Below are positions 1 through 64,000 of a DNA stretch of 64,000 nucleotides, piece after piece (within the stretch, counting starts at the first letter, position 1; each line of letters begins with the position of its first letter). The notes below the pieces were generated by a model. The model searched no databases. It had not been told where the DNA came from and was given only the letters and a program-made list of their open reading frames with translations. The DNA lies in assembly GCA_002368355.1 (NCBI GenBank), contig AP018281.1, positions 3,720,001 to 3,784,000 on the forward strand, in the 5' to 3' direction. A program made the position numbers and the translations under genes. This DNA comes from Chondrocystis sp. NIES-4102 (GTDB lineage Bacteria; Cyanobacteriota; Cyanobacteriia; Cyanobacteriales; Xenococcaceae).

Positions 1-483
1 CGTACTTTAACTCGTATTGACGAAAGAGATAATCTTAGTAAAAAGCAACTATTTAATTTTATGGCTTTGTTAATGAATCCTCAGCAGGATACTATAATTT
101 CCTTCCTAAGTGAGGTTCAAAATCAAATGTTGTCTCAACAAACTGTGGAAGAAGAACAATATATCAACAATGTTATTACGATTGAACCTGAAAAATATTA
201 TATTTCTCAAGAACATACGATAGACGAATCAAAAGATATTATTCAGTTGCTCAAGCAAGTACCAGGAATGACAGATGCTCATCATAGAGATTTTCCTCGT
301 TCAGAACTTTTTATTACTAGTAAAAGTGGAATCAGTGTTAGAACCTGGAGAAATCCCGTTAATGTACTTCACGTGTTTGTTACTGATAACTATGGTGAGC
401 TAATTTTTGGGGGATATGTCGGCTGGATTCATACAGATGGCTTACTTGCTTGCTTGAGGGAAATTAAAAGAAATTTCAAGTAA
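1..483 (+). CDS. Hypothetical protein, 5' end outside window
   Basis: The frame is open from base 1 to the TAA at 481-483, so at least 160 codons are present and the true start probably lies upstream. An ATG at 61 exists, but the 20 preceding codons are also open and read as ordinary protein, so I treat the gene as partial. The C-terminal half looks globular, with alternating hydrophobic stretches and several aromatic and glycine residues (for example a GGYVGW segment near the end). I see no signal peptide, membrane segment or catalytic motif in the visible part and do not recognise the family. It is separated by 148 bp from the convergent toxin-antitoxin locus. Confidence 0.6.
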   Translation, partial: RTLTRIDERDNLSKKQLFNFMALLMNPQQDTIISFLSEVQNQMLSQQTVEEEQYINNVITIEPEKYYISQEHTIDESKDIIQLLKQVPGMTDAHHRDFPRSELFITSKSGISVRTWRNPVNVLHVFVTDNYGELIFGGYVGWIHTDGLLACLREIKRNFK

Positions 484-631
484 TAAAACGTAATTGCTTG
501 TTTGTATTAAATACTTGTATGAAATGCTTAACTTAATAGTAAATATTAAGTTCATTTATGCGATTTCAAGATTAATCTGGCGGAAACGTAGATTTATCAA
601 TGTTTAAAAAGCAAATTAACACTATTATCAA

Positions 632-931
632 TTAAACTGCTGACTGATTTACTTCTACGGCTAATTTAAACCCGATCTGATTTAAAATGCTCCGAACGCT
701 ATTTAATTGAGGATTACCTTGAGCAGACAGGGTTTTATATAAATCGCTATTGCGGTTAGTGGCTTTGGCTAATTCGCTCATGGTGCTGTTAGCTTCCACT
801 ACGTCTCGCAATGCCAACAAAAAAACTTCTGGGTTTTCGTCTTCTAAAGCTGCATTAAGATATTCTCTGGCTTCAACTGGGTCGGTTAAAGCTTTTAGTA
901 AATCGTCTTGGTAACTTCTAGTTCTACTCAT
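632..931 (-). CDS. HigA-like antitoxin (addiction module antidote)
   Basis: A 99-residue protein starting at the ATG 929-931. An upstream in-frame extension to 1069 exists, but it overlaps the toxin reading frame and is not plausible protein, so the MSRTRSYQ start is preferred. It resembles antidote proteins of HigBA-type modules. The N-terminal part is acidic, and residues about 50-82 form a helix-turn-helix-like segment (SELAKATNRNSDLYKTLS) that would bind the operon operator and repress it. The start codon overlaps the original 3' end of the toxin by 8 bp, the usual toxin-first arrangement with translational coupling. The antitoxin is intact while its toxin partner carries a stop, so it may now serve only as a repressor or protect against related toxins. 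Confidence 0.85.
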   Translation of the reverse strand: MSRTRSYQDDLLKALTDPVEAREYLNAALEDENPEVFLLALRDVVEANSTMSELAKATNRNSDLYKTLSAQGNPQLNSVRSILNQIGFKLAVEVNQSAV

Positions 932-1262
932 TGCCACGCCTCTGATAATCTTGCCAGTATTTCTTTGCTTGTTTAATGTCTTTATTCTGACTACTTTTAT
1001 CACCACCAGATAGCAAAATGATGATGGTGTCTTTTTCTTAACCAAAATATACTCGCAAGCCAGCACCAAATTTGATTTTCAGTTCACTAACCCCCTCTCC
1101 CACAGACTTACAATCACCTAAGTTACCTAAGCGAATGCGGTTAATCCTCGTCCGAATTATGGCACGGGCTTTTCTATCTTTGAGGGCTGAGAGCCAATTA
1201 TTAAAAGGTGCGCTGCCATCTGCTTGAACATAGGTAAGGATGGTTTTTTCTTGCGCTTCCAT
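924..1262 (-). pseudogene. HigB/RelE-like toxin interrupted by an in-frame TAA
   Basis: Reading from the ATG at 1260-1262, the protein runs 74 residues, ending in GLRVYFG, and meets TAA at 1038-1040. The same frame continues without another stop for 37 codons to TAG at 924-926, encoding EKDTIIILLSGGDKSSQNKD and then a Lys-rich tail. That is the expected C-terminus of RelE/ParE-superfamily addiction-module killers, which are about 100-112 residues long. The stop sits where relatives usually have a glutamine, consistent with one CAA-to-TAA change. The product lacks the last beta strand and C-terminal helix, so ribosome-dependent mRNA cleavage activity is probably lost. A sequencing error is the main alternative. 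Confidence 0.8.
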
Positions 1263-1473
1263 AAGCTACTGTAGTATATAAGCTACAGTTTTACAGCTTT
1301 AGTAGCCCGTTGTTTATCTGTTGTGGATGATCAACTAATTTTGATAATTCTAGTAATCAGTAATTTATTGGGTTTTTAACATCATCATATATCATTGAAA
1401 AAGCTAAAAGCTGATAGCTAATAACTAAGAACAAATACACTTAGTACGTCATAGTTTTAATTACCAACGCAAT

Positions 1474-3276
1474 CTACTGATATCCTGATTCCCAAACAGA
1501 AATATTAATACGATCCTTGGTATCTCGCTGCACCTTACCTTCTAGATTATTGACTTTAAAGAAACTAAAATCAGTCTGACGATTATAAACACTACGGAGT
1601 TTATCTTTAATTTCAGCAGGAGTATCGCCTCCAAGCATTTTACTCATAGTTTGCTGCATTGCGCCTAAACTTACCGACTGATCTAGGGCTATATCTGCTT
1701 GACGTATTTTGCCTGTATCGTCTGATTGATAGGTAAGATTAACCTGATTAGGCACAACATTATAATAAACCAAAACACGACTATTAGGTCGCCACCCCTT
1801 ACGTTCAGAGGTAGGTTGACCGAGGGTACTAACTAACTGGCTTTCAGATGTACCTGTGGTCAAAATCGGGATATCAATTTCTGCAACTGGTTGATCATCT
1901 GTGGTTTTAGTAGCTTGCTCATCATTTGTTGCTAAATTTTCATCTGTAACTTCTGAGTTTGCTTGTTCTGTAGTTGCTTGGGTACTATTAGTAACTTCCT
2001 CTACATCAGCTTTTTGATCTTGGTCTTTATTTTTACGCTTGTTTTTATTTTTAGCTAATTTATTTTCCCAACTATCTTGATTTAGCTTTTCAACTTCTGC
2101 TTCTGCTTGTTGTTGATCAACTTCGTCTGTGGGCTGAGTAGGAAAGAGATCTGGTTGGGTAGATGAAGATTCAACTTCTGCCTGTTGATTCGCTACTTCG
2201 GGCGATCGCAATGAGTTAGAAATGATTGCGAAACCAGCAGCAAAAGTGCCAGCACCTACTCCTAAAGCAATTAGTAAAAATAAACCTAAATTAGCTAATG
2301 TACTGCGTTTTTGGGGTTTTCTGGGGCTGGGAGATTCCAAAGCTACTGTATTACTTCTACCCGCTAAGATATTTTGATTACCCAAAGAATTATTATTGGG
2401 AGCGACATTTAAAGTTGCACCTGTTAAGTTGACTGGACTATTATTTACTTCAGTATTAAGAGCAGCCAGCATTTCTTGGGCAGTACTAAAGCGATCGCGT
2501 GGATGAAAACGAATTGCCTTATTTATTACTGCTACTAAATCCTGATCAATATTTAAATCTGATTCTTGTTGCCAAACTATTTCACCATTACTGGGATCTG
2601 TTTCTAACTCATTAGGAGATTTACCTGTAAGTAAGAAAATCGCGGTAAGTCCTAAGCTATATAAATCACTAGAATAAATAGGACGACCTGCTGCTTGTTC
2701 TGATGACATATATCCAGGTGTACCAATAGATGCGGAGTACATACTAAGGCTCGAACCTTGATTCATTTCGGTCGCCATTGCCTCTTTTACCGCACCAAAA
2801 TCAATCAGAAAAGGTAAATGATCTCCCTGACGTAGAATTATATTTTCTGGTTTAATGTCGCGATGAATAATACGTCGTGCATGGACATAATTTAAAACAT
2901 TTAATAATTGAATCAGAATTTGCCTAACTTCATCTGGGTATAAATTGCCTTCTTTTTCCCAATATTGCGCTAAAGTTAAGCCTTCGATCCATTCTTGAAC
3001 TAGATAAAACTTGTCTTCCTCTGAAAAATAGGCATAAAGTCGCGGAATTTGCTCATGACCTTCCCCCAATTCTTCTAAAATTGCTGCTTCTCGCTGAAAT
3101 CTTTCCTTCATCCATAAAGGAGTTTTTGGTTGTTTAACAATCGGTTTTAACTGCTTGAGAACGCATTTTCGCCCTGATGGCATATGGGTATCTTCTGTTA
3201 AATATGTTTCCCCAAAGCCTCCTCTACCGAGAGTTTGAATAATGCGATAGCGGTTATTGAGCAATCCAGCTTTCAT
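1474..3276 (-). CDS. Membrane-anchored Ser/Thr protein kinase
   Basis: A 600-residue Hanks-type kinase. The kinase domain spans about residues 8-275, with glycine loop GRGGFG (18-22 region), ATP-binding Lys41 in CVLK, catalytic HRDIKPEN (Asp140) and DFG (Asp159). A proline-poor linker leads to one transmembrane helix at about 328-352. The outside part begins with a long Gln/Glu/Asn-rich segment (360-465), which looks disordered, followed by a C-terminal globular domain of about 130 residues. This fits a sensor kinase with the catalytic domain in the cytoplasm. Cyanobacteria carry many such kinases and the target cannot be inferred. It is a single gene, transcribed towards the toxin-antitoxin locus, with an AT-rich upstream gap of about 100 bp. 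Confidence 0.93.
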   Translation of the reverse strand: MKAGLLNNRYRIIQTLGRGGFGETYLTEDTHMPSGRKCVLKQLKPIVKQPKTPLWMKERFQREAAILEELGEGHEQIPRLYAYFSEEDKFYLVQEWIEGLTLAQYWEKEGNLYPDEVRQILIQLLNVLNYVHARRIIHRDIKPENIILRQGDHLPFLIDFGAVKEAMATEMNQGSSLSMYSASIGTPGYMSSEQAAGRPIYSSDLYSLGLTAIFLLTGKSPNELETDPSNGEIVWQQESDLNIDQDLVAVINKAIRFHPRDRFSTAQEMLAALNTEVNNSPVNLTGATLNVAPNNNSLGNQNILAGRSNTVALESPSPRKPQKRSTLANLGLFLLIALGVGAGTFAAGFAIISNSLRSPEVANQQAEVESSSTQPDLFPTQPTDEVDQQQAEAEVEKLNQDSWENKLAKNKNKRKNKDQDQKADVEEVTNSTQATTEQANSEVTDENLATNDEQATKTTDDQPVAEIDIPILTTGTSESQLVSTLGQPTSERKGWRPNSRVLVYYNVVPNQVNLTYQSDDTGKIRQADIALDQSVSLGAMQQTMSKMLGGDTPAEIKDKLRSVYNRQTDFSFFKVNNLEGKVQRDTKDRINISVWESGYQ

Positions 3277-3377
3277 ACTTTAAATATTCAGAGTATTGTT
3301 AATCAAACAATTTAGTAAACAAGTGGTTGTTTTGAAATAGTTGTTTAATATTTTAATCGCTAAATAATTTAATTAAC

Positions 3378-3914
3378 TTACTTCAAGTCTAGTAGACCTT
3401 TTTCTTTTAGTTTAGGATTAAAACGAATTTCCATACCCACCGAGCGATCGCTCAATTGTTTTTGGATTTCTGCTTCTATCCTTCTTGCTACTTTTTTCCT
3501 TATTTTAATTTGACCTAATTCGTCACTTTGTTGATATTGTGCCTTTTCTTCCTCTGTCATAGCTGAATTAGTATCTATAGGTTCAGTCCAAACTGAGTTG
3601 GCTTGATTACCTATAGGAGTTGTGCCATTTTCTTCGATCCAACTATTGGCGATCTCTTCTAGAATTTGCCGACTAGGACGAGTGATAGTTTGCACTTTAA
3701 ACCAGTAGCAGTTTTGAGGCTGACGCACTAGATGTTGTTTAAGACTTAGATAAACGTCGCGAGAATAACCGACATACTGCATTTCCTTTTCTTGGTTGAA
3801 GATTGCATATACCCCAATTTTCCCTTGTAGATCTGTTAGGATACATCCTTCCTCATCTAAATAGGGCAGATATGACAAACTTGTTAGAGACTGGGGGGAA
3901 TTTTCAGTAGACAT
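3378..3914 (-). CDS. GIY-YIG domain protein
   Basis: A 178-residue protein with a GIY-YIG nuclease-like fold near its N-terminus: GVY at 34-36, YVG at 47-49 and Arg52 in the following SRD, matching the family signature. The helix after it carries histidine and lysine, and a conserved PIGNQ segment lies near residue 100. The C-terminal 60 residues are rich in Lys, Arg and Glu and probably helical. Proteins of this size are common in cyanobacteria and are annotated only by domain; a DNA endonuclease role is suggested by the fold but not established. The gene begins 25 bp after the stop of the upstream hypothetical gene (3939-4259) and the two are probably cotranscribed. Confidence 0.8.
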   Translation of the reverse strand: MSTENSPQSLTSLSYLPYLDEEGCILTDLQGKIGVYAIFNQEKEMQYVGYSRDVYLSLKQHLVRQPQNCYWFKVQTITRPSRQILEEIANSWIEENGTTPIGNQANSVWTEPIDTNSAMTEEEKAQYQQSDELGQIKIRKKVARRIEAEIQKQLSDRSVGMEIRFNPKLKEKGLLDLK

Positions 3915-3938
3915 ATAATATATTTACCAGCTTGAAAA

Positions 3939-4259
3939 CTAAAGTCTACGATAAATAGCACACAAACGGCTGGGTTTAAAAATCTTTGCCTGAAACATAA
4001 AGTTAGGCGGTACATTAATAATAATGTATTGATCATTATGGAAATACTTCTCGAACTCTCTAGGCATTCCTTTAGGAGTTTGTTGACTATAAGGAACAGG
4101 TTGAAATAATAGTTCTGTAAAAGCGATCGCTCCTTCGTGTAAATTAGTACTAATTTGATTGATAAAACTTTGATTACTTAATAAGCTAAATAATGTCTTT
4201 CTGGCTTCTGTATCTAAAGTAAAGCTTGCATCATAATTTTCGACTATTCTTAAACCCAT
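3939..4259 (-). CDS. Conserved hypothetical protein
   Basis: A 106-residue protein beginning MGLRIVENYDASFTLDTEAR. It has no signal peptide, membrane segment or cysteine pattern; the one cysteine is near the C-terminus. The sequence looks like a small compact alpha/beta protein, with a hydrophobic strand (IIINVPPNF) near residue 80. I do not recognise a family. It lies 25 bp upstream of the GIY-YIG gene on the same strand and is probably its operon partner, which is the only clue to its role. Confidence 0.6.
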   Translation of the reverse strand: MGLRIVENYDASFTLDTEARKTLFSLLSNQSFINQISTNLHEGAIAFTELLFQPVPYSQQTPKGMPREFEKYFHNDQYIIINVPPNFMFQAKIFKPSRLCAIYRRL

Positions 4260-4439
4260 TTTTACTTACCGATTTATCTTCATGTACTAAGGCAAATGGT
4301 ATCAGAATTCCTTCCCCCCCAATTCGTCTGGCTGATTTTTTCTCAATGGTTATATAGTCAATTTATTAGTAATCTTGAGGGTATAGTGAATATTAAGTAT
4401 TGTATAGCCGTGCATGATTAGGAGTGTGGGGAGGGGGGA

Positions 4440-4563
4440 GTAGGTAGGAGGTAGTAGGTAGTAGGTAGTAGGTAGTAGGTAGTAGGTAGTAGGTAGTAGG
4501 TAGTAGGTAATAGGTAATAGGTAGTAGGTAGTAGGTAGTAGGTAGGGGGTAATAGGTAGTAAA
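4440..4563. repeat. Heptanucleotide tandem repeat (GGTAGTA)n
   Basis: About 14 consecutive copies of the 7-mer GGTAGTA, with a few GGTAATA variants and one GTAGGGG interruption towards the right end, cover this stretch of a 537-bp gene-free region (4260-4796). It matches the class of short tandemly repeated repetitive sequences known in filamentous and other cyanobacteria. It has no open frame, no dyad symmetry and no spacers, so it is not a CRISPR. The repeat is strongly strand-asymmetric in purines. Slippage would make the copy number variable between isolates. Confidence 0.95.
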
Positions 4564-4565
4564 TA

Positions 4566-4632
4566 AAACTAAAAGCTAATAGCTAATAGCCCAAAGCTAA
4601 AATAATGTCCCTTAATTGTCTATCATTGCTAT
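4566..4632. repeat. Dispersed AGCTAAAAGC / ATGTCCCTTAATT repeat
   Basis: Immediately right of the heptamer array come short iterations of AGCTAATAGC and AGCTAAAA, then AATGTCCCTTAATTGTCTA. A related string (AGCTAAAAAATGTCCCCTAATT) occurs at about 59216-59240, and AGCTAA/AGCCAA iterations recur at 1396-1431, 31477-31575, 36029-36112 and 61278-61300. This is a dispersed non-coding family. Its function is unknown. Confidence 0.6.
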
Positions 4633-4796
4633 ATATCAGATTACTAATAATTAAATTCACCAATTTTTTATTCTTTTTTGCATATTAGTTGAAAAGTAAA
4701 AATACCGAGAAATTTCGACAAAATGGAACACTAAATTTAAGCGATACGTCTAGTGTGTCTGTACAAGGTTGATTTTTCAGAGACTATTTTCAGAAT

Positions 4797-5141
4797 ATGA
4801 ACAAACAAACATTTTCTTTCAACGGTAAACAGATAATTTTTGCTTTAGCTGCGATCGCTACTTTGGGTTTAGCTACTTCTCCTGTTAAAGCGGATGATGC
4901 TGTGATTCAAGAGTCTGTTCAAAAATCGGTGATTACGGGTAATGATAACGTTTCGGTACAAAGTTCTAGTCAAAGCAATCGACAGTTTACAGAATCTCGT
5001 CCTCATCGCAGCAATAATACTGGTATCGTGCAGCGCAGCGATCAATCTTGCGATCAATTAGGTGAGTATAATACCTGTGTTCAAGATGCACAGCAGTCTA
5101 ACAGTAATCACACTCGTCCTAGTCGTCATAGTCGCCATTAA
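4797..5141 (+). CDS. Small secreted Q/N-rich two-cysteine protein with duplicated motif
   Basis: A 114-residue protein with a signal peptide: Lys-containing start, hydrophobic core IIFALAAIATLGLA and probable cleavage after VKA near residue 32. The mature part contains two aligned 26-residue units, VIQESVQKSVITGNDNVSVQ and IVQRSDQSCDQLGEYNTCVQ, each followed by six residues ending QSN. They share Q3, S5, Q7, G13, N16, VQ at 19-20 and QSN at 24-26. The second unit holds the only two cysteines. The G-x2-N and regular Gln/Asn spacing recall curlin-type amyloid repeats, though the spacing differs. The C-terminus is His/Arg/Ser-rich. First of three small secreted genes on this strand. Function unknown. 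Confidence 0.8.
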   Translation: MNKQTFSFNGKQIIFALAAIATLGLATSPVKADDAVIQESVQKSVITGNDNVSVQSSSQSNRQFTESRPHRSNNTGIVQRSDQSCDQLGEYNTCVQDAQQSNSNHTRPSRHSRH

Positions 5142-5225
5142 TTGAATTGGGAAAGAGGCTATTAAATCTATTAGGTAGCTTCTTTCTCTTTTCCCCTAGC
5201 TATTTTTATTATCAACAAGTTCACT

Positions 5226-5561
5226 ATGAAACCAAATAAGTTAATGGGATTAATGGCAGTCAGTATGATCTTTCCCGTGGCTATAATTACTGCGGATCAG
5301 GCTGTTTTTGCCAATGGAATTAGCGTTAAAACTCCCCGTGTTGAAGCTTTGACTCGTAAGGATAGTAGTATTTATGTAAATACCAATACTACTATTCAAC
5401 TACCTAGTCGTTCTACTTATCGTTATCGGCATTTACCTAGGCGCAATAGAACTATTGTCGATTCCAACTGTCGTTATACTTCTCATCAAACAACTAGTCA
5501 TACAACTCGCTCTAATAGCAGCATAATTCAAAGTACGGTTACTAGTAATAGTTGCAACTAA
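5226..5561 (+). CDS. Small secreted two-cysteine protein
   Basis: A 111-residue protein. Residues 1-29 form a signal peptide (MKPNKLMGLMAVSMIFPVAI, then a cleavage-like AVFA). The mature portion is Thr/Ser/Asn/Arg-rich, with a Tyr-Arg cluster (STYRYRHLPRRNRT), and contains exactly two cysteines, both in the C-terminal 35 residues, which could form one disulfide. It lies 84 bp after the preceding secreted-protein gene and 28 bp before the next, so an operon is likely. It shares composition and cysteine count with its neighbours but little alignable sequence. I do not recognise a family. Confidence 0.75.
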   Translation: MKPNKLMGLMAVSMIFPVAIITADQAVFANGISVKTPRVEALTRKDSSIYVNTNTTIQLPSRSTYRYRHLPRRNRTIVDSNCRYTSHQTTSHTTRSNSSIIQSTVTSNSCN

Positions 5562-5589
5562 CCTTTAATTATTTTTGAGGAAGAATAAA

Positions 5590-5970
5590 ATGAAATTAAC
5601 GAGTTGGATTATTGGCTGGTTGTCAATTAGTTATATCGGCATAGAAAGCTTAACTTATCCAGTATTTGCCCAATGTGTTCAAGCAGATATTTCTGTCCAA
5701 TATAATATTAGCGGTAGTAAAGAAAAGAGCGATCGCTCTAGTAATGTGGACTTTCAAAATAATGGTGCTTGTCGTGGTAATGCAAGTATTACTACAGGAG
5801 TACAGGGAAATGTCGGTGGTAATGGTGAAGTTCGTCAAACTCGAACAGTACGCCATCGTATGGAGAATGGAACAACTAGTAGTAGTATTAATTCGACTAA
5901 TTCTACTGTTAAAATTAAAAGTAACCCTGGAATCGATGTTTATAACGCTGCTGATAGTTTAGATAACTAG
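5590..5970 (+). CDS. Small secreted two-cysteine protein
   Basis: A 126-residue protein. The ATG at 5590 is preferred over the in-frame TTG at 5575 because a GAGGA ribosome-binding sequence (5577-5581) sits at the right distance upstream of it. The signal peptide ends near PVFAQ at about residue 28. The mature region is Ser/Asn/Gly-rich with two cysteines about 40 residues apart, a glycine-rich centre (TTGVQGNVGGNGEVRQ) and a Ser/Thr/Asn tail. The G-N-V-G-G-N pattern and alternating polar residues resemble beta-solenoid or fibre-forming sequences, but no family is recognised. Third gene of the secreted cluster, 28 bp after the previous one. Confidence 0.75.
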   Translation: MKLTSWIIGWLSISYIGIESLTYPVFAQCVQADISVQYNISGSKEKSDRSSNVDFQNNGACRGNASITTGVQGNVGGNGEVRQTRTVRHRMENGTTSSSINSTNSTVKIKSNPGIDVYNAADSLDN

Positions 5971-5999
5971 GAAAAAGTAACAGGTTAACGGCAATTAGT

Positions 6000-6422
6000 A
6001 TGGAAGAAATATTAGAACTCAGAAATTGTATTGTTAACCAAGAATACGCCAAGGCGTTATTAATTATTGATGAACTAGAAGAAATGAGTAAAGATGATAA
6101 GCTAAACAAAATTTCCAGCTATATCATAATTTTGCTCATTCACTTAATCAAGCAAGAGGCGGAAAAAAGAAGTACCCGATCTTGGGAAAAATCAATCTTA
6201 AATAGCTTAGATAGAATTCAATTTGTTAATAAGCGAAGAGCAGGAGGTTATTATTTAAACAATGAAGAATTACAATATTTAATAGAAGAAAGTTTTAATT
6301 ATGCTTTGCGTGAAGCTAGTTTTGAAGCCTTTGAAGGAGTTTATAGCTGTGAGGAATTATTAGAACAATTTGACCAAAGCAAAGTTAAACAACAGGCTTT
6401 TAAATTAATAAAAAATAGATAA
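6000..6422 (+). CDS. DUF29-like small protein
   Basis: A 140-residue, highly charged and mostly helical protein. The pattern of an N-terminal Glu-rich helix, EELEEMSKDDK, a hydrophobic helix IILLIHLIKQEAEK and then TRSWEKSI resembles the cyanobacterial DUF29 family, whose members share a 'Leu-x-His-Leu-Leu-Lys then Arg-x-Ser-Trp' core. A canonical DUF29 protein occurs at 63386-63814. Function of the family is unknown. It begins 29 bp after the third secreted-protein gene and runs convergently into recJ with no gap (6422/6423). It may be cotranscribed with the secreted cluster, but nothing in the sequence links it functionally. Confidence 0.7.
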   Translation: MEEILELRNCIVNQEYAKALLIIDELEEMSKDDKLNKISSYIIILLIHLIKQEAEKRSTRSWEKSILNSLDRIQFVNKRRAGGYYLNNEELQYLIEESFNYALREASFEAFEGVYSCEELLEQFDQSKVKQQAFKLIKNR

Positions 6423-8501
6423 TTAAACATCTATATCCCGTTGATCAATGGCTTGAAGAGCAGTTTTAATCAATTGAAAATAGGGTGGTTGAGTCACATT
6501 TACTGATTTAGCCTGACTACGAGTTTTACCAATTAAACCATAACGCTCACCTTGTTTAATGGCTAAAACATCACCGCGATCGTTTCTAATTCTTAGTTCT
6601 TGGCGAGATTTGCTGCATACATAAATTCTACCACTATGGGTAAAGACTACTTTTTGGATGTTTTGGGAACTAATGGCAGGGTTGAGGGTAGCCATAGAAG
6701 TATTTGGCACAACTTGAGGCAATCTAACTCCCACCAATTCTAATTCAATATTTGTCTGTCCTTGCCAATTATTTTCTTTTAGTTGATAAGCAATATCAAG
6801 ATATTCTGGCAGAGGAAAATATTCACCCCAACGCCAAGCAATAGCTTTGATTTGAAAGTCAGAATTAGCTGCTTGTATAGTTAACTTTAAATGGTTACGA
6901 TTTTGACCGATCGCTTTTTGCTCGATTATTTTGACGCATCCAGTCCAAAATACGGGAGGATTATTACCAATACCCCACGGTTGTAGGCTTTCTAACTGTT
7001 TATAAAGTTCTAAATTGATTTGTTCTAAATTTGCTTGAGCGTCTATTTTAACTAAAGGCTTGAGATGTTCTAACTCTAGGCACTGATAAGCAAACTTACT
7101 CAATCTTTGTTTAAACTGTTCTAAATTATTAGCAGCTAAACTAAAACCCCCTGCTGCCCGATGTCCCCCAAATTTTCCTAATAAATCACTGCAATAATTG
7201 AGAGCATCAAAAACATTAAATTCATCAATACTTCTTGCTGATCCTCGAATCATTAAATTGCTGTTAGATTGCTCATCTTCATCTTCATAAGTACCAATAA
7301 ACACAGGGACTCCATAACGTTCTACTAAACGAGATGCTACAATCCCAATTACCCCATGATGCCAGCCTGCTGCAACTAATACCAAAACTCGTTCTTGTTG
7401 CCAAAGAATTGGTGTAGATTCCACCAGGGCGATCGCTTCTTTTTCTATCTGCTCACATAGCTGACGACGTTTATAATTTATTTGTTCACATTGCATTGCC
7501 CGCTCAAGAGCTAATCCAGGTTCATCAGTAGTTAATAGCTCAATTACCATCTGCGGGTCGCCAATACGTCCTACGGCGTTAATTCTAGGCCCTAAGCGAA
7601 AACCAATATCATCGGGTTTTAATTGCTTTTGTGCCTCATCAACTCCTGCAACTTGCATTAAGGCTTGAATACCCGACAATTGGGAATTAGGTAAAGCTCT
7701 TAACCCTCGCTTCAGCCAACGACGATTAACCCCAATTAAAGGAGCTAAATCCGCTATTGTACCTAAAGTAAATAATTCTAAAATTGGATTAGTTAAACCT
7801 TTGAGCTTCCCTAAACTTTGAGCGGTGGCGATCGCCAAAATATAAGCTACTCCAACCCCTGCTAAACCTTTATATACAGAGCTATCTGGTAATAATTTAG
7901 GATTTAAAATTGCGTCGGCAGGCGGTAATTTCTCTGGCAAATCATGATGATCGGTAATAATCACACTCAAACCCAATTCTACTGCTCGAGCGATCGGTTC
8001 ATAGGCAGAAATGCCATTATCTACCGTGAGAATTAAACCCACTCCATTAGCTGCAAATTCTTCTACTATCCGTTTATTGATACCATAACCATCCTTCATG
8101 CGACTAGGAATGGCATAATCTACTTCTGCGCCTAAATGTTTTAAGGTTCTTAATAATAAGGCGGTACTGGTCATGCCATCAGCATCGTAATCCCCACAGA
8201 TGGCAATTTGTTCCTTTGACGCGATCGCTTCCTTGATTAATTCTACGCTAATTGCTAAATCGCTAAACTCAGATAGAGGTGAGGGTAACTGTTGCGATTC
8301 AGGATCGATATACATTTGGGCTGCATCAACAGTCATGATATCTCGATTGATGATTACTTGTGTAACCAAAGGTAATAACCCTGTCCCCATACTCAACTCT
8401 AAAGCTGTTTGTGGCTCAGATGTAGCAATTTGCCATCTTTGGTTGGGAAAACGTCGATAACCAGAGGGATTACTCTGCGAGTGTATATGCTGCTCGCTCA
8501 T
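6423..8501 (-). CDS. recJ: Single-stranded-DNA-specific exonuclease RecJ
   Basis: A 692-residue protein with DHH-phosphoesterase hallmarks: CGDYDADGMTSTALL (Asp104, Asp106), DNGISA and TDHHDLP, followed by the DHHA1 region with GGHRAAGGFS and an OB-like C-terminal part. RecJ degrades single-stranded DNA 5' to 3' in recombination (RecF pathway) and in repair, in the cytoplasm. The C-terminal 100 residues extend beyond the core, as in other cyanobacterial RecJ proteins. The chosen ATG gives a short polar leader before RWQIATSEPQ; a later start is unlikely because the leader includes the typical N-terminal Trp region. Monocistronic, convergent with the DUF29-like gene. Confidence 0.95.
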   Translation of the reverse strand: MSEQHIHSQSNPSGYRRFPNQRWQIATSEPQTALELSMGTGLLPLVTQVIINRDIMTVDAAQMYIDPESQQLPSPLSEFSDLAISVELIKEAIASKEQIAICGDYDADGMTSTALLLRTLKHLGAEVDYAIPSRMKDGYGINKRIVEEFAANGVGLILTVDNGISAYEPIARAVELGLSVIITDHHDLPEKLPPADAILNPKLLPDSSVYKGLAGVGVAYILAIATAQSLGKLKGLTNPILELFTLGTIADLAPLIGVNRRWLKRGLRALPNSQLSGIQALMQVAGVDEAQKQLKPDDIGFRLGPRINAVGRIGDPQMVIELLTTDEPGLALERAMQCEQINYKRRQLCEQIEKEAIALVESTPILWQQERVLVLVAAGWHHGVIGIVASRLVERYGVPVFIGTYEDEDEQSNSNLMIRGSARSIDEFNVFDALNYCSDLLGKFGGHRAAGGFSLAANNLEQFKQRLSKFAYQCLELEHLKPLVKIDAQANLEQINLELYKQLESLQPWGIGNNPPVFWTGCVKIIEQKAIGQNRNHLKLTIQAANSDFQIKAIAWRWGEYFPLPEYLDIAYQLKENNWQGQTNIELELVGVRLPQVVPNTSMATLNPAISSQNIQKVVFTHSGRIYVCSKSRQELRIRNDRGDVLAIKQGERYGLIGKTRSQAKSVNVTQPPYFQLIKTALQAIDQRDIDV

Positions 8502-8594
8502 TATTTATCTTATTAATTGTAGATCTTCACCAGCTAATATAGCGTTTGTGATCTCAACGAAATAGAAATTAAATCTTGAGTTTTGTTACTTCAA

Positions 8595-10091
8595 TTAATT
8601 ATCAAAGTTATTTTCTAATCCAGGTGCTAAATCTGCTTGAGAAAGTCGTCTTCTGCGTCTTACCCAATCACGACCAACTTCAACTGTTATATCGGATTGT
8701 AGTACGCCAGTACTTTCTACAACAATTTCTCCCACACCCAAAATAGATCGCACCTCTGCTGCTGCCTCATCGTCTCCAGACTGAGCAATTATTTTTGTGG
8801 TTACTAAAGGATCTTGCCAATTTTTACTAGCGGATACTCGATTATAACCTGCCGTCCTTAAGGTATCTAATGCAGATTGTAATGCTTCTTGATTACCTAT
8901 AGTATCCTGGACGGAAATTTTTAGGTTAGGGTTAAGAAGTTGGGCATCATGGGCGACTGAAGCATAATTATTATTGGCATTAACTGGCAGATTAAAATGT
9001 TTAGTCATCAAGCGATCGATTGCTTCTTCATTTGGCAACCAATAACTAACCGATTCACTCCCATCATTAAAGTCTCCTGGCAACATCATCATTTGTACGT
9101 TTGCCCTTTTTGTTTTAGAAGCAAAATTAGACAATGCCATTAACTCTCTAACAGTTAAATTAGTATCTAAATGAGACTGAATGACTGAAAGTATTTTCGG
9201 AATTTTGACTATAGTTGCTGGTTTTAAAGTTTGCTCTACCGCCGAGCGCATCAACATTTGCTGCCGTTGTACACGAGAAATATCACCGTATTCATCGTAA
9301 CGATAGCGTAAAAATTGCATTGCTTTATCACCATCTAAATGCTGCACACCTTTTTTTAAATCAATATATAGATGTTGGCTAAAGTCGTTATATTTCATAT
9401 CTTTAGGCACATTAACAGTCACACCACCTAAAGCATCGATAAGTTTTTCTACCCCTTGTACATTGACTCGCACATAGCGATCTATATTAATTCCTCCGAG
9501 TAAATCGCTTGCAGTTGCTGCTGCTAAAGCAGGGCCACCATATTGATTAGCATGGTTAATTTTCCCAATTCCATGCCCTTCTAAATCTACACGTGTGTCT
9601 CTGGGAATGGAAAGTACAAACAACTTTTCTTGTTGAGGGTCAAATCTTAGTAGCAACATACTATCGCTTAGACCATCAAACGAGTTGACTAAATGTAGAT
9701 ATCCCACATCTTGTTTATCATACTCAATTCCTCGTTCATCTAGATCCGAGCTTATAACTTTGATTCCCAATACTAAGATATTTACTGGACGAGACAAGAC
9801 GGGCAAGTTAAGATTTTTATCGGTTACGGTTTCTTCCTGGCTAAAAATCTTTTGCTCTTCGTTAGTTAATTGTATTTGTTGTAGTGGAGAGGCGGTGGAT
9901 AAAGCTACTGCTAAAAACGCTCCGACTGCTGCTGATACTAGAGAAACACCAGCTAAACCAAATCCAACTAAAATGGCTCTACTTTTATTCAATTTTTTTT
10001 GCTGATTATTAGGGTGAGAATTAATTAAATCTACTCTAGTGAGTGGTTGTCCACCAGAAGGGGTTGGTTGATAAGCTTTTTTAATGGACAT
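8595..10091 (-). CDS. LytR-CpsA-Psr (LCP) family glycopolymer ligase
   Basis: A 498-residue protein with a cytoplasmic N-terminus of about 37 residues and one membrane helix (38-66). The outer LCP domain includes DSMLLLRFD, SIPRDTRV and the hallmark RYRYDEYGDISRVQRQQ. The C-terminal region (about 390-475) matches the LytR_C domain found on many actinobacterial and cyanobacterial members. LCP enzymes transfer lipid-linked glycopolymers to peptidoglycan or protein at the outer face of the plasma membrane. Proximity to rodA and to the polysaccharide region fits a role in attaching surface glycans, but the acceptor is not shown. A TATATATA-rich promoter region precedes it. Confidence 0.92.
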   Translation of the reverse strand: MSIKKAYQPTPSGGQPLTRVDLINSHPNNQQKKLNKSRAILVGFGLAGVSLVSAAVGAFLAVALSTASPLQQIQLTNEEQKIFSQEETVTDKNLNLPVLSRPVNILVLGIKVISSDLDERGIEYDKQDVGYLHLVNSFDGLSDSMLLLRFDPQQEKLFVLSIPRDTRVDLEGHGIGKINHANQYGGPALAAATASDLLGGINIDRYVRVNVQGVEKLIDALGGVTVNVPKDMKYNDFSQHLYIDLKKGVQHLDGDKAMQFLRYRYDEYGDISRVQRQQMLMRSAVEQTLKPATIVKIPKILSVIQSHLDTNLTVRELMALSNFASKTKRANVQMMMLPGDFNDGSESVSYWLPNEEAIDRLMTKHFNLPVNANNNYASVAHDAQLLNPNLKISVQDTIGNQEALQSALDTLRTAGYNRVSASKNWQDPLVTTKIIAQSGDDEAAAEVRSILGVGEIVVESTGVLQSDITVEVGRDWVRRRRRLSQADLAPGLENNFDN

Positions 10092-10391
10092 GGGATATCC
10101 TCACACTAATTACAAAAAGATAAAAATAGTAAATTGAAATGATATATATATACACAAATATAATTCGATCAATATTAACAGTTATTGGTTAGTAAAATAC
10201 GTTGAGTGGAAATTACCATTAAGATATTATTAACTTTAAAGTTTTATTAAAAATTCTATATATGGTAACTGTTGCTTGGTAAATAAGTTGTGATCTTCAT
10301 TTTTCCTATAGAGTAAGGATAGTTTACACAACTGGCAATTGTTTTGCTACTTTTTTAATACTTACTTCAATCAAATAAGTCATTAAAATTG
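10092..10391. other. Gene-free region upstream of the LCP gene
   Basis: A 300-bp AT-rich stretch containing an alternating TATATATATACACA run near 10142-10156. It probably carries the promoter of the leftward LCP gene and the 3' end of the small membrane protein gene. I see no small ORF, no RNA gene and no strong dyad. Confidence 0.5.
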
Positions 10392-10727
10392 TTAAGGTAG
10401 ATTTTTATTACTCAAGCGCAACATTAAGTATGTACAGCAAACAAAATACCCTGTAGTTATCAAAGCATTGGTATAAAGTAAGCGAAAAGAGATGATACCT
10501 ACATTATTAGCTGCGCCCAAAGATAGTAGTGTATAAGAACTTAACCAGATTAAAGCTAAAGAAATGGCGAGGCGACTAGCTTTTTTTTGATCTTGTGTGG
10601 TTATCTGGTCATTCGGGGTAAAGTATAAAGTTTTAAGAGCAGGAATAATGCCAATCACAGGTAACAAATAAATCCAGAGTTGTAAGTGTCTTGCTGTCTG
10701 CATCGGAGGGGAAGATTGATGATTCAT
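10392..10727 (-). CDS. Small conserved membrane protein
   Basis: A 111-residue protein with three probable membrane helices (LWIYLLPVIGIIPAL; AISLALIWLSSYTLLSLG; ALITTGYFVCCTYLML) separated by a short charged loop. No catalytic or transport motif is seen. It is divergent from mobA with 22 bp between start codons, so the two share a very short promoter region. Similar small proteins occur in cyanobacteria without assigned function. Confidence 0.65.
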   Translation of the reverse strand: MNHQSSPPMQTARHLQLWIYLLPVIGIIPALKTLYFTPNDQITTQDQKKASRLAISLALIWLSSYTLLSLGAANNVGIISFRLLYTNALITTGYFVCCTYLMLRLSNKNLP

Positions 10728-10749
10728 GATCCTTATTATTAGAGGTTAA

Positions 10750-11379
10750 ATGATTATGACAGAAGTAATTAAGGACGAGATTACGGCAATTATCCTAGCT
10801 GGAGGAGAAAGTTCTCGGATGGGGAAAGATAAGGCTTTGTTACGCATTGGTGACAATACATTACTGTCTCAAATTTGTTTAATTGCTAGTGAATGTGCAA
10901 GTAAAGTTTATGTAATCACTCCTTGGATTGAAAGATATCAAGGGATGTTAACCATGTCCAACTGTATTTTAGTTAAAGAACAATTAATTTTAGATGGTAA
11001 AACTAATACACCTTTGATTGGTTTTGCACAAGGACTAAAACTGGTAAAAACAGAGTGGGTATTATTACTTGCTTGTGATTTACCTAAATTATCTTCATCT
11101 CAAGTTAAACAGTGGTCTCAAGATTTGGCAACGGTACTACCTACAGAAATTGCCCTTTTAGCACGCGATCAGGAAAAATGGGAGCCTTTGTGTGGCTTCT
11201 ATCGCCCTTGTTGTTTACCTTTACTGGAAGCTTATCTAGCTCAGGGAGGCAAATCTTTTCAATTGTGGTTAAATAGTCATCCTGTAAAAGAATTATTTAT
11301 TGGCGATCGCACTTGTTTTTTTAACTGTAATACTCCTACAGATTGGGAAATGATTGAAAACGACAATCTTAATACTTAA
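10750..11379 (+). CDS. mobA: Molybdenum cofactor guanylyltransferase MobA
   Basis: A 209-residue nucleotidyltransferase with the signature IILAGGESSRMGKDKALL near residues 14-31 that binds GTP, and the metal-binding LLACDLPKL near 113. MobA couples GMP to molybdopterin, giving the guanine dinucleotide cofactor used by nitrate reductase and related enzymes. Length is usual for the family. The first ATG (10750) is used; the second at 10756 is equally possible. It is divergent from the small membrane protein and about 190 bp from rodA, probably a separate transcript. Confidence 0.9.
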   Translation: MIMTEVIKDEITAIILAGGESSRMGKDKALLRIGDNTLLSQICLIASECASKVYVITPWIERYQGMLTMSNCILVKEQLILDGKTNTPLIGFAQGLKLVKTEWVLLLACDLPKLSSSQVKQWSQDLATVLPTEIALLARDQEKWEPLCGFYRPCCLPLLEAYLAQGGKSFQLWLNSHPVKELFIGDRTCFFNCNTPTDWEMIENDNLNT

Positions 11380-11571
11380 TTCCTAGTGTTTAAGTAATCG
11401 ATAGGAATAACTTTTCTACAGCTTGCCAAACTTAAAATAGTAGTTAAAATCGGGGATAGTATTTCTCTCATGGGGCAATAAAATGATAAATTTTTACACC
11501 ATTGAGTATTCCCTTTTTAATGAATTAAGATAGCAAGTTATTTAATTTCCTTTTTATTTTTATCTACTTCA

Positions 11572-12876
11572 GTGATTAAATCTCGTCCCCAATCTAAACA
11601 TCGAACCTCACCTCCAATTAAGCTGAGATATTTTGGACAGCGTGTATTAGCTATATTTTATCCCTGGCGACAGTTGGACTGGGTTTTGTTTTTAGCAGTA
11701 GTGGCAATAACGATCTTTGGTGGGTTATTAATCTACAGTACTGAGTCACCTAATGAACATAGTTATAGTTATCAGCATTGGACTGTATGTTTATTAGGGT
11801 GTCCTCTATTATTGTTTTTGTCTCGTTACCGTTATCAATCTTTGCTCAAGTGGCATTGGCTGGTTTATACCCTGACTAATTTGCTTTTGATTGCGGTAAT
11901 TGCCATAGGCGTAACAGCAAATGGGGCGCAAAGTTGGCTAGCGGTTGCAGGGGTTAATATTCAGCCATCGGAATTTTCTAAAATTGCTATGGTAATAACT
12001 TTGGCATCCCTGTTACATGATCGCTCGCCTGCTAATTTGGGGACAATTTTTCGCATTTTAGCGATTACAGCTATTCCTTGGGGTTTAATCCTGTTACAGC
12101 CAGATCTTGGTACTTCTTTAGTGTTTGGGGCAATTGTCATGGCGATGCTCTACTGGGCTAATGCTAAACCTGGTTGGCTACTATTAATGATTTCGCCTTT
12201 GTTTTCGGCGATTTTATATCATGTATATCTTCCTGGATGGCTTTTTTGGGTTTTAATTGTCGCAGGCATTGCTTGGCTGACTTTACCTTTAAAACTGGTA
12301 TCTACCCTAGTTAGTTTAGCCCTTAACCTCGGTGCAGTGGAGATAGGTAATCTTTTTTGGGAGGCACTCAAGGAGTATCAAAAAGATCGACTGGTTTTGT
12401 TTCTCAATCCTGAGCAAGATCCTTTAGGGGGTGGGTATCATTTAATTCAATCACGAATTGCTATTGGTGCTGGTAAATTTTGGGGACAAGGATGGAATCA
12501 AGGAACACAAACTATGCTAGATTTTATTCCCGAACAGCATACTGATTTTATTTTTGCTGCAGTGGGAGAACAGTTTGGTTTCTTTGGTAGCATACTTTTA
12601 GTTGCCGTGTTATGGTTGATTTGTATGCGTTTGATTTGGATTGCTTGTAACGCACAAGACAATTTTGGTTCTCTACTGGCGATCGGTATTTTAGCGATTA
12701 TTGCTTTTCAAAGCATCGTTAATATTAGCATGACAATGGGACTCGCTCCAATTACAGGCATTCCCTTACCTTGGGTGAGTTATGGCAGATCTGCTTTACT
12801 GTCTAATTTTATTGGTATTGGTTTAGTGGAGTCTGTTGCTAACTGTCGAGAGGATAAAAGTAAGAAGTTTTATTAG
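11572..12876 (+). CDS. rodA: Rod shape-determining protein RodA (SEDS glycosyltransferase)
   Basis: A 434-residue polytopic protein of the SEDS family starting at GTG 11572. The conserved C-terminal block includes QSRIAIGAGKFWGQGWNQGT, FIPEQHTDFIFAAVGEQFGF and ITGIPLPWVSYGRSALL, a RodA rather than FtsW signature. SEDS proteins polymerise lipid II into glycan strands together with a class B PBP. Around ten membrane helices can be counted. Upstream residues 1-35 are basic and cytoplasmic. No mreBCD genes are in the window. It ends 10 bp before the convergent sulfotransferase gene. Confidence 0.9.
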   Translation: MIKSRPQSKHRTSPPIKLRYFGQRVLAIFYPWRQLDWVLFLAVVAITIFGGLLIYSTESPNEHSYSYQHWTVCLLGCPLLLFLSRYRYQSLLKWHWLVYTLTNLLLIAVIAIGVTANGAQSWLAVAGVNIQPSEFSKIAMVITLASLLHDRSPANLGTIFRILAITAIPWGLILLQPDLGTSLVFGAIVMAMLYWANAKPGWLLLMISPLFSAILYHVYLPGWLFWVLIVAGIAWLTLPLKLVSTLVSLALNLGAVEIGNLFWEALKEYQKDRLVLFLNPEQDPLGGGYHLIQSRIAIGAGKFWGQGWNQGTQTMLDFIPEQHTDFIFAAVGEQFGFFGSILLVAVLWLICMRLIWIACNAQDNFGSLLAIGILAIIAFQSIVNISMTMGLAPITGIPLPWVSYGRSALLSNFIGIGLVESVANCREDKSKKFY

Positions 12877-12886
12877 TTAATTTTAT

Positions 12887-13681
12887 TTACCAATCATTAT
12901 TGGTTTCGTATCCAAGTCTAATTAATATATCTCCAAATAATTCTTTAAATTTTTGTTTATGATCTTTATTAAATAGTTCTTGCCATTCTCCAGTTCGACC
13001 TGAACGGAGATGAGATTTTGCGTCCACTGTTCCCTTGCGTCTTTTGGTTTTATTATTAAAACTAAATTTTTCGGCAATATTTAAACAGGTGTTAATGGCA
13101 TCTTCATTAAACTGGTAATGTTGAAATATCTGATAAAATACTGCTTGTTCATCGCGCATAATATCTTCGTATTTAAATTCAAAAAAGTTGGGATCGTGGT
13201 AATTCCAACCAGCCATTTCGGTAATTACTTCGTAAGAAGTCCCCTGCATCTCTGCAAGTAAACCTTCTTCTTGATTTAACGAGTTTAAATGTTGTTGATA
13301 AGTTAAATTATTGAGATTTTGTCGAGGAATATGCGCCCAATCTTCTTTTGTCCAGAGATGATAAAAATAGGCTGAGATGATCATATCTCTAGGATCACGA
13401 ATCATATGAGAACCTACGTAATTGGGAAGTTTACCTACCTCAATACGACTCATGTATTCCATGAAAATGTCAGTATCTCTTTTAAGATCACTTTGAATAC
13501 AGCGTTGAAATTGTAATCCATAGTGACGAGCGATCGCTCTTAAAACTCTAATAAACCATGCTGTACCAACTTTATGGTAGCAACAATGAACAATAAGTTT
13601 TTTTTGATGATTACTATCAAAAGGTGTTCTTAACCTTTGTTTAACAACAGACTCTATAGGAGTGTAAAAAAGGAGTGTCAT
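12887..13681 (-). CDS. Sulfotransferase domain protein
   Basis: A 264-residue protein with the PAPS-binding 5'-phosphosulfate loop at residues 32-43 (HCCYHKVGTAWF) and the 3'-phosphate site at 91-104 (SHMIRDPRDMIISA), both typical of Sulfotransfer_1/3 families. Such enzymes transfer sulfate from PAPS to hydroxyls of carbohydrates or small molecules; a Lys in the loop (Lys37) is the expected catalytic residue. Its position at the edge of a glycosyltransferase region suggests sulfation of a surface polysaccharide. That is inference. It is divergent from cynS. Confidence 0.85.
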   Translation of the reverse strand: MTLLFYTPIESVVKQRLRTPFDSNHQKKLIVHCCYHKVGTAWFIRVLRAIARHYGLQFQRCIQSDLKRDTDIFMEYMSRIEVGKLPNYVGSHMIRDPRDMIISAYFYHLWTKEDWAHIPRQNLNNLTYQQHLNSLNQEEGLLAEMQGTSYEVITEMAGWNYHDPNFFEFKYEDIMRDEQAVFYQIFQHYQFNEDAINTCLNIAEKFSFNNKTKRRKGTVDAKSHLRSGRTGEWQELFNKDHKQKFKELFGDILIRLGYETNNDW

Positions 13682-13875
13682 GATATTTCTGAGAAATTTT
13701 TAGAGAAATTAATCAAGCGAAAACTAATTAGTCAAATATGTTACTTATTTACGGGGAAAATTTAGTAAGCTTAACATTACCTTATGTTTAAACTATACCT
13801 GTTTTACGCCTTTTATTGAATTAAGAATTGGTGAAATTACTAATAAGTTTGAGCAATTTAGAGAGAAATCAAGTT

Positions 13876-14319
13876 ATGGCAATATCTGAAATTACAGAAA
13901 AACTATTAGCTGCTAAACAAGCACATGGAATTAGCTTTGAAGATTTAGAAAAAGCTACAGGTAGAGATGAAGTTTGGATTGCTTCGGTAATATATCGACA
14001 AGCCAGTGCAGATTTGGCAGAAGCCACTAAAATTGTGACTACCTTGGGTTTACCAGAATCAATGGCAGAATTTTTGACCACACCACCTTTAAAAGGTTCT
14101 TTAGACCCTGTTATTCCTACAGACCCTTTAATTTATCGCTTTTATGAAATTATGCAAGTATATGGAATGCCACTAAAAGCGGTTATTCATGAAAAGTTTG
14201 GGGATGGAATTATGAGTGCAATTGATTTTTCGCTGGAGGTCGATAAAATTGAAGATCCTCAAGGCAAACGTGTACAGGTAACTATGTGTGGTAAGTTTTT
14301 GCCTTATAAGAAATGGTAG
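13876..14319 (+). CDS. cynS: Cyanate hydratase (cyanase)
   Basis: A 147-residue protein from the ATG at 13876. A GTG at 13828 would add 16 residues that are absent in the family, so the ATG is preferred. Catalytic residues Arg88, Glu91 ([11 protein letters not shown]) and Ser114 (GIMSAIDF) align with E. coli Arg96, Glu99 and Ser122 at a constant offset of 8. An N-terminal helical, HTH-like domain precedes the catalytic domain. Cyanase converts cyanate and bicarbonate to ammonia and CO2 via carbamate and works as a decamer in the cytoplasm. In cyanobacteria it serves nitrogen scavenging and detoxification. No cyanate transporter genes adjoin it here. Confidence 0.96.
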
Positions 14320-14437
14320 ATATTTATTTAACTATTAAATAACGGTGAGTGTTTAACTTACTAGCTATTTTTAAGCTTCTCACCGCTATCGATATATTTA
14401 TTTTGATTGTAATCTTTCGGTTGCTAGGTATGATTAA

Positions 14438-15244
14438 TTAACCGTAAGATTCAATCTTTTCGTTGCCATCGGGCATTACTGGCAGAAATTTCCGTAACCC
14501 TAAGTATTGTTGCAAAATGTGCCATAAATAGAGAGGATTAAGAACTGCATAACGTTGCCATAAGCGTTTAGGTTCTTGAACTAAGCGGAAAAACCATTCT
14601 AAGCCGATATTCTGCATCCACGCTGGGGCTTGAGGTAAAGTTCCCGCATGAAAATCAAAGGCAGCACCTACAGCTAAAATCGGTATATTTAAAAGATTAC
14701 GGTATTCATAAGCCCAAGTCTCCTGTCGAGGACAACCTAACCCTAGAAAAACTGCATTAGCACCAGAATCATGAATACGTTTTACTAATTCCTGACGTTC
14801 TGTTTCACTCAACCTTCTAAATTTAGAAGCTTCCATCCCTGCAATTTTTAAACCTGGATATAACTGAGTTAAATTATGAGCAAATTTTTCCAAAGTTTCG
14901 GTTTGGCTGCCGTATAAATAGATACTTAAACCTTCATTCGCCAGTGCTTGTGCTACTTTTAAAGTCAGATTTGGGCCGTAAACGCGATCGCTCAATTTTT
15001 GACCATATAGCCAAGATAACGCCCAGCGTACAGGTTGCCCATCAGGTACTACTAAATCTAAACCATTTAAACGTCTAGCATGGATGCGATCTAGAAATCC
15101 AGTCATAACACCATGTACTGCCAAAGCACTAACGGAACAGGGTTGTTTTTCCTTCGCTGCCGTGGTGATCGTTGAAACGGCAAATTCATAATCTACCGCA
15201 TTAATGTTAATTCCGAGTACAGAGTATTTTCCTTTATTAATCAT
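14438..15244 (-). CDS. WecB/TagA/CpsF family glycosyltransferase
   Basis: A 268-residue GT26 enzyme. Family motifs are [38 protein letters not shown] and [18 protein letters not shown], followed by the conserved [19 protein letters not shown] tail. These enzymes add N-acetylmannosamine-type or related sugars to a lipid-linked acceptor early in wall or exopolysaccharide synthesis at the inner face of the plasma membrane. Its ATG overlaps the stop of the upstream epimerase gene by 4 bp (15241-15244), so the two are translationally coupled and probably supply one pathway. Confidence 0.92.
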
Positions 15245-16308
15245 TTCTCATTCCATCTTTCAATACCACTGGCGTAAATTTCAGACAAAATCTGATTAAT
15301 ATTATATTTAAGTGACCAATCTGGATAATGGGATTTAAATTTTGCTAAATCACTGATATACCAAATATGATCCCCACTACGGTTATCATCGGTATAGGAA
15401 TATTCAAGTTTTCTACCAGCCAATTCTTGGGAAATTTCGATCGCTTCTAACATCGAACAATTGCTTTCTCTCCCACCACCAATGTTATAAACTTCTGCTA
15501 CACGAGGTTGTTTGTAAAATTCGTAAAAAGCAGCAATCAAATCGGAAGAATGGATATTGTCGCGAACTTGTTTGCCTTTGTATCCATATATTGTATATGG
15601 CTTACCAATCGCTGTACATTTTACTAGATAAGCTAGAAAACCATGTAATTCAGTCCCAGAATGGTTAGGGCCAGTTAAACAACCACCTCTAAAGGAAGCT
15701 GTGCGAATACCAAAGTAACGTCCGTATTCTTGGACTAGTACATCCGCAGCTACTTTTGATGCCCCAAATAAGGAGTGTTTACACTGGTCAATACTCATGT
15801 TTTCTGCAATACCTGGATGGTATTCATGATTTGAATCTATTTCCCAACGTTTTTCTAATTCTATTAAAGGTAGCGCGTTTGGTAAGTCTCCATATACTTT
15901 ATTAGTGGAAGTGAAGATAAACACGGCATCGGGGCAATACTCGCGAGTTGCTTGTAATAGATTCAGTGTGCCATTGGCGTTAACTGTAAAGTCGGAAAAA
16001 GGGTCGCGTGCTGCCCAATCGTGAGAAGGTTGTGCTGCGGTATGAATAATTAAAGATATATCTTGACCAAAGTGTTTAAAAATTTCTTCGATTTTTTCGT
16101 AATCTCTAATATCTACTTCTCGATGTTGATAATTATCAATTTCTTGTTCTAGTTTTTGACGATTCCATTTGGTTGACGCTTCTTCTCCAAAAAAGAATTT
16201 ACGCATATCGTTGTCGATTCCAACAACATCCATCCCCAAACTACTGAAGAACCTAACAGCTTCCGAACCTATTAAACCTGCTGAACCAGTGATAATTGCT
16301 ACGCCCAT
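15241..16308 (-). CDS. NAD-dependent nucleotide-sugar epimerase (CDP-paratose 2-epimerase-like)
   Basis: A 355-residue extended short-chain dehydrogenase. The Rossmann GxxGxxG is at Gly8/11/14 and NAD binding is supported by GIDNDMR. The STNKVYGD block (134-141) matches CDP-tyvelose/paratose epimerases and dTDP-sugar relatives. The usual catalytic YxxxK reads FGASK here (Phe181, Lys185), so the tyrosine is replaced by phenylalanine. The C-terminal half ([33 protein letters not shown]) is the sugar-binding domain. It is coupled by a 4-bp overlap to the TagA/CpsF gene. The substrate is uncertain; a UDP- or CDP-sugar for surface glycan is most likely. Confidence 0.85.
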
Positions 16309-16771
16309 ATTTTATTTGATTTCAATCTCTATATTTTCTTGTTATTTGACTACACAAATACTCACTGAACCTACAAGACATTGGAAGAAATTCAGCTTTG
16401 ATTGCGGGTATTTACTACTAAGTATATTCACGACTAATTTTTGTCATATTACTACATGACTTGTAAATATGTCGATATATAATCAGTAAAAATTCGATGA
16501 ATATTCAGTGAAAATGCGGATTCAAATGTCTGAGCAAAAAAAATAAAACGATGATCTGATCGCTTAGTTTTAAAATATTAGATTATACTTAGGAAATTTC
16601 ACTCTTAAAATATTAAGTTACTAGCCAAGGTAATATTTGATTGCTCGATAATAGGCATCATAACTATATTAGATAACCCTAATCGTTCGTCATCTAGCTT
16701 ATATAGTATAAAAAATATTATCTGTTCATCTAAGTATTTATTCAGCCACATATAGTATAAATATTACAAAT
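16309..16771. other. Divergent intergenic region, polysaccharide cluster
   Basis: 463 bp between divergent epimerase and glycosyltransferase genes. Very AT-rich, with TATAGTATAAA-type strings at about 16700-16765 that could serve as -10 elements for the rightward gene. A rightward reading frame entering from the epimerase (to 16459) is a shadow. No RNA gene is recognised. Confidence 0.4.
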
Positions 16772-17953
16772 ATGCTTATAGGAATCCTTGAGGTTAGCGA
16801 ACCTAATCATTATTCGGCGGTTAACGGTTTAGTTAAGACTTATGCCAGTCAACCAGACAATAAAATAATAGTTTATACTCTGCCTAAAATTCAGAAAGCC
16901 TTAGAAGAAAATGGCTTACCAGCTAACGCTAGTATAGTGGTATTAGATGAAAGTAAGTCTTTGAAAAATTTGCTCTCTGAAATTGAGACTATTGAGTTTG
17001 ATCGTATTCATATATGTACGATCTTTGATAATTATTTTGAATTTGCCCAATTTAAACCACAGGTTAAAGAGATTTTCTTGCACGTACACCAATGTGAAGA
17101 GTGGTATAACGATAATTTTAGTCGAGCAATTAATACTTTAGTTCCGAGTTTAAAAAACAAAGATCAAAATCGCAAATATTCTCGCATAATAGCGCGTTCT
17201 GTTGTTGATTATACTGTTTATCGACCATTGAGAAAGAAAATGTTAGATCAGTGGGAGAAGAAATATCAGCTTAAAATTATAGTTCACAGTGAAGGTCAAA
17301 AAGAAGCTTTACTAGAATATGGTTGTAAGTTACCGATTACAGTATTTCCTTTTGCTATTTATGAGGGAATGAAGGATGCTTCCCAAGGAAATAAACTACT
17401 GAGAATTTGTATACCTGGAGTAATTACACAAGCAAAACGTGATTATCTAGGGGTATTTGAGATCTTACAAGAAAATGCTAGCACTCTAAGCGATCGCTTG
17501 GATCTTTATTTACTAGGATATGTAACAGAGAGGGAAAAAAAGGAGATGGGTATAGCTATCTCTAATTTGCAAGCTGCTGGATATCAGGTTTACTATTACG
17601 ATGATTTTGTCTACGGGGAAGAATTTGATCGAGCGATCGCAACTTGTGATTTATTATTAAATAATCAGTTTATTCAGAAAAATAGTACTGAAGTATACGG
17701 CAAAACTAAAGAGTCTGGGATGATTTTTAATATGCTGCGCGCAGCTAAACCTGGTTTCCTCCCACGGGAATATAATGTATCAGAAGAATTTAATGACTGT
17801 ACGCTATTTTTCGATAGCTATCCTCATTTGCTCGAATTAATCAAAGATGTCTTAGATAATCCTCAAATGCTACAACAGTTAAAAGCCTCCGCCGAGAAAT
17901 TAGCTGTTAGTTATTCTCCCACACATCTTTATCCTAGATTGGTTAAGCATTAA
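16772..17953 (+). CDS. Glycosyltransferase-like protein
   Basis: A 393-residue soluble protein with a GT-B-like layout. The N-terminal Rossmann-like half begins MLIGILEVSEPNHYSAVNGL, reminiscent of family 4 donors that open with a glycine-rich acceptor loop. The C-terminal half has RICIPGVITQAKRDYLGVFE, DLYLLGYV and a Glu-containing segment near residue 310 (TEVYGKTKESG) in place of the usual E-x7-E. Similarity is weak enough that the donor and acceptor cannot be named. It is alone on the plus strand and ends 2 bp before the convergent GT4 gene, within the polysaccharide region. Confidence 0.6.
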   Translation: MLIGILEVSEPNHYSAVNGLVKTYASQPDNKIIVYTLPKIQKALEENGLPANASIVVLDESKSLKNLLSEIETIEFDRIHICTIFDNYFEFAQFKPQVKEIFLHVHQCEEWYNDNFSRAINTLVPSLKNKDQNRKYSRIIARSVVDYTVYRPLRKKMLDQWEKKYQLKIIVHSEGQKEALLEYGCKLPITVFPFAIYEGMKDASQGNKLLRICIPGVITQAKRDYLGVFEILQENASTLSDRLDLYLLGYVTEREKKEMGIAISNLQAAGYQVYYYDDFVYGEEFDRAIATCDLLLNNQFIQKNSTEVYGKTKESGMIFNMLRAAKPGFLPREYNVSEEFNDCTLFFDSYPHLLELIKDVLDNPQMLQQLKASAEKLAVSYSPTHLYPRLVKH

Positions 17954-17955
17954 TT

Positions 17956-18933
17956 TTATTGATTAACCAATTGAATTAGTTGGGTGATTTCTTGTTGCAC
18001 TTGCTTATTCCATTGATGGCGATATTCTTCTAGATCGATTGATTTTAATGATAGTGATCTAATTGCTTCTACTATAGAGGCTGGAGTATTATCAACTAAT
18101 ACAGCCCATTCTCCGAATAATTTGGCGGTTAGGGAAGTTTTACTAATAATTAGTTGTGTATTAGAAGATAAGGCTTCGCAAGCACCACTAGGTTGAGTTG
18201 CTTCACTAGTAGTTAAAACTAAAGCTGCTAAACTTGAGCATAAGACTTGATGATAGTCTGGTGTGGCTAAAAACCCAGTCAATTTAACATTATTTAGTTG
18301 GCGTAACTGTGCTGCTGTCTCTGGTGCAAGTTTATTAACATCTGCCGTAACAATAAACTGGTAATCACTCAATTGTGCCATTGTTTCTATTAATAGCTCA
18401 ACAGGCTCATCCCAAGGATCAAAGGAAGCTATCACTAAAATCTGTTTTCCCTGACGTTCTATAGGTTGGGCTGGTACTATTTGTTCTATAGGATCACATA
18501 TTGTAAATAGTTTGGCTGAGGGATAGATCTTTTTAACTAATTGAAACATTTCAGCATTATGAACAATTATAGCTACAGCCTTACTAATTAAAGTTTTACT
18601 AAGGGGTAATTTTTGCCACATTTCTACCTGAAACAAAGGGTTATGAGCATCAATTACATAGGGAGTTTTTGTCAACAGTGCGGGTAAAGCACTATAAGTG
18701 GGGGGACACTGAGCCACTACAAATTTAGGTTTTTGGGTTTGTATTTGCCGAATACTTACCGCCAATTTAATTAAGTAATCTAAAGGTCTTAAATATTTAC
18801 TTTGGAACAGATGAGGAATAAATTTTAACTGAGAATTAATTAATGAAGCAAGAACTTCTGGTCTTCTCTGGTATTTTTTCCACACTAAAAATAAACCTGA
18901 AGTTTTTTTGCTGGTTGCTGGTTTTGAAAGCAT
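17956..18933 (-). CDS. Glycosyltransferase family 4 protein
   Basis: A 325-residue GT-B protein. Visible features are VVAQCPPTYSALPALLTKTP in the N-domain, YVIDAHNPLF, a donor-domain start at KQILVIASFDPWDEP and a nucleotide-binding segment LTTSEATQPSGACEALS, where the E-x7-E signature of GT4 enzymes would lie (Glu of SEAT and of CEAL). The N-terminus is short compared with usual GT4 proteins (360-400) and starts inside what is normally the first beta strand, so the first part may be lost or replaced. The likely role is sugar addition in exopolysaccharide synthesis. Confidence 0.75.
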   Translation of the reverse strand: MLSKPATSKKTSGLFLVWKKYQRRPEVLASLINSQLKFIPHLFQSKYLRPLDYLIKLAVSIRQIQTQKPKFVVAQCPPTYSALPALLTKTPYVIDAHNPLFQVEMWQKLPLSKTLISKAVAIIVHNAEMFQLVKKIYPSAKLFTICDPIEQIVPAQPIERQGKQILVIASFDPWDEPVELLIETMAQLSDYQFIVTADVNKLAPETAAQLRQLNNVKLTGFLATPDYHQVLCSSLAALVLTTSEATQPSGACEALSSNTQLIISKTSLTAKLFGEWAVLVDNTPASIVEAIRSLSLKSIDLEEYRHQWNKQVQQEITQLIQLVNQ

Positions 18934-19373
18934 TGTATTGAGTTTTAATATTTAGTTTGAGCGTACCAAAATTAAGTAAAGCTATAGATATTAGATAATG
19001 CCACAATAGATTTAAATCTATAAAAGCTAACTCAAGCTACTTGTATCACATTATCTATAATTAATCAAAACTTTTATTAAAGATAAGATATACCTTAAGT
19101 TGGTTGAAAAATAATACTTGATTAGCTGCACAATTGATTAAAGGTCATTAACAATAATGTTTTGAAAAATATCCTATTCTAGCATTAAGAATTATTTGAT
19201 TGATTATCCTAAGCAAATTAGGATTGAGAGAAAGATTAACTAAATAGTTTGATTAGGTATACAACCATACCACTTAGTGTAGCTTTATGTGTTATGGTTG
19301 ATGATATTGCAGTTGGAGTTATTAGGGTTATTCAAATATAGTCCTTTCAACTTTATCAGCCTATAGCTTAATC
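18934..19373. other. Divergent intergenic region
   Basis: 440 bp between the divergent GT4 and exostosin-like genes. AT-rich, with no conserved RNA, no ORF longer than about 30 codons with a ribosome-binding site, and no clear dyad. It should carry promoters for both genes. Confidence 0.4.
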
Positions 19374-20402
19374 ATGAAAATATATACTTTTAATGCTCCA
19401 GATGATACTCGTGTTGAAATTTTATGGTCACTGAGATCTAAAAATAGAGATAAGATATTTCAACAGTTTATAACTCAAGCCAACTATAAAGAAGTTGATT
19501 CAATTGAAAAATGCCAGATAGCTATTTATCCCTACAAGGCTTTTAATCCAGAAACTTTAGAATTAAATGATTCTATATACGATGCTGCTGTTTTGGCTAC
19601 TAGATTTTGTAAACCTTTAATTATAGATGCTACCAGTGATTCTGATGTTTTTCTAGATCTACCCACCGCTAATATTTTACGTTGTGGTTTGTATAAAAGT
19701 TTGAAAAAAAGTTTTGAAACTGAATGTCCTTTTTGGAGTAATTATAGAACTAAAGATAACTTAGATAATCTAACTATTTTACCCAAACGTCTTAAACCTG
19801 CTATTGGTTTTTGTGGGACTACATCGTCTATTGGTAAATTATCTAATATCAGTAAAACTTTATTACCTAGTTCAATAGCTAAATCTGTCTTAGCCCAAGG
19901 AAAAGTAGCACGCCAGGTTGATATTAGAATACGAGAGGGAATGAGTTTACAGTTAAGGGAAATAGCGATAAAAATTTTAGCAGCAGACAGACGAATAGAT
20001 AGTTATTTTGATATTAGCGATCCGCGTCAGAGTTATTATTTAAATAATGAATCTAATCGGCTTGAATTAGAAAATTTATTTATATCAAATATCAGTAAAT
20101 GCGATTATTCTCTATGTGTAAGAGGGACTGGTAATTATTCTGGACGCTTTTATATGGCTTTAAATGGAGGACGTATTCCAGTTATTTTAGATACTGATGT
20201 AGTAATTCCTTGGGAAGATAAACTTCACATAATTAAAATTCCTCTCCACTCTTTAGAAAAAATAGGGGATATTATTCTAGAACATTTTGAACAAACCTCA
20301 GAGGAGGAACTAAAAACAATGAAATTAGAAAATCGTGCTGCTTACCATCGTTTTATAGCTCCTGAGAAGTTTTTAATTAACTTTTTAAATAATTTAAATT
20401 AG
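19374..20402 (+). CDS. Exostosin-family (GT47-like) protein
   Basis: A 342-residue protein whose C-terminal half carries the exostosin signature: SKCDYSLCVRGTGNYSGRF followed by MALNGGRIPVILDTDVVIPW, the donor-binding region of GT47-type glycosyltransferases. The N-terminal half is less conserved but retains a Rossmann-like pattern (QIAIYPYKAF). Bacterial members are found in capsule and exopolysaccharide loci, where they are thought to transfer sugars such as glucuronic acid or galactose; the exact donor is unknown. There is no signal peptide, so it acts in the cytoplasm. It is convergent with the membrane protein gene (31 bp gap). Confidence 0.8.
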   Translation: MKIYTFNAPDDTRVEILWSLRSKNRDKIFQQFITQANYKEVDSIEKCQIAIYPYKAFNPETLELNDSIYDAAVLATRFCKPLIIDATSDSDVFLDLPTANILRCGLYKSLKKSFETECPFWSNYRTKDNLDNLTILPKRLKPAIGFCGTTSSIGKLSNISKTLLPSSIAKSVLAQGKVARQVDIRIREGMSLQLREIAIKILAADRRIDSYFDISDPRQSYYLNNESNRLELENLFISNISKCDYSLCVRGTGNYSGRFYMALNGGRIPVILDTDVVIPWEDKLHIIKIPLHSLEKIGDIILEHFEQTSEEELKTMKLENRAAYHRFIAPEKFLINFLNNLN

Positions 20403-20432
20403 TAGCAGGAAAAATTATAAGTTTTAACATAA

Positions 20433-21224
20433 TTAATCACCTATATATTTATTTTTTGCTCCTTCTAGGGATAAGGAAAATTGTAATTGCCTAAACTGAG
20501 ATTTAATATAGTCTAATAATCCGTAAACAAAGATAACTACACCGAACATTTCTAGTAATTCTTCAATAGTACTAGCAATTCCATATATCGAATTCTTATA
20601 TCCATAATTATCAGCTATATACCCGCCAATAAGTTCCATTCCTAAAGTCCCGCTAATATAAGTCATGCCAGCTAAAACTAATAAGGTTTTAGTTCTAGTG
20701 GGTAAGTTGAAGATAAATTTTCTATAGGATAAAAGAAAAACTATTAAAAGAAAGAAAGCAGGAACTATCCAACTAAAGTATAAAACACCTTGACCGTTAA
20801 TTGCATTTCTAAAAAAAGGAATAGTTGCCTCATGAATACTAAAAATTTCATCGATCGCTAAAAATAAAAATATTAAGGATAATCCTCTCCAATGTTTTAC
20901 ATATTTACCTCTTGTAGCTTTTTTAATATCAGTAATGATAGCTAGCAAAAAACTACAAAATCCTAAAGATAACCCAGAATATAAAGAGGGAACATTGTGT
21001 TCTTGGTCAAAATTAAAATATTTAGAAATAATTTGTATCTCATTATTGGCATTATACCAACGTACATAGATTCTTTCTCCTAAGTTTAAAATAATTAAGC
21101 CAGCAATAACAAATAATAAAAATTTAGTAACTCTTTGTGGAGAAAAATTATAAGTAGGCAGTGTAAATTGCTGGGGTTGTCGCTCAAAATGATCTATAAA
21201 GTAATTATCTTGTTCTGCTCTCAT
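20433..21224 (-). CDS. Polytopic membrane protein, unknown function
   Basis: A 263-residue protein with about six membrane helices after a 30-residue polar N-terminus. Acidic and histidine residues are buried in helices: LFLAIDEIFSIHEATIPFF near the middle and TIEELLEMFGVVIFVYGLL near the end. Such intramembrane Asp/Glu/His sets occur in membrane hydrolases (for example the ceramidase-like CREST superfamily), but similarity is not demonstrable by eye. Its place next to polysaccharide genes suggests envelope function. A short C-terminal cytoplasmic tail follows the last helix. Confidence 0.6.
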   Translation of the reverse strand: MRAEQDNYFIDHFERQPQQFTLPTYNFSPQRVTKFLLFVIAGLIILNLGERIYVRWYNANNEIQIISKYFNFDQEHNVPSLYSGLSLGFCSFLLAIITDIKKATRGKYVKHWRGLSLIFLFLAIDEIFSIHEATIPFFRNAINGQGVLYFSWIVPAFFLLIVFLLSYRKFIFNLPTRTKTLLVLAGMTYISGTLGMELIGGYIADNYGYKNSIYGIASTIEELLEMFGVVIFVYGLLDYIKSQFRQLQFSLSLEGAKNKYIGD

Positions 21225-21533
21225 ACTGATAATTGCTGTGTATAATTTGACAATTAAAAGTATTATATTAATTTATACTTAACCTGGAGATAACTTAATC
21301 AAATCTAAATCTTAACTTTTAGATTTTGTGTATTGTATTACAGAAGCTGTTTGGCTGATTGTCAATGACACAATTATCGAAAAAAAATATACTAGTTAAA
21401 CAAGTGCGATCGCTTTTGTATAATTAGTAGCAAGATGAATGATTTAAATTAGAGAGGTATATATAATTTCAAATTAATTGCTGCAATTACCCTTAAAATC
21501 AATCTATTGATAATATTTAGAGAATTAGAATTA
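21225..21533. other. Divergent intergenic region before cysH
   Basis: 309 bp between the leftward membrane protein gene and cysH, containing one HIP1 site (about 21407) and otherwise AT-rich. A TTG-initiated in-frame extension of cysH at 21507 is considered unlikely. No regulatory RNA recognised. Confidence 0.4.
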
Positions 21534-22292
21534 ATGATCTCTGCCACAGTCAAAACACCTACCCTTGATACATTTCAAGTTAATCAGCAACTAGCAAATG
21601 CCGAAACAGCCTCTGTGATTGAATGGAGTGCTGAGACTTTTAGTAGTGGCTTAGTCATGAGTACTAGCTTTGGCATACAAGCAGCAGTTATGTTGCATCT
21701 TGTTACTAGCGTAGTTCCTGATATTCCTGTCATTTGGGTGGATACGGGTTATTTACCCCCAGAAACCTATCAATTTGCCGAAGAATTAACTCAAAAATTA
21801 CAATTAAATTTGAAAGTTTATCAATCCCCCATATCTCCTGCTCGTATGGAAGCTATCTATGGTAAACTTTGGGAAAAAGACGACATAACGGACTTTAACC
21901 GCTACGATCAGATCCGTAAAGTTGAACCAATGCAAAGAGCCTTGAAGGAGCTTAACGCTACAGCCTGGTTGGCAGGATTGAGAAAAAACCAAACCGACCA
22001 TCGTCAAGGGTTAGATATAGTAGAAAAGCAAAATAATTTGTATAAAATTTATCCCATCCTAACTTGGAATGCACGGGATATATATCAGTATTTAACAGCC
22101 TACGACTTACCTTATCATCCTTATTTTGATCTAGGTTATGTATCTGTGGGAGATTGGCATTCTAGTCGTCCTCTAACAGCAGATGATACTAATGAACGAG
22201 ATACTCGTTTTCGTGGGTTAAAACAAGAATGTGGGTTACATCTACCTCAAACAGCAGGTGAAGCAGAAAGTCTTGACTCTAGTGGTTTATAG
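21534..22292 (+). CDS. cysH: Phosphoadenylyl-sulfate (PAPS) reductase
   Basis: A 252-residue protein from the ATG at 21534; the upstream TTG would add nine atypical residues. The PP-loop is [15 protein letters not shown], the substrate loop [17 protein letters not shown], the conserved Arg/Lys block [11 protein letters not shown] and the catalytic C-terminal motif ECGLH. The absence of the two CC pairs that hold an iron-sulfur cluster in APS reductases indicates a thioredoxin-dependent PAPS reductase producing sulfite for cysteine synthesis. Convergent with miaE (12-bp gap). Confidence 0.93.
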
Positions 22293-22304
22293 CAGAATTC
22301 TTAA

Positions 22305-22919
22305 TTAACTGTGTAATCTAGGTTCTGGATGTAAGTTAGCTAAAATATTGCTTTCATATTCTGCCAACTGCGCTAAACGCTGCTCCACCACAGAGCGTTG
22401 ACTATACTGTTCGGCTAAAACCCAATATATGCCATAGTGACGTGCTTCTGATGCCATGAGAGCGCGATAAAATTTAGCTAATTCAGGTTCAGGACAATAT
22501 TCACCAATCAAACCTAATCTTTCATGAGAACGAGCTTCAATAATCGCTGAAATTAACAAAGAATCAATTAAACGATCTGGTTCTTGGTGACGAATTTGGG
22601 ATTTAAGTTGGGTAAAATAAGGAGGAGAATTTAATGGTGCAAGGGCAATATTACGTTTTTCCAACCATTGATTTACCTGTTCAAAATGTTCCAATTCCTC
22701 TTGAGCGATCGCTGTTAATTGACGTACTAATTTTTGGTGAGCAGGATAGCGAAACATTAAATTTATTGCCACTCCTGCTGCTTTACGTTCACAATGGGAA
22801 TGATCTAGTAAGATTGTATCTAAGTTATTAATCGCTTGAGAGATCCAATTATTACTAGATGGGTTTTGTAAAATTTTGATTCTGCCATTTGTCGAAGTAG
22901 TAGCGACTTGATTATTCAT
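22305..22919 (-). CDS. miaE: tRNA-(ms2io6A)-hydroxylase MiaE
   Basis: A 204-residue ferritin-like diiron protein. Metal ligands lie in HSHCERKAAG, EELEHFEQ, IEARSHERLG and SEARHYGIYW. MiaE hydroxylates the isopentenyl group of ms2i6A37 in tRNA in an oxygen-dependent reaction. Length is normal. Monocistronic, convergent with cysH. A short AT-rich leader precedes the ATG. Confidence 0.93.
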   Translation of the reverse strand: MNNQVATTSTNGRIKILQNPSSNNWISQAINNLDTILLDHSHCERKAAGVAINLMFRYPAHQKLVRQLTAIAQEELEHFEQVNQWLEKRNIALAPLNSPPYFTQLKSQIRHQEPDRLIDSLLISAIIEARSHERLGLIGEYCPEPELAKFYRALMASEARHYGIYWVLAEQYSQRSVVEQRLAQLAEYESNILANLHPEPRLHS

Positions 22920-23101
22920 TTTCTCCTATAAGAAATAAAAATTAATTTTACTTTTTCAGAATCTATAAATATAGCTAAAAAAAGCTTTTAAAAGGCTAGA
23001 TTTTCTCTCAACAAATTGGGCATACTTACTAGTAAGTTAACAATTTATTTTTACCATTTAATTATCCGTCAAATCACCAATTAGTAAAAGCAATTATTAC
23101 T

Positions 23102-23875
23102 ATGCACATCGTTAAAACAGCTAATCAAACTAAGCACCGTAGAATTGTCATTGGTGACGTACATGGACACTATGACACCTTAATGACATTACTAGATACA
23201 ATTTCTCCTACTACCCAAGACAAAATTTATTTTTTAGGAGATTTAATTGATCGAGGGCCAAAAAGTGCGCAGGTGGTAGATTTCGTAATGCGTAATCAAT
23301 ATCAATGTTTACGAGGTAACCACGAAGAAATGCTGTTAGATGTGGTGGGTAATGGTGAAGTATCAATTGAATTGTATCAGGGTTGGTTATATAGTGGTGG
23401 TCATGCCACAGTTGCCAGCTATGATAGCAAAATTCCGCAAGAACACATTGACTGGATCAAAAATTTACCCTTATACCTAGACTTAGGGGATTTTTGGTTA
23501 GTTCATGCAGGAGTTAATCCTAATATGCCCATAGATGAGCAAGGAGCAGAGCAATTTTGCTGGATCAGAGAAGATTTTCATAGTAGTAATCAAGCTTTTT
23601 TCAAAGATAAACTAATTATCACAGGACATACTATTACTTTTACTTTACCAGGAGTGCAGCCAGGGCAAATCGCAGCAGGAAAAGGATGGTTAGGGATTGA
23701 AACAGGGGCGTATCATCATAATAGTGGGTGGATGACTGCTATTGATCTCAATCATCATAAAGTGTACCAAGTTAATACATTGGATGGTCGAATTAGGATT
23801 ATGCCTTTAAGAAAAGCGATCGCTAAAGTTGATGCTTCTACAATTGTTACTCGCAAGGTGCGCAAGAGAGCTTAA
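23102..23875 (+). CDS. PPP-family Ser/Thr protein phosphatase / metallophosphoesterase
   Basis: A 257-residue calcineurin-like phosphatase. Metal-binding blocks are GDVHGHYDTL, FLGDLIDRGP and LRGNHEEML, with later His in LVHAGVN and ITGHT. The block order and GDVHG/GDxxDRG/GNHE signature belong to the PPP group of bacterial protein phosphatases, which dephosphorylate Ser/Thr (and sometimes Tyr) residues or, as in ApaH, dinucleoside polyphosphates. The Ser/Thr kinase at 1474-3276 is distant, so a partnership cannot be claimed. Confidence 0.88.
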   Translation: MHIVKTANQTKHRRIVIGDVHGHYDTLMTLLDTISPTTQDKIYFLGDLIDRGPKSAQVVDFVMRNQYQCLRGNHEEMLLDVVGNGEVSIELYQGWLYSGGHATVASYDSKIPQEHIDWIKNLPLYLDLGDFWLVHAGVNPNMPIDEQGAEQFCWIREDFHSSNQAFFKDKLIITGHTITFTLPGVQPGQIAAGKGWLGIETGAYHHNSGWMTAIDLNHHKVYQVNTLDGRIRIMPLRKAIAKVDASTIVTRKVRKRA

Positions 23876-24001
23876 TTATTGCTACAAAATGCCGTAGGGA
23901 TATCTTTGATTTAAACAGATAATATAAAGGTGTAATTTAACTGTACTTATAAGAAGTAATTAGTAGGTTTATTACCCTATAAATATATCTTTGCCAGCTA
24001 C

Positions 24002-24682
24002 CTAATTATTACTGTTATCTTCTACTTCTTCTACATTCTGATTAACCTCTGTATTTTTTCCCTTAAGGCTATCACTCAGTCGGCGTAAAACTCCATTAAT
24101 AAATCTAAATCCATCATCGTCAGAATAGCGTTTGGCTAATTCTACTGCTTCATTAATCGCTACTCGCTCAGGAATATCTAAATAAATTATTTCAGCAACA
24201 GCAAGACGGAGAATATCGCGATCAATTTGAGGTAAACGGCTTAATTGCCAAGCAACCAGTACACTTTCTAATGAATTAGCAATCTCTTGACTATTCTCGT
24301 AAACGGTCTTAATTAATTCTAAAGCGTACTGTCTAACCTGCTCTTTATTGGTTAACTGTATAAACTCAGGAAATTCGATCGCCACTCCCAAACGATTTAC
24401 AACAGTTTGAGAAACTTCTAAAGCTTCTTGAATCATTACTTTAGCACTATTCAAATCACTGGCGCGAGTTTCACTGTTTAATAAACGCTCTTCACCACGT
24501 TTGATTTCTGCTGATGCTGCTTCTAAGTTATCCTGCACCTCTATAATTAAAGTGCGAATGGCAGCTAAAATTAAATCGTCTAAATCTTGTTCAGTAAGTT
24601 GCTTTTTCTGAGTTTTCAGTTGATTAATACTCAATAGTGCTAATTCACGAGCAATGCTGCGGGGTTGTTTGCGAAGAGCCAT
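24002..24682 (-). CDS. nusB: Transcription antitermination factor NusB
   Basis: A 226-residue protein. Residues about 110-205 carry the NusB fold signature: AWQLSRLPQIDRDILRLAVA, IPERVAINEAVELAKRYSDD and FINGVLRRL. The N-terminal 100 residues are a helical extension usual in cyanobacterial NusB. NusB with NusE binds boxA in rRNA leader transcripts to prevent termination. It lies 98 bp downstream of the DUF502 gene on the same strand, an arrangement repeatedly seen in cyanobacteria. The last 20 residues are acidic and disordered. Confidence 0.95.
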   Translation of the reverse strand: MALRKQPRSIARELALLSINQLKTQKKQLTEQDLDDLILAAIRTLIIEVQDNLEAASAEIKRGEERLLNSETRASDLNSAKVMIQEALEVSQTVVNRLGVAIEFPEFIQLTNKEQVRQYALELIKTVYENSQEIANSLESVLVAWQLSRLPQIDRDILRLAVAEIIYLDIPERVAINEAVELAKRYSDDDGFRFINGVLRRLSDSLKGKNTEVNQNVEEVEDNSNN

Positions 24683-24780
24683 TTTTTGTCAATTGTAAAT
24701 CAAGCCCAACTATTATACCGCCTCAGTTCCCTTAACTTTCTTATTTAATAGGAAATCTCTGGTAATTTTTTTAAATGTAT

Positions 24781-25479
24781 TTAAATGTAATTGTTGTCTA
24801 CCGTCACTTTTTCCTTCGATTTTGCTAAAGATGTAGTAGCTTTTAGATTAGGAGATTCGGGACTAACAATTCCACCAGATATTAAGATTTTAAAGGCATC
24901 TTCAATTGAAATATCAATGTCAATTACATCCTTTTGAGGTACGATCGCATACCATCCTGATGTAGGATTGGGGGTAGTAGGAATAAAGACATTAACTACT
25001 TCTTCCTCTAGATTACTTTGTAATTGAGAACTTACTTTACCCGTTACAAAGCCTAAACTCCAAACGCCTTTACGAGGATATTCTACTATTACTACCCGTC
25101 TAAACTTAGTTTTAGAGTCGCCTAAAAGAGTTTCTAATATCTGTTTGAGAGTTTTATATACAGATCCTGCTAAAGGAATTGCTTGGAGAAACTGTTCACC
25201 AAAATCTAACAACCAACGCCCAGCAATATTACGCGCCATTAAACCAATAATTAAAATGCTCAATAGAGGCACGACTAACCCTACGGAGAAATTAAGGATA
25301 TTGGTTAAAAAGGGATCTAAATCGTCGAAAGGATTGATTTGTTTGGGTATACGAGTTAATAAGTCGATCGCCCATTTAGCAATGGAAATTGATAGCCAAA
25401 TTGTAGTAGCTAAAGGAATTACTACTAATAATCCAGCAATTAAATCGTTTTTTAAGTTTTGCTTTAAACGTTGCAGCAC
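24781..25479 (-). CDS. DUF502 family membrane protein
   Basis: A 232-residue protein with an N-terminal cytoplasmic Lys/Asn stretch, two membrane helices (LIAGLLVVIPLATTIWLSIS; FSVGLVVPLLSILIIGLMA), then a conserved soluble half with SVYKTLKQILE, KTKFRRVVIVEYPRKGVWSL and FIPTTPNPTSGWYAIVP. This is the DUF502 pattern, found across bacteria, plants and archaea and usually without assigned function. It is cotranscribed with nusB in many cyanobacteria. The C-terminal 25 residues look flexible. Confidence 0.9.
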   Translation of the reverse strand: MLQRLKQNLKNDLIAGLLVVIPLATTIWLSISIAKWAIDLLTRIPKQINPFDDLDPFLTNILNFSVGLVVPLLSILIIGLMARNIAGRWLLDFGEQFLQAIPLAGSVYKTLKQILETLLGDSKTKFRRVVIVEYPRKGVWSLGFVTGKVSSQLQSNLEEEVVNVFIPTTPNPTSGWYAIVPQKDVIDIDISIEDAFKILISGGIVSPESPNLKATTSLAKSKEKVTVDNNYI

Positions 25480-25854
25480 AGAGCAATTACTCTCCTTACA
25501 ACTAAATTTAATAATTTTTGGGTCACAGATGACTCCAATTGTGCATATAAAATTACTATGTTATTTCAATACTACTAATAAACTCTCAAATATATAAAGA
25601 ATTATTGCAGCTATTGACATTTAGCATATATCTATAGATCATAGAACATTTTTGCCCAAATCGGGCTGGTTACTATAACTAATAGTTTCACATTTTACCC
25701 TGTAAGATCCCCAATTGGAGTTTTATGGTGGCTTGATCCTAGATAGAAAACCTAAATATATCTATGTTTTTGCTTGGCAAATTATCGCCAGGTTTTAAAA
25801 TTAACAATGTGATCAACGCTTTAATATAAATACGCAGATAGGGATTTAAGAATT
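25480..25854. other. Divergent intergenic region DUF502 / pgl
   Basis: 375 bp between divergent genes, with no ORF of note (a plus-strand frame to 25597 is the shadow of DUF502). It holds AT-rich promoter-like strings and no recognisable riboswitch or RNA gene. Confidence 0.4.
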
Positions 25855-26571
25855 ATGAGTAGAATTGTTGAAGTTTTAGCTGACAAATCCACTTTAATAG
25901 AGCGATCGCAGTCTATTATTTTAGATCGTCTAGAAACAGCTATTGCCTCAAGAGATCAATTTACTATTGCCCTTTCTGGTGGTAGCACTCCCAAGCCTCT
26001 GTATCAATCTTTAGCTAGTTTGTCTCTTCCTTGGGAAAAGATACATATTTTTTGGGGTGATGAACGTTATGTAGCTGCTACTGACCCTGATAGTAATCAA
26101 TTGATGGCACGTCAGGCTTGGTTAGATCAAGTATCTATTCCTGCTGATAATATTCATCCGATGAATACTACTTCAGACGATCCTGTTAAGGATGCTAAAC
26201 TGCATGAAACAGAATTACAACATTTCTTTCAAACCCAACCAGGAGAAATACCTGTCTTTGATTTAATTCTTTTGGGAATGGGGGATGATGGACATACAGC
26301 TTCCTTATTTCCTCATACTGATGCTTTAACGGTTAGAGATAGCTTAGTGACTGTTGGCAATAAAGACGGTCAACCTCGGCTTACTTTTACCGTCCCCCTA
26401 ATTAATCAAGCTCGTTGTGTGCTGTTTGTAGTGGCTGGTGCTAGTAAACGTCCAGTTTTAAAACAAGTATTTGCTGCTGAGGGTGATGAGATGAATTACC
26501 CTTCGCGTTTAATTGCGCCCCAAGGGGAACTTTTTTGGTTATTAGACCAAGCAGCAGGAGAGGAGATATAA
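25855..26571 (+). CDS. pgl: 6-phosphogluconolactonase
   Basis: A 238-residue DevB-type protein. Motifs are IALSGGSTPKPLYQ, HIFWGDERYV, SNQLMARQAWL and LLGMGDDGHTASLFPH, all family hallmarks. It hydrolyses 6-phosphogluconolactone to 6-phosphogluconate in the oxidative pentose phosphate pathway, which supplies NADPH to cyanobacteria in the dark. Length is typical. Single gene; it ends 39 bp before the convergent small membrane protein gene. Confidence 0.95.
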   Translation: MSRIVEVLADKSTLIERSQSIILDRLETAIASRDQFTIALSGGSTPKPLYQSLASLSLPWEKIHIFWGDERYVAATDPDSNQLMARQAWLDQVSIPADNIHPMNTTSDDPVKDAKLHETELQHFFQTQPGEIPVFDLILLGMGDDGHTASLFPHTDALTVRDSLVTVGNKDGQPRLTFTVPLINQARCVLFVVAGASKRPVLKQVFAAEGDEMNYPSRLIAPQGELFWLLDQAAGEEI

Positions 26572-26610
26572 CAACAAATTATTAAATTTCGCGATCGCTA
26601 TTTTCCCAGA

Positions 26611-26853
26611 CTATGGTGAACTAAACTTATCGCTAATTTTATTAATCAACCAGGTAGAAAATGCGCCTAAAAACAAAATGCCGATCGCTGGGTTAAAAAC
26701 AGGTTGCCAAAGTTTATACCAAAGGTCAAAACCAAGAGGAATATTAAAAGAGCGACCAATGACCGCGAGCGCAAACCAAATAAAGCCAAAAAAGATTAAA
26801 AATACATCCGCCATCAAAATGCGGTTCAACCAAAGGATTACTTTTTGTTTCAT
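26611..26853 (-). CDS. Small membrane protein coupled to trmFO
   Basis: An 80-residue protein starting at the ATG 26851-26853, which overlaps the TGA of trmFO (26850-26852) in an ATGA arrangement. A longer in-frame start at 26892 lies inside trmFO and is less likely. Two hydrophobic helices ([20 protein letters not shown] and [15 protein letters not shown]) flank a loop with [11 protein letters not shown]. No functional motif is visible. Translational coupling to trmFO implies coexpression, not shared function. Confidence 0.75.
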
Positions 26854-28217
26854 ATAGTTGTTACCATAGTTGGGAATAAAGATTTTTTCCAAGTCTCAAG
26901 ATCAGCAAAAGAGCGATCGCGGTATTGAGCATATCTTTCTTTTTTGCCTTTGACTTTGGTAGATAATGGTGGAATAATCCCAAAATTGGGGGGCATCGGT
27001 TGAAAGTGCTTGGCATTGGCGGAACTTATAAACTCAAACAGTGCGCCCATCATTGTTGTCTTGGGCATAATTATAGGCTGTTTACCCAAAGCCAAACGAG
27101 CAGCATTTGTCCCTGCTAACCAACCACCTGCTGCTGCTGCGGTATATCCTTCTGTCCCTGCTAACTGACCAGCAGCTAAAATTCGATGATTATGCTTAAA
27201 TTGTAAAGTTGATTCTAAAAGTTGAGGGGAATTAATAAAAGTATTGCGGTGCATAACTCCCATGCGTACAAATTCAGCATTTTCCAAACCAGGAATTAAA
27301 CGAAATACTCGTTGTTGTTCTCCCCAACGTAAATTAGTTTGAAAACCTACCATATTCCAAAGTTGACCTGCCTTATCTTCTTGACGCAATTGCACCACCG
27401 CATAAGGACGTTTAACTTTATTTTCAGGGTCACGAAAATCCCCCAAACGAGAGTCAAATAAGCCCACGGGTTTTAGTGGGCCATAACGCATAGTATCTTC
27501 GCCTCGTTGAGCTAATTCTTCGATAGGTAAACAGGCTTCAAAAAATTTAGCACTTTCCCGTTCAAAGTCTTTTAATTCTGCTTGTTCTGCCTGAGCTAAT
27601 TCCTGCTGAAAATGAAGATATTGTTCCTTATTGAGAGGACAATTAAGATAGGCTGCTTCTCCCTTATCATAACGGGAAGCCAAAAAAGCCACATCACGAT
27701 TAATTGATTCACCAACAATAATAGGACTAGCAGCATCAAAAAAGCTCATGTATTCCATCCCCGTAAACTTCTGTAAATCCGAAGCCAATTGAGGACTAGT
27801 CAGGGGACCAGTGGTTAAAACTACAATTTTATCTTGGGGAATTTCAGTAATTTCGGCTCTTTTAAGTTCAATTAAGGGATGCTCCGCTAAAGTACGAGTC
27901 AATTCACTACTAAACACCCCTCTATCTACAGCTAAAGCCCCACCAGCAGGGACAGAGTGAACATCAGCAGTGGCAATAATTTGAGAACCTAGACGACGTA
28001 GCTCTTCATGAAGTAAACCCGCAGCGCGATCGCTACTTTGCGCTCCAAAGGAATTACTACAGACTAATTCTGCTAATTCTGCTGTATGGTGGGCAGGAGA
28101 AGTTCTTACAGGACGCATTTCATATAAGGTTACCGCTACCCCTGCTTGGGCAATTTGCCAGGCTGCCTCTGTTCCTGCCAAACCACCACCGATTACAATT
28201 ACGCTATCTTGGGTCAT
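26850..28217 (-). CDS. trmFO: Methylenetetrahydrofolate--tRNA-(uracil-5-)-methyltransferase
   Basis: A 455-residue FAD protein. The dinucleotide-binding motif [19 protein letters not shown] is at the N-terminus; further hallmarks are [21 protein letters not shown] and [16 protein letters not shown]. TrmFO forms m5U54 in tRNA using methylenetetrahydrofolate and NAD(P)H. The closing ATGA overlap puts the small membrane protein gene in the same message. The size matches other Gid/TrmFO proteins. Confidence 0.96.
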
Positions 28218-28300
28218 ACTATCTAGCTGATTCTGCTGTATGATTTACTATAAAAGATTTTGGGTAATTGTTACCAGTGGTTTTTATTTCTTTCTAATTC

Positions 28301-29728
28301 TTACATCTCAAAACTGTTAAAAGATTGATTTAGTTGTTCATTTAAGGGATTAACCTGTAAATCAAGCTTATCGGCAAAAATGTCCAATTCTTCGTTGCTA
28401 ACTCCTAATAAATATTGACTGCCATTTAAGTATTGATAGATTTTTTCATTGCGAAGGTCAATTTTACCATCCCCATTACTGTCACTTTCAATAACACTTG
28501 TCAAGAGATTATCCCTTTGATCATAGGTGTTAGTGGTTATAGTACGAAAATCGATTTTGCCATCTCCATCGTAATCATTTTCAAATACTTCGGTTAAAAG
28601 ATTATCCCTTTGATCGTAGCTTCTTATATTTATCGAACGGTAATCAATGCTATCATTTCCATCATTATTGCTTTCAGAAACACTAGTTAATATATTGCCT
28701 CTTTGATCATAAGTATTAATGCTTGAAGATCGAGAATCAATTTTGCCATCTGCATTGAAATCATTTTCAGAAATAATAGTTAGTTGATTTCCCCTTTGAT
28801 CGTAAGTATTGCTGGTAAAAGAACGATAATCTATCTTGCCATCTCCAAAATTATCACTCTCATAAAGGTCTGTTAACTTATTACCTTTTTGATCATAGGT
28901 ATTGGTGGTGGATGAACGAAAATCAATTTTGCCATCTCCATCATCGTCACTCTCAGAAATGGTAGTTAGTAGATTATCCTTTTGATCATAGGTATTAGTG
29001 ATTGAAGAGCTATAATCAGTTTTGCCATCTCCTTGATTATCAAGTTCAGAAACGCTAGTTAGTATATTACCTTTTCGATCATATGTATTGGTGGTGGATG
29101 AACGAAAATTAATCTTACCATCTCCATCATCGTCACTCTCAGAAATGGTAGTTAATAAATTATCGCTTTGATCATAAGTGTAGGTTTCTGAAGAAAGAGA
29201 ATCGATCTTGCCATCTCCATCACCGTCACTTTCAAAAACTTTAGTTAATATATTGCCTCTTTGATCATAAGTGTTAGTCTCTAAAAAACGATCATTAATT
29301 TTCCCATCAGCTTCGTAATCACTTTCGGAAATGGTAGTTAATAAATTATCGCTTTGATCGTAAGTATAGGTTGTTGAAGAACGATAATCAATTTTGCCAT
29401 CACCTTCGTAATCATTTTCCGAAAAGCTAGATAATATATTGCCCCTTAGATCGTAAGTATTGCTGCTGGAATAAAAATATTCAATCTTGCCATCTCCATC
29501 AAAATCTTGTTTGGAAACGTTAGTAAGTATATTATCTTTTTGATCATAAGTAGTGGTGTAGGAATAACTAGAATCAATCTTGCCATCTGCATTCTCGTCA
29601 TTTTCAGAAATACGAGTAAGTACATTACCTCTTTGATCATAGGTGTATGTCTCTAGAGAAAGAGAATCGAGTTTGCCATCTGAATCTCTATCAACTTTAG
29701 TAGTAATGATTTGAGTAGGGACTTTCAT
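28301..29728 (-). CDS. Repeat protein with alternating YD and Ca-loop motifs
   Basis: A 475-residue protein from the ATG at 29728 (a TTG at 29761 is an alternative). It is built from units of about 31 residues: a YD-type motif (T-Y-D-Q-x-x-N-x-L-T) and an EF-hand/dockerin-like loop (D-x-D-x-D-G-K-I-D). I count 13 YD motifs and 14 acidic loops, one degenerate (DGNDSID). The loops should bind Ca2+, as in dockerins and thrombospondin type 3 repeats; the YD motif recalls RHS repeats that form beta-structured shells. A non-repeat C-terminal tail of about 45 residues may be a cap or secretion signal. There is no N-terminal signal peptide. Function unknown. Confidence 0.75.
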   Translation of the reverse strand: MKVPTQIITTKVDRDSDGKLDSLSLETYTYDQRGNVLTRISENDENADGKIDSSYSYTTTYDQKDNILTNVSKQDFDGDGKIEYFYSSSNTYDLRGNILSSFSENDYEGDGKIDYRSSTTYTYDQSDNLLTTISESDYEADGKINDRFLETNTYDQRGNILTKVFESDGDGDGKIDSLSSETYTYDQSDNLLTTISESDDDGDGKINFRSSTTNTYDRKGNILTSVSELDNQGDGKTDYSSSITNTYDQKDNLLTTISESDDDGDGKIDFRSSTTNTYDQKGNKLTDLYESDNFGDGKIDYRSFTSNTYDQRGNQLTIISENDFNADGKIDSRSSSINTYDQRGNILTSVSESNNDGNDSIDYRSINIRSYDQRDNLLTEVFENDYDGDGKIDFRTITTNTYDQRDNLLTSVIESDSNGDGKIDLRNEKIYQYLNGSQYLLGVSNEELDIFADKLDLQVNPLNEQLNQSFNSFEM

Positions 29729-30134
29729 GATTATTTCTTGATAGGTATTGAAATAAGACAAAGATAACGTTGATCCTGATATTCTAAAAAGGATTAATCA
29801 ATTGAGCAAAAAATTATTTTCTCCCAAAGGGTAGCATTTTAATAAGCAATTTGAGATTAATTTTCCTTTCAATGATCCCCACTTTTTATTTTTCAAGGTA
29901 AGCGAGGATTTTTTCAATTAAACCTATTACTCTTTTTTTTATCTGGTTAAATTCATCCTTTGTCAATACCTGCGCAATATCACTCAATTAGTTCTGCCCT
30001 ACAGTACTAATCTTTAGTAAATCCTAAATATAATTATCTCCATAAATATACTGAAGACATAAAGGGTCAGTAGATTTATCGTAGAAACGCGTTAAGTGTG
30101 TTGCTTAGTAAAAAGCCTTGAGAATAATTAGAGG
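29729..30134. other. Intergenic region upstream of the repeat protein
   Basis: No ORF. It contains the promoter region of the leftward repeat protein gene and then sequence leading to the hairpin at 30174-30208 on the plus strand. T-rich tracts occur at about 29930-29945. Nothing else is recognised. Confidence 0.4.
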
Positions 30135-30208
30135 ATTTAAAACTTAGCAATATCAATGAAGTCGTAAATTAATCCGTGTATTAGCAGCCACTATTACGCG
30201 GTTTTTTT
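30135..30208 (+). ncRNA. Candidate small RNA ending at an intrinsic terminator
   Basis: A plus-strand RNA of about 74 nt is inferred because a strong hairpin with a 7-T tract (30174-30208) lies between two leftward genes and has no plus-strand CDS to terminate. A weak promoter-like pair is present upstream: TTGCTT at 30101-30106 and AATAAT at 30123-30128 with a 16-bp spacer. Sequence similarity to Yfr1, Yfr2, 6S RNA or tmRNA is not seen. The 5' end is a guess from the -10-like string. Confidence 0.3.
30174..30208 (+). terminator. Intrinsic terminator-like hairpin, plus strand
   Basis: CCGTGTATTAG (30174-30184) pairs with CTATTACGCGG (30191-30201) over 11 positions with one T-T mismatch and one G-T wobble, a 6-nt loop, then seven T residues (30202-30208). 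The T tract lies on the plus strand, so it does not serve thrC, which is leftward and ends at 30338. Confidence 0.6.
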
Positions 30209-30337
30209 GTCGGTATAAATGTAATAATTTTTAAGATTTTACCAGTCATCATATAAGTCACTATAACTAGTCAAATCGAAGATAATTTTAGCAACTTAGA
30301 TGATTGACTCTTTAAATTAATGGGATCAATTAAAAGC

Positions 30338-31450
30338 TTAAAATCCCATTACCTTAGCAACTTTCTGGAAATCTGAAGGGATGCCTTGCTTTAATTGATT
30401 CTGACTGTGATCTACCGCAGTGCTAGGATCTTTAAGTCCATTACCTGTTAATACACAGACAACTTTAGCATTATCGGGAACTTGATCTTTAACCTTGAGT
30501 AAACCAGCAACTGAAGCAGCACTAGCAGGTTCACAAAAAACTCCTTCTTCACAAGCCAAAAGACGATAAGCATCTAATATTTCAGCATCAGTTATAGCAT
30601 TAAATTCACCTTGGCTGGCTTCCTTAACAGCGATCGCTTTAGACCAATTAGCAGGATTACCGATTCTAATGGCAGTTGCCAAGGTATCAGGTTTAGCTAC
30701 AGGTGATCCTGAAATAAAAGGGGCAGCCCCAGCAGCTTGAAATCCCATCATTTTAGGTAAACGGGCGCATTTGCCAGCCTGACGGTATTCACAAAAGCCC
30801 ATCCAATAGGCAGTAATATTCCCTGCGTTACCAACAGGAATACACAACCAATCAGGAGCATCGCCTAAAACATCAACTATTTCAAAAGCAGCAGTTTTTT
30901 GTCCTTGAAGACGATAGGGATTTACGGAATTAACTAAAGTAACAGGATAGTTTTCTGAAAGTTCACGGACGATATTTAAAGCATCGTCAAAGTTCCCGTC
31001 TATTGCTATTACTTCTGCCCCATAAAGTAATGCTTGAGCTAGTTTACCCAAAGCTACATAACCATCAGGTATAACCACAAAAGCCTTCATTCCTGCACGA
31101 CGAGCATAGGCTGCTGCTGCTGCGGATGTGTTACCAGTACTTGCGCAAATTACCGCTTTTGCTCCTGACTCCTTGGCTTTTGAAATTGCCATAGTCATAC
31201 CCCGATCTTTAAAACTCCCTGTAGGATTTAGACCGTCATATTTAACATATACCTTTACTCCTCTACCAATATTATTGGCGATCGCTGGAACAGGAATTAG
31301 AGGGGTATTACCTTCTAACAAAGTCACTACGGGAGTAGCTTCAGTTACTGGTAAATAGGTACGATAGGTTTCTATTAAACCCTGCCAATTATTAGCAGTC
31401 TTGGCGATCGTCGGATAGGATAATTGGGTGGCGGGGATACTCAGAGTCAC
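30338..31450 (-). CDS. thrC: Threonine synthase
   Basis: A 370-residue PLP enzyme. The PLP lysine is Lys81 in [13 protein letters not shown]; the phosphate-binding loop [14 protein letters not shown] and C-terminal [13 protein letters not shown] are typical. It converts O-phosphohomoserine to threonine. It belongs to the shorter bacterial/cyanobacterial class of about 350-370 residues. Monocistronic, with an AGCTTTTAGC-type dispersed repeat just upstream (about 31477-31575). Confidence 0.94.
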
Positions 31451-31673
31451 AGGATATTTTGGTTAACGTTTTGTAAAAGATCTTTAGCTTTTAGCTTTCT
31501 CCCTCAACAATAATTTTTGTTCTGAGGTTGTTTGTTTTAACCTTATAGCTAATAACTTACGACTAAAAGCTTATTAAACAATAATCGGTGAACAGTGAGC
31601 ATGAGTCAACAGTTTTCTTACTATCAAACTCGTATAAGCTTTTTACACTTAATAACTGCCCACCTTTATTTTT

Positions 31674-33140
31674 TTACTGTTCAATGATTACTTGAGATCT
31701 TATTTTAGCTTGAGTTTTGGTACGTGGAAGAGACTTCGGACTACTATAATTATCCTTACGAGCAGGACGATTTCTCTTTGGTTTGACATCTTTGATAATT
31801 GGTTTATCGAAAGTCTCTTGAGGAATATCCCAATCACCTTTCATCCAATTAGGACAATCACGGTCATAAACCATTTGTAGGGCTGCTGCTGCGATCGCTT
31901 GCGCATCATATTCATCCCCTAAATCTCTAACCAAAGGTAAGAAAGATGCCATTCTTTCCCCTGCTAGAGTTTCTTTGATAGTAGTTTGCAGTTTGCCGAT
32001 GCGTTTTGCTTCTACTTGAGATCGGTTAGGAATAGTAGCTATATCTATAGTTGTTCTTAAACGACGCTCAATTTGCTTGAGGGTACGACGATCTCCCGAA
32101 TGTACCAGGGCGATCGCTGTTCCTGTTTTTCCAGCCCTACCAGTACGTCCAATACGATGGATATAGGTTTCTGTATTATCGGGCAAGTCATAATTGATTA
32201 CATGGCTTAGATCCTGTACATCTAAACCTCTGGCTGCAATATCTGTTGCTACTACCATTTTAATTTTGCCTTCGCGAAAACGTTTGACTAACCGTTCCCG
32301 TTGCATTTGGCTGAGATTACCATGATATTCATCAACACTGTGTCCATATTCTTGTAGCTTGCTTGTTAATTCGCTCGCGGTACGCTTAGTACGAACAAAG
32401 ATTAAAGCTGAATCTGGTTCTTCGATTTCCAAAATTGGCTGCAAGGCTTTGATTTTCTGCCATCCACGAGGCACCATATAAACGTGCTGATCAATTCTGG
32501 TTGGTGCTGCTTCTTTTTGTTTTACTGTAATATATATAGGATCAACTAAAAAGTTTTTGATCAACTCTTTAATTTCTCTCGGCATGGTGGCAGATAAACA
32601 AGCAGTCTGTCTTTCTTTTGGTGTTTGACGAAGAATTTTTTTGATATCGTCAATAAAGCCCATACTCAACATCTCATCGGCTTCATCTAAAATCGCCAAT
32701 TTTAAGGAGTCGAAATTAAGTTCCTGACGTTCTAACAAGTCAATAATTCGCCCAGGTGTTCCCACTACAATTTGAACTCCGCGACGTAATCGGCTAATTT
32801 GTCTTTCAATTGATTGACCACCGTATACAGTTAGGGAGTATATTTTTCTTCCTATAGAGAAATCTTCGATCGCCTGACCTACTTGTTGAGCTAGTTCACG
32901 AGTTGGAGTTAGAATTAATGCTTGGACTGCTTTGTCTTGCGCACTAACAAGTTCTAAAGCTGGCAAAGAAAAGGCTGCGGTTTTACCTGTTCCTGTTTGA
33001 GATTGTCCTACAATGTCTTTCCCTGTAAGTAGGGCTGGTATTGCTTCTTGTTGAATTTGAGTTGGTTCTGTAAATCCAAGCTCTTCTAATTGTGCTACAC
33101 AAGCTGCTGATAATCCTAAATCTTTAAAAGTAGTCGTCAT
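31674..33140 (-). CDS. crhR: DEAD-box RNA helicase, CrhR-like
   Basis: A 488-residue helicase. The Q motif is present (GFTEPTQIQQEAIP), Walker A at 47-54 (SQTGTGKT), DEAD at 152-155, SAT, ARGLDV and HRIGRTGRAG. The overall length and the C-terminal domain after residue 360 match the cyanobacterial redox/cold-regulated CrhR helicases, which anneal and unwind RNA and promote translation at low temperature. The last 60 residues are Lys/Arg/Pro-rich and probably bind RNA. The symbol rests on similarity, not on shown regulation. Confidence 0.88.
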   Translation of the reverse strand: MTTTFKDLGLSAACVAQLEELGFTEPTQIQQEAIPALLTGKDIVGQSQTGTGKTAAFSLPALELVSAQDKAVQALILTPTRELAQQVGQAIEDFSIGRKIYSLTVYGGQSIERQISRLRRGVQIVVGTPGRIIDLLERQELNFDSLKLAILDEADEMLSMGFIDDIKKILRQTPKERQTACLSATMPREIKELIKNFLVDPIYITVKQKEAAPTRIDQHVYMVPRGWQKIKALQPILEIEEPDSALIFVRTKRTASELTSKLQEYGHSVDEYHGNLSQMQRERLVKRFREGKIKMVVATDIAARGLDVQDLSHVINYDLPDNTETYIHRIGRTGRAGKTGTAIALVHSGDRRTLKQIERRLRTTIDIATIPNRSQVEAKRIGKLQTTIKETLAGERMASFLPLVRDLGDEYDAQAIAAAALQMVYDRDCPNWMKGDWDIPQETFDKPIIKDVKPKRNRPARKDNYSSPKSLPRTKTQAKIRSQVIIEQ

Positions 33141-33280
33141 AAGTTATGTTGTTTTTACTTTGATATTTGTCTTTTACACTTTTGGGATTTCTGTACTGCT
33201 ATTTCATTTGAATTCCTAAAGCTGGAACTTGAGGTAATTTAAGTTAGGTATTGATACTCTTACCTGCTAATAAATTAGAA

Positions 33281-34618
33281 TTAGATTTTGGCATAAGCTG
33301 CTACTGGGGCAACTTCTCCATACAGGTCATAAACATCAGCAGCAGTTATATTGACAGAAATGATTGATCCTAGAGTTGCATCACCACGGACATATACCAG
33401 TCCATCTACATCTGGGGCGAATTGAGCAGAGCGACCGATTAACAGACCTGTAGCAGGATGCTCTTGTTCAATTAAAACGTCTAGCTGTTGACCAACGTAA
33501 GCTAAATTTTTAGCAGCAGCAATTGGTTGCTGTACCTGCATCAAAATATCTCTGCGCCTATTACTTACTTGTTGGTCTACCTGATTATCTAAACTGTAGG
33601 CTGGGGTTTCTTCTTCTGGGGAAAATGTAAATACACCTACATGATCAAATTGATGTCTCTCTACAAAATCTACCAAATGTTGAAAATGCGCTTCTGTTTC
33701 TCCTGGGAAGCCAACTATAAAAGTTGTACGCAAGACTGCCCCTGGTAATTCCTGCTTTATTTTGTCAATAATGCTATCATTAACCCTTCCCTGCCAAGGA
33801 CGATTCATAGCTCGCAAGATTTCTGGATGGGAATGTTGTAGAGGTAAATCTAAATAAGGAAGTACATTTGGGGTATCACGAATTGCTGTAATAACTTCAG
33901 GAGTCAAGCCTGTAGGATAAGCGTAGTGAATTCTAATCCACGGAACTGGTACTTTTCCCAACTCCTTGAGTAGCTCTGCTAACATTGGTTTACCGTATAA
34001 GTCTAATCCATAGTTAGTAGTAATTTGGGAAATTAAAATTATTTCCTGCACACCTTCAGAAGCTAAAGACATAGCTTCATTAACAATCGACTCAATAGAG
34101 CGCGATCGCTGTTTACCTCTTAGGTGGGGAATAATACAAAAGGCACATTTATAATCACAACCTTCTGCAACTCTTAAATAAGCTACTCCTTCAGTAGTCG
34201 TACGATAACGCGGAATAGTTTCATCTGCTATATAAACAGGTTCTGCAGTAACCAACTCTACCCTTTCCCCTGTTGTAGTGCGCTCGATAACCTCGACAAT
34301 TTTATGATAATCTCCACTACCAACCACTGCTACAGCTTCGGGGATCTCGGCTAAAAGTTCTCCTTGAAAGTGCTGTGCCATGCAGCCTGTAATAACAATT
34401 TTTTTATCTGCCTCAGCTAATTCTACCAAGGTACGAACTGATTCTTCCCTGGCTTCTTGAATAAAACTACAAGTATTAACAATTACGTAATCTGCTAGTT
34501 CTTCATTGGAATCTATTTGATATCCTGCTTGAGCTAGCAACCCTAGCATATGTTCTGAATCTATACGGTTTTTTTCACATCCCAAGTGGGATATAGCTAT
34601 AGTTGGCTTATTTGCCAT
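33281..34618 (-). CDS. rimO: Ribosomal protein S12 methylthiotransferase RimO
   Basis: A 445-residue radical-SAM methylthiotransferase. The N-terminal UPF0004 domain has Cys14, Cys50 and Cys79 for the auxiliary cluster; the radical-SAM Cys154, Cys158 and Cys161 occur in [13 protein letters not shown] domain closes the protein (after about residue 375). The [16 protein letters not shown] start and [13 protein letters not shown] are RimO rather than MiaB features. It adds a methylthio group to an aspartate of S12. The gap to the crhR-like start is 140 bp. Confidence 0.93.
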
Positions 34619-35138
34619 TCTCTATCCTAATTTTAAAGACCAATACCAATAATGTTGTTAATTTCTAAATTTGGCAGAAACTACTTACTGCTTAAATTGC
34701 CAAAGTAACTTCTACCATTGGTCAGACACAATATCTTGCTTGGAGTGTAAACCCCTGGTCTTGAACAACTATATAAACATAAATATTTAGACATTTAGAC
34801 CAACTGTTGGATTATACTCTCAAGTTTCGCGGCGGATCAGGAGCAAACCCCAAACAGTTATGTATTCCGCAAAACTATTTATGATTCAAGACACCGATTC
34901 TGACGGGTTTTGAATATTGGGCTATTAAACATATCTAGTCAGATACGTAAATAACCTTTTCGTTAAAATATATTAACAGATAAACAGACGAGTGGGAATT
35001 AAAAGTAGCAAAATCACAGCATTTATTTAAAAAATTCCTGATAGAGGATAGTTGATGAGACTATATACAGTATCCAGCGTTGTCTGAGATAATAATAACT
35101 TTTGAAAAGGAGAAAAAATTAGGCGTGGTGGAGTCAAA
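34619..35138. other. Divergent intergenic region rimO / btpA
   Basis: 520 bp without ORF. A short CG-richer segment (TTTCGCGGCGGATCAGGAGC at about 34827-34846) stands out in otherwise AT-rich DNA. A GGAG near 35109 and GTGGAG near 35128 lie before the btpA start. No riboswitch or tRNA is recognised. Confidence 0.4.
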
Positions 35139-35987
35139 GTGGAACTAAAAGAAATTTTTAAAGCAAGTAATCCCGTAATTGGCGTAGTTCATTTATCGCC
35201 CCTACCTACCTCGCCTCGCTGGAAAGGTAAATTACAGGAGGTGATTGAGAGAGCGGAACAGGAAGCGACTGCTTTATCGGCAGGTGGAGTGGATGGCATT
35301 ATCATTGAAAACTTTTTTGATGCTCCTTTTACTAAAGATTGTGTTGATCCTGCGGTAGTTAGTGCTATGACATTAATTGTTGATCGCCTCAAAGGCATGG
35401 TTATGTTACCTATGGGGATCAACGTATTACGCAATGATGCTCGTAGTGCGATGGCGATCGCCAGTTGTACCCAAGTAGATTTTATTCGGGTTAATGTTTT
35501 GACTGGGGTAATGGCAACTGATCAGGGTTTGATTGAAGGTAAAGCTCACGAATTGTTACGATACCGTCGTGAATTAGGTTCAGAAGTAGCTATTTTAGCA
35601 GATGTCTTGGTAAAACACGCTCGACCTTTAGGCACACCCAATCTAACTACTGCGGTTCAAGATACAATTCAAAGAGGTTTAGCGGATGGGGTAATTCTTT
35701 CAGGTTGGTCTACAGGTAGCCCCCCAACTCAAGAGGATTTGGAATTGGCAGCAGCAGCAGCAGGGGAAACTCCTGTGTTTATTGGTAGTGGTGCTAATTG
35801 GGAAAATATTACGCAATTAATGCAAGCAGCAGATGGAGTTATTGTCTCAAGTTCCCTCAAACGCCAAGGCAAAATTACTGAAACTATTGACCCTATTCGC
35901 GTAGCTCAATTTGTGGAGGCTGCTAAATCTGTACCAAAAAAGCTTAATAAAGCAAAAGTTGCTACCTCCCTCACCCAATTCCAGTAA
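35139..35987 (+). CDS. btpA: Photosystem I biogenesis protein BtpA
   Basis: A 282-residue protein starting at GTG 35139. It shows the BtpA-family TIM-barrel pattern: VIGVVHLSPLPTSPRWKG at the start, GVDGIIIENFFDAPF, MLPMGINVLRNDARSAMAIA, DFIRVNVLTG and ADGVILSGWSTGSPP. In Synechocystis BtpA is a peripheral thylakoid protein that stabilises photosystem I reaction-centre proteins at low temperature. The family also occurs outside photosynthetic organisms, so the fold itself is not photosynthesis-specific. The cyanobacterial context supports the assignment. Confidence 0.93.
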   Translation: MELKEIFKASNPVIGVVHLSPLPTSPRWKGKLQEVIERAEQEATALSAGGVDGIIIENFFDAPFTKDCVDPAVVSAMTLIVDRLKGMVMLPMGINVLRNDARSAMAIASCTQVDFIRVNVLTGVMATDQGLIEGKAHELLRYRRELGSEVAILADVLVKHARPLGTPNLTTAVQDTIQRGLADGVILSGWSTGSPPTQEDLELAAAAAGETPVFIGSGANWENITQLMQAADGVIVSSSLKRQGKITETIDPIRVAQFVEAAKSVPKKLNKAKVATSLTQFQ

Positions 35988-36140
35988 CTCAAACTAAATT
36001 TAAACACAAGCTATAATTTGGTCATTCAAAAGCTATTAGGTATTAGCTAAAAATTAATTATTATCTCGCTAACCTACATGATTAGAAGCTAAAAGCCAAA
36101 AGCTGTTATTAAAAATAAATCTATCGATTGATATTTTATT

Positions 36141-37136
36141 ATGCGCCGTCGTCGTTCTCTTCCTTGGATATACCGTTGGTCAAGACCAATTATAGGGGCA
36201 ATAGCTATTGCTGGAATAATTTTAACTGCTTTTTTAACGGTTAAAAAGCTAACTGGAGGCACTCTAGAATGTGGTATAGATGGTGCTGGTGCTGGCTGTG
36301 GTGGGGTGCTTGATAGTGCTTATGCTACTGTATTTGGATTGCCCTTGAGCTTGTATGGTTGTCTTGCTTATATCAGTATGGCAGCTTTTGCCCTTGTACC
36401 CTTAGCTGTTAAAAGTGAAGGACAAAAAGATTTTAAAAAACGTCTAGATAACCTGACTTGGTGGCTATTGTTGGCTGGCAGTATGGCGATGGTAGTATTT
36501 AGTGGCTATTTGATGTATGTCTTGGCTACACAATTGAAAACTACCTGTCCTTACTGTATTGGTTCTGCTTTATTTTCCCTGAGTTTATTAGTTTTAACCA
36601 TCACTGGTAGAGATTGGGAAGATTTGGGACAAATTTTGTTTACTGGTGGAATCGTGGGATTGTTGACCATAGTTGTAACTTTAGGGATTTACTCGAATAT
36701 TAATTCTTCGATCGCCCAAGCTAATGGTACTCAGGAAGTAGTTGATCCTAAGGATGGTAAGATTGCTATCCCACAAATAGTTGAACAACCTGTACCTCCT
36801 TATGGCTGGAAAATTAGTACTATTTCTGGAGAGGCAGAAATTGCTTTAGCTAAACATTTAACTGCAACTGGGGTAAAAAGCTATGGTGCTTTTTGGTGTC
36901 CTCACTGCTTTGAGCAGAAAGAGTTGTTTGGCAAAGAGGCTGCTGCTGAAATTAATTATATTGAATGCGATCCTCAAGGTAAAAATCCACAGCGCGATGT
37001 ATGTGTTGCTAAAGGAATTCAATCTTTCCCCACTTGGGAAATTGATGGAAAATTGAATCCTGGTGTGAAACTTTTGGATGAATTGGCAAAATTATCTAAG
37101 TATGAGGGAGATAAGAAATTTAAGTATAAGTTATAG
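36141..37136 (+). CDS. VKOR-thioredoxin fusion (disulfide-forming enzyme)
   Basis: A 331-residue protein. Five membrane helices contain the VKOR domain: loop cysteines Cys44 and Cys53, and the active CPYC at 136-139 next to quinone. A C-terminal thioredoxin-like domain has FWCPHC (Cys253, Cys256) plus two more cysteines further on. VKOR reoxidises its fused thioredoxin partner by passing electrons to quinone, driving disulfide formation in periplasmic or lumenal proteins. The fusion is normal for cyanobacteria and chloroplasts. The small two-cysteine secreted proteins at 4797-5970 would be plausible substrates, but only as inference. Confidence 0.93.
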   Translation: MRRRRSLPWIYRWSRPIIGAIAIAGIILTAFLTVKKLTGGTLECGIDGAGAGCGGVLDSAYATVFGLPLSLYGCLAYISMAAFALVPLAVKSEGQKDFKKRLDNLTWWLLLAGSMAMVVFSGYLMYVLATQLKTTCPYCIGSALFSLSLLVLTITGRDWEDLGQILFTGGIVGLLTIVVTLGIYSNINSSIAQANGTQEVVDPKDGKIAIPQIVEQPVPPYGWKISTISGEAEIALAKHLTATGVKSYGAFWCPHCFEQKELFGKEAAAEINYIECDPQGKNPQRDVCVAKGIQSFPTWEIDGKLNPGVKLLDELAKLSKYEGDKKFKYKL

Positions 37137-37191
37137 AAACAAGGATCAAGATGATTTATAGCTAATTTTTAGTTGTAGCTAGAAATAAATG

Positions 37192-37306
37192 ACCCCCAAT
37201 CGCGTCTCGGTAATCATGCCTAAAATTTTTGCTTGGTTTAATTATGTTGATTGTTATGATCAATTACCTAAGTTCTTCAACTAATTTTAAAAACGTGATT
37301 GGGGGT
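37192..37306. repeat. 115-bp imperfect inverted repeat
   Basis: ACCCCCAATCGCGT (37192-37205) and ACGTGATTGGGGGT (37293-37306) are inverted copies with a single mismatch, separated by 87 bp that also contain shorter complementary segments (GGTAAT against ATTACC). It sits between the convergent VKOR and SGNH genes. It could act as a bidirectional terminator, a structured RNA or a miniature mobile element. No terminal duplication is evident by eye. Confidence 0.6.
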
Positions 37307-37335
37307 AGCCCCTGCTTGCGCAAACGCAATATACA

Positions 37336-38793
37336 TTAAGATATCGGCTTGTTAACTATAGCGGGTTTGGGCGGAATTTCCTGCATTTTAGTCAGATTAG
37401 TGATTGTGTAATACAGTTGTTCTGCTACTTTTTGATTGGCAGCTTCGTTTAAGTGAATAGGATCAATAAAACTAGGGGAAGGATACTGATCACTCAATTT
37501 ATATAAATCCACTACCTCTAAATTGTATGGGAAAGTTTTGGCAAGTTTACTGATGGCTGTAATTAAAACAGGGTAATCATCTCGCATTCGCTGAATATAA
37601 TTTCTACCTAAATCGGTGGCGATCGCTCCTTCAGCATCTGTTAATTGACTAGGATTACGCCCTGTAATTTCTGGCTGTATAGCTACCACCATTGGTACTC
37701 TTGCTGCTGCGCTAAGGCTTAATATTTGTTTTTGATGAGCTACATAGCGATTTACTCGTTTTTCTAATTCTTCTTGGTTATTAGGTAAATGTTTAACCAG
37801 TTTAGATGTTTGTTCATTGAGTAAGAAATCCGCTTCTTTAAGGGCTTTTTGCCGTTCAATCCAGCTTGATTGGGCAATTTTAGCCAGATAGCTTTTATCT
37901 TCTACTGATGCCCTTAATTTATCGAGATAGGCAACTGCTTCCTTGGCTGGTTTACTGAAATAATTATTAGCTTGGGGTGCTTGAGTCGCTTCTTCTTCAC
38001 TATCAAGCATCAAATCTTCATACCCATCTAACATAACGATTAAATCTGGCTTATATTTGAGAACATCTAACGCCATACGCGCTAATTCATTCCCCGAAGT
38101 GTAACCAGGTACAGCAGCATTAATCACTCGGTATTTACCTGATTTTAGCTTTGCTGGTTTGATTACAGGTTTTGCTTGAGCTTTGTCTGGGTTGGGTGTG
38201 GTTGGCGTTAAAACATTCGCTGGTGCAAGTTGTGGTGTAACTGGGGGTAGAGGGGTATTTGACTGATATAGATGGGGGGAAGTTTTTTGTTGTTCAATAC
38301 GCTGTTGTAAACGTTTTTCTAAGTATTCGCTAATTGTCGCCTCATTACTCGCAGCCCCATAACCAAAAGCAGTTGAACCACCCAAAAGAAAGATTCTAAT
38401 TTCATTATCGGGTTTAACCAATGGAAGAGGATCGCGATCGCGAAATCCTTGCTCATTAATTTGCCAATATTCTGCTTTTTGATTACTTACTAGTTGATAC
38501 CCTACAGAAACACTTGGTTTAGCTAACAATAATTGTTTGTCTTCTACAGGTTGCTGTGCTGGGGAATTTTGAGATATAAAATTTAAGCGGTAAGCTTGAG
38601 CAATATCAGGTTCTGTCTGAGTTTGCGCAAACTTATTATTATCTCCAGATAAATCTATAAAAATGCGTGTCAGTAGTTCTAAAATGAGTAGAAACAAGCC
38701 GACAGAGATAAATGCCCATATTCTAGAAGAACGGCGACGTACACGCCTACGATGTCCAAAAATTCTACGCTCTTTGGTTTTGGATTTATACAT
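37336..38793 (-). CDS. Membrane-anchored SGNH/GDSL-family hydrolase
   Basis: A 485-residue protein. A strongly basic N-terminus (about residues 1-27) is followed by one membrane helix (IWAFISVGLFLLILELL). The outer part has SGNH blocks: LLGGSTAFGYG (nucleophile Ser), NAAVPGYTSGNELAR, VMLDGYEDLM and the catalytic FIDPIHLNEAANQ. A Pro/Gln-rich linker interrupts the domain between blocks. Such proteins deacetylate or acylate surface polysaccharides in several bacteria; the substrate here is unknown. Convergent with the VKOR gene across the inverted repeat. Confidence 0.85.
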   Translation of the reverse strand: MYKSKTKERRIFGHRRRVRRRSSRIWAFISVGLFLLILELLTRIFIDLSGDNNKFAQTQTEPDIAQAYRLNFISQNSPAQQPVEDKQLLLAKPSVSVGYQLVSNQKAEYWQINEQGFRDRDPLPLVKPDNEIRIFLLGGSTAFGYGAASNEATISEYLEKRLQQRIEQQKTSPHLYQSNTPLPPVTPQLAPANVLTPTTPNPDKAQAKPVIKPAKLKSGKYRVINAAVPGYTSGNELARMALDVLKYKPDLIVMLDGYEDLMLDSEEEATQAPQANNYFSKPAKEAVAYLDKLRASVEDKSYLAKIAQSSWIERQKALKEADFLLNEQTSKLVKHLPNNQEELEKRVNRYVAHQKQILSLSAAARVPMVVAIQPEITGRNPSQLTDAEGAIATDLGRNYIQRMRDDYPVLITAISKLAKTFPYNLEVVDLYKLSDQYPSPSFIDPIHLNEAANQKVAEQLYYTITNLTKMQEIPPKPAIVNKPIS

Positions 38794-39063
38794 AAATTGC
38801 GAACCCTATTATTTTTCAACAGATAAAACTTAAAATATTTACAATTACGACATCCGCACTAGCAATTATTAATCTTAATTTTGGAGCAATATTTTCAGCT
38901 TGTTGTGTTAATTATGGTACATTTACCAATGACTGTAATTAAGACATTTGAAAATAGTTAACTTTTGGATCAGATTGACATTTTTAATCCAATTTGATTA
39001 ACCCTTGCTTCTATATCTCTTGTAAACCTAATCAAACCATCTAGAAAAAATCTTTAGTGATTC

Positions 39064-39567
39064 ATGACTTATAAATTATTATTTGTTTGCTTGGGTAATA
39101 TTTGTCGTTCTCCCTCGGCGGAAAATATCATGAATCATCTTATACAAGAAGCTGGTTTAGAAAACAATATTACCTGTGATTCAGCAGGAACTTCAGGGTA
39201 TCATATCGGTGCATCTCCAGATCGTCGTATGAGTGTTGCTGCTAGCAACAGAGGAATTAAATTAGAAGGAAAATCGCGCAAATTAACTCCTTTAGATCTA
39301 CAAAGGTTTGACCTGATTTTAGCTATGGATCGTGAAAATTACCAGGATATTTTATATCTCGATCGCGAAGGTAAATATGAAGACAAAATACGTTTAATTT
39401 GCGATTTTGCTACCAATAAAACTGATAAAGAAGTCCCTGATCCTTATTATGGTGGGCAAGATGGTTTTGACTATGTAATTGACTTGTTATTTGATGCTTG
39501 TACTGGGCTACTAAATTATGTAGTTAATTCGGATGCTTACCAGGTTAAAGTTAAGTCTAATAGTTAA
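39064..39567 (+). CDS. Low-molecular-weight protein-tyrosine phosphatase
   Basis: A 167-residue protein. The P-loop is CLGNICRS with nucleophile Cys9 and Arg15; the acid loop VPDPYYGG supplies the catalytic aspartate. Such phosphatases act on protein tyrosine kinases of exopolysaccharide synthesis and on other targets in bacteria; the cyanobacterial homologue of Synechocystis has been linked to phycobilisome and photosystem proteins. Start at ATG with no strong ribosome-binding site. It lies 87 bp upstream of the ABC transporter gene on the same strand. Confidence 0.93.
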   Translation: MTYKLLFVCLGNICRSPSAENIMNHLIQEAGLENNITCDSAGTSGYHIGASPDRRMSVAASNRGIKLEGKSRKLTPLDLQRFDLILAMDRENYQDILYLDREGKYEDKIRLICDFATNKTDKEVPDPYYGGQDGFDYVIDLLFDACTGLLNYVVNSDAYQVKVKSNS

Positions 39568-39654
39568 TAATTAGGATTTTGAAAGCTCATAAAATACAGT
39601 TTTATTTTAATCTGTAGCAGTTTAGACAGTATTGTTGTATTAAATTTAAATGTA

Positions 39655-41445
39655 ATGAATCGATTTAATTTAAAAGTTCTAAAAAGGTTTTGGCAATTAG
39701 TTAAACCTTATTGGGTTAGTAATGAAAAGTTTGGCGCGATCGCTATTTTATTTTTATTACTTTCCCTGACCTTAATTTATACTTTTATTTCTATATCGAT
39801 TACTCGTTTTCAAGGTGATTTAATTTCCTCATTAACTAAATTAGATCGCGAGAGATTTATAACAACAATTTGGAGCTTTTTAGGTGTCTTGGCTGCCTAT
39901 GTACCGTTGTCTGCTAGTGCTAGTTATCTACAAGATAAATTAAGTAATTATTGGCGACGATGGTTGACTTACGATTTTTTAGATCGCTATTTTGGAAATC
40001 GTGCTTTTTACGAATTAGGTAATTTTAATACTGAAGTTGATAACCCAGATCAGCGTATTGCTGAAGATATAAAATCATTTACGTCTGAATCTCTTAATTT
40101 CTTATTAGTTATTTTTAATGCCATATTTCAAATGATTGGGTATACAGCTTTAATTTGGAATATTCCCCCCAAGGTAGTCATTTTAGAGTTATCAAACCCA
40201 ATTAAAATATTTAACTTAGAAATAACTAGAATTGCTCCTTCGATTTTAATTGTTTTTCTACTGGGTTATTGCGTCATTGGTACTTTAATTACTATAGGTA
40301 TTTTTGGGCGTAAATTAGTTACTATTAATTACGAACAGTTAAGAAAAGAAGCAAATTTTCGTTTTGGTCTAGTTCGTATACGCGAAAATTCCGAATCAAT
40401 CGCTTTTTATCGTGGTGAACAGCAAGAATCTCGCAATCTTAGGAAATTCTTTACAGAAGTATTTGATAACTACAATTCTTTAATTTTTTGGCAAGACTTA
40501 TTGTTAACATTATTCACCAGTGCTTATGAAAATATCCCTATTATTTTACCTGCTATAGTGGTCGCCCCAAGTGTCTTCTCAGGAGATGTAGAAGTAGGAA
40601 AAGTACGTGAAGCACAGATTGCTTTTGGACAGTTTTTCTTTTCCATTAATATTATAGTTTCAAGATTTCAATTTTGGACTGCTTTTGTGGCAGGAATTGA
40701 TCGACTTTATCTGTTAAAAGAATATCTCGAAGATACTGTTAAAAAACACCATCAAGTTTTGTCAGAAAAACCACTAATTACAACAGTAGAAGAAGATGCA
40801 ATATCCTTAGAAAATGTCACTTTGCAAACTCCCAATTATCAAAGAACTTTAGTTAATAATTTAAGTCTTAATTTACCACAGGGAGAAGGGTTATTAATTA
40901 TGGGTGCGAGTGGTTGTGGTAAAAGTTCTCTATTAAGAGCGATCGCAGGTTTATGGAGTTCTGGAACAGGTTTAATTCATCGTCCTGAACTATCACAAAT
41001 GTTATTTTTACCTCAAAAACCTTATATGATTTTGGGAACTTTGCGTAGTCAATTAGCCTATCCTAATGATGATAATCAGATTTCGGATCTTGATTTATAT
41101 TACGCTCTAGATGTTGTAAATTTACCCGATCTGGCTGAACGTTTCGGAGGTTTTGATCTAGAAAAAGATTGGGATGAAGTATTATCTTTAGGTGAACAAC
41201 AAAGACTAGCATTTGCCAGAATTATTATTAATAAACCCCGTTATGTAATTCTCGATGAAGCTACAAGTGCTTTAGATATTAATAATGAAGCAAAATTATA
41301 TCAACATCTTATTAAAACTCGTACAACTTTTGTCAGTGTAGGTCATCGCCCAACATTAATTAAATACCATAATTGGATTTTAAACATAAGTGAAAATCAG
41401 CAATGGAAGTTAGATTCTACAGCTAATTTTCAACCTAAAAACTAG
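39655..41445 (+). CDS. ABC transporter, SbmA/BacA-like permease fused to ATPase
   Basis: A 596-residue half-transporter. The N-terminal half (to about 350) has membrane helices of the SbmA/BacA/ABCD type (ABC_membrane_2), with a conserved NPDQRIAEDIKSFT segment. The ATPase has Walker A at 417-424 (GASGCGKS), LSLGEQQRLAFAR signature and VILDEATSALD Walker B. It should homodimerise. Relatives move peptides, vitamin B12 or long acyl-CoA; the substrate cannot be assigned. No partner gene adjoins except the phosphatase gene, possibly cotranscribed. Confidence 0.9.
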   Translation: MNRFNLKVLKRFWQLVKPYWVSNEKFGAIAILFLLLSLTLIYTFISISITRFQGDLISSLTKLDRERFITTIWSFLGVLAAYVPLSASASYLQDKLSNYWRRWLTYDFLDRYFGNRAFYELGNFNTEVDNPDQRIAEDIKSFTSESLNFLLVIFNAIFQMIGYTALIWNIPPKVVILELSNPIKIFNLEITRIAPSILIVFLLGYCVIGTLITIGIFGRKLVTINYEQLRKEANFRFGLVRIRENSESIAFYRGEQQESRNLRKFFTEVFDNYNSLIFWQDLLLTLFTSAYENIPIILPAIVVAPSVFSGDVEVGKVREAQIAFGQFFFSINIIVSRFQFWTAFVAGIDRLYLLKEYLEDTVKKHHQVLSEKPLITTVEEDAISLENVTLQTPNYQRTLVNNLSLNLPQGEGLLIMGASGCGKSSLLRAIAGLWSSGTGLIHRPELSQMLFLPQKPYMILGTLRSQLAYPNDDNQISDLDLYYALDVVNLPDLAERFGGFDLEKDWDEVLSLGEQQRLAFARIIINKPRYVILDEATSALDINNEAKLYQHLIKTRTTFVSVGHRPTLIKYHNWILNISENQQWKLDSTANFQPKN

Positions 41446-41772
41446 AGCAAATATACAGTGCCAGTGCGCCTTTTAACATTGCTTGAAGTAAAAATTAATG
41501 GTAGTCAATAGCTTTTATATATAATGTTACTTAACTAACTAATTATTGATAGCCGTATCTAACATACATTTAGTTTTATTCTTACTCATTTTTTACCTTA
41601 ATTCCTACTTGTCTATCTATCAAAAAGAATGAGAAAATAGCCTAATCAATATAAAGACCTTATATCAACTAAGCATTAACATACAAAGATTAATTATGGC
41701 GATGTTTCTATTTACCTGATCACTTTCTTATGTTGAAGCTATAACTCATAATATATCAGTCAAATCACATAA
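41446..41772. other. Intergenic region, convergent genes
   Basis: 327 bp between the convergent ABC transporter and gshB genes. AT-rich, without ORF. No clear terminator hairpin with a T tract is visible. Confidence 0.4.
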
Positions 41773-42744
41773 TTATTGATTCATAGTTTTAGTTTCCAAC
41801 CACTTGATAACTTCTTTACCCAAACTAACATCATTTAAGCGATCTATTTCCCTAATTCCCGTTGGACTAGTAACATTAACTTCTGTTAAATAACCACCAA
41901 TAACATCAATACCAACAAAATAAAGCTGATCAATTTCAAGTTGAGGGGCTACAACAGCACAAATTTCTTTTTCCCTTGGAGTGATCTCTACTTTAGCTGC
42001 TTTTCCTCCCACTGCCATATTCCCTCGAAACTCATCACCACTAGGAATACGATTAACCGCCCCAATTGGTTTGCCATCCAACAAAATAATCCTTTTATCC
42101 CCTGCTTTAGCAGCAGGTAAATATTCTTGAACCATTACAGGTTCTTGCCCCTGTTGAGTGCTAACCTCAATTAAAGAATTAAAATTGCGATCGCCTGCTT
42201 CTAAAAATAGAATTCCTTCTCCTCCTTTACCTCCTAAAGGCTTTAAGACGGCAGACTTTTTCTCCTCCACAAATTTAGCAATTACCGATTTATCCTGACT
42301 AACGATGGTTTCAGGAATTACTGAAGCGAATTGAAGTGCATAGACCTTCTCGTTAGCATTTCTTAACCCCTTGGGAGAATTAACTACCAGTGTTTTGTTA
42401 GGATCAATTAAATCTAAGATATAAGTTGTATATAAATAAGGCACATTAACTGGAGGATCAGTACGCATAAATACAGCATCCATTTCCTCTAAACAAGTTA
42501 GAACATTCTCCCCAAGCTGATACCAGTCTGATTCTGAGTGCCAGTGTCCATCAACCAACTTTACAGGTTTTAGAGTAACCTCTTGTAAATATCCCCAGGC
42601 TTTCTCCCCAATAATACTAAGTTTATTGGCTTGAGTAATCCAAACTTGATGACCTAATAATTGCGCTGCTTCCATCATGGCAACACTGCTATCATGTCCT
42701 GGATCAAGTTTGGCTATAGGATCAATAATAAATGCGAGCTTCAC
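41773..42744 (-). CDS. gshB: Glutathione synthetase
   Basis: A 323-residue ATP-grasp enzyme. The start MKLAFIIDPIAKLDPGHDSS and the segments VFMRTDPPVNVPYLY, LKPLGGKGGEGI and the C-terminal VNVTSPTGIREI are typical. It joins gamma-glutamylcysteine and glycine. Transcribed 66 bp downstream of grxC on the same strand, the pairing known from several cyanobacteria; together they supply and use glutathione. Confidence 0.96.
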   Translation of the reverse strand: MKLAFIIDPIAKLDPGHDSSVAMMEAAQLLGHQVWITQANKLSIIGEKAWGYLQEVTLKPVKLVDGHWHSESDWYQLGENVLTCLEEMDAVFMRTDPPVNVPYLYTTYILDLIDPNKTLVVNSPKGLRNANEKVYALQFASVIPETIVSQDKSVIAKFVEEKKSAVLKPLGGKGGEGILFLEAGDRNFNSLIEVSTQQGQEPVMVQEYLPAAKAGDKRIILLDGKPIGAVNRIPSGDEFRGNMAVGGKAAKVEITPREKEICAVVAPQLEIDQLYFVGIDVIGGYLTEVNVTSPTGIREIDRLNDVSLGKEVIKWLETKTMNQ

Positions 42745-42810
42745 GCTATTTTCCCTAAACTAAATACTTTATACTTATTATTTAATAAAGTACAGCTTAG
42801 TCCGACTTAT

Positions 42811-43065
42811 CTACAAGAGAGGATCTAATTTTCCAGCACTCTCTAAAGCATGAAGATCATCACAGCCTCCAATATGGCGATCGTTAATAAATACTTGTGG
42901 AACACTTGATCTACCATTAGCTCTTATTTTCATTTTGCCCCTAGCGTCTTCATCCCCATCAATACAGTACTCTGTATATTCAATACCCTTTTGATCTAAT
43001 AATCCTTTTGCACGGATACAAAACGGGCAACGACTCCAGGTATATATCTCTACTTTAGCTGCCAT
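42811..43065 (-). CDS. grxC: Glutaredoxin 3
   Basis: An 84-residue dithiol glutaredoxin. The active site CPFC is at residues 13-16, followed by the glutathione-binding SVPQVF cis-proline loop and GGCDDLHALE near the C-terminus. It reduces disulfides and glutathionylated proteins using glutathione. Upstream of gshB on the same strand. Confidence 0.96.
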   Translation of the reverse strand: MAAKVEIYTWSRCPFCIRAKGLLDQKGIEYTEYCIDGDEDARGKMKIRANGRSSVPQVFINDRHIGGCDDLHALESAGKLDPLL

Positions 43066-43536
43066 AATTACAGTTAATATTAAGTATTATTACGTCATCA
43101 CTATCTTAAACTGATTTGTTCTTCTTGTGAGAGCGTCAAAAGTATTTAAAACTTAACTTAAATATTAATCATTATTTTTTCAAATTACATAAACCTATTT
43201 AAATAAATTATGCTGATTTAAAAGTTTTAAATTTAAAAGTAGCCAAAATAACTATATTTTAAATACGAGTCTAATTTATATAAAAGTATTTATCAATTAA
43301 TTCAATAAATATAACTATAGATATTTAAGTATTTTAATATCTAAAATTTTTCCTGTTAATTTTAAGTATACATTTGGGAACTCTTAAATCTAAGACATAA
43401 GACTAAGGAAGTTCTCGTATTTCAGAGTCAATATACCCTTGGTTGCTAAGTTTGCCAAAGTACAGTAGTTAAAACCAGCTACGAGCCTGAAAACATAACT
43501 TCTTTGATAAGTTAACTTATATTGAACTTACATAAA
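43066..43536. other. Divergent intergenic region grxC / giant acidic protein
   Basis: 471 bp, very AT-rich, no ORF. It must hold promoters for grxC-gshB (leftward) and the large repeat protein (rightward). The only outstanding element is the 14-bp palindrome at 43507-43520. Confidence 0.45.
43507..43520. promoter_or_regulatory. Perfect 14-bp palindrome before the giant acidic protein gene
   Basis: ATAAGTTAACTTAT is a perfect palindrome ending 16 bp before the ATG at 43537. Its position inside the leader would suit an operator. The DNA is AT-rich, so chance occurrence is not excluded, and no known regulator consensus is matched. Confidence 0.3.
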
Positions 43537-46500
43537 ATGGAATCAGCAAAAATTGTTAACAAAATTCTGCTAAGTTCCCTTGCTTTTGGTGCTACCTTTG
43601 GTATAGGAATGTTAGTTACAACAAACGAGAATATACAAAAAGCCTTGATGGGTACTGGTGCAGTAGGCTCAATGGCTTGTGTCGCTGGAGCATTAGTTGC
43701 TAATAATAAAAAAGATGATCACAATCAACAAGATGATGACTCATCGGATATTCAAATATCAGAACTTCGTAGCCAAGAAGCGCAATTACAACACTCATTA
43801 AATCAAACAACCGCTCAAATGCAGGCGGTAGAAGCTGAAATCAATTCTCTACAAACTGAACACAATCAGCTATTAAGTGTAATTTCTGACTTAAATGCTC
43901 AAAAGCAACAATTAGAAGTAGATTATAAGAATTGGGATGAAGAAATAAAATCTCAACAACAAGAGATAGAAGTAGTAAGAAATCGGCTTCAATTAATACA
44001 ACAGCAAGAAGAAGAATTAAAAAGTAATATAGCTACTTTAGAAAGTAATAAACATGATCTACAAATAAAAGTAGAAGAACTATCTTCACAACATGAGCAA
44101 CTAGAACAAGTAATTTCGCCTATTGAAGAAGAATATATATCTAGTACATCTTCAACAACATTAGATCATCAAGTAAGATTATTAAATAGCGAATCATTAG
44201 TTCTCGAAGAAATAAACGAAAATGAACAAAATATAGAAGAATCCATTGAACCATTGGCAAATTCTTCTCAAACAACAAATTTAGATAATTTAGAAATAAA
44301 TAAAAACAAAAATAATATTCCAAGAGAATCTGTAGAATATTTAATTGAGTCATTAAATGAATCTGAGATAGAAATGTTTGAACCAAACATAGATCATAAA
44401 TCAGATGATTTAAATGAATCTCCCAAAGAAGAATCACTAAAAGTTGTTGAAGAAAAATTTAATTTTGAATCAGAAGAATTGCCAGAGACATCAAAATTAA
44501 GTTCATCAGTGGATAAAGTCGAAAATATAATTAGTTTCATAGACAAATCTGAAGCTGAATTTATCTTAGATGCAGTATCAGCAGAAGAAACTGAATTACG
44601 ATCAGAAGAATATAGTTTAGAGCTATTAGTCCCAGAAAACTCGGAAGATGATGAAATAATGGAAGGATGGAATAATGATAACTCCATTTCTCCAGAATCT
44701 GAATCTGAATTTGAGGATGAAGGTGAAGCATTTAGTGTCGATGCAGTAACCCTAGAAAAATCTGAATTTGAGAGTAAAGGTTTTAGTTTAGATGGGATAA
44801 TTTCAGAAAAATCTGAACTTGAGGATAAAGCATTTACTTTAGATACAACATCTGAATCGGAATTTGAAAGTGAAAGCTTAAGTTTAGAGGCAATAACCCT
44901 AGAAAACTCTGAAAGTGAAGATGAAGGCTTTACTTTAGATACAACATCTGAATTTGAAAGTGAAGATGAAGCATTGAGTTTGGATGCAATACCTGAATCG
45001 GAAGATGATCAGATAATGGCAGGATGGGATGATGACAACTCCATTTCTCCCGAATTTAATCTTGATGCAACATCTGAATCTGAAAGTGAAAGCTTTAGTT
45101 TAGATACAACATCTGAATCTGAAAGTGAAAGCTTTAATCTTGATACAACACCTGAATCGGAAGATGATCAGATAATGGCAGGATGGGATGATGACAACTC
45201 CATTTCTCCAGAATTTAATCTTGATACAACATCTGAAAGTGAAGGTGAAAGCTTTAATCTTGATACAACACCTCAATCGGAAGATGATCAGATAATGGCA
45301 GGATGGGATGATGACAACTCCATTTCTTCAGAATTTAATCTTGATACAACATCTGAATCTGAAAGTGAAGGTGAAAGCTTTAGTTTAGAGGCTTTAACCC
45401 CAGAAAACTCGGAATTTGAGGGTGAAAGCTTTAGTTTAGAGGCTTTAACCCCAGAAAACTCTGAAAGTGAGAGTGAAAGCTTTAGTTTAGAGGCAACACC
45501 TGAATCTGAAGATGATCAGATAATGGCGCAATGGGATGATCATAACTCCATTTCTGACGAATTTAATCTCGATACAACATCTGAAAGTGAAGGTGAAAGC
45601 TTTAGTTTAGAGGCTTTAACCACAGAAAACTCGGAATTTGAGGGTGAAGCATTTAATCTAGATACAACACCTGAATCTGAAGACAATGAATTAATGGCGC
45701 AATGGGATGATCATAACTCCATTTCTTCAGAATTTAATCTTGATACAACATCTGAAAGTGAAGGTGAAGCATTGAGTTTGGATGTAACACCTGAATCGGA
45801 AGATGATCAGATAATGGCAGGATGGGATGATGACAACTCCATTTCTCCCGAATTTAATCTTGATACAACATCTGAATCTGAAAGTGAAAGCTTTAGTTTG
45901 GATGCAATACCTGAATCGGAAGATGATCAGATAATGGCAGGATGGGATGATGACAACTCCATTTCTCCCGAATTTAATCTTGATGCAACATCTGAATCTG
46001 AAAGTGAAGGTGAAAGCTTTAATCTTGATACAACATCTGAATCTGAAAGTGAAAGCTTTAATCTTGATACAACACCTGAATCGGAAGATGATCAGATAAT
46101 GGCAGGATGGGATGATGACAACTCCATTTCTTCAGAATTTAATCTTGATACAACATCTGAATCTGAAAGTGAAGGTGAAAGCTTTAGTTTAGAGGCTTTA
46201 ACCCCAGAAAACTCGGAATTTGAGGGTGAAGCATTGAGTTTAGAGGCTTTAACCCCAGAAAACTCTGAAAGTGAGAGTGAAAGCTTTAGTTTGGATGCAG
46301 TAACCTCAGAAACATCGGAATTTGAAAGTGAAAGCTTAAGTTTAGAGGCAATACCTGAATCTGAAGACAATGAATTAATGGCGCAATGGGATGATCATAA
46401 CTCCATTTCTGACGAATTTAATCTTGATACAACATCTGAATCTGAAAGTGAAGGTGAAAGCTTTAGTTTAGATACAACATTTGAATCTGAAAGTGAAAGC

Positions 46501-48612
46501 TTTAGTTTAGAGGCAACACCTGAATCTGAAGACAATGAATTAATGGCGCAATGGGATGATCATAACTCCATTTCTGACGAATTTAATCTTGATACAACAT
46601 CTGAATCTGAAAGTGAAGGTGAAAGCTTTAGTTTAGATACAACATTTGAATCTGAAAGTGAAGGTGAAAGCTTTAGTTTAGATACAACACCTGAATCTGA
46701 AGACAATGAATTAATGGCGCAATGGGATGATCATAATTCCATTTCTCCAGAATTTAATCTTGATGCAACATCTGAATCTGAAAGTGAAGGTGAAAGCTTT
46801 AGTTTAGATACAACATCTGAAAGTGAAGGAGAAAGCTTTACTTTAGATACAACACCTGAATCTGAAGATAATGAATTAATGGCGCAATGGGATGATCATA
46901 ACTCCATTTCTGACGAATTTAATCTTGATACAACATCTGAATTTGAAAGTGAAGGTGAAAGCTTAAGTTTAGAGGCTTTAACCTCAGACAACTCGGAATT
47001 TGAGGATGAAGCATTTAGTTTAGAGGCTTTAACCTCAGACAACTCTGAAAGTGAGAGTGAAAGCTTTAGTTTAGATACAACATCTGAATCTGAATTTGAA
47101 AGTGAAGATGAAAGCTTAAGTTTAGAGGCAATACCTGAATCGGAAGATGATCAGATAATGGCAGGATGGGATAATGACAACTCCATTTCTGACGAATTTA
47201 ATCTTGATACAACATCTGAATTTGAAAGTGAAGGTGAAAGCTTAAGTTTAGAGGCTTTAACCTCAGACAACTCGGAATTTGAGGGTGAAGCATTTAATCT
47301 AGATACAACATCTGAATCTGAATCTGAATCGGAAAGTGAAGATGAAAGCTTAAGTTTAGAGGCAATACCTGAATTTGAATCGGAATTTGAAAGTAAGAGT
47401 GAAGCATTTAGTTTAGATGCAACACCAGAATCTGAAGATGATCAGATAATGGCAGGATGGGATAATGACAACTCCATGTCTCCAGAATTTAATCTCGATA
47501 CAACACCCGAATCTGAAAGTGAAGGTGAAGCATTGAGTTTGGATGCAGTAACCCCAGAAAACTTGGAATTTGAGGGTGAAAGCTTTAGTTTAGATGCAAC
47601 ACCAGAATCTGAAGATGATCAGATAATGGCAGGATGGGATAATGACAACTCCATGTCTCCAGAATTTAATCTCGATACAACACCCGAATCTGAAAGTGAA
47701 GGTGAAGCATTGAGTTTGGATGCAGTAACCCCAGAAAACTTGGAATTTGAGGGTGAAAGCTTTAGTTTAGATGCAACACCAGAATCTGAAGATGATCAGA
47801 TAATGGCAGGATGGGATAATGACAACTCCATGTCTCCAGAATTTAATCTCGATACAACACCCGAATCTGAAAGTGAAGGTGAAGCGTTTAGTTTAGAGGT
47901 AATAACCCCAGAAAACTCGGAATTTGAGGATAAAGCATTTAATCTAGATGCAACACCTGAATCTATATCTGAATTTGAAAGTGAGAGTGAAGCATTTAGT
48001 TTAGATACAACATCTGAAAGTGAAGGTGAAGCGTTTAGTTTAGAGGTAATAACCCCAGAAAACTCGGAATTTGAGGATAAAGCATTTAATCTAGATGCAA
48101 CACCTGAATCTATATCTGAATTTGAAAGTGAGAGTGAAGCATTTAGTTTAGATACAATACCCGAATCTGAAGATGATCAGATAATGGCAGGATGGGATAA
48201 TGATAACTCTATGTCTCTAGAATATAATTTAGATGCAACATCTGAATCTGATGATGAAGGTGAAGCATTTAATTTAGATGGGATAATTTCATCTGAGAAT
48301 GATTTTATTATTGAGTCTGAATCTGAATTATTTAGTATAGAAGAAGATCAATCTAATAACTTCAATGTTTCTATGGACGAATTTATTGCTCAAGATGATT
48401 TTCAAACAGAAGTGGGATTAAATTGGGAGCAAGACTCAAGTGAATTAAGTTCTTTGGAATCTGTTGAAGAAAAGTTGGGAGAACTAAATAAAATTTCTGA
48501 CGAATCATTGGAAGAATTAAATGATTTATTAATTTCTGTTCAAGATGATCATTTAGTTCAAGGCAATAAAGAATTAGATGAAATTTACAAAGAAGACAAG
48601 ATAAATAGTTGA
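43537..48612 (+). CDS. Giant acidic repeat protein with membrane anchor and coiled coil
   Basis: A 1691-residue protein from the ATG at 43537 (an upstream TTG at 43522 is rejected). Two hydrophobic segments at about 9-27 and 36-55 could form a membrane hairpin. Residues about 75-195 are a Gln/Glu-rich heptad coiled coil. From about residue 369 to 1565 the protein is Ser/Glu/Asp-rich and holds 18 copies of a Trp-centred motif, typically SEDDQIMAGWDDDNSIS or SEDNELMAQWDDHNSIS, separated by F-x-L-[DE] units in SESE linkers. I see no arginine after about residue 355 and one cysteine overall. The last 100 residues are a non-repeat acidic helical region. A strong terminator follows. Not recognised; a multivalent scaffold or cation-binding protein is possible. 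Confidence 0.85.
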   Translation: MESAKIVNKILLSSLAFGATFGIGMLVTTNENIQKALMGTGAVGSMACVAGALVANNKKDDHNQQDDDSSDIQISELRSQEAQLQHSLNQTTAQMQAVEAEINSLQTEHNQLLSVISDLNAQKQQLEVDYKNWDEEIKSQQQEIEVVRNRLQLIQQQEEELKSNIATLESNKHDLQIKVEELSSQHEQLEQVISPIEEEYISSTSSTTLDHQVRLLNSESLVLEEINENEQNIEESIEPLANSSQTTNLDNLEINKNKNNIPRESVEYLIESLNESEIEMFEPNIDHKSDDLNESPKEESLKVVEEKFNFESEELPETSKLSSSVDKVENIISFIDKSEAEFILDAVSAEETELRSEEYSLELLVPENSEDDEIMEGWNNDNSISPESESEFEDEGEAFSVDAVTLEKSEFESKGFSLDGIISEKSELEDKAFTLDTTSESEFESESLSLEAITLENSESEDEGFTLDTTSEFESEDEALSLDAIPESEDDQIMAGWDDDNSISPEFNLDATSESESESFSLDTTSESESESFNLDTTPESEDDQIMAGWDDDNSISPEFNLDTTSESEGESFNLDTTPQSEDDQIMAGWDDDNSISSEFNLDTTSESESEGESFSLEALTPENSEFEGESFSLEALTPENSESESESFSLEATPESEDDQIMAQWDDHNSISDEFNLDTTSESEGESFSLEALTTENSEFEGEAFNLDTTPESEDNELMAQWDDHNSISSEFNLDTTSESEGEALSLDVTPESEDDQIMAGWDDDNSISPEFNLDTTSESESESFSLDAIPESEDDQIMAGWDDDNSISPEFNLDATSESESEGESFNLDTTSESESESFNLDTTPESEDDQIMAGWDDDNSISSEFNLDTTSESESEGESFSLEALTPENSEFEGEALSLEALTPENSESESESFSLDAVTSETSEFESESLSLEAIPESEDNELMAQWDDHNSISDEFNLDTTSESESEGESFSLDTTFESESESFSLEATPESEDNELMAQWDDHNSISDEFNLDTTSESESEGESFSLDTTFESESEGESFSLDTTPESEDNELMAQWDDHNSISPEFNLDATSESESEGESFSLDTTSESEGESFTLDTTPESEDNELMAQWDDHNSISDEFNLDTTSEFESEGESLSLEALTSDNSEFEDEAFSLEALTSDNSESESESFSLDTTSESEFESEDESLSLEAIPESEDDQIMAGWDNDNSISDEFNLDTTSEFESEGESLSLEALTSDNSEFEGEAFNLDTTSESESESESEDESLSLEAIPEFESEFESKSEAFSLDATPESEDDQIMAGWDNDNSMSPEFNLDTTPESESEGEALSLDAVTPENLEFEGESFSLDATPESEDDQIMAGWDNDNSMSPEFNLDTTPESESEGEALSLDAVTPENLEFEGESFSLDATPESEDDQIMAGWDNDNSMSPEFNLDTTPESESEGEAFSLEVITPENSEFEDKAFNLDATPESISEFESESEAFSLDTTSESEGEAFSLEVITPENSEFEDKAFNLDATPESISEFESESEAFSLDTIPESEDDQIMAGWDNDNSMSLEYNLDATSESDDEGEAFNLDGIISSENDFIIESESELFSIEEDQSNNFNVSMDEFIAQDDFQTEVGLNWEQDSSELSSLESVEEKLGELNKISDESLEELNDLLISVQDDHLVQGNKELDEIYKEDKINS
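47422..47775 (+). repeat. Two identical 177-bp tandem copies inside the giant gene
   Basis: 47422-47598 and 47599-47775 are identical at every base (59 codons each). A third copy begins at 47776 and stays identical until about 47885, where the sequence changes from GAAGCATTG to GAAGCGTTT. Exact identity indicates a very recent duplication or ongoing homogenisation. Confidence 0.92.
47881..48157 (+). repeat. 147-bp period tandem duplication inside the giant gene
   Basis: The sequence starting at 47881 recurs at 48028 (period 147 bp, 49 codons) and is identical for 130 bp before diverging. It encodes EAFSLEVITPENSEFEDKAF and following residues. Independent of the 177-bp duplication just upstream. 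Confidence 0.9.
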
Positions 48613-48641
48613 CTATATTTGATTAGTTAACTCGGATATAT

Positions 48642-48670
48642 AGACTTAGAAAAAATCTAAGTCTTTTTTT
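48642..48670 (+). terminator. Intrinsic terminator of the giant acidic protein gene
   Basis: AGACTTAGA (48642-48650) pairs perfectly with TCTAAGTCT (48656-48664) around an AAAAA loop, followed by six T residues. It lies 30 bp after the stop codon at 48612 and separates this gene from map. Confidence 0.88.
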
Positions 48671-48754
48671 GCGATCGCTTTTCAATTCAAAGAGTAAGAA
48701 TTGATAAACTTAATATTATCTACAATTATAAAATTAACCACAGATAAATTATCA

Positions 48755-49531
48755 ATGGGAAGCGAACAAATCACTTTACTTTCTAGTCGAGAAATTGAGA
48801 AAATGCGACGAGCAGGAGCTTTAGCAGCAGAATTGTTAGATTTTTTGACTCCAATGGTTAAACCTGGGGTTAGTACAAAGGAGATCAACGATGCTGCTGA
48901 AGCCTGGACACAAGAAAAAGGAGCAATAAGCGCACCTTTAGGATATGGACCTGCGGATAATCCTTTTACTGCGTCGCTATGCACTAGCGTTAACGAAGTG
49001 ATTTGTCATGGTATTCCTAATGCCAAACAAATACTTAAAGATGGAGATATCATAAACATTGATGTTACTCCAATAGTTGATGGTTATCATGGCGATACTT
49101 CGAGAACTTTTTTTGTTGGTACTCCATCCCCGAAAGCTAAAAAATTAGTGGAAGTCACTGAAGAGTGTTTAAGAAGAGGTATTGCAGCAGTTAAACCTGG
49201 TGCAAGAATTAATGATATAGGCGCAGCAATTCAAACCTACGCTGAGGAAAATGGCTTTTCTGTAGTTAGGGATTTTGTAGGACATGGAATAAGCCATATT
49301 TTTCACACTGCGCCCCAAATTCCTCATTATTATGATCCAAGACAGAAAAGGAAATTAAAACCAGGAATGGTATTTACAATTGAACCAATGATTAACGAAG
49401 GTACTTGGGAAGCTGTTATGTTAGATGATGGTTGGACAGCAATTACCAAAGATGGCAAGCTATCCGCTCAATTTGAACATACTATTGCTGTTACTCAGGA
49501 TGGAGTCGATATTTTAACTTTAAATAATTAA
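48755..49531 (+). CDS. map: Type I methionine aminopeptidase
   Basis: A 258-residue enzyme from the ATG at 48755; the in-frame TTG at 48701 would add a hydrophobic 18-residue leader absent in the family. Metal ligands are Asp103 (INIDV), Asp114 (YHGDTSR), His177 (GHGISHIFH), Glu210 (FTIEPM) and Glu241 (QFEHT); His85 lies in VICHGIP. It removes the initiator methionine from nascent proteins. Its last 4 bp overlap the 3' end of the convergent prmA. Confidence 0.95.
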
Positions 49532-50460
49532 TATTCCGAACGGCGAATATTAAAACAACACCAATCTTTTCTTTTCCACAATGCAGCAACAGTCCATCCC
49601 TGTTGCTCTACAACATCCGCAATTTGATCAGCCTGAGTTAATAAAATTCCACTTAAGATTGCCCAACTTTTTTCGTGAGTAATTTGATTGAATTTGGGAA
49701 ATAGATCTACAATTGTGTCAGCTAAAATGTTGCAAATAATGCCATCTAAAGCTTCTCCTATTTCAAGCAATTGTTCAATACTACCATCACGCACAATTAA
49801 TCTATCTCGATCTATTTGATTGAGTTGACAATTACTACGACAAGTTTTAGCAGCCAAGGCATCAGTATCTACAGCATATACTTTTTTAGCACCTAATAAA
49901 ATTGAGCCGATAGATAAAATTCCAGATCCACAGCCAATATCGGCTAAAGTCTGAACAGCAGCATTTTCATATAAGCGCATTTCTAAGGACTCTAGACATA
50001 ATTGAGTGGTGGGGTGAGTTCCTGTGCCGAAAGCTGCACCTGGATCTAGACGTAATATTAGTTTTTCAGACTCTTCTGGAATTTCCCAAGCTGGATAAAT
50101 TATAAAGCGATCGCCTATTTCTGTTGGTTGCCAATATTGTTTCCAGCCACTTGCCCAATCTTCTTCATCTATTAGATGCCATTGAGCCTCAGGTACAGAT
50201 ACTTCTAATAATTTTGCATCTTGTTCTAGCCATAAAGATAAAGCTGCCAGATCTAATAATTGAGTATTCATTTCGGGTATATACGTCCGAATTAGAATCT
50301 GTTTATCTTTATTACTCTGAGAGTCAGAATTTTCGTTGTTTTCTAGAATCTTAACCTCAGTAGCTGTCCCCGAACAACCAAACTTTTCGAGTCGCCAAAA
50401 GACCGATTCTTCTAGAACTGGCTCGCATTTTACGACGATCTCCCACCAACGATTAGACAT
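49528..50460 (-). CDS. prmA: Ribosomal protein L11 methyltransferase
   Basis: A 310-residue SAM-dependent methyltransferase. The substrate-recognition N-domain (about 1-130) is followed by [32 protein letters not shown] (SAM loop) and [14 protein letters not shown], the NILA equivalent of the NPPY motif. PrmA trimethylates lysine residues and the N-terminus of L11. Convergent with map with a 4-bp overlap of stop regions. Confidence 0.94.
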
Positions 50461-50700
50461 GAATTTTTTTAGGTTTTAAGCTATATGAAAGATTATTGAA
50501 CGTGAAACTGAATATGTTTCTTAACAATTACCATTTAATTAGTTTAGTTAGTCGTTAATTTGAATTTTCAATTAATGATCTAAAATTCTATTTTTACCTC
50601 TTCACCACTGTATGCCAAGATCCCAGCTTTATCCACTTTTGATCTAGCTTTATTTATAGTTTTCCCAATATCGCCAAATTATTTAGCTTTTTCTAGGAAT

Positions 50701-51147
50701 TTACTGTAAATATATGTATGGTAATTGGCAAGTTTCTGAAATAACAGGATTTGAATTAATTGTATCTGTGCTGTTGTCAGTTTGTCCTTGCTGTTGTTTG
50801 TACAATAACTGCTGAAAGAAATCTGATGTTTGTGCTGATGGCAATTGTTGTAAAACTTCCAGTAATTGGCAGGTTTGCTCTAATAATATTTCTACATTTA
50901 CTCCTTGATGGATTGGCTGATAGTCACATAAGCGTCTAACTGCTTCTCCTAATAAAATAATCGCACCCTTTAAATTATCATTGCTAAGATGATAGCAACC
51001 TACTGCAACTTGTAAGATTCCTTGATAAAATCTTTTGTCAACTTCAGGTGCTTCTACCCAAATTGCTTCTAGAAGATCGTGACAAGAATAGTATTGTTGT
51101 TGATTAAATTCTGTAATTGCGCGCTGAAATTGTGTTTCTTCTACCAT
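50701..51147 (-). CDS. DUF309 domain protein
   Basis: A 148-residue helical protein with the DUF309 core: AITEFNQQQYYSCHDLLEAI, then FYQGILQVAVGCYHLSNDN and KGAIILLGEAVRRL. The conserved His and Asp/Glu residues in helix one and the GxYH in helix two are present. Function is unknown. It starts 30 bp after ftrC ends on the same strand, and the two are likely cotranscribed. The C-terminal 40 residues are Gln/Asn-rich and probably disordered. Confidence 0.87.
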   Translation of the reverse strand: MVEETQFQRAITEFNQQQYYSCHDLLEAIWVEAPEVDKRFYQGILQVAVGCYHLSNDNLKGAIILLGEAVRRLCDYQPIHQGVNVEILLEQTCQLLEVLQQLPSAQTSDFFQQLLYKQQQGQTDNSTDTINSNPVISETCQLPYIYLQ

Positions 51148-51177
51148 ATTGATTTTTTATCAAGTTATTTATCGTAG

Positions 51178-51540
51178 TTACTCACAAAGTTGGTTGATTT
51201 CCTCGATGCTAATTGATTGTGTTTCCCCAGCAAAAGCGTTATCGGGAGTTAAAAATAGCATACAATGACATTTTTTTTCTTCTCTCATTGGTACACAAGG
51301 GCAATTCCAATAAGCTTTTTTAACCTCTGCTACTTTATCTTCATAATGACGACAGGGACATAAAGGCGCACCTAATTCTTCTTTATGTTTAGCCAACCCT
51401 TTAATTACCGCAGCAGTTACTGATAAGTCACTACAAAAATATGTTGTAGTACGTTGTGCATACTTCTGGGCAAATTTTCTCATTGATTCTAGATTTTTAT
51501 CAAAACTTTCGCTTGTGGATGCAGGTTCTACTGTAGTCAT
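51178..51540 (-). CDS. ftrC: Ferredoxin-thioredoxin reductase, catalytic beta subunit
   Basis: A 120-residue protein. Cysteines occur as CPC (61, 63), CPC (80, 82) and CHC (91, 93). By alignment with Synechocystis FTR (offset 6), Cys63 and Cys93 form the active disulfide, and Cys61, Cys80, Cys82 and Cys91 bind the 4Fe-4S cluster. The enzyme passes electrons from photosynthetic ferredoxin to thioredoxin, in the cytoplasm. Cys36 is additional. The variable alpha subunit gene is not in the window. Confidence 0.97.
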   Translation of the reverse strand: MTTVEPASTSESFDKNLESMRKFAQKYAQRTTTYFCSDLSVTAAVIKGLAKHKEELGAPLCPCRHYEDKVAEVKKAYWNCPCVPMREEKKCHCMLFLTPDNAFAGETQSISIEEINQLCE

Positions 51541-52153
51541 GATTTTTTCAAATTAGTGAGATGGCAGGTTTTAGATGATGCTTTTAAGAATCTTGCTTGA
51601 TTGAATCTGATTTTATTTAATAATTGCTAGTTAACTGCTAATTTTCAAGAGTTGCGAGATATTTATTTATGATTTGCAAATTTAAAAAATATATAGTAGC
51701 TTTGTCAAACAAATTAGATGCTGAAGTTTGGCAAGCGATGGGTAGCAATGTGAGAATCGTTCTACTTGATTGTATATGTAATGTTTATGATTCGATTAAA
51801 TTGAATATTGCTACTTGAGAGAAAAAAAGTAGACGCTGTAGTTTCTAAAAATGCTAATACTTCAAGGGATGGTAAATTTCTAGATGTCGAATGGATAAAT
51901 TATTAGTTATAAAGGACTAGTTATGTTAAATATTGAATTATTCTAATGTGTTTAATTCTAGATCACACACGAATTGTGTCAGAAGTATATAATACTTAGC
52001 TTTTTATGGAACTAGTGTCAGTATTTTAAGTAAACAAACACCTTACCGAACAATGTTTTGTGTGACCTACTATTAACTATGATGATTAATTATTGTTGCT
52101 TTTAAAGCTAGCTCATAACTTAAAATTCTAATAAGTTACTAATTATCTAGATT
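51541..52153. other. Divergent intergenic region ftrC / REC-HlyD gene
   Basis: 613 bp, the second longest gene-free stretch. No ORF with a plausible start and no recognisable RNA. It should contain promoters for ftrC (leftward) and the REC-HlyD fusion (rightward). Confidence 0.45.
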
Positions 52154-54424
52154 ATGAACTCATCCAGTAATGGCAATAGCGAATATCTCGCCAGCAATAG
52201 CAAGCTACATCATGATCAAGACAATGGTACTAATTCCGCCAGTAGTGTCATTAGTGTTTTGATTGTTGATGATCAAAAAATGATTAGGGAGGGATTAAAA
52301 GCCTTAATTAAGACAGAACATGAGCTTGAAATAGTAGGCATTGCCGAAAATGGTGAAGATGCTGTTAAACAAGTGGAATTGCTTCGCCCTAACGTTGTTT
52401 TAATGGATATGGAAATGCCAGGAATGAATGGCATGGAAGCAACTCAGATTATTTGCCAGAGGTTTAATGATGTTAAAGTCTTAGTACTTAGTACTTTTGA
52501 TAATCCAGAATATGTTTCTCGATCTCTAGGTTCGGGAGCGATGGGTTACTTGCTAAAAGGCACTCCTGCTAAAGAATTGACCGATGCTATTAGATCAGTT
52601 CATCGTGGTTATGCTCAAATTGGCCCAGGAATTTATCGTAATTTAACTTTACCTCAATTAGAAGAAGCAGGAAAACTATCCTTAACTTCTCCTTTGGCTA
52701 CTCGTATTAAGGAAGTAGAAAGTCGTCCTGAGCGTTCATATCCACCTGGGGAATTGGTAACTACTAACTCCAGTAATCAAACCGCAGCTTTAGTTAATCG
52801 TAATCCTGGTGGTATTAGTCCGCGTAAATTTGAGCAAACGGTAATTTTACGTCGATCGCCGAAATGGTCTAGAGCTATTATCTGGGGAGTGATTAGTGTT
52901 ACTACTTTTAGTTTGATTTGGGCTTATTTTGCCAAGATTGAACAGGTAATTGCTACTCAAGGGATCATTCAACCTAGTGATAAGTTGCAAGAAATACAAG
53001 TACCTACTAATGGTGTGGTACAAGAAGTTAAGGTAAAGGAAGGGCAACGGGTACAAAAAGGTGATGTACTATTAGTTTTAGATTCTACTACTTCTAAAGC
53101 ACAAGTAAATTCTTTAGACCAAGTACGCAAGTCTTTGAGCGAGGAAAATAAATTTTATCGAGACTTGATGACGGGGAAAATTGATTCTAAAAATATTAAT
53201 AGTGCGATCGCTAAGTCGGAAATGTCCCAAGCAATTGTTAATTTAACTCGTAATCGTACTGCACTTAAAGAAGAAAATGAATTGTTTAATGCTCTTTTAG
53301 GGCGTTCTGACAATAATCTTAATCCAGAGCAAAATGCTAGATTAGAAGCATCTCAAGCTGATATACAGCAACGTACTGCTGCTGCTAGATTGGAAGTGGA
53401 ACAATTGGAAAGGCAGTTGGAACAAAATCGCATTCAATTGGATGATAATCGCGCCCAGTTGGCTACAGCTAAACAGAATTTGGCAGAAATTAAGCAGCGC
53501 AACCAAGAAGCGATGAGACAGGCGCAAGAAAGTTTGCAAATTGAACAGCAGACTCTAAAAGCTCTTTTACCTGTATTTGCTGAAGGGGGTATTGCTAAAT
53601 ATCAAGTTGATCAACAAAGGCAAAAAGTTAATGACCGCAATGCTACTATAGTTAATGCCCAAAAAGAAGGTAATTTGGAACGCGATCGCCAACAGCAAGA
53701 AGTAACTACTCTACAAGCGGAAATTCAACGTCTATTACAAGAGGGGCAAAGATTAAGTCTTGATATTTCTCAAGCAGGGCAACAATTAAATAATACTACC
53801 ACCCTCTCGAAAAAAGAACTCTTAGATCAGATCGCGGAAAATCAAAAGCGGTTGTCAGAAATTGATAGTCAGCTTAATAAAACGATTGTGGAAAATGATA
53901 AACGCATTGCTGAAATTGATAGCCAAATGAGTAATGCGCAACAGAATCTTAAGTATCAAACTATTATCGCTCCTGTTACAGGAGATGTTTTTGATCTGCG
54001 TGCTTATCCTGGTTATGTACCTCCCGCAGGTCAAGCAGCCCGACCTGTTTTGCAAATTGTACCTACTGAGGATTTGATTGCGGAAGTATTTATTACTCCT
54101 CAAGATATTGGTTTTGTTAAAAAAGGTATGAATACAGATGTTCGTATCAGTGCTTTTAATTATAGTGATTATGGAGATATTAAAGGTAAAGTTGAGTTTA
54201 TTAGTGCTAGTGCTTTAAAACCTGAACCTCCTTATGATTTTTTCCGCTATGTTGCCAAAATTAATTTGGATCAAGATTATCTCAATATTAATGGTGAGAA
54301 GAAATATATTCAGCCTGGTATGGAAGTTCAAGCAAATATCCGCATTAATGAAAACCGCACCGTTTGGGATTTGTTTGTGGGTAAATTTGTTGGCGGAATT
54401 GAAAAGATTAAGGAGTTAGAGTAA
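52154..54424 (+). CDS. Response-regulator receiver fused to HlyD-type adaptor
   Basis: A 756-residue protein in one uninterrupted frame. Residues 33-152 form a complete receiver domain of the NarL type: Asp39/Asp40, phospho-acceptor Asp85 (LMDMEMPG), Thr114 (VLSTF) and Lys135 (GYLLKG). A linker (153-238) without any helix-turn-helix leads to one membrane helix (239-260) and a HlyD membrane-fusion region: biotinyl-lipoyl half (VPTNGVVQEVKVKEGQRVQK), a long coiled coil (about 310-600) and the second half with VTGDVFDLRAYPGYVPPAGQ. HlyD adaptors bridge an inner-membrane ABC exporter to TolC; none adjoins here. The receiver would be cytoplasmic, so phosphorylation could gate export. That is inference. 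Confidence 0.9.
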   Translation: MNSSSNGNSEYLASNSKLHHDQDNGTNSASSVISVLIVDDQKMIREGLKALIKTEHELEIVGIAENGEDAVKQVELLRPNVVLMDMEMPGMNGMEATQIICQRFNDVKVLVLSTFDNPEYVSRSLGSGAMGYLLKGTPAKELTDAIRSVHRGYAQIGPGIYRNLTLPQLEEAGKLSLTSPLATRIKEVESRPERSYPPGELVTTNSSNQTAALVNRNPGGISPRKFEQTVILRRSPKWSRAIIWGVISVTTFSLIWAYFAKIEQVIATQGIIQPSDKLQEIQVPTNGVVQEVKVKEGQRVQKGDVLLVLDSTTSKAQVNSLDQVRKSLSEENKFYRDLMTGKIDSKNINSAIAKSEMSQAIVNLTRNRTALKEENELFNALLGRSDNNLNPEQNARLEASQADIQQRTAAARLEVEQLERQLEQNRIQLDDNRAQLATAKQNLAEIKQRNQEAMRQAQESLQIEQQTLKALLPVFAEGGIAKYQVDQQRQKVNDRNATIVNAQKEGNLERDRQQQEVTTLQAEIQRLLQEGQRLSLDISQAGQQLNNTTTLSKKELLDQIAENQKRLSEIDSQLNKTIVENDKRIAEIDSQMSNAQQNLKYQTIIAPVTGDVFDLRAYPGYVPPAGQAARPVLQIVPTEDLIAEVFITPQDIGFVKKGMNTDVRISAFNYSDYGDIKGKVEFISASALKPEPPYDFFRYVAKINLDQDYLNINGEKKYIQPGMEVQANIRINENRTVWDLFVGKFVGGIEKIKELE

Positions 54425-54432
54425 TTTCACTG

Positions 54433-54485
54433 GGTGGGCATTAAAGCCTTGGTTAAAAAGCTGAAGTCTTTAAATTACGCCCACC
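54433..54485. terminator. Possible bidirectional terminator between REC-HlyD and bioY
   Basis: GGTGGGC (54433-54439) pairs with GCCCACC (54479-54485), with further partial pairing of TTAAAG and CTTTAA inside. The position between two convergent stop codons fits a shared terminator. There is no long T tract, so efficiency is uncertain. Confidence 0.45.
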
Positions 54486-54500
54486 GAATTAGTTGAAAAT

Positions 54501-55295
54501 TTAAGAAAACATCAGTTTACGTAGCACAAAAGCGATTGAGCTTATAGCACAAATGACTGCTAATTGTCCTGGGAGTGGCTCTATGGTATAAATGGCTATT
54601 GCTTGAAATAAAGAATTTATCTCTGCTCCTAAACCAGTTGTATAGTACATGATGGTTAAATAAATAATACCTACTAAATGAATAACCATCAATCCTGCAA
54701 GACAACTAGCAACTAAAGAGGAAAATTTAACCAAGGTTTGATGAGCTAACCAGCCACAAAGCCAAGCACCAAAGATAAAACCAACAAGATAACCGAAATT
54801 AGGCTGTTGTAGATAGTTTAATCCTCCTCCATTGGTAAATAAAGGTAGCCCAGCTAATCCTAATGATACATAAGCTATTTGAGACAGTAAAGCAGCATTT
54901 CTACCCCCAACACAGGCAGTAAATAGTACTGCACCAATTTGATAACTAACTCCTAAAGTCTGAACTCCTAATCCTTCTGCCCACCAAGACCAAGGTGCTG
55001 CGATCGCAGAGGCTGGAATAAACGTTCCTCCAACTGTCAAAATTAAGCCTATAGCTGCCCATAATAATACTTCTGGTAGTAGAGGTACATAAGCTCGATT
55101 AGGTTTGTCTAATCTTAAATCTAGCTGGTCTCGTAACCATTTATTTTCTTGCTGTAAGCTATCTAAATTCTGCTGCTTTTGTCTGAGAAGTTGCCGTTGT
55201 TGCTCGATCATTGCTTTGACCGTTAGGGGAGTGGTATCCCATTCATAATTACTAATCTCAGAATTGGGTTTGGGTAGGTCTTTGAGGTCAGACAT
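54501..55295 (-). CDS. bioY: BioY-family biotin transporter with N-terminal coiled coil
   Basis: A 264-residue protein. Residues 80-264 match the BioY S-component: GVSYQIGAVLFTACVGGRNA, GLAGLPLFTNGGGLNYL and PNFGYLVGFIFGAWLCGWLA, with about six helices. An N-terminal soluble extension of about 75 residues contains a Gln/Leu-rich coiled coil (MIEQQRQLLRQKQQNLDSLQ). The usual BioY is about 180-200 residues, so the extension is extra. BioY binds biotin alone or with EcfT/EcfA. No ECF energy-coupling genes are adjacent. Confidence 0.85.
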   Translation of the reverse strand: MSDLKDLPKPNSEISNYEWDTTPLTVKAMIEQQRQLLRQKQQNLDSLQQENKWLRDQLDLRLDKPNRAYVPLLPEVLLWAAIGLILTVGGTFIPASAIAAPWSWWAEGLGVQTLGVSYQIGAVLFTACVGGRNAALLSQIAYVSLGLAGLPLFTNGGGLNYLQQPNFGYLVGFIFGAWLCGWLAHQTLVKFSSLVASCLAGLMVIHLVGIIYLTIMYYTTGLGAEINSLFQAIAIYTIEPLPGQLAVICAISSIAFVLRKLMFS

Positions 55296-55473
55296 GGACT
55301 GAAAAAGGCTGTTTTGGGCATTTTCCAGTTTAACTTTTGATTTGCTATTTGTTATATTATTTAATCTGAAAATAGTTTTTAGTTATTAGTATATTAGTAC
55401 TAGATAAGATGGAGATCTAACTGTTTCAAGGTGTCTTTTAACCCCGTATCCTCCTTATAAATTTTATTAATAC

Positions 55474-55857
55474 CTAATTTCCCTGGGCTATATACTCTCT
55501 AAGACGGCGAATACGATCGCTATAACTTTTCATGACTTCTAAGGCAAACATTGGGGTTTGTTGTACGGCAAAAAGAAAATGACTACGGTCTAAATAAGCT
55601 AATTTGCAGTCGGTAAGAGCGATCGCCGTGGAAGTTCTACGACTGTCGAAATGTATTAGTGCGCCTTCTCCAAAGATGTCTCCTTGATGAATTGTTTCTA
55701 ATATTTTGCCATTGACGATAATTTGTACTTCTCCTTCCACTAAACCATACATTACTGTTCCTTGATCACCTTCAGAAAAGATAGTTTCTCCCGCTTGCAA
55801 TATTTTTGGTTGGGAAGTTGTTTGAAATATTTCAATGGTTTTTACTGGTGAGAGCAT
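55474..55857 (-). CDS. Stand-alone cyclic-nucleotide-binding domain protein
   Basis: A 127-residue protein that is a CNB domain alone: GETIFSEGDQGTVMYGLVEG, the phosphate-binding cassette DIFGEGALIHFDSRRTSTAI with the conserved Glu and Arg, and a closing helix. It lacks the C-terminal helix-turn-helix of CRP. The cassette GEGALIHFDSRRTSTA retains the Arg that contacts the cyclic phosphate. It may bind cAMP or cGMP and regulate a partner. Its position between lnt and bioY gives no clear partner. Confidence 0.82.
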   Translation of the reverse strand: MLSPVKTIEIFQTTSQPKILQAGETIFSEGDQGTVMYGLVEGEVQIIVNGKILETIHQGDIFGEGALIHFDSRRTSTAIALTDCKLAYLDRSHFLFAVQQTPMFALEVMKSYSDRIRRLREYIAQGN

Positions 55858-55965
55858 TTAGTTTTGTCTCCTGTTTATATCTATAGCTGTAAGACTATTA
55901 ATAATTTTGAGACAAGTGTTTTCTTTGGTAAAGAGTTAATTAATAAATGGTTAAGTAATCCTTAA

Positions 55966-57528
55966 TTATGTTCTTTGAGGACTAATTATTACTATCAAAC
56001 CGATTATGCCACTGAAAATTAGTAAGATCGGAGTTAGCCAGTCTCCCCATTGTACATATAAGGTCTTGTTCTGACGGCGGTAGATAGTGGTACGATGTAT
56101 CGCGTATTGATCTAATTGAGAAAGCCAATGAGTATTACCATGAGGATCGATAATTGCACTGTAGCCTGTATTAGCTGCCCTAGCTGCCCAGCGATCGCTC
56201 TCTATGGCACGCATCACATCATGGGCATGGTTTTGACTAGGCATTGTCTTGCTATAGTGGGCATTATTTGCTACTGTAATGATAAAATTACCCCCTTTTT
56301 GTGCCTGATATAAAAAGTTTTGTGGGAAAGCAGACTCGTAACAAATTGCCACAATTGCCCTACCAAAAGGAGTATCAAAGATTTGATTAGGTTTACCTGG
56401 GGCTAAATGGGCTTCTAGAGGGGATAGGCGATCAATAATTTTGCCCAAAATTGACTCAAAAGGAATGTATTCTCCCAAGGGAACAAGTTTATGTTTATCA
56501 TAACGGCTATAGGTTTCTCCCTCACCAGTTAGGGTAAATAAACTATTGGTGTAGCTTTTGCCCTTTCTACCATTTGCTCCCACCCATACTGTTACTTGTT
56601 CTTTTTTTACTGTTTGATAGAAACTAGAATTATCAATTATATCTTCCCAATAAAAAGGTAATGCGCCTTCAGGGGTTAGGACTGCATCTACACCTTGTCT
56701 TGCTAATCTTTGATACCCTAAAGTGTAACCTGCGATCGCTTTTTGCCAACCTGCGGAATATAGTTTTATTTCGTTGGGTATATTACCTTGGATTATACCA
56801 ATTTTTAAGGGACTTAAATTGTCTTTTGCTAGGGGAATTTGATATAAATAGTAACCGATTAAATGGCTAGTAATTAATAATATTAAAGGAGAAAATAGTA
56901 ATAGTAATTTTGAGCGAACTTGCGATATATTCTGGCAATATATAATAGCTTCAGCGAGTAAACCATTAACAGCGATAATCAGCGCAGCTACTGTATTAAC
57001 TCCTGATATTTTAATTAATTGTAAAATTATCAAATTATTAGGGCTTTGAGTATAAGCGATCGCTGGCCACCATAAAGGCGTATGACTCCAGAGGGTTTCT
57101 AAACCACACCATAATCCTACTCCAATTAAAACTCTAATTAAACAGCTTGGAATATTTTTATTGGTGATTTTTTGATTAATTAAACCCCAAATTAATGACC
57201 AACTAATTATTACACCAGCACCCCATAAGGTAATAAATATCCAGCAAAAAATTGCAATTAGTAAACTTGCTAACCAGGGTACACCCATCCAAGTCATGGG
57301 ATGAATTCCAGTAATCCAAAATAAGGCTAATCCATCGTAGCCTACACCCCAAACTAAGCCTAAAATTATGATTTTCGAGAGGGACTTTTGCGCTCTAATT
57401 AAAATCCATAAAGGTACTAATGCTACCCAAGCCAGATACCAAGCATTGATAGGTGCTGGCGCAAAACCCATTAATATACCACTAAATAGCGCGAGCGCAA
57501 TAGCTTGTTTGTTGGAAAGGATTGGCAT
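55966..57528 (-). CDS. lnt: Apolipoprotein N-acyltransferase
   Basis: A 520-residue membrane enzyme. The N-terminal half has six or seven helices; the nitrilase-like domain (about 240-480) has catalytic Glu in TPEGALPFYW, Lys in YDKHKLVPLGEY and Cys in ICYESAFP. It N-acylates the terminal cysteine of lipoproteins in the plasma membrane. A lipoprotein substrate-binding protein with a canonical lipobox is encoded at 61538-63304. Confidence 0.93.
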   Translation of the reverse strand: MPILSNKQAIALALFSGILMGFAPAPINAWYLAWVALVPLWILIRAQKSLSKIIILGLVWGVGYDGLALFWITGIHPMTWMGVPWLASLLIAIFCWIFITLWGAGVIISWSLIWGLINQKITNKNIPSCLIRVLIGVGLWCGLETLWSHTPLWWPAIAYTQSPNNLIILQLIKISGVNTVAALIIAVNGLLAEAIIYCQNISQVRSKLLLLFSPLILLITSHLIGYYLYQIPLAKDNLSPLKIGIIQGNIPNEIKLYSAGWQKAIAGYTLGYQRLARQGVDAVLTPEGALPFYWEDIIDNSSFYQTVKKEQVTVWVGANGRKGKSYTNSLFTLTGEGETYSRYDKHKLVPLGEYIPFESILGKIIDRLSPLEAHLAPGKPNQIFDTPFGRAIVAICYESAFPQNFLYQAQKGGNFIITVANNAHYSKTMPSQNHAHDVMRAIESDRWAARAANTGYSAIIDPHGNTHWLSQLDQYAIHRTTIYRRQNKTLYVQWGDWLTPILLIFSGIIGLIVIISPQRT

Positions 57529-57840
57529 TTATTTTTTAGGGTAGATTTGAGGAATATAAGTATTTTTAAATATATATTTTTTTGGTAATGAGTAGTTAAT
57601 TGTATTGAAAATTATCTAGATATTTACTGCTAAAGTTATATTAAATATAAAGCAGGGGAGAGTATATTAAGAAATATATAATCCTGTTAATTTGTAATTT
57701 AGATAAATACAATTAAATATCAACTTGCAGGCACATTTTTAGGATAATAGATTATTAATTATTTCTATTTGATACTTTGTTATATAGCAGTTGCACCAAA
57801 GGTTTATACAATTGATATTAAGCTTGGCGAAAAGATGTTT

Positions 57841-57861
57841 ATCCTTGTATCCTTGTATCCT
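57841..57861. repeat. ATCCTTGT short tandem repeat
   Basis: Two and a half copies of the octamer ATCCTTGT. Too short for any function to be assigned; typical of short repeats between cyanobacterial genes. Confidence 0.7.
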
Positions 57862-57981
57862 AGAATGGGGAAGAATAAGGACAAAGAGATTTGACAAGAT
57901 GTCCTAATACCAATTTTTAAAAGTAGCTGAAGAGATTAAAACTTTCAAATAATAGCATTCACTCTTCTTAAATGCCCTTCT

Positions 57982-58002
57982 CTCCTGACTCCTGACTCCT
58001 GA
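57982..58002. repeat. CTCCTGA heptamer, three copies
   Basis: Three perfect consecutive CTCCTGA units. The same unit occurs at 61376-61396 and 61450-61456, so it is a dispersed family of short tandem repeats in this genome. Confidence 0.85.
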
Positions 58003-58173
58003 ATTCCATTGTTCTACAAAGTCTCTCTTCCTAATCGAGAATTGATCTAATATACTATTTAATTGCTACACCTATTACTACTTATTTATTTAGTAAAATT
58101 TCTTGGCTATATCAATTTGAGGTAATATTTATTGGTTAATTTATATAAATGACATATCAAGAATAAATTTTAT

Positions 58174-58198
58174 ACCCAGAGAAGAATAATCCCTGGGT
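58174..58198. terminator. Hairpin downstream of the FkbM gene
   Basis: ACCCAGAGA (58174-58182) pairs with TCCCTGGGT (58190-58198) over nine positions. Read on the minus strand it has one G-T wobble and lies 41 bp after the FkbM stop, so it may terminate that gene. The T-rich run follows on the plus-strand side, which weakens the case. Confidence 0.4.
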
Positions 58199-58238
58199 TT
58201 GTTCTATATTTTAGGTAAGCAGTATAATCAATCTTCAG

Positions 58239-58970
58239 TTAATCAATTATACTTTGCTGTACTGCTACAATATCTCGACCAACTTTAAGATAAGAATATC
58301 CTTTATCTGCCAGAACATTTCCACATTCTTCAATCTCTTGAGGCGAAAAATGAGTGTATTCAAAATTAATAATATCTGGTAATAAAGGTACTTGAAATGC
58401 CATCTTCATTATTTCATAATCAAATCCCTCGGCATCTATCTGTAATAAATTTATGTGCTGGATAGAATATTTTTCCAGTAGAGATTTAAATGCGATCGCC
58501 CTTACTTCTATAGATTCAATAAACTTCTCAATGTTTGGGATTAAGGGTTTATTTTTTAAAATGATATTAATATCAAAGCTGGGAAGTATCTTAACATATT
58601 CAGGTAGGGATTCATTGGGGATAACTTGATACATTGTCACCGTACCATCCGCCAAAGCGATCGCACAATTTTCTAATTTGAGACTGGGTACATTTTTATA
58701 TGTTTGTGTAAGTTCTTGATACAAACTGGGGATAGGCTCAACTAAAACTCCTGACCAATTACCATTTTTAATAATAGGATATACTGGATCACTAGTAATC
58801 CCATCATTAGCCCCAATTTGAACAATAATAGGTTGAGAATTATTTTGAGGTAATTGTTTAACTAATAACTTCAACAGGTTAATATTATTTTCAGGGAAAT
58901 TACGAATTTTCTGAATGTTATAACCCTTTTTCCAAAGTAACGATTGAACTGTATCTTTAAGCGATCTCAT
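58239..58970 (-). CDS. FkbM family methyltransferase
   Basis: A 243-residue SAM-dependent methyltransferase. Motif I is IVQIGANDGITSDPVYPI; LVEPIPSLYQEL and INLLQIDAEGFDYEIMKM follow, as in the FkbM family. Members O-methylate sugars or polyketides. Length is usual for family members attached to glycan metabolism. It is not next to the polysaccharide genes at 12887-21224, so its substrate is unknown. Start ATG with a basic, helical leader. Confidence 0.9.
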   Translation of the reverse strand: MRSLKDTVQSLLWKKGYNIQKIRNFPENNINLLKLLVKQLPQNNSQPIIVQIGANDGITSDPVYPIIKNGNWSGVLVEPIPSLYQELTQTYKNVPSLKLENCAIALADGTVTMYQVIPNESLPEYVKILPSFDINIILKNKPLIPNIEKFIESIEVRAIAFKSLLEKYSIQHINLLQIDAEGFDYEIMKMAFQVPLLPDIINFEYTHFSPQEIEECGNVLADKGYSYLKVGRDIVAVQQSIID

Positions 58971-59270
58971 CTACAATATTGCGCAGATTAACTATTTTTT
59001 ATAAGTGTAACAAATGCAGCAATTTTATATGGCGCGCTCGCGTATAAAGATGTAAATAATCTATAGTTAGAATATATTTTATAGCACTACAAAATTGGTT
59101 GAGAACAATTCGGGTAATTATTGGTTAATAGTCACATAGTAGATACGTGTGGGAAGTAGTTAAGAGTAGTAAATAAAGAGTAATAAGTAAAGAGTTAGGA
59201 GAAGCTAACAGCCAACAGCTAAAAAATGTCCCCTAATTATCTAGTATTACCAGCTTAACCAACAAACCTA
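58971..59270. other. Intergenic region with dispersed repeats
   Basis: 300 bp upstream of the FkbM start and downstream of argS, containing a GGCGCGCTCGCG GC-rich patch (59032-59043) and the 58-bp repeat copy at 59088-59145, then AGTAA- and AGCCAACAGC-type iterations to 59226. Confidence 0.6.
59088..59145 (+). repeat. 58-bp dispersed repeat, copy A
   Basis: TACAAAATTGG to AGTAGATA. It matches 61211-61268 in the same orientation at 47 of 58 positions without gaps. Both copies are followed by AGTA-type iterations, and they flank argS. Confidence 0.8.
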
Positions 59271-61025
59271 TTACATTCTTTCTAATACTTCAATTCCTAA
59301 TAAGAATAAACCCAGTTTAATAGTTCTAGCAGTTAGATCAGCTAAAATTAAACGGGAAGTGCGTTGTGGTTCATCTGCTTGTAAAATTGGGCATTGATCA
59401 TAAAATTGGTTAAATTTTTGACTTAACTCAAATAAATAAAGGCAAATACGGTTTGGTAATAAATCTTGCTCTACATCTCTCAGAATTTCTTCAAATTGCA
59501 GAATATGTTTAGCTAAACTTAATTCCGTTTCTTGCTCTAACACCATCTCCACATTATCTAATTGAGCAAAGTCTATCTCACCTTTACGACTAATTCCTTG
59601 TACCCTTACATAAGCATAAAGTAAATAAGGAGCAGTGTTACCCTTGAGGTCTAGCATTTTATCGTAACTAAACCTATAATCGGAGACACGATTATGACTG
59701 AGATCGGCGTATTTAACCGCACTAATGCCAATTACTTGCGCAGCATGGTTAATAAATTCTGCTGTTTCCTGACGATCTTCTTGAGCAAATCTAGTTTCTA
59801 AGTCAGTACGAACTCTGTCTATAGCTTCATTTAATAGATCTTGCAGTCGTATCGCTTCTCCTGAGCGAGTTTTAAGCTTTTTACCATCCTCTCCCAAAAC
59901 TAAGCCAAATTCTGCGTGAACAAAGTCGTGATCTTCTGTAATCCAACCTGCGCGTTTACCTACTTGAAAAATTTGGGCAAAATGGTTATTTTGTTCTGAA
60001 CCTACAGGATATATAACTCGTTGTACTTTGTCTTCTCTTACTCGATAACGAATGGCTGCTAAATCAGTAGTGGCATAGTTATATCCCCCGTCAGATTTTC
60101 TCACAATTAAAGGAAGAGGATTACCATCTCTATTAGTAAAGCCTTCGAGAAAGACACACATTGCACCTTCGCTGACTTCTAGGAGATTTAATTGCTCAAG
60201 TTCTTGTAAAGTGTCTGCTAGGAAGGGGTTGTAAAAAGATTCCCCTCTCTCGGTTTGTACAGATAATCCCATTAAGTCGTATATCTTTCTGTAAGAACGA
60301 CTGGATAGTTCACACACAATTTTCCAAGCTTTAATTGTGGCTGGATCTTCTGCTTGTAACTCCACAACTGCTTGTCTTGAAGCCTCGCGGAAATTTTCAT
60401 CTTGATCAAACTGTTTTTTTGCCTGACGGTAGAAACTTCCTAATTCCCCCAGGTTCAATTCCGATGCTGTTAGAGCTTCAGGATAAGCTGACTTTAAATA
60501 GGCTATCAGCATTCCAAAAGGAGTACCCCAATCACCAATATGACTGATGCGTAGAACGTCATGACCGATAAATTCTAAAATGCGACTGAGACACTCACCA
60601 ATAATTGCCGATCGCAAATGTCCTACGTGCATCTCTTTGGCTACATTAGGGCTTGGGTAGTCAACTATGATTCGTTGCGGAGTTTTAGTTGCTTCAATTC
60701 CTAATCTGGGGTCACGTTGTATTTGGCGCAATATTTCCCCAATATAATTTGATTTTACCATAAAATTGATAAAACCTGGGCCAGCAATTGTAGGAGTTGG
60801 ACACATCTGCTCAATTTGCAGGTGGTCGATAATGGTTTGGGCGATCGCTCTAGGATTTTGTTTTAGAGCCTTAGCTAGAGATAAAGCCACATTTGATTGA
60901 TAATCGCCAAATTTTGGATTATTGGTAGGGGCAACTAAAGGATCGGTATCGGCAAATTCTGCGCCAAAAGCAGCCACCAAAGCTTGGCTTACAGAGTCTT
61001 GAAGCTGTTTGAGGATCGAAGTCAT
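59271..61025 (-). CDS. argS: Arginyl-tRNA synthetase
   Basis: A 584-residue class I synthetase. The N-terminal additional domain precedes HVGH (133-136, the HIGH motif) in [16 protein letters not shown]; the KMSKS-like loop reads [13 protein letters not shown]; the C-terminal DALR anticodon-binding domain includes YAYVRVQGI. It charges tRNA-Arg. Both flanks carry dispersed repeats of the same family. Confidence 0.97.
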
Positions 61026-61210
61026 AATATTTTAGCTATAAGCTCTCAGCCTTAAGCCTAAGCTTGATTGATAATCGGAAAAAAAGATCTGATTTTTGAT
61101 TTTACCTCAATACCCATAGTATTTTTAAGCAAAACTAAAAGGCTATTGCTATTTCTCTTAATTTCCTATAACAACAAGGGTGTAGATGGTTCTTTAAACT
61201 AATACAGCCG

Positions 61211-61268
61211 TACAAAATTACTTTAAGACAATTCAGGGGATTATCGGTTAGTAGTCAGATAGTAGATA
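61211..61268 (+). repeat. 58-bp dispersed repeat, copy B
   Basis: TACAAAATTAC to AGTAGATA, 47 of 58 identical to copy A at 59088-59145, same strand, same length, without gaps. Confidence 0.8.
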
Positions 61269-61375
61269 GTAATTAATAAGCCCAAAGCCCAAAGCTTCAA
61301 TTATCTAATAAGCTTATAGCGTATTTAAATTGCATACTATTCTTTTAGAAAATCAGGTTGAAACCCTTATCCTTT

Positions 61376-61463
61376 CTCCTGACTCCTGACTCCTGACTCC
61401 TTGATGCAGTCCAATACGGGGGAAACCCCCTTTTCTGCGTGCTGCATCGCTCCTGACTCATGA
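61376..61463. repeat. CTCCTGA array interrupted by a palindromic element
   Basis: Three CTCCTGA units (61376-61396) are followed by about 53 bp of unrelated sequence, then CTCCTGA and CTCATGA (61450-61463). The inserted block has nested dyads: GATGCAG (61403-61409) with CTGCATC (61442-61448), and GGGGG (61418-61422) with CCCCC (61426-61430). It looks like a miniature element inserted into the heptamer array. Confidence 0.7.
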
Positions 61464-61537
61464 CTCAACCAGTAATTTAAATGCGTAACAGCTTATTGCT
61501 ATATCGATAAACAGAAATACCTCATAAAATTAAATAA

Positions 61538-63304
61538 TTACTCGCTAATCTTCAACTCACTGAGATTCCAAAACGCACCACCTAAAGCAGAATATTCAAT
61601 ACCTTGAATTTTATTACGTACTGCTGTTAGAGAATAGGGATTGACTAAACAGATTGCGGGTAGTTGTTCTGAAATTAATTGTTGTACCTGGGCATAAATT
61701 ACTTTACGCTTTTCTAGATCTAATTCTTTTGCACCTTCTATATAAAGCCTACCAATTTCTGCTTCCCAATCGGCGATGACTCTCCCTTCAATTCCTGGTG
61801 CAGGTTGATTAAACATATGTACATTACCATCGGGCGACCAAAGATTGAAACCGTTATTTGGTTCATTTCCTCCAGAGAAACCCAATAAAATGCACTCCCA
61901 GTCTAGGGTAGTATCGGTTTTACCGACTAAAACATTAAAATTAATTGTTCTAAAGTTTACTTTAATGCCAATTTTCGCTAGATCTTCTTCGATCTGATTA
62001 CCCATAGCCTCGCGAATTTTATTACCAGAATTAGTATTTAAAACAAAACTAACGCGATTACCATCTTGATCAAATAATTGACCTTGCTGATCATATTTAA
62101 ATCCTGCTGCGATTAATAACTCCTTAGCTTTTTCAGGATTATAGGGATACCCTTTTAGACCATCATAATAAAAAGGAGACTGTCGAGACAGATGAGAAAT
62201 TTGTGGCTTACCCAAACCGCGAAAAACATTTTTAATCATGCGATCGCGATCTATTCCATAGGAAACTGCTTGACGAAAATTGAGATTATTAAACCAACGT
62301 AATTTAATCGGGCTAATAACATTTTTGCCGTTCTTTTTCCCTTGATTGAGGTTAAACATGATAAAAGTCATGCTATAGACCTCCCCACCGTTATAAATGG
62401 TAAAATTGCCTTTATTTTCCTCTTTTTTGAGCAAAGAAAAGTATTCGGGAGAAACTCCAAGGGAATCTAAACTACCTGATCGAAACTGCATTAAAGATGT
62501 GTCGGTCGATTCCACCACTTCCCAAACCACTTGTTGAATATGAGGTAAATTTTGCTTTAAAACTTCTTTTTTCCAATAGTGGGGATTAGCTTCAAATACA
62601 ATTCTCTCCGACGTACTATAACTTTTAATTTTATAAGCACTGTTAGCAATAATTTGTTCTGGGGGGGTATCTACTGTCCATGTGGAAAGAAATAATAATT
62701 TACCTTCTTGATCCTTTTGCTCAATGGTTGGTCGTAAAATATGAGCAGGGAAGATAGAAGCCCCTACAACTTCTAAAAATGGCGCAAAAGGTTCGGTAAT
62801 GGCGAATTTTATCTGTCGATCATTAAGTTTTGTGACTTTGGGTAATGTTCCACTCTGACCGATTTTTAAAATATCCCTCATCCCTGTAGGTATTTCTGGA
62901 TTAAGATAAAGTTGATTGTAGGTAAACTCAACATCATCGGCAGTTAGAGGTTGACCGTCAGACCATTTGAGATTGGGTCTTAGGGTATATATAATTTCTA
63001 AATTATCATCTGAAATTGTCCATGATTCGGCTAATGCAGGTTCGGTTTTACCTGTAATGGGGTTTTGGGTAGTTAAACCATCAAATAGCATTCCACCGAC
63101 ATCAGCACTAGTACCATCACTTGCTATTACAGGATTGAAGGTTTTAGGATCGCTTAAAATAGATAGAACAACTTGGGGTGGCTGTTCGGAATTAGCTACT
63201 AAAGTATTAGGATTACAAGCGGTGATGGGTATTAATAATAGTGTGATGCAAATTAATATTAAGAATTTGCTTAAAAAGATACGGAGAGAGTTAATTAAGC
63301 CCAA
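61538..63304 (-). CDS. Peptide/oligopeptide ABC transporter substrate-binding lipoprotein (SBP family 5)
   Basis: A 588-residue protein. A type II signal peptide ends in the lipobox ITAC with Cys30; the mature domain has LSDPKTFNPVIASDGTSADV, LKWSDGQPLTADDVEFTYNQ and YGIDRDRMIKNVFRGLGKPQ, characteristic of family 5 extracellular solute-binding proteins. These deliver peptides, nickel or related ligands to ABC permeases. No permease genes are in the visible part; the operon may continue elsewhere or the protein may act alone. Lipid anchoring would depend on Lnt (55966-57528). Confidence 0.92.
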   Translation of the reverse strand: MGLINSLRIFLSKFLILICITLLLIPITACNPNTLVANSEQPPQVVLSILSDPKTFNPVIASDGTSADVGGMLFDGLTTQNPITGKTEPALAESWTISDDNLEIIYTLRPNLKWSDGQPLTADDVEFTYNQLYLNPEIPTGMRDILKIGQSGTLPKVTKLNDRQIKFAITEPFAPFLEVVGASIFPAHILRPTIEQKDQEGKLLFLSTWTVDTPPEQIIANSAYKIKSYSTSERIVFEANPHYWKKEVLKQNLPHIQQVVWEVVESTDTSLMQFRSGSLDSLGVSPEYFSLLKKEENKGNFTIYNGGEVYSMTFIMFNLNQGKKNGKNVISPIKLRWFNNLNFRQAVSYGIDRDRMIKNVFRGLGKPQISHLSRQSPFYYDGLKGYPYNPEKAKELLIAAGFKYDQQGQLFDQDGNRVSFVLNTNSGNKIREAMGNQIEEDLAKIGIKVNFRTINFNVLVGKTDTTLDWECILLGFSGGNEPNNGFNLWSPDGNVHMFNQPAPGIEGRVIADWEAEIGRLYIEGAKELDLEKRKVIYAQVQQLISEQLPAICLVNPYSLTAVRNKIQGIEYSALGGAFWNLSELKISE

Positions 63305-63385
63305 AACTAATATTTTCCCTTGCTGAGGTTTTCTGCCACATTATATCTTTATAGCCTATAGGACAACAGGGGTTATAGATGAGAT

Positions 63386-63814
63386 TTAGCCGAAATAATC
63401 CATTGTCATAATTTCTTCTAGTGCAATAAAAACATCATCGGGTATATCAAATTCTAGTCTTCGCACCTGGATAACTTCTGCAAAAATTTCTGGGTAAATT
63501 TCCTCCAGATACTTTTGAAAACTGGGGTTACGCTTTAACAATCTGTTTATTTGATTGCGGAAATTGGCAACCTCTGCACGCCAATGTCGGTAATTTCTCT
63601 CCCTTTGAGACTCCCAATACTTTAATTTTAGGATATGTTCAATTAGTCGCTGAAGATAACTTTCTAGGGATCTTTTTTCTGATTTTCCCATATCGTCTAT
63701 TTCCTCAAGCAAGTTTTCCCAGTCCATTTCCCTAAAATCCTGCTTCTGAATCTTTTGCTTAATTTCTTCAACCCAGAGATTAAAATCCTGGTTATATAGT
63801 TCTCTGATGTTCAT
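63386..63814 (-). CDS. DUF29 family protein
   Basis: A 142-residue protein with the canonical DUF29 pattern: LYNQDFNLWVEEIKQKIQ at the N-terminus, MDWENLLEEIDDMGKSEKRS, then LIEHILKLKYW and NYRHWRAEVANFR. These proteins are multicopy in cyanobacteria and of unknown function; they often lie near toxin-antitoxin or mobile elements. A more divergent relative is encoded at 6000-6422. Confidence 0.92.
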   Translation of the reverse strand: MNIRELYNQDFNLWVEEIKQKIQKQDFREMDWENLLEEIDDMGKSEKRSLESYLQRLIEHILKLKYWESQRERNYRHWRAEVANFRNQINRLLKRNPSFQKYLEEIYPEIFAEVIQVRRLEFDIPDDVFIALEEIMTMDYFG

Positions 63815-64000
63815 AAATTATCCATAAGTCAATGATAATAATTTAAATATAAACAACTCGGTACAACAGTTTATTAAGTAGAAACAATTAGGAATGTGTG
63901 TTGCTAGCTTTTAGCTCAGGAGTGCATATGCGAAGCGGTATCCTTGATTGATTCGCTCAAGGCATGGAGACCGTACCGTTAGCACAGCACCGCTTTGACG
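63815..64000. repeat. Dispersed palindromic repeat at right edge
   Basis: From about 63905 the sequence TAGCTTTTAGCTCAGGAGTG and GCGAAGCGGTATCC is followed by CACCGCTTTGACG at the edge. AAGCGGT (63933-63939) and ACCGCTT (63989-63995) are inverted copies. This is the GC-richer dispersed repeat type common between cyanobacterial genes; it is cut by the window end. No coding frame is supported here. Confidence 0.55.

Follow-up and report, generated by a model that had tools for sequence, protein, structure and literature searches.

A giant acidic protein of Chondrocystis sp. NIES-4102 with a SepT-related N-terminus and 18 tryptophan-centred motifs

We analysed a stretch of 64,000 nt from Chondrocystis sp. 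NIES-4102 (contig AP018281.1, positions 3,720,001 to 3,784,000 of the forward strand; hereafter the window), in which one intact open reading frame encodes a giant acidic protein of 1,691 residues (Table 1). The frame can begin at a TTG (43522-48612) or at an ATG (43537-48612), and the alignment of the family described below favors the ATG. The terminator-like hairpin behind the gene is not significant in itself, shuffled sequences averaging 2.4. Further downstream in the window (52154-54424, plus strand) lies a frame of 756 residues in which a response-regulator receiver domain is fused with HlyD and biotin-lipoyl membrane-fusion domains, a pairing that we find unusual.

Table 1. Features at and around the giant open reading frame (positions in the window)
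Feature	Position	Strand	Basis or remark
SepT-related giant acidic protein, whole gene, 1,691 aa	43537..48612	+	
Two N-terminal hydrophobic segments, residues about 6-29 and 36-56	43552..43704	+	hydropathy; conserved in family alignment; homologous to SepT-type hairpin
Coiled coil, residues 66-196	43732..44124	+	AlphaFold2 helix 66-234; alignment
Acidic pre-repeat segment, residues 197-368	44125..44640	+	one EYLIESLNESEI element at residue 267
Arginine-free repeat region, first to last of 18 tryptophan motifs (residues 369-1562)	44641..48222	+	F-x-L-[DE] stickers between
Conserved C-terminal helical module, residues 1632-1691	48430..48609	+	
Terminator-like hairpin and T run	48642..48664	+	sole one found between 43000 and 49000
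Glutaredoxin gene, divergent neighbour of giant ORF	42811..43065	-	context only
Glutathione synthetase neighbour	41773..42744	-	context only
M24 metallopeptidase (methionine aminopeptidase-like), downstream of giant ORF	48761..49531	+	context only

By hydropathy the protein has no hydrophobic stretch beyond the two N-terminal segments. Lysines 5, 9, 58 and 59 flank this hairpin on both outer sides, which suggests that both of its ends are cytoplasmic, as is predicted for SepT. AlphaFold2 models residues 66-234 as one long helix, with ten-residue pLDDT means of 90-98 across residues 71-190 and of 55-77 beyond. Residues 1-66 score below pLDDT 50, so that the hairpin, which is not modelled with confidence, stands on hydropathy and homology.

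The motif [DE][DN][EQ][IL]M..W[DN], represented by the peptide SEDDQIMAGWDDDNS, occurs in 18 copies over residues 369-1544, and all 18 tryptophans between residues 376 and 1620 sit inside these copies. The looser pattern [ILFVMW]M..[WF] is found 18 times in the tail, as against 0.4 times in 200 shuffles (maximum 2). Stickers of the form F-x-L-[DE] number 52 in the protein and mostly follow each other at 13-27 residues, with irregular spacing (27, 17, 15, 13, 19). The whole protein contains six arginines, the last of them at residue 355, and the final 1,336 residues contain none where 66 would be expected at the 4.97% rate of 19 other open reading frames of the window. The net charge of the tail is -445; the computed pI, 4.05, is the lowest value that the program can return. 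Residues 1535-1606, which include the last motif, are mostly below pLDDT 50 and the C-terminus forms a helix in the AlphaFold2 model, which leaves the central repeats outside; this makes the motif look like a short linear motif within a disordered tail. The description given in the initial annotation is thus borne out for the two hydrophobic segments, for the 18 tryptophan-centred motifs, for the stickers recurring in an acidic background and for the absence of arginine from that background, and its coiled coil agrees with the predicted helix. As readings of the sequence, its membrane tether (from the hydrophobic segments and their homology to the SepT-type hairpin) and its multivalency (from the 18 copies) also stand, while its disorder holds for the one repeat unit that was modelled, the remaining repeats lying outside the model.

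Part of the array has been duplicated recently at the DNA level, with a 147-bp period at 100% and a 177-bp period at 96% match (Tandem Repeats Finder), so the identity among the 18 copies is, taken alone, no evidence of selection. The ratio pN/pS is 0.35 in the 18 motif units versus 0.57 in 62 sticker units, a contrast that is weakened by homogenisation, since the motif copies are partly recent duplications. The residues following the motif tryptophan differ (DDDN, DDHN and DNDN in the window protein; ESAA, ADES and FAEE in relatives) and so do not resemble a fixed metal loop.

We find no convincing match for the tail and the C-terminal module in Pfam, NCBIfam, PADLOC or PDB sequences. The initial annotation had recognised no characterised family in the protein, and for the motif this still applies, no confident match to a known domain having been found in these four collections; for the N-terminal part it does not, as this part is homologous to SepT-type proteins. 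Against PADLOC the window protein matches no family at E 0.01, the SngA profile included. The NCBIfam model TIGR04523 covers the coiled coil and scores far under its cut-off. A viral origin was also considered and rejected, as no relative was seen among the viral contigs scanned. The literature on cyanobacterial acidic-repeat proteins yielded nothing on the window protein and no study of a member of its family.

The family considered here is the window's own, in the Pleurocapsales; it includes the window's genus (g1) and a sister genus represented by one genome (g5). With the first 234 residues as query, the N-terminus is found in 35 of 60 relatives and in 24 of 26 within the family, the two misses being genomes that are 78% and 76% complete (G021 and G026). 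A mixed N-terminal profile matches 192 of the 388 genomes of the order. A composed 41-letter repeat unit matches at 18 places in the window gene and once, weakly (E 6e-4), in the homologue of G007, with no match in the other 58 of the 60 genomes; judged by these searches, the repeats are private and the N-terminus is shared. A scan of named genomes gave 14 loci, under the titles Pleurocapsales, Pleurocapsa, Waterburya, Myxosarcina, Hyella, Hyellaceae or Xenococcaceae.

The order of parts in the 25 family homologues is hairpin, coiled coil and an acidic tail of variable length, the coiled coil being missing in three (G018, G023 and G024). All 25 tails are acidic and arginine-poor (D+E 28-39%, R 0-6), and their repeats differ between genera, in what is a rapidly changing part of the protein. 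Tails of genes that are read through to a stop range from 262 to 1,495 residues. Eight of the 25 homologues are cut inside the gene by a contig end (L050, L053, L058, L062, L063, L064, L066 and L067), and complete tails are for this reason under-represented in the draft genomes. The C-terminal module, SLESVEEKLDELxxISDESLEELNDLLxSVQ, is shared by 13 homologues with aligned ends, and its profile matches 19 of 27 family genomes and none of the other 361 among the 388 genomes of the order (E 0.001). In six of the eight family genomes without the module the gene runs off the contig (G005, G009, G015, G016, G017 and G022), and in the remaining two (G021 and G026) the N-terminus is not matched either. 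In G003, G008, G010 and G011 the module is encoded in a frame of its own, with runs of N at that place in G008 and G011; in G003 and G010, where there is no such gap, the genes may be broken or the assembly in error. A profile comparison gives the module a probability of 0.1% against TerB-C, and we therefore rejected the idea that it is a remnant of that domain.

SepT (All2460) of Anabaena sp. PCC 7120 has two N-terminal transmembrane segments, coiled coils and a TerB-C domain, and its gene is flanked by two P-loop NTPase genes, the product of one of which co-precipitates with SepT (PMC10653889). Its authors name Pleurocapsa among the genera with SepT homologues and suggest functional divergence outside the heterocyst formers (PMC10653889). 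We judged homology against SepT-type proteins that share the architecture and gene order of SepT, not against All2460 itself, and the reading of these loci as SepT orthologues rests on their match to published SepT in both respects. In a profile-profile comparison (hhalign) the family aligns with the SepT-type N-termini at 99.7% probability (E 2.3e-26). With the hydrophobic part alone, seven of eight sequences from outside the family beat all 250 class-preserving shuffles; the eighth, L080, scores 4.2 bits against a shuffle maximum of 11.0. Two weak matches, L081 and L083 (in G033 and G056), were left out of the alignments because their C-terminal parts look unrelated. The sequence evidence that the hydrophobic segments and coiled coil of the window protein share ancestry with the SepT-type proteins is strong.

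Outside the family the shared N-terminus often continues into a different C-terminus, and many of these proteins end in TerB-C. Pfam's TerB_C is found in two of the five outside proteins scanned (L079 and L080; not L069, L071 or L082), and a genome search finds it in five of the 60 relatives, the genome of L069 among them, and in none of the 27 family genomes. The last 160 residues of the protein of L079 are resembled in 17 of 19 further SepT-type loci (exceptions L180 and L183), a set that covers 19 of 20 loci, L185 (G058) being left out. Four SepT-type proteins (L176, L177, L178 and L179, in G255, G190, G228 and G271) reach 836-1,189 residues, and three of them retain a TerB-C-like end; we read these as another lineage that has lengthened a SepT-type protein, by a different route.

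The SepT-type block consists of a DUF815 ATPase gene, the SepT-type gene and a BrxC/D ATPase gene. Among the first 34 loci fetched, eight are of SepT type, with a DUF815-type gene upstream in four and a BrxC/D-type gene downstream in four; in the 19 further loci these counts are 13 and 12. L079 has both genes and a helicase gene, its downstream gene being the only one scanned with Pfam. Titles retrieved on DUF815 include none about its function. In the family outside g1 and g5, DUF815 lies directly upstream in 10 of 11 loci, the exception (G018) having it elsewhere, and is full-length in 11 of 13 genomes, the missing two being the incomplete G021 and G026. No full-length DUF815 is found in the 13 g1 genomes or in the single g5 genome; four g1 genomes give weak matches (E 5.5e-5 to 5.2e-4), of which one barely reaches the cut-off. 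BrxC/D is full-length in two of the 27 family genomes (G020 and G022), away from the SepT-related gene, with a broken piece in G002. The genome of the window, which encodes MreB and SepF, gives no match to TerB-C, DUF815 or BrxC/D. The block with two P-loop NTPase genes is not present at the window locus, where glutaredoxin and glutathione synthetase genes and an M24 peptidase gene stand instead, and an adjoining glutaredoxin gene is seen at 12 loci of the SepT-related gene, that of the window included. Elsewhere, in G042, a gene of 276 residues with hairpin and coiled coil and without TerB-C (L071, 8242-9072) has directly upstream a DUF815 fragment with two stops, where the ATPase seems to have been lost independently.

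A tree of 35 N-termini, which omits three family rows lacking the coiled coil as well as 14 of 27 SepT-type rows, splits the family from the SepT types (100/99) and unites g1 and g5 (97/94). In our view the ancestral layout was DUF815 followed by a SepT-type gene, and the most economical account would start from an ancestor with these two and perhaps BrxC/D. In the family, TerB-C would then have given way to the acidic tail and C-terminal helix, and on the branch to g1 and g5 DUF815 would have been lost, the gene placed beside glutaredoxin and the aromatic motif spread. That one branch carries both the DUF815 loss and the motif is a single coincidence and not a test.

In relatives the motif typically takes forms such as TESEDLMQGFAEESE and TESDGLMEGWADDSE. 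The pattern [ILFVMW]M..[WF] is present in at least one copy in 11 of 13 g1 genomes, the window's own included, and in two copies in the g5 genome (G016). It exceeds all 200 shuffles in six g1 genomes (G000, G004, G007, G008, G010 and G012) and in G016, does not exceed them in G002, G003, G006, G009 and G011, of which the G009 and G011 sequences are cut or gapped, and is absent from G001 and G005. None of the 11 homologues of other genera exceeds the shuffles, and copies occur there solely in G019 (two, shuffle maximum 3). The excess is thus confined to the clade of g1 and g5 (7 of 14 versus 0 of 11), with several tails incomplete: those of g4, g5 and g6 end at contig ends, and for this reason the absence from g4 and g6 is not firm. 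A degenerate DNA pattern for the motif, which misfits the window's own copies as these carry Q before I, gives 15 matches over the 13 genus genomes (reversed control 1), 11 in the gene family and four elsewhere; three of the four lie in frames of 18-48 codons and the fourth (G005:C368) was left out. We also considered that the tryptophan motif could be an amplified older element, seen as L[IV]xS[LF]xESEL in the family, FPFSELIDSL in some SepT-type linkers and LLIDSINE in TerB-C. This is unsupported: the printed motif copies score -7.1 to +1.9 with the matrix of the element, whose best matches in 27 SepT-type proteins are equalled by 5 to 324 of 500 shuffles.

SepT is found at the periphery and septa and requires its transmembrane part for localisation; its reported partners are SepT itself, ZipN, SepF, FtsW, MreB, RodA and SepJ, and its mutants are altered in cell size, wall growth and nanopores (PMC10653889). 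On balance we consider it somewhat probable that the window protein is a strongly remodelled SepT relative, serving as a membrane scaffold of division or envelope growth with a disordered, partner-docking tail; the homology is strong, the function inferred. The protein would be anchored in the cytoplasmic membrane, its tail reaching into the cytoplasm, and would assemble via the coiled coil and perhaps also the C-terminal helix. Like SepT, it would act as a scaffold where the cell divides and along its periphery, touching proteins of the divisome and elongasome. One folded partner would dock on the multivalent array of 18 [DE]xx[LI]MxxW units, whose solubility and spacing the acidic Ser/Glu/Asp linkers would maintain, and the tail would thereby gather many partner copies at the membrane. 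The recurrence of the motif in the differently built tails of g1 and g5, together with the lower pN/pS of the motif units, favors such a binding role. The function may also have changed relative to SepT, because TerB-C and both ATPases are without match in the genome. Pleurocapsales are known for multiple fission. A bolder version, which we put forward tentatively and with considerable doubt, is that in one cyanobacterial clade a division protein exchanged its TerB-C end, with the links of that end to an ATPase and a helicase, for a giant multivalent tail. This would be a new kind of bacterial membrane scaffold: some 18 near-identical docking sites of LMxGW type, amplified on the branch that lost DUF815, would have taken over the gathering of division or wall-synthesis machinery, possibly for multiple fission.

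Alternatively, the protein could be an acidic, membrane-tethered brush that buffers Ca2+ or Mg2+ or sets the local charge, the tryptophan motifs being minor. The charge of -445 fits this, as does the acidity and scarcity of arginine in all 25 tails, which persist though the repeats differ by genus. However, a pure brush has no need for [LIF]MxxF/W units that recur in the differently built g1 and g5 tails, the tryptophan is followed by acidic residues that vary, and no metal-binding family is matched in the domain searches, and we regard it as unlikely. A slightly less likely option still is that motifs and F-x-L-D stickers self-associate into membrane-attached droplets that involve no dedicated folded partner. 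The 18 motifs, the 52 stickers with their spacing and the disordered look of the one modelled repeat unit are what such a condensate former might show, but so high a negative charge with few basic residues should oppose self-association, and conservation of a longer pattern is not required of a pure sticker.

We find it improbable that slippage and recombination simply expanded a low-complexity linker, neutral or nearly so, for which solubility and the C-terminal helix would be all that is needed. The units are indeed DNA duplications, up to 100% identical, tail length and repeats vary as described, and two g1 genomes lack the pattern; but six g1 genomes and G016 hold the pattern above shuffle level in different surroundings, the 1,336 residues hold no arginine, the frame is intact in the window, pN/pS is 0.35 and the C-terminal module is retained after the tail. 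Finally, a folded beta-rich array, as might be suggested by the alternating F-x-L pattern and by the Pfam model Ig_J (51.3 bits for the whole protein and 55.3 bits for residues 372-1531, cut-off 29), seems very improbable, as a fragment of 151 residues reaches 15.8 bits (E 0.015), so that no single stretch of ordinary length passes and the score appears summed over repeats, and as the sticker spacing is irregular and the one modelled unit is mostly below pLDDT 50 (central repeats outside the model).

We thus prefer the docking scaffold, and its relation to SepT gives a concrete place to look for the role of the protein: an apparent orphan giant is now tied to a family with a known mutant phenotype, and its function is therefore testable. 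The comparison further suggests that, in Pleurocapsales, a septal protein family can trade its conserved end and ATPase partners for a disordered multivalent tail.

The anti-phage system Shango comprises SngA, SngB and SngC (PMC10250203). When L079 and L069 were scanned, the block of L079 (4247-9009, G037) matched these profiles, its ATPase that of SngB (E 6.5e-187), its helicase that of SngC (1.4e-250) and its TerB-C protein the C-terminal part of SngA (1.2e-18). Downstream of the SepT-type gene, tblastn places the ATPase and helicase in L167, L168, L170-L173, L182 and L184 as well. Judged from this match, a published septal protein may be related, as a membrane-tethered form, to a defence system, a likeness that the main text of the SepT paper leaves unmentioned, the words 'Shango', 'phage' and 'disordered' not occurring there (PMC10653889). 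Unlike Shango, SepT-type proteins have an N-terminal hydrophobic hairpin and a coiled coil, and the window protein is without PADLOC match in a genome without TerB-C or BrxC/D match.

We do not class the window protein as SepT, because TerB-C and the gene block were looked for and neither was found; it is SepT-related, with a different architecture. Like SepT it has two N-terminal hydrophobic segments, a coiled coil and a homologous N-terminus, as compared with SepT-type proteins and not with All2460, and like SepT-type genes most family homologues outside g1 and g5 have the upstream ATPase gene. Unlike SepT it is without TerB-C, its genome is without a BrxC/D or DUF815 match, and it has a giant acidic repeat tail with another C-terminal helix; its relatives are cyanobacteria that form baeocytes and not heterocysts. 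A parallel is offered by acidic disordered bacterial scaffolds such as PopZ and SpmX of Caulobacter, in which an acidic disordered segment stands beside oligomerising helices or a membrane anchor and recruits partners, and from these the window protein differs in its size, its motif and the number of its repeats.
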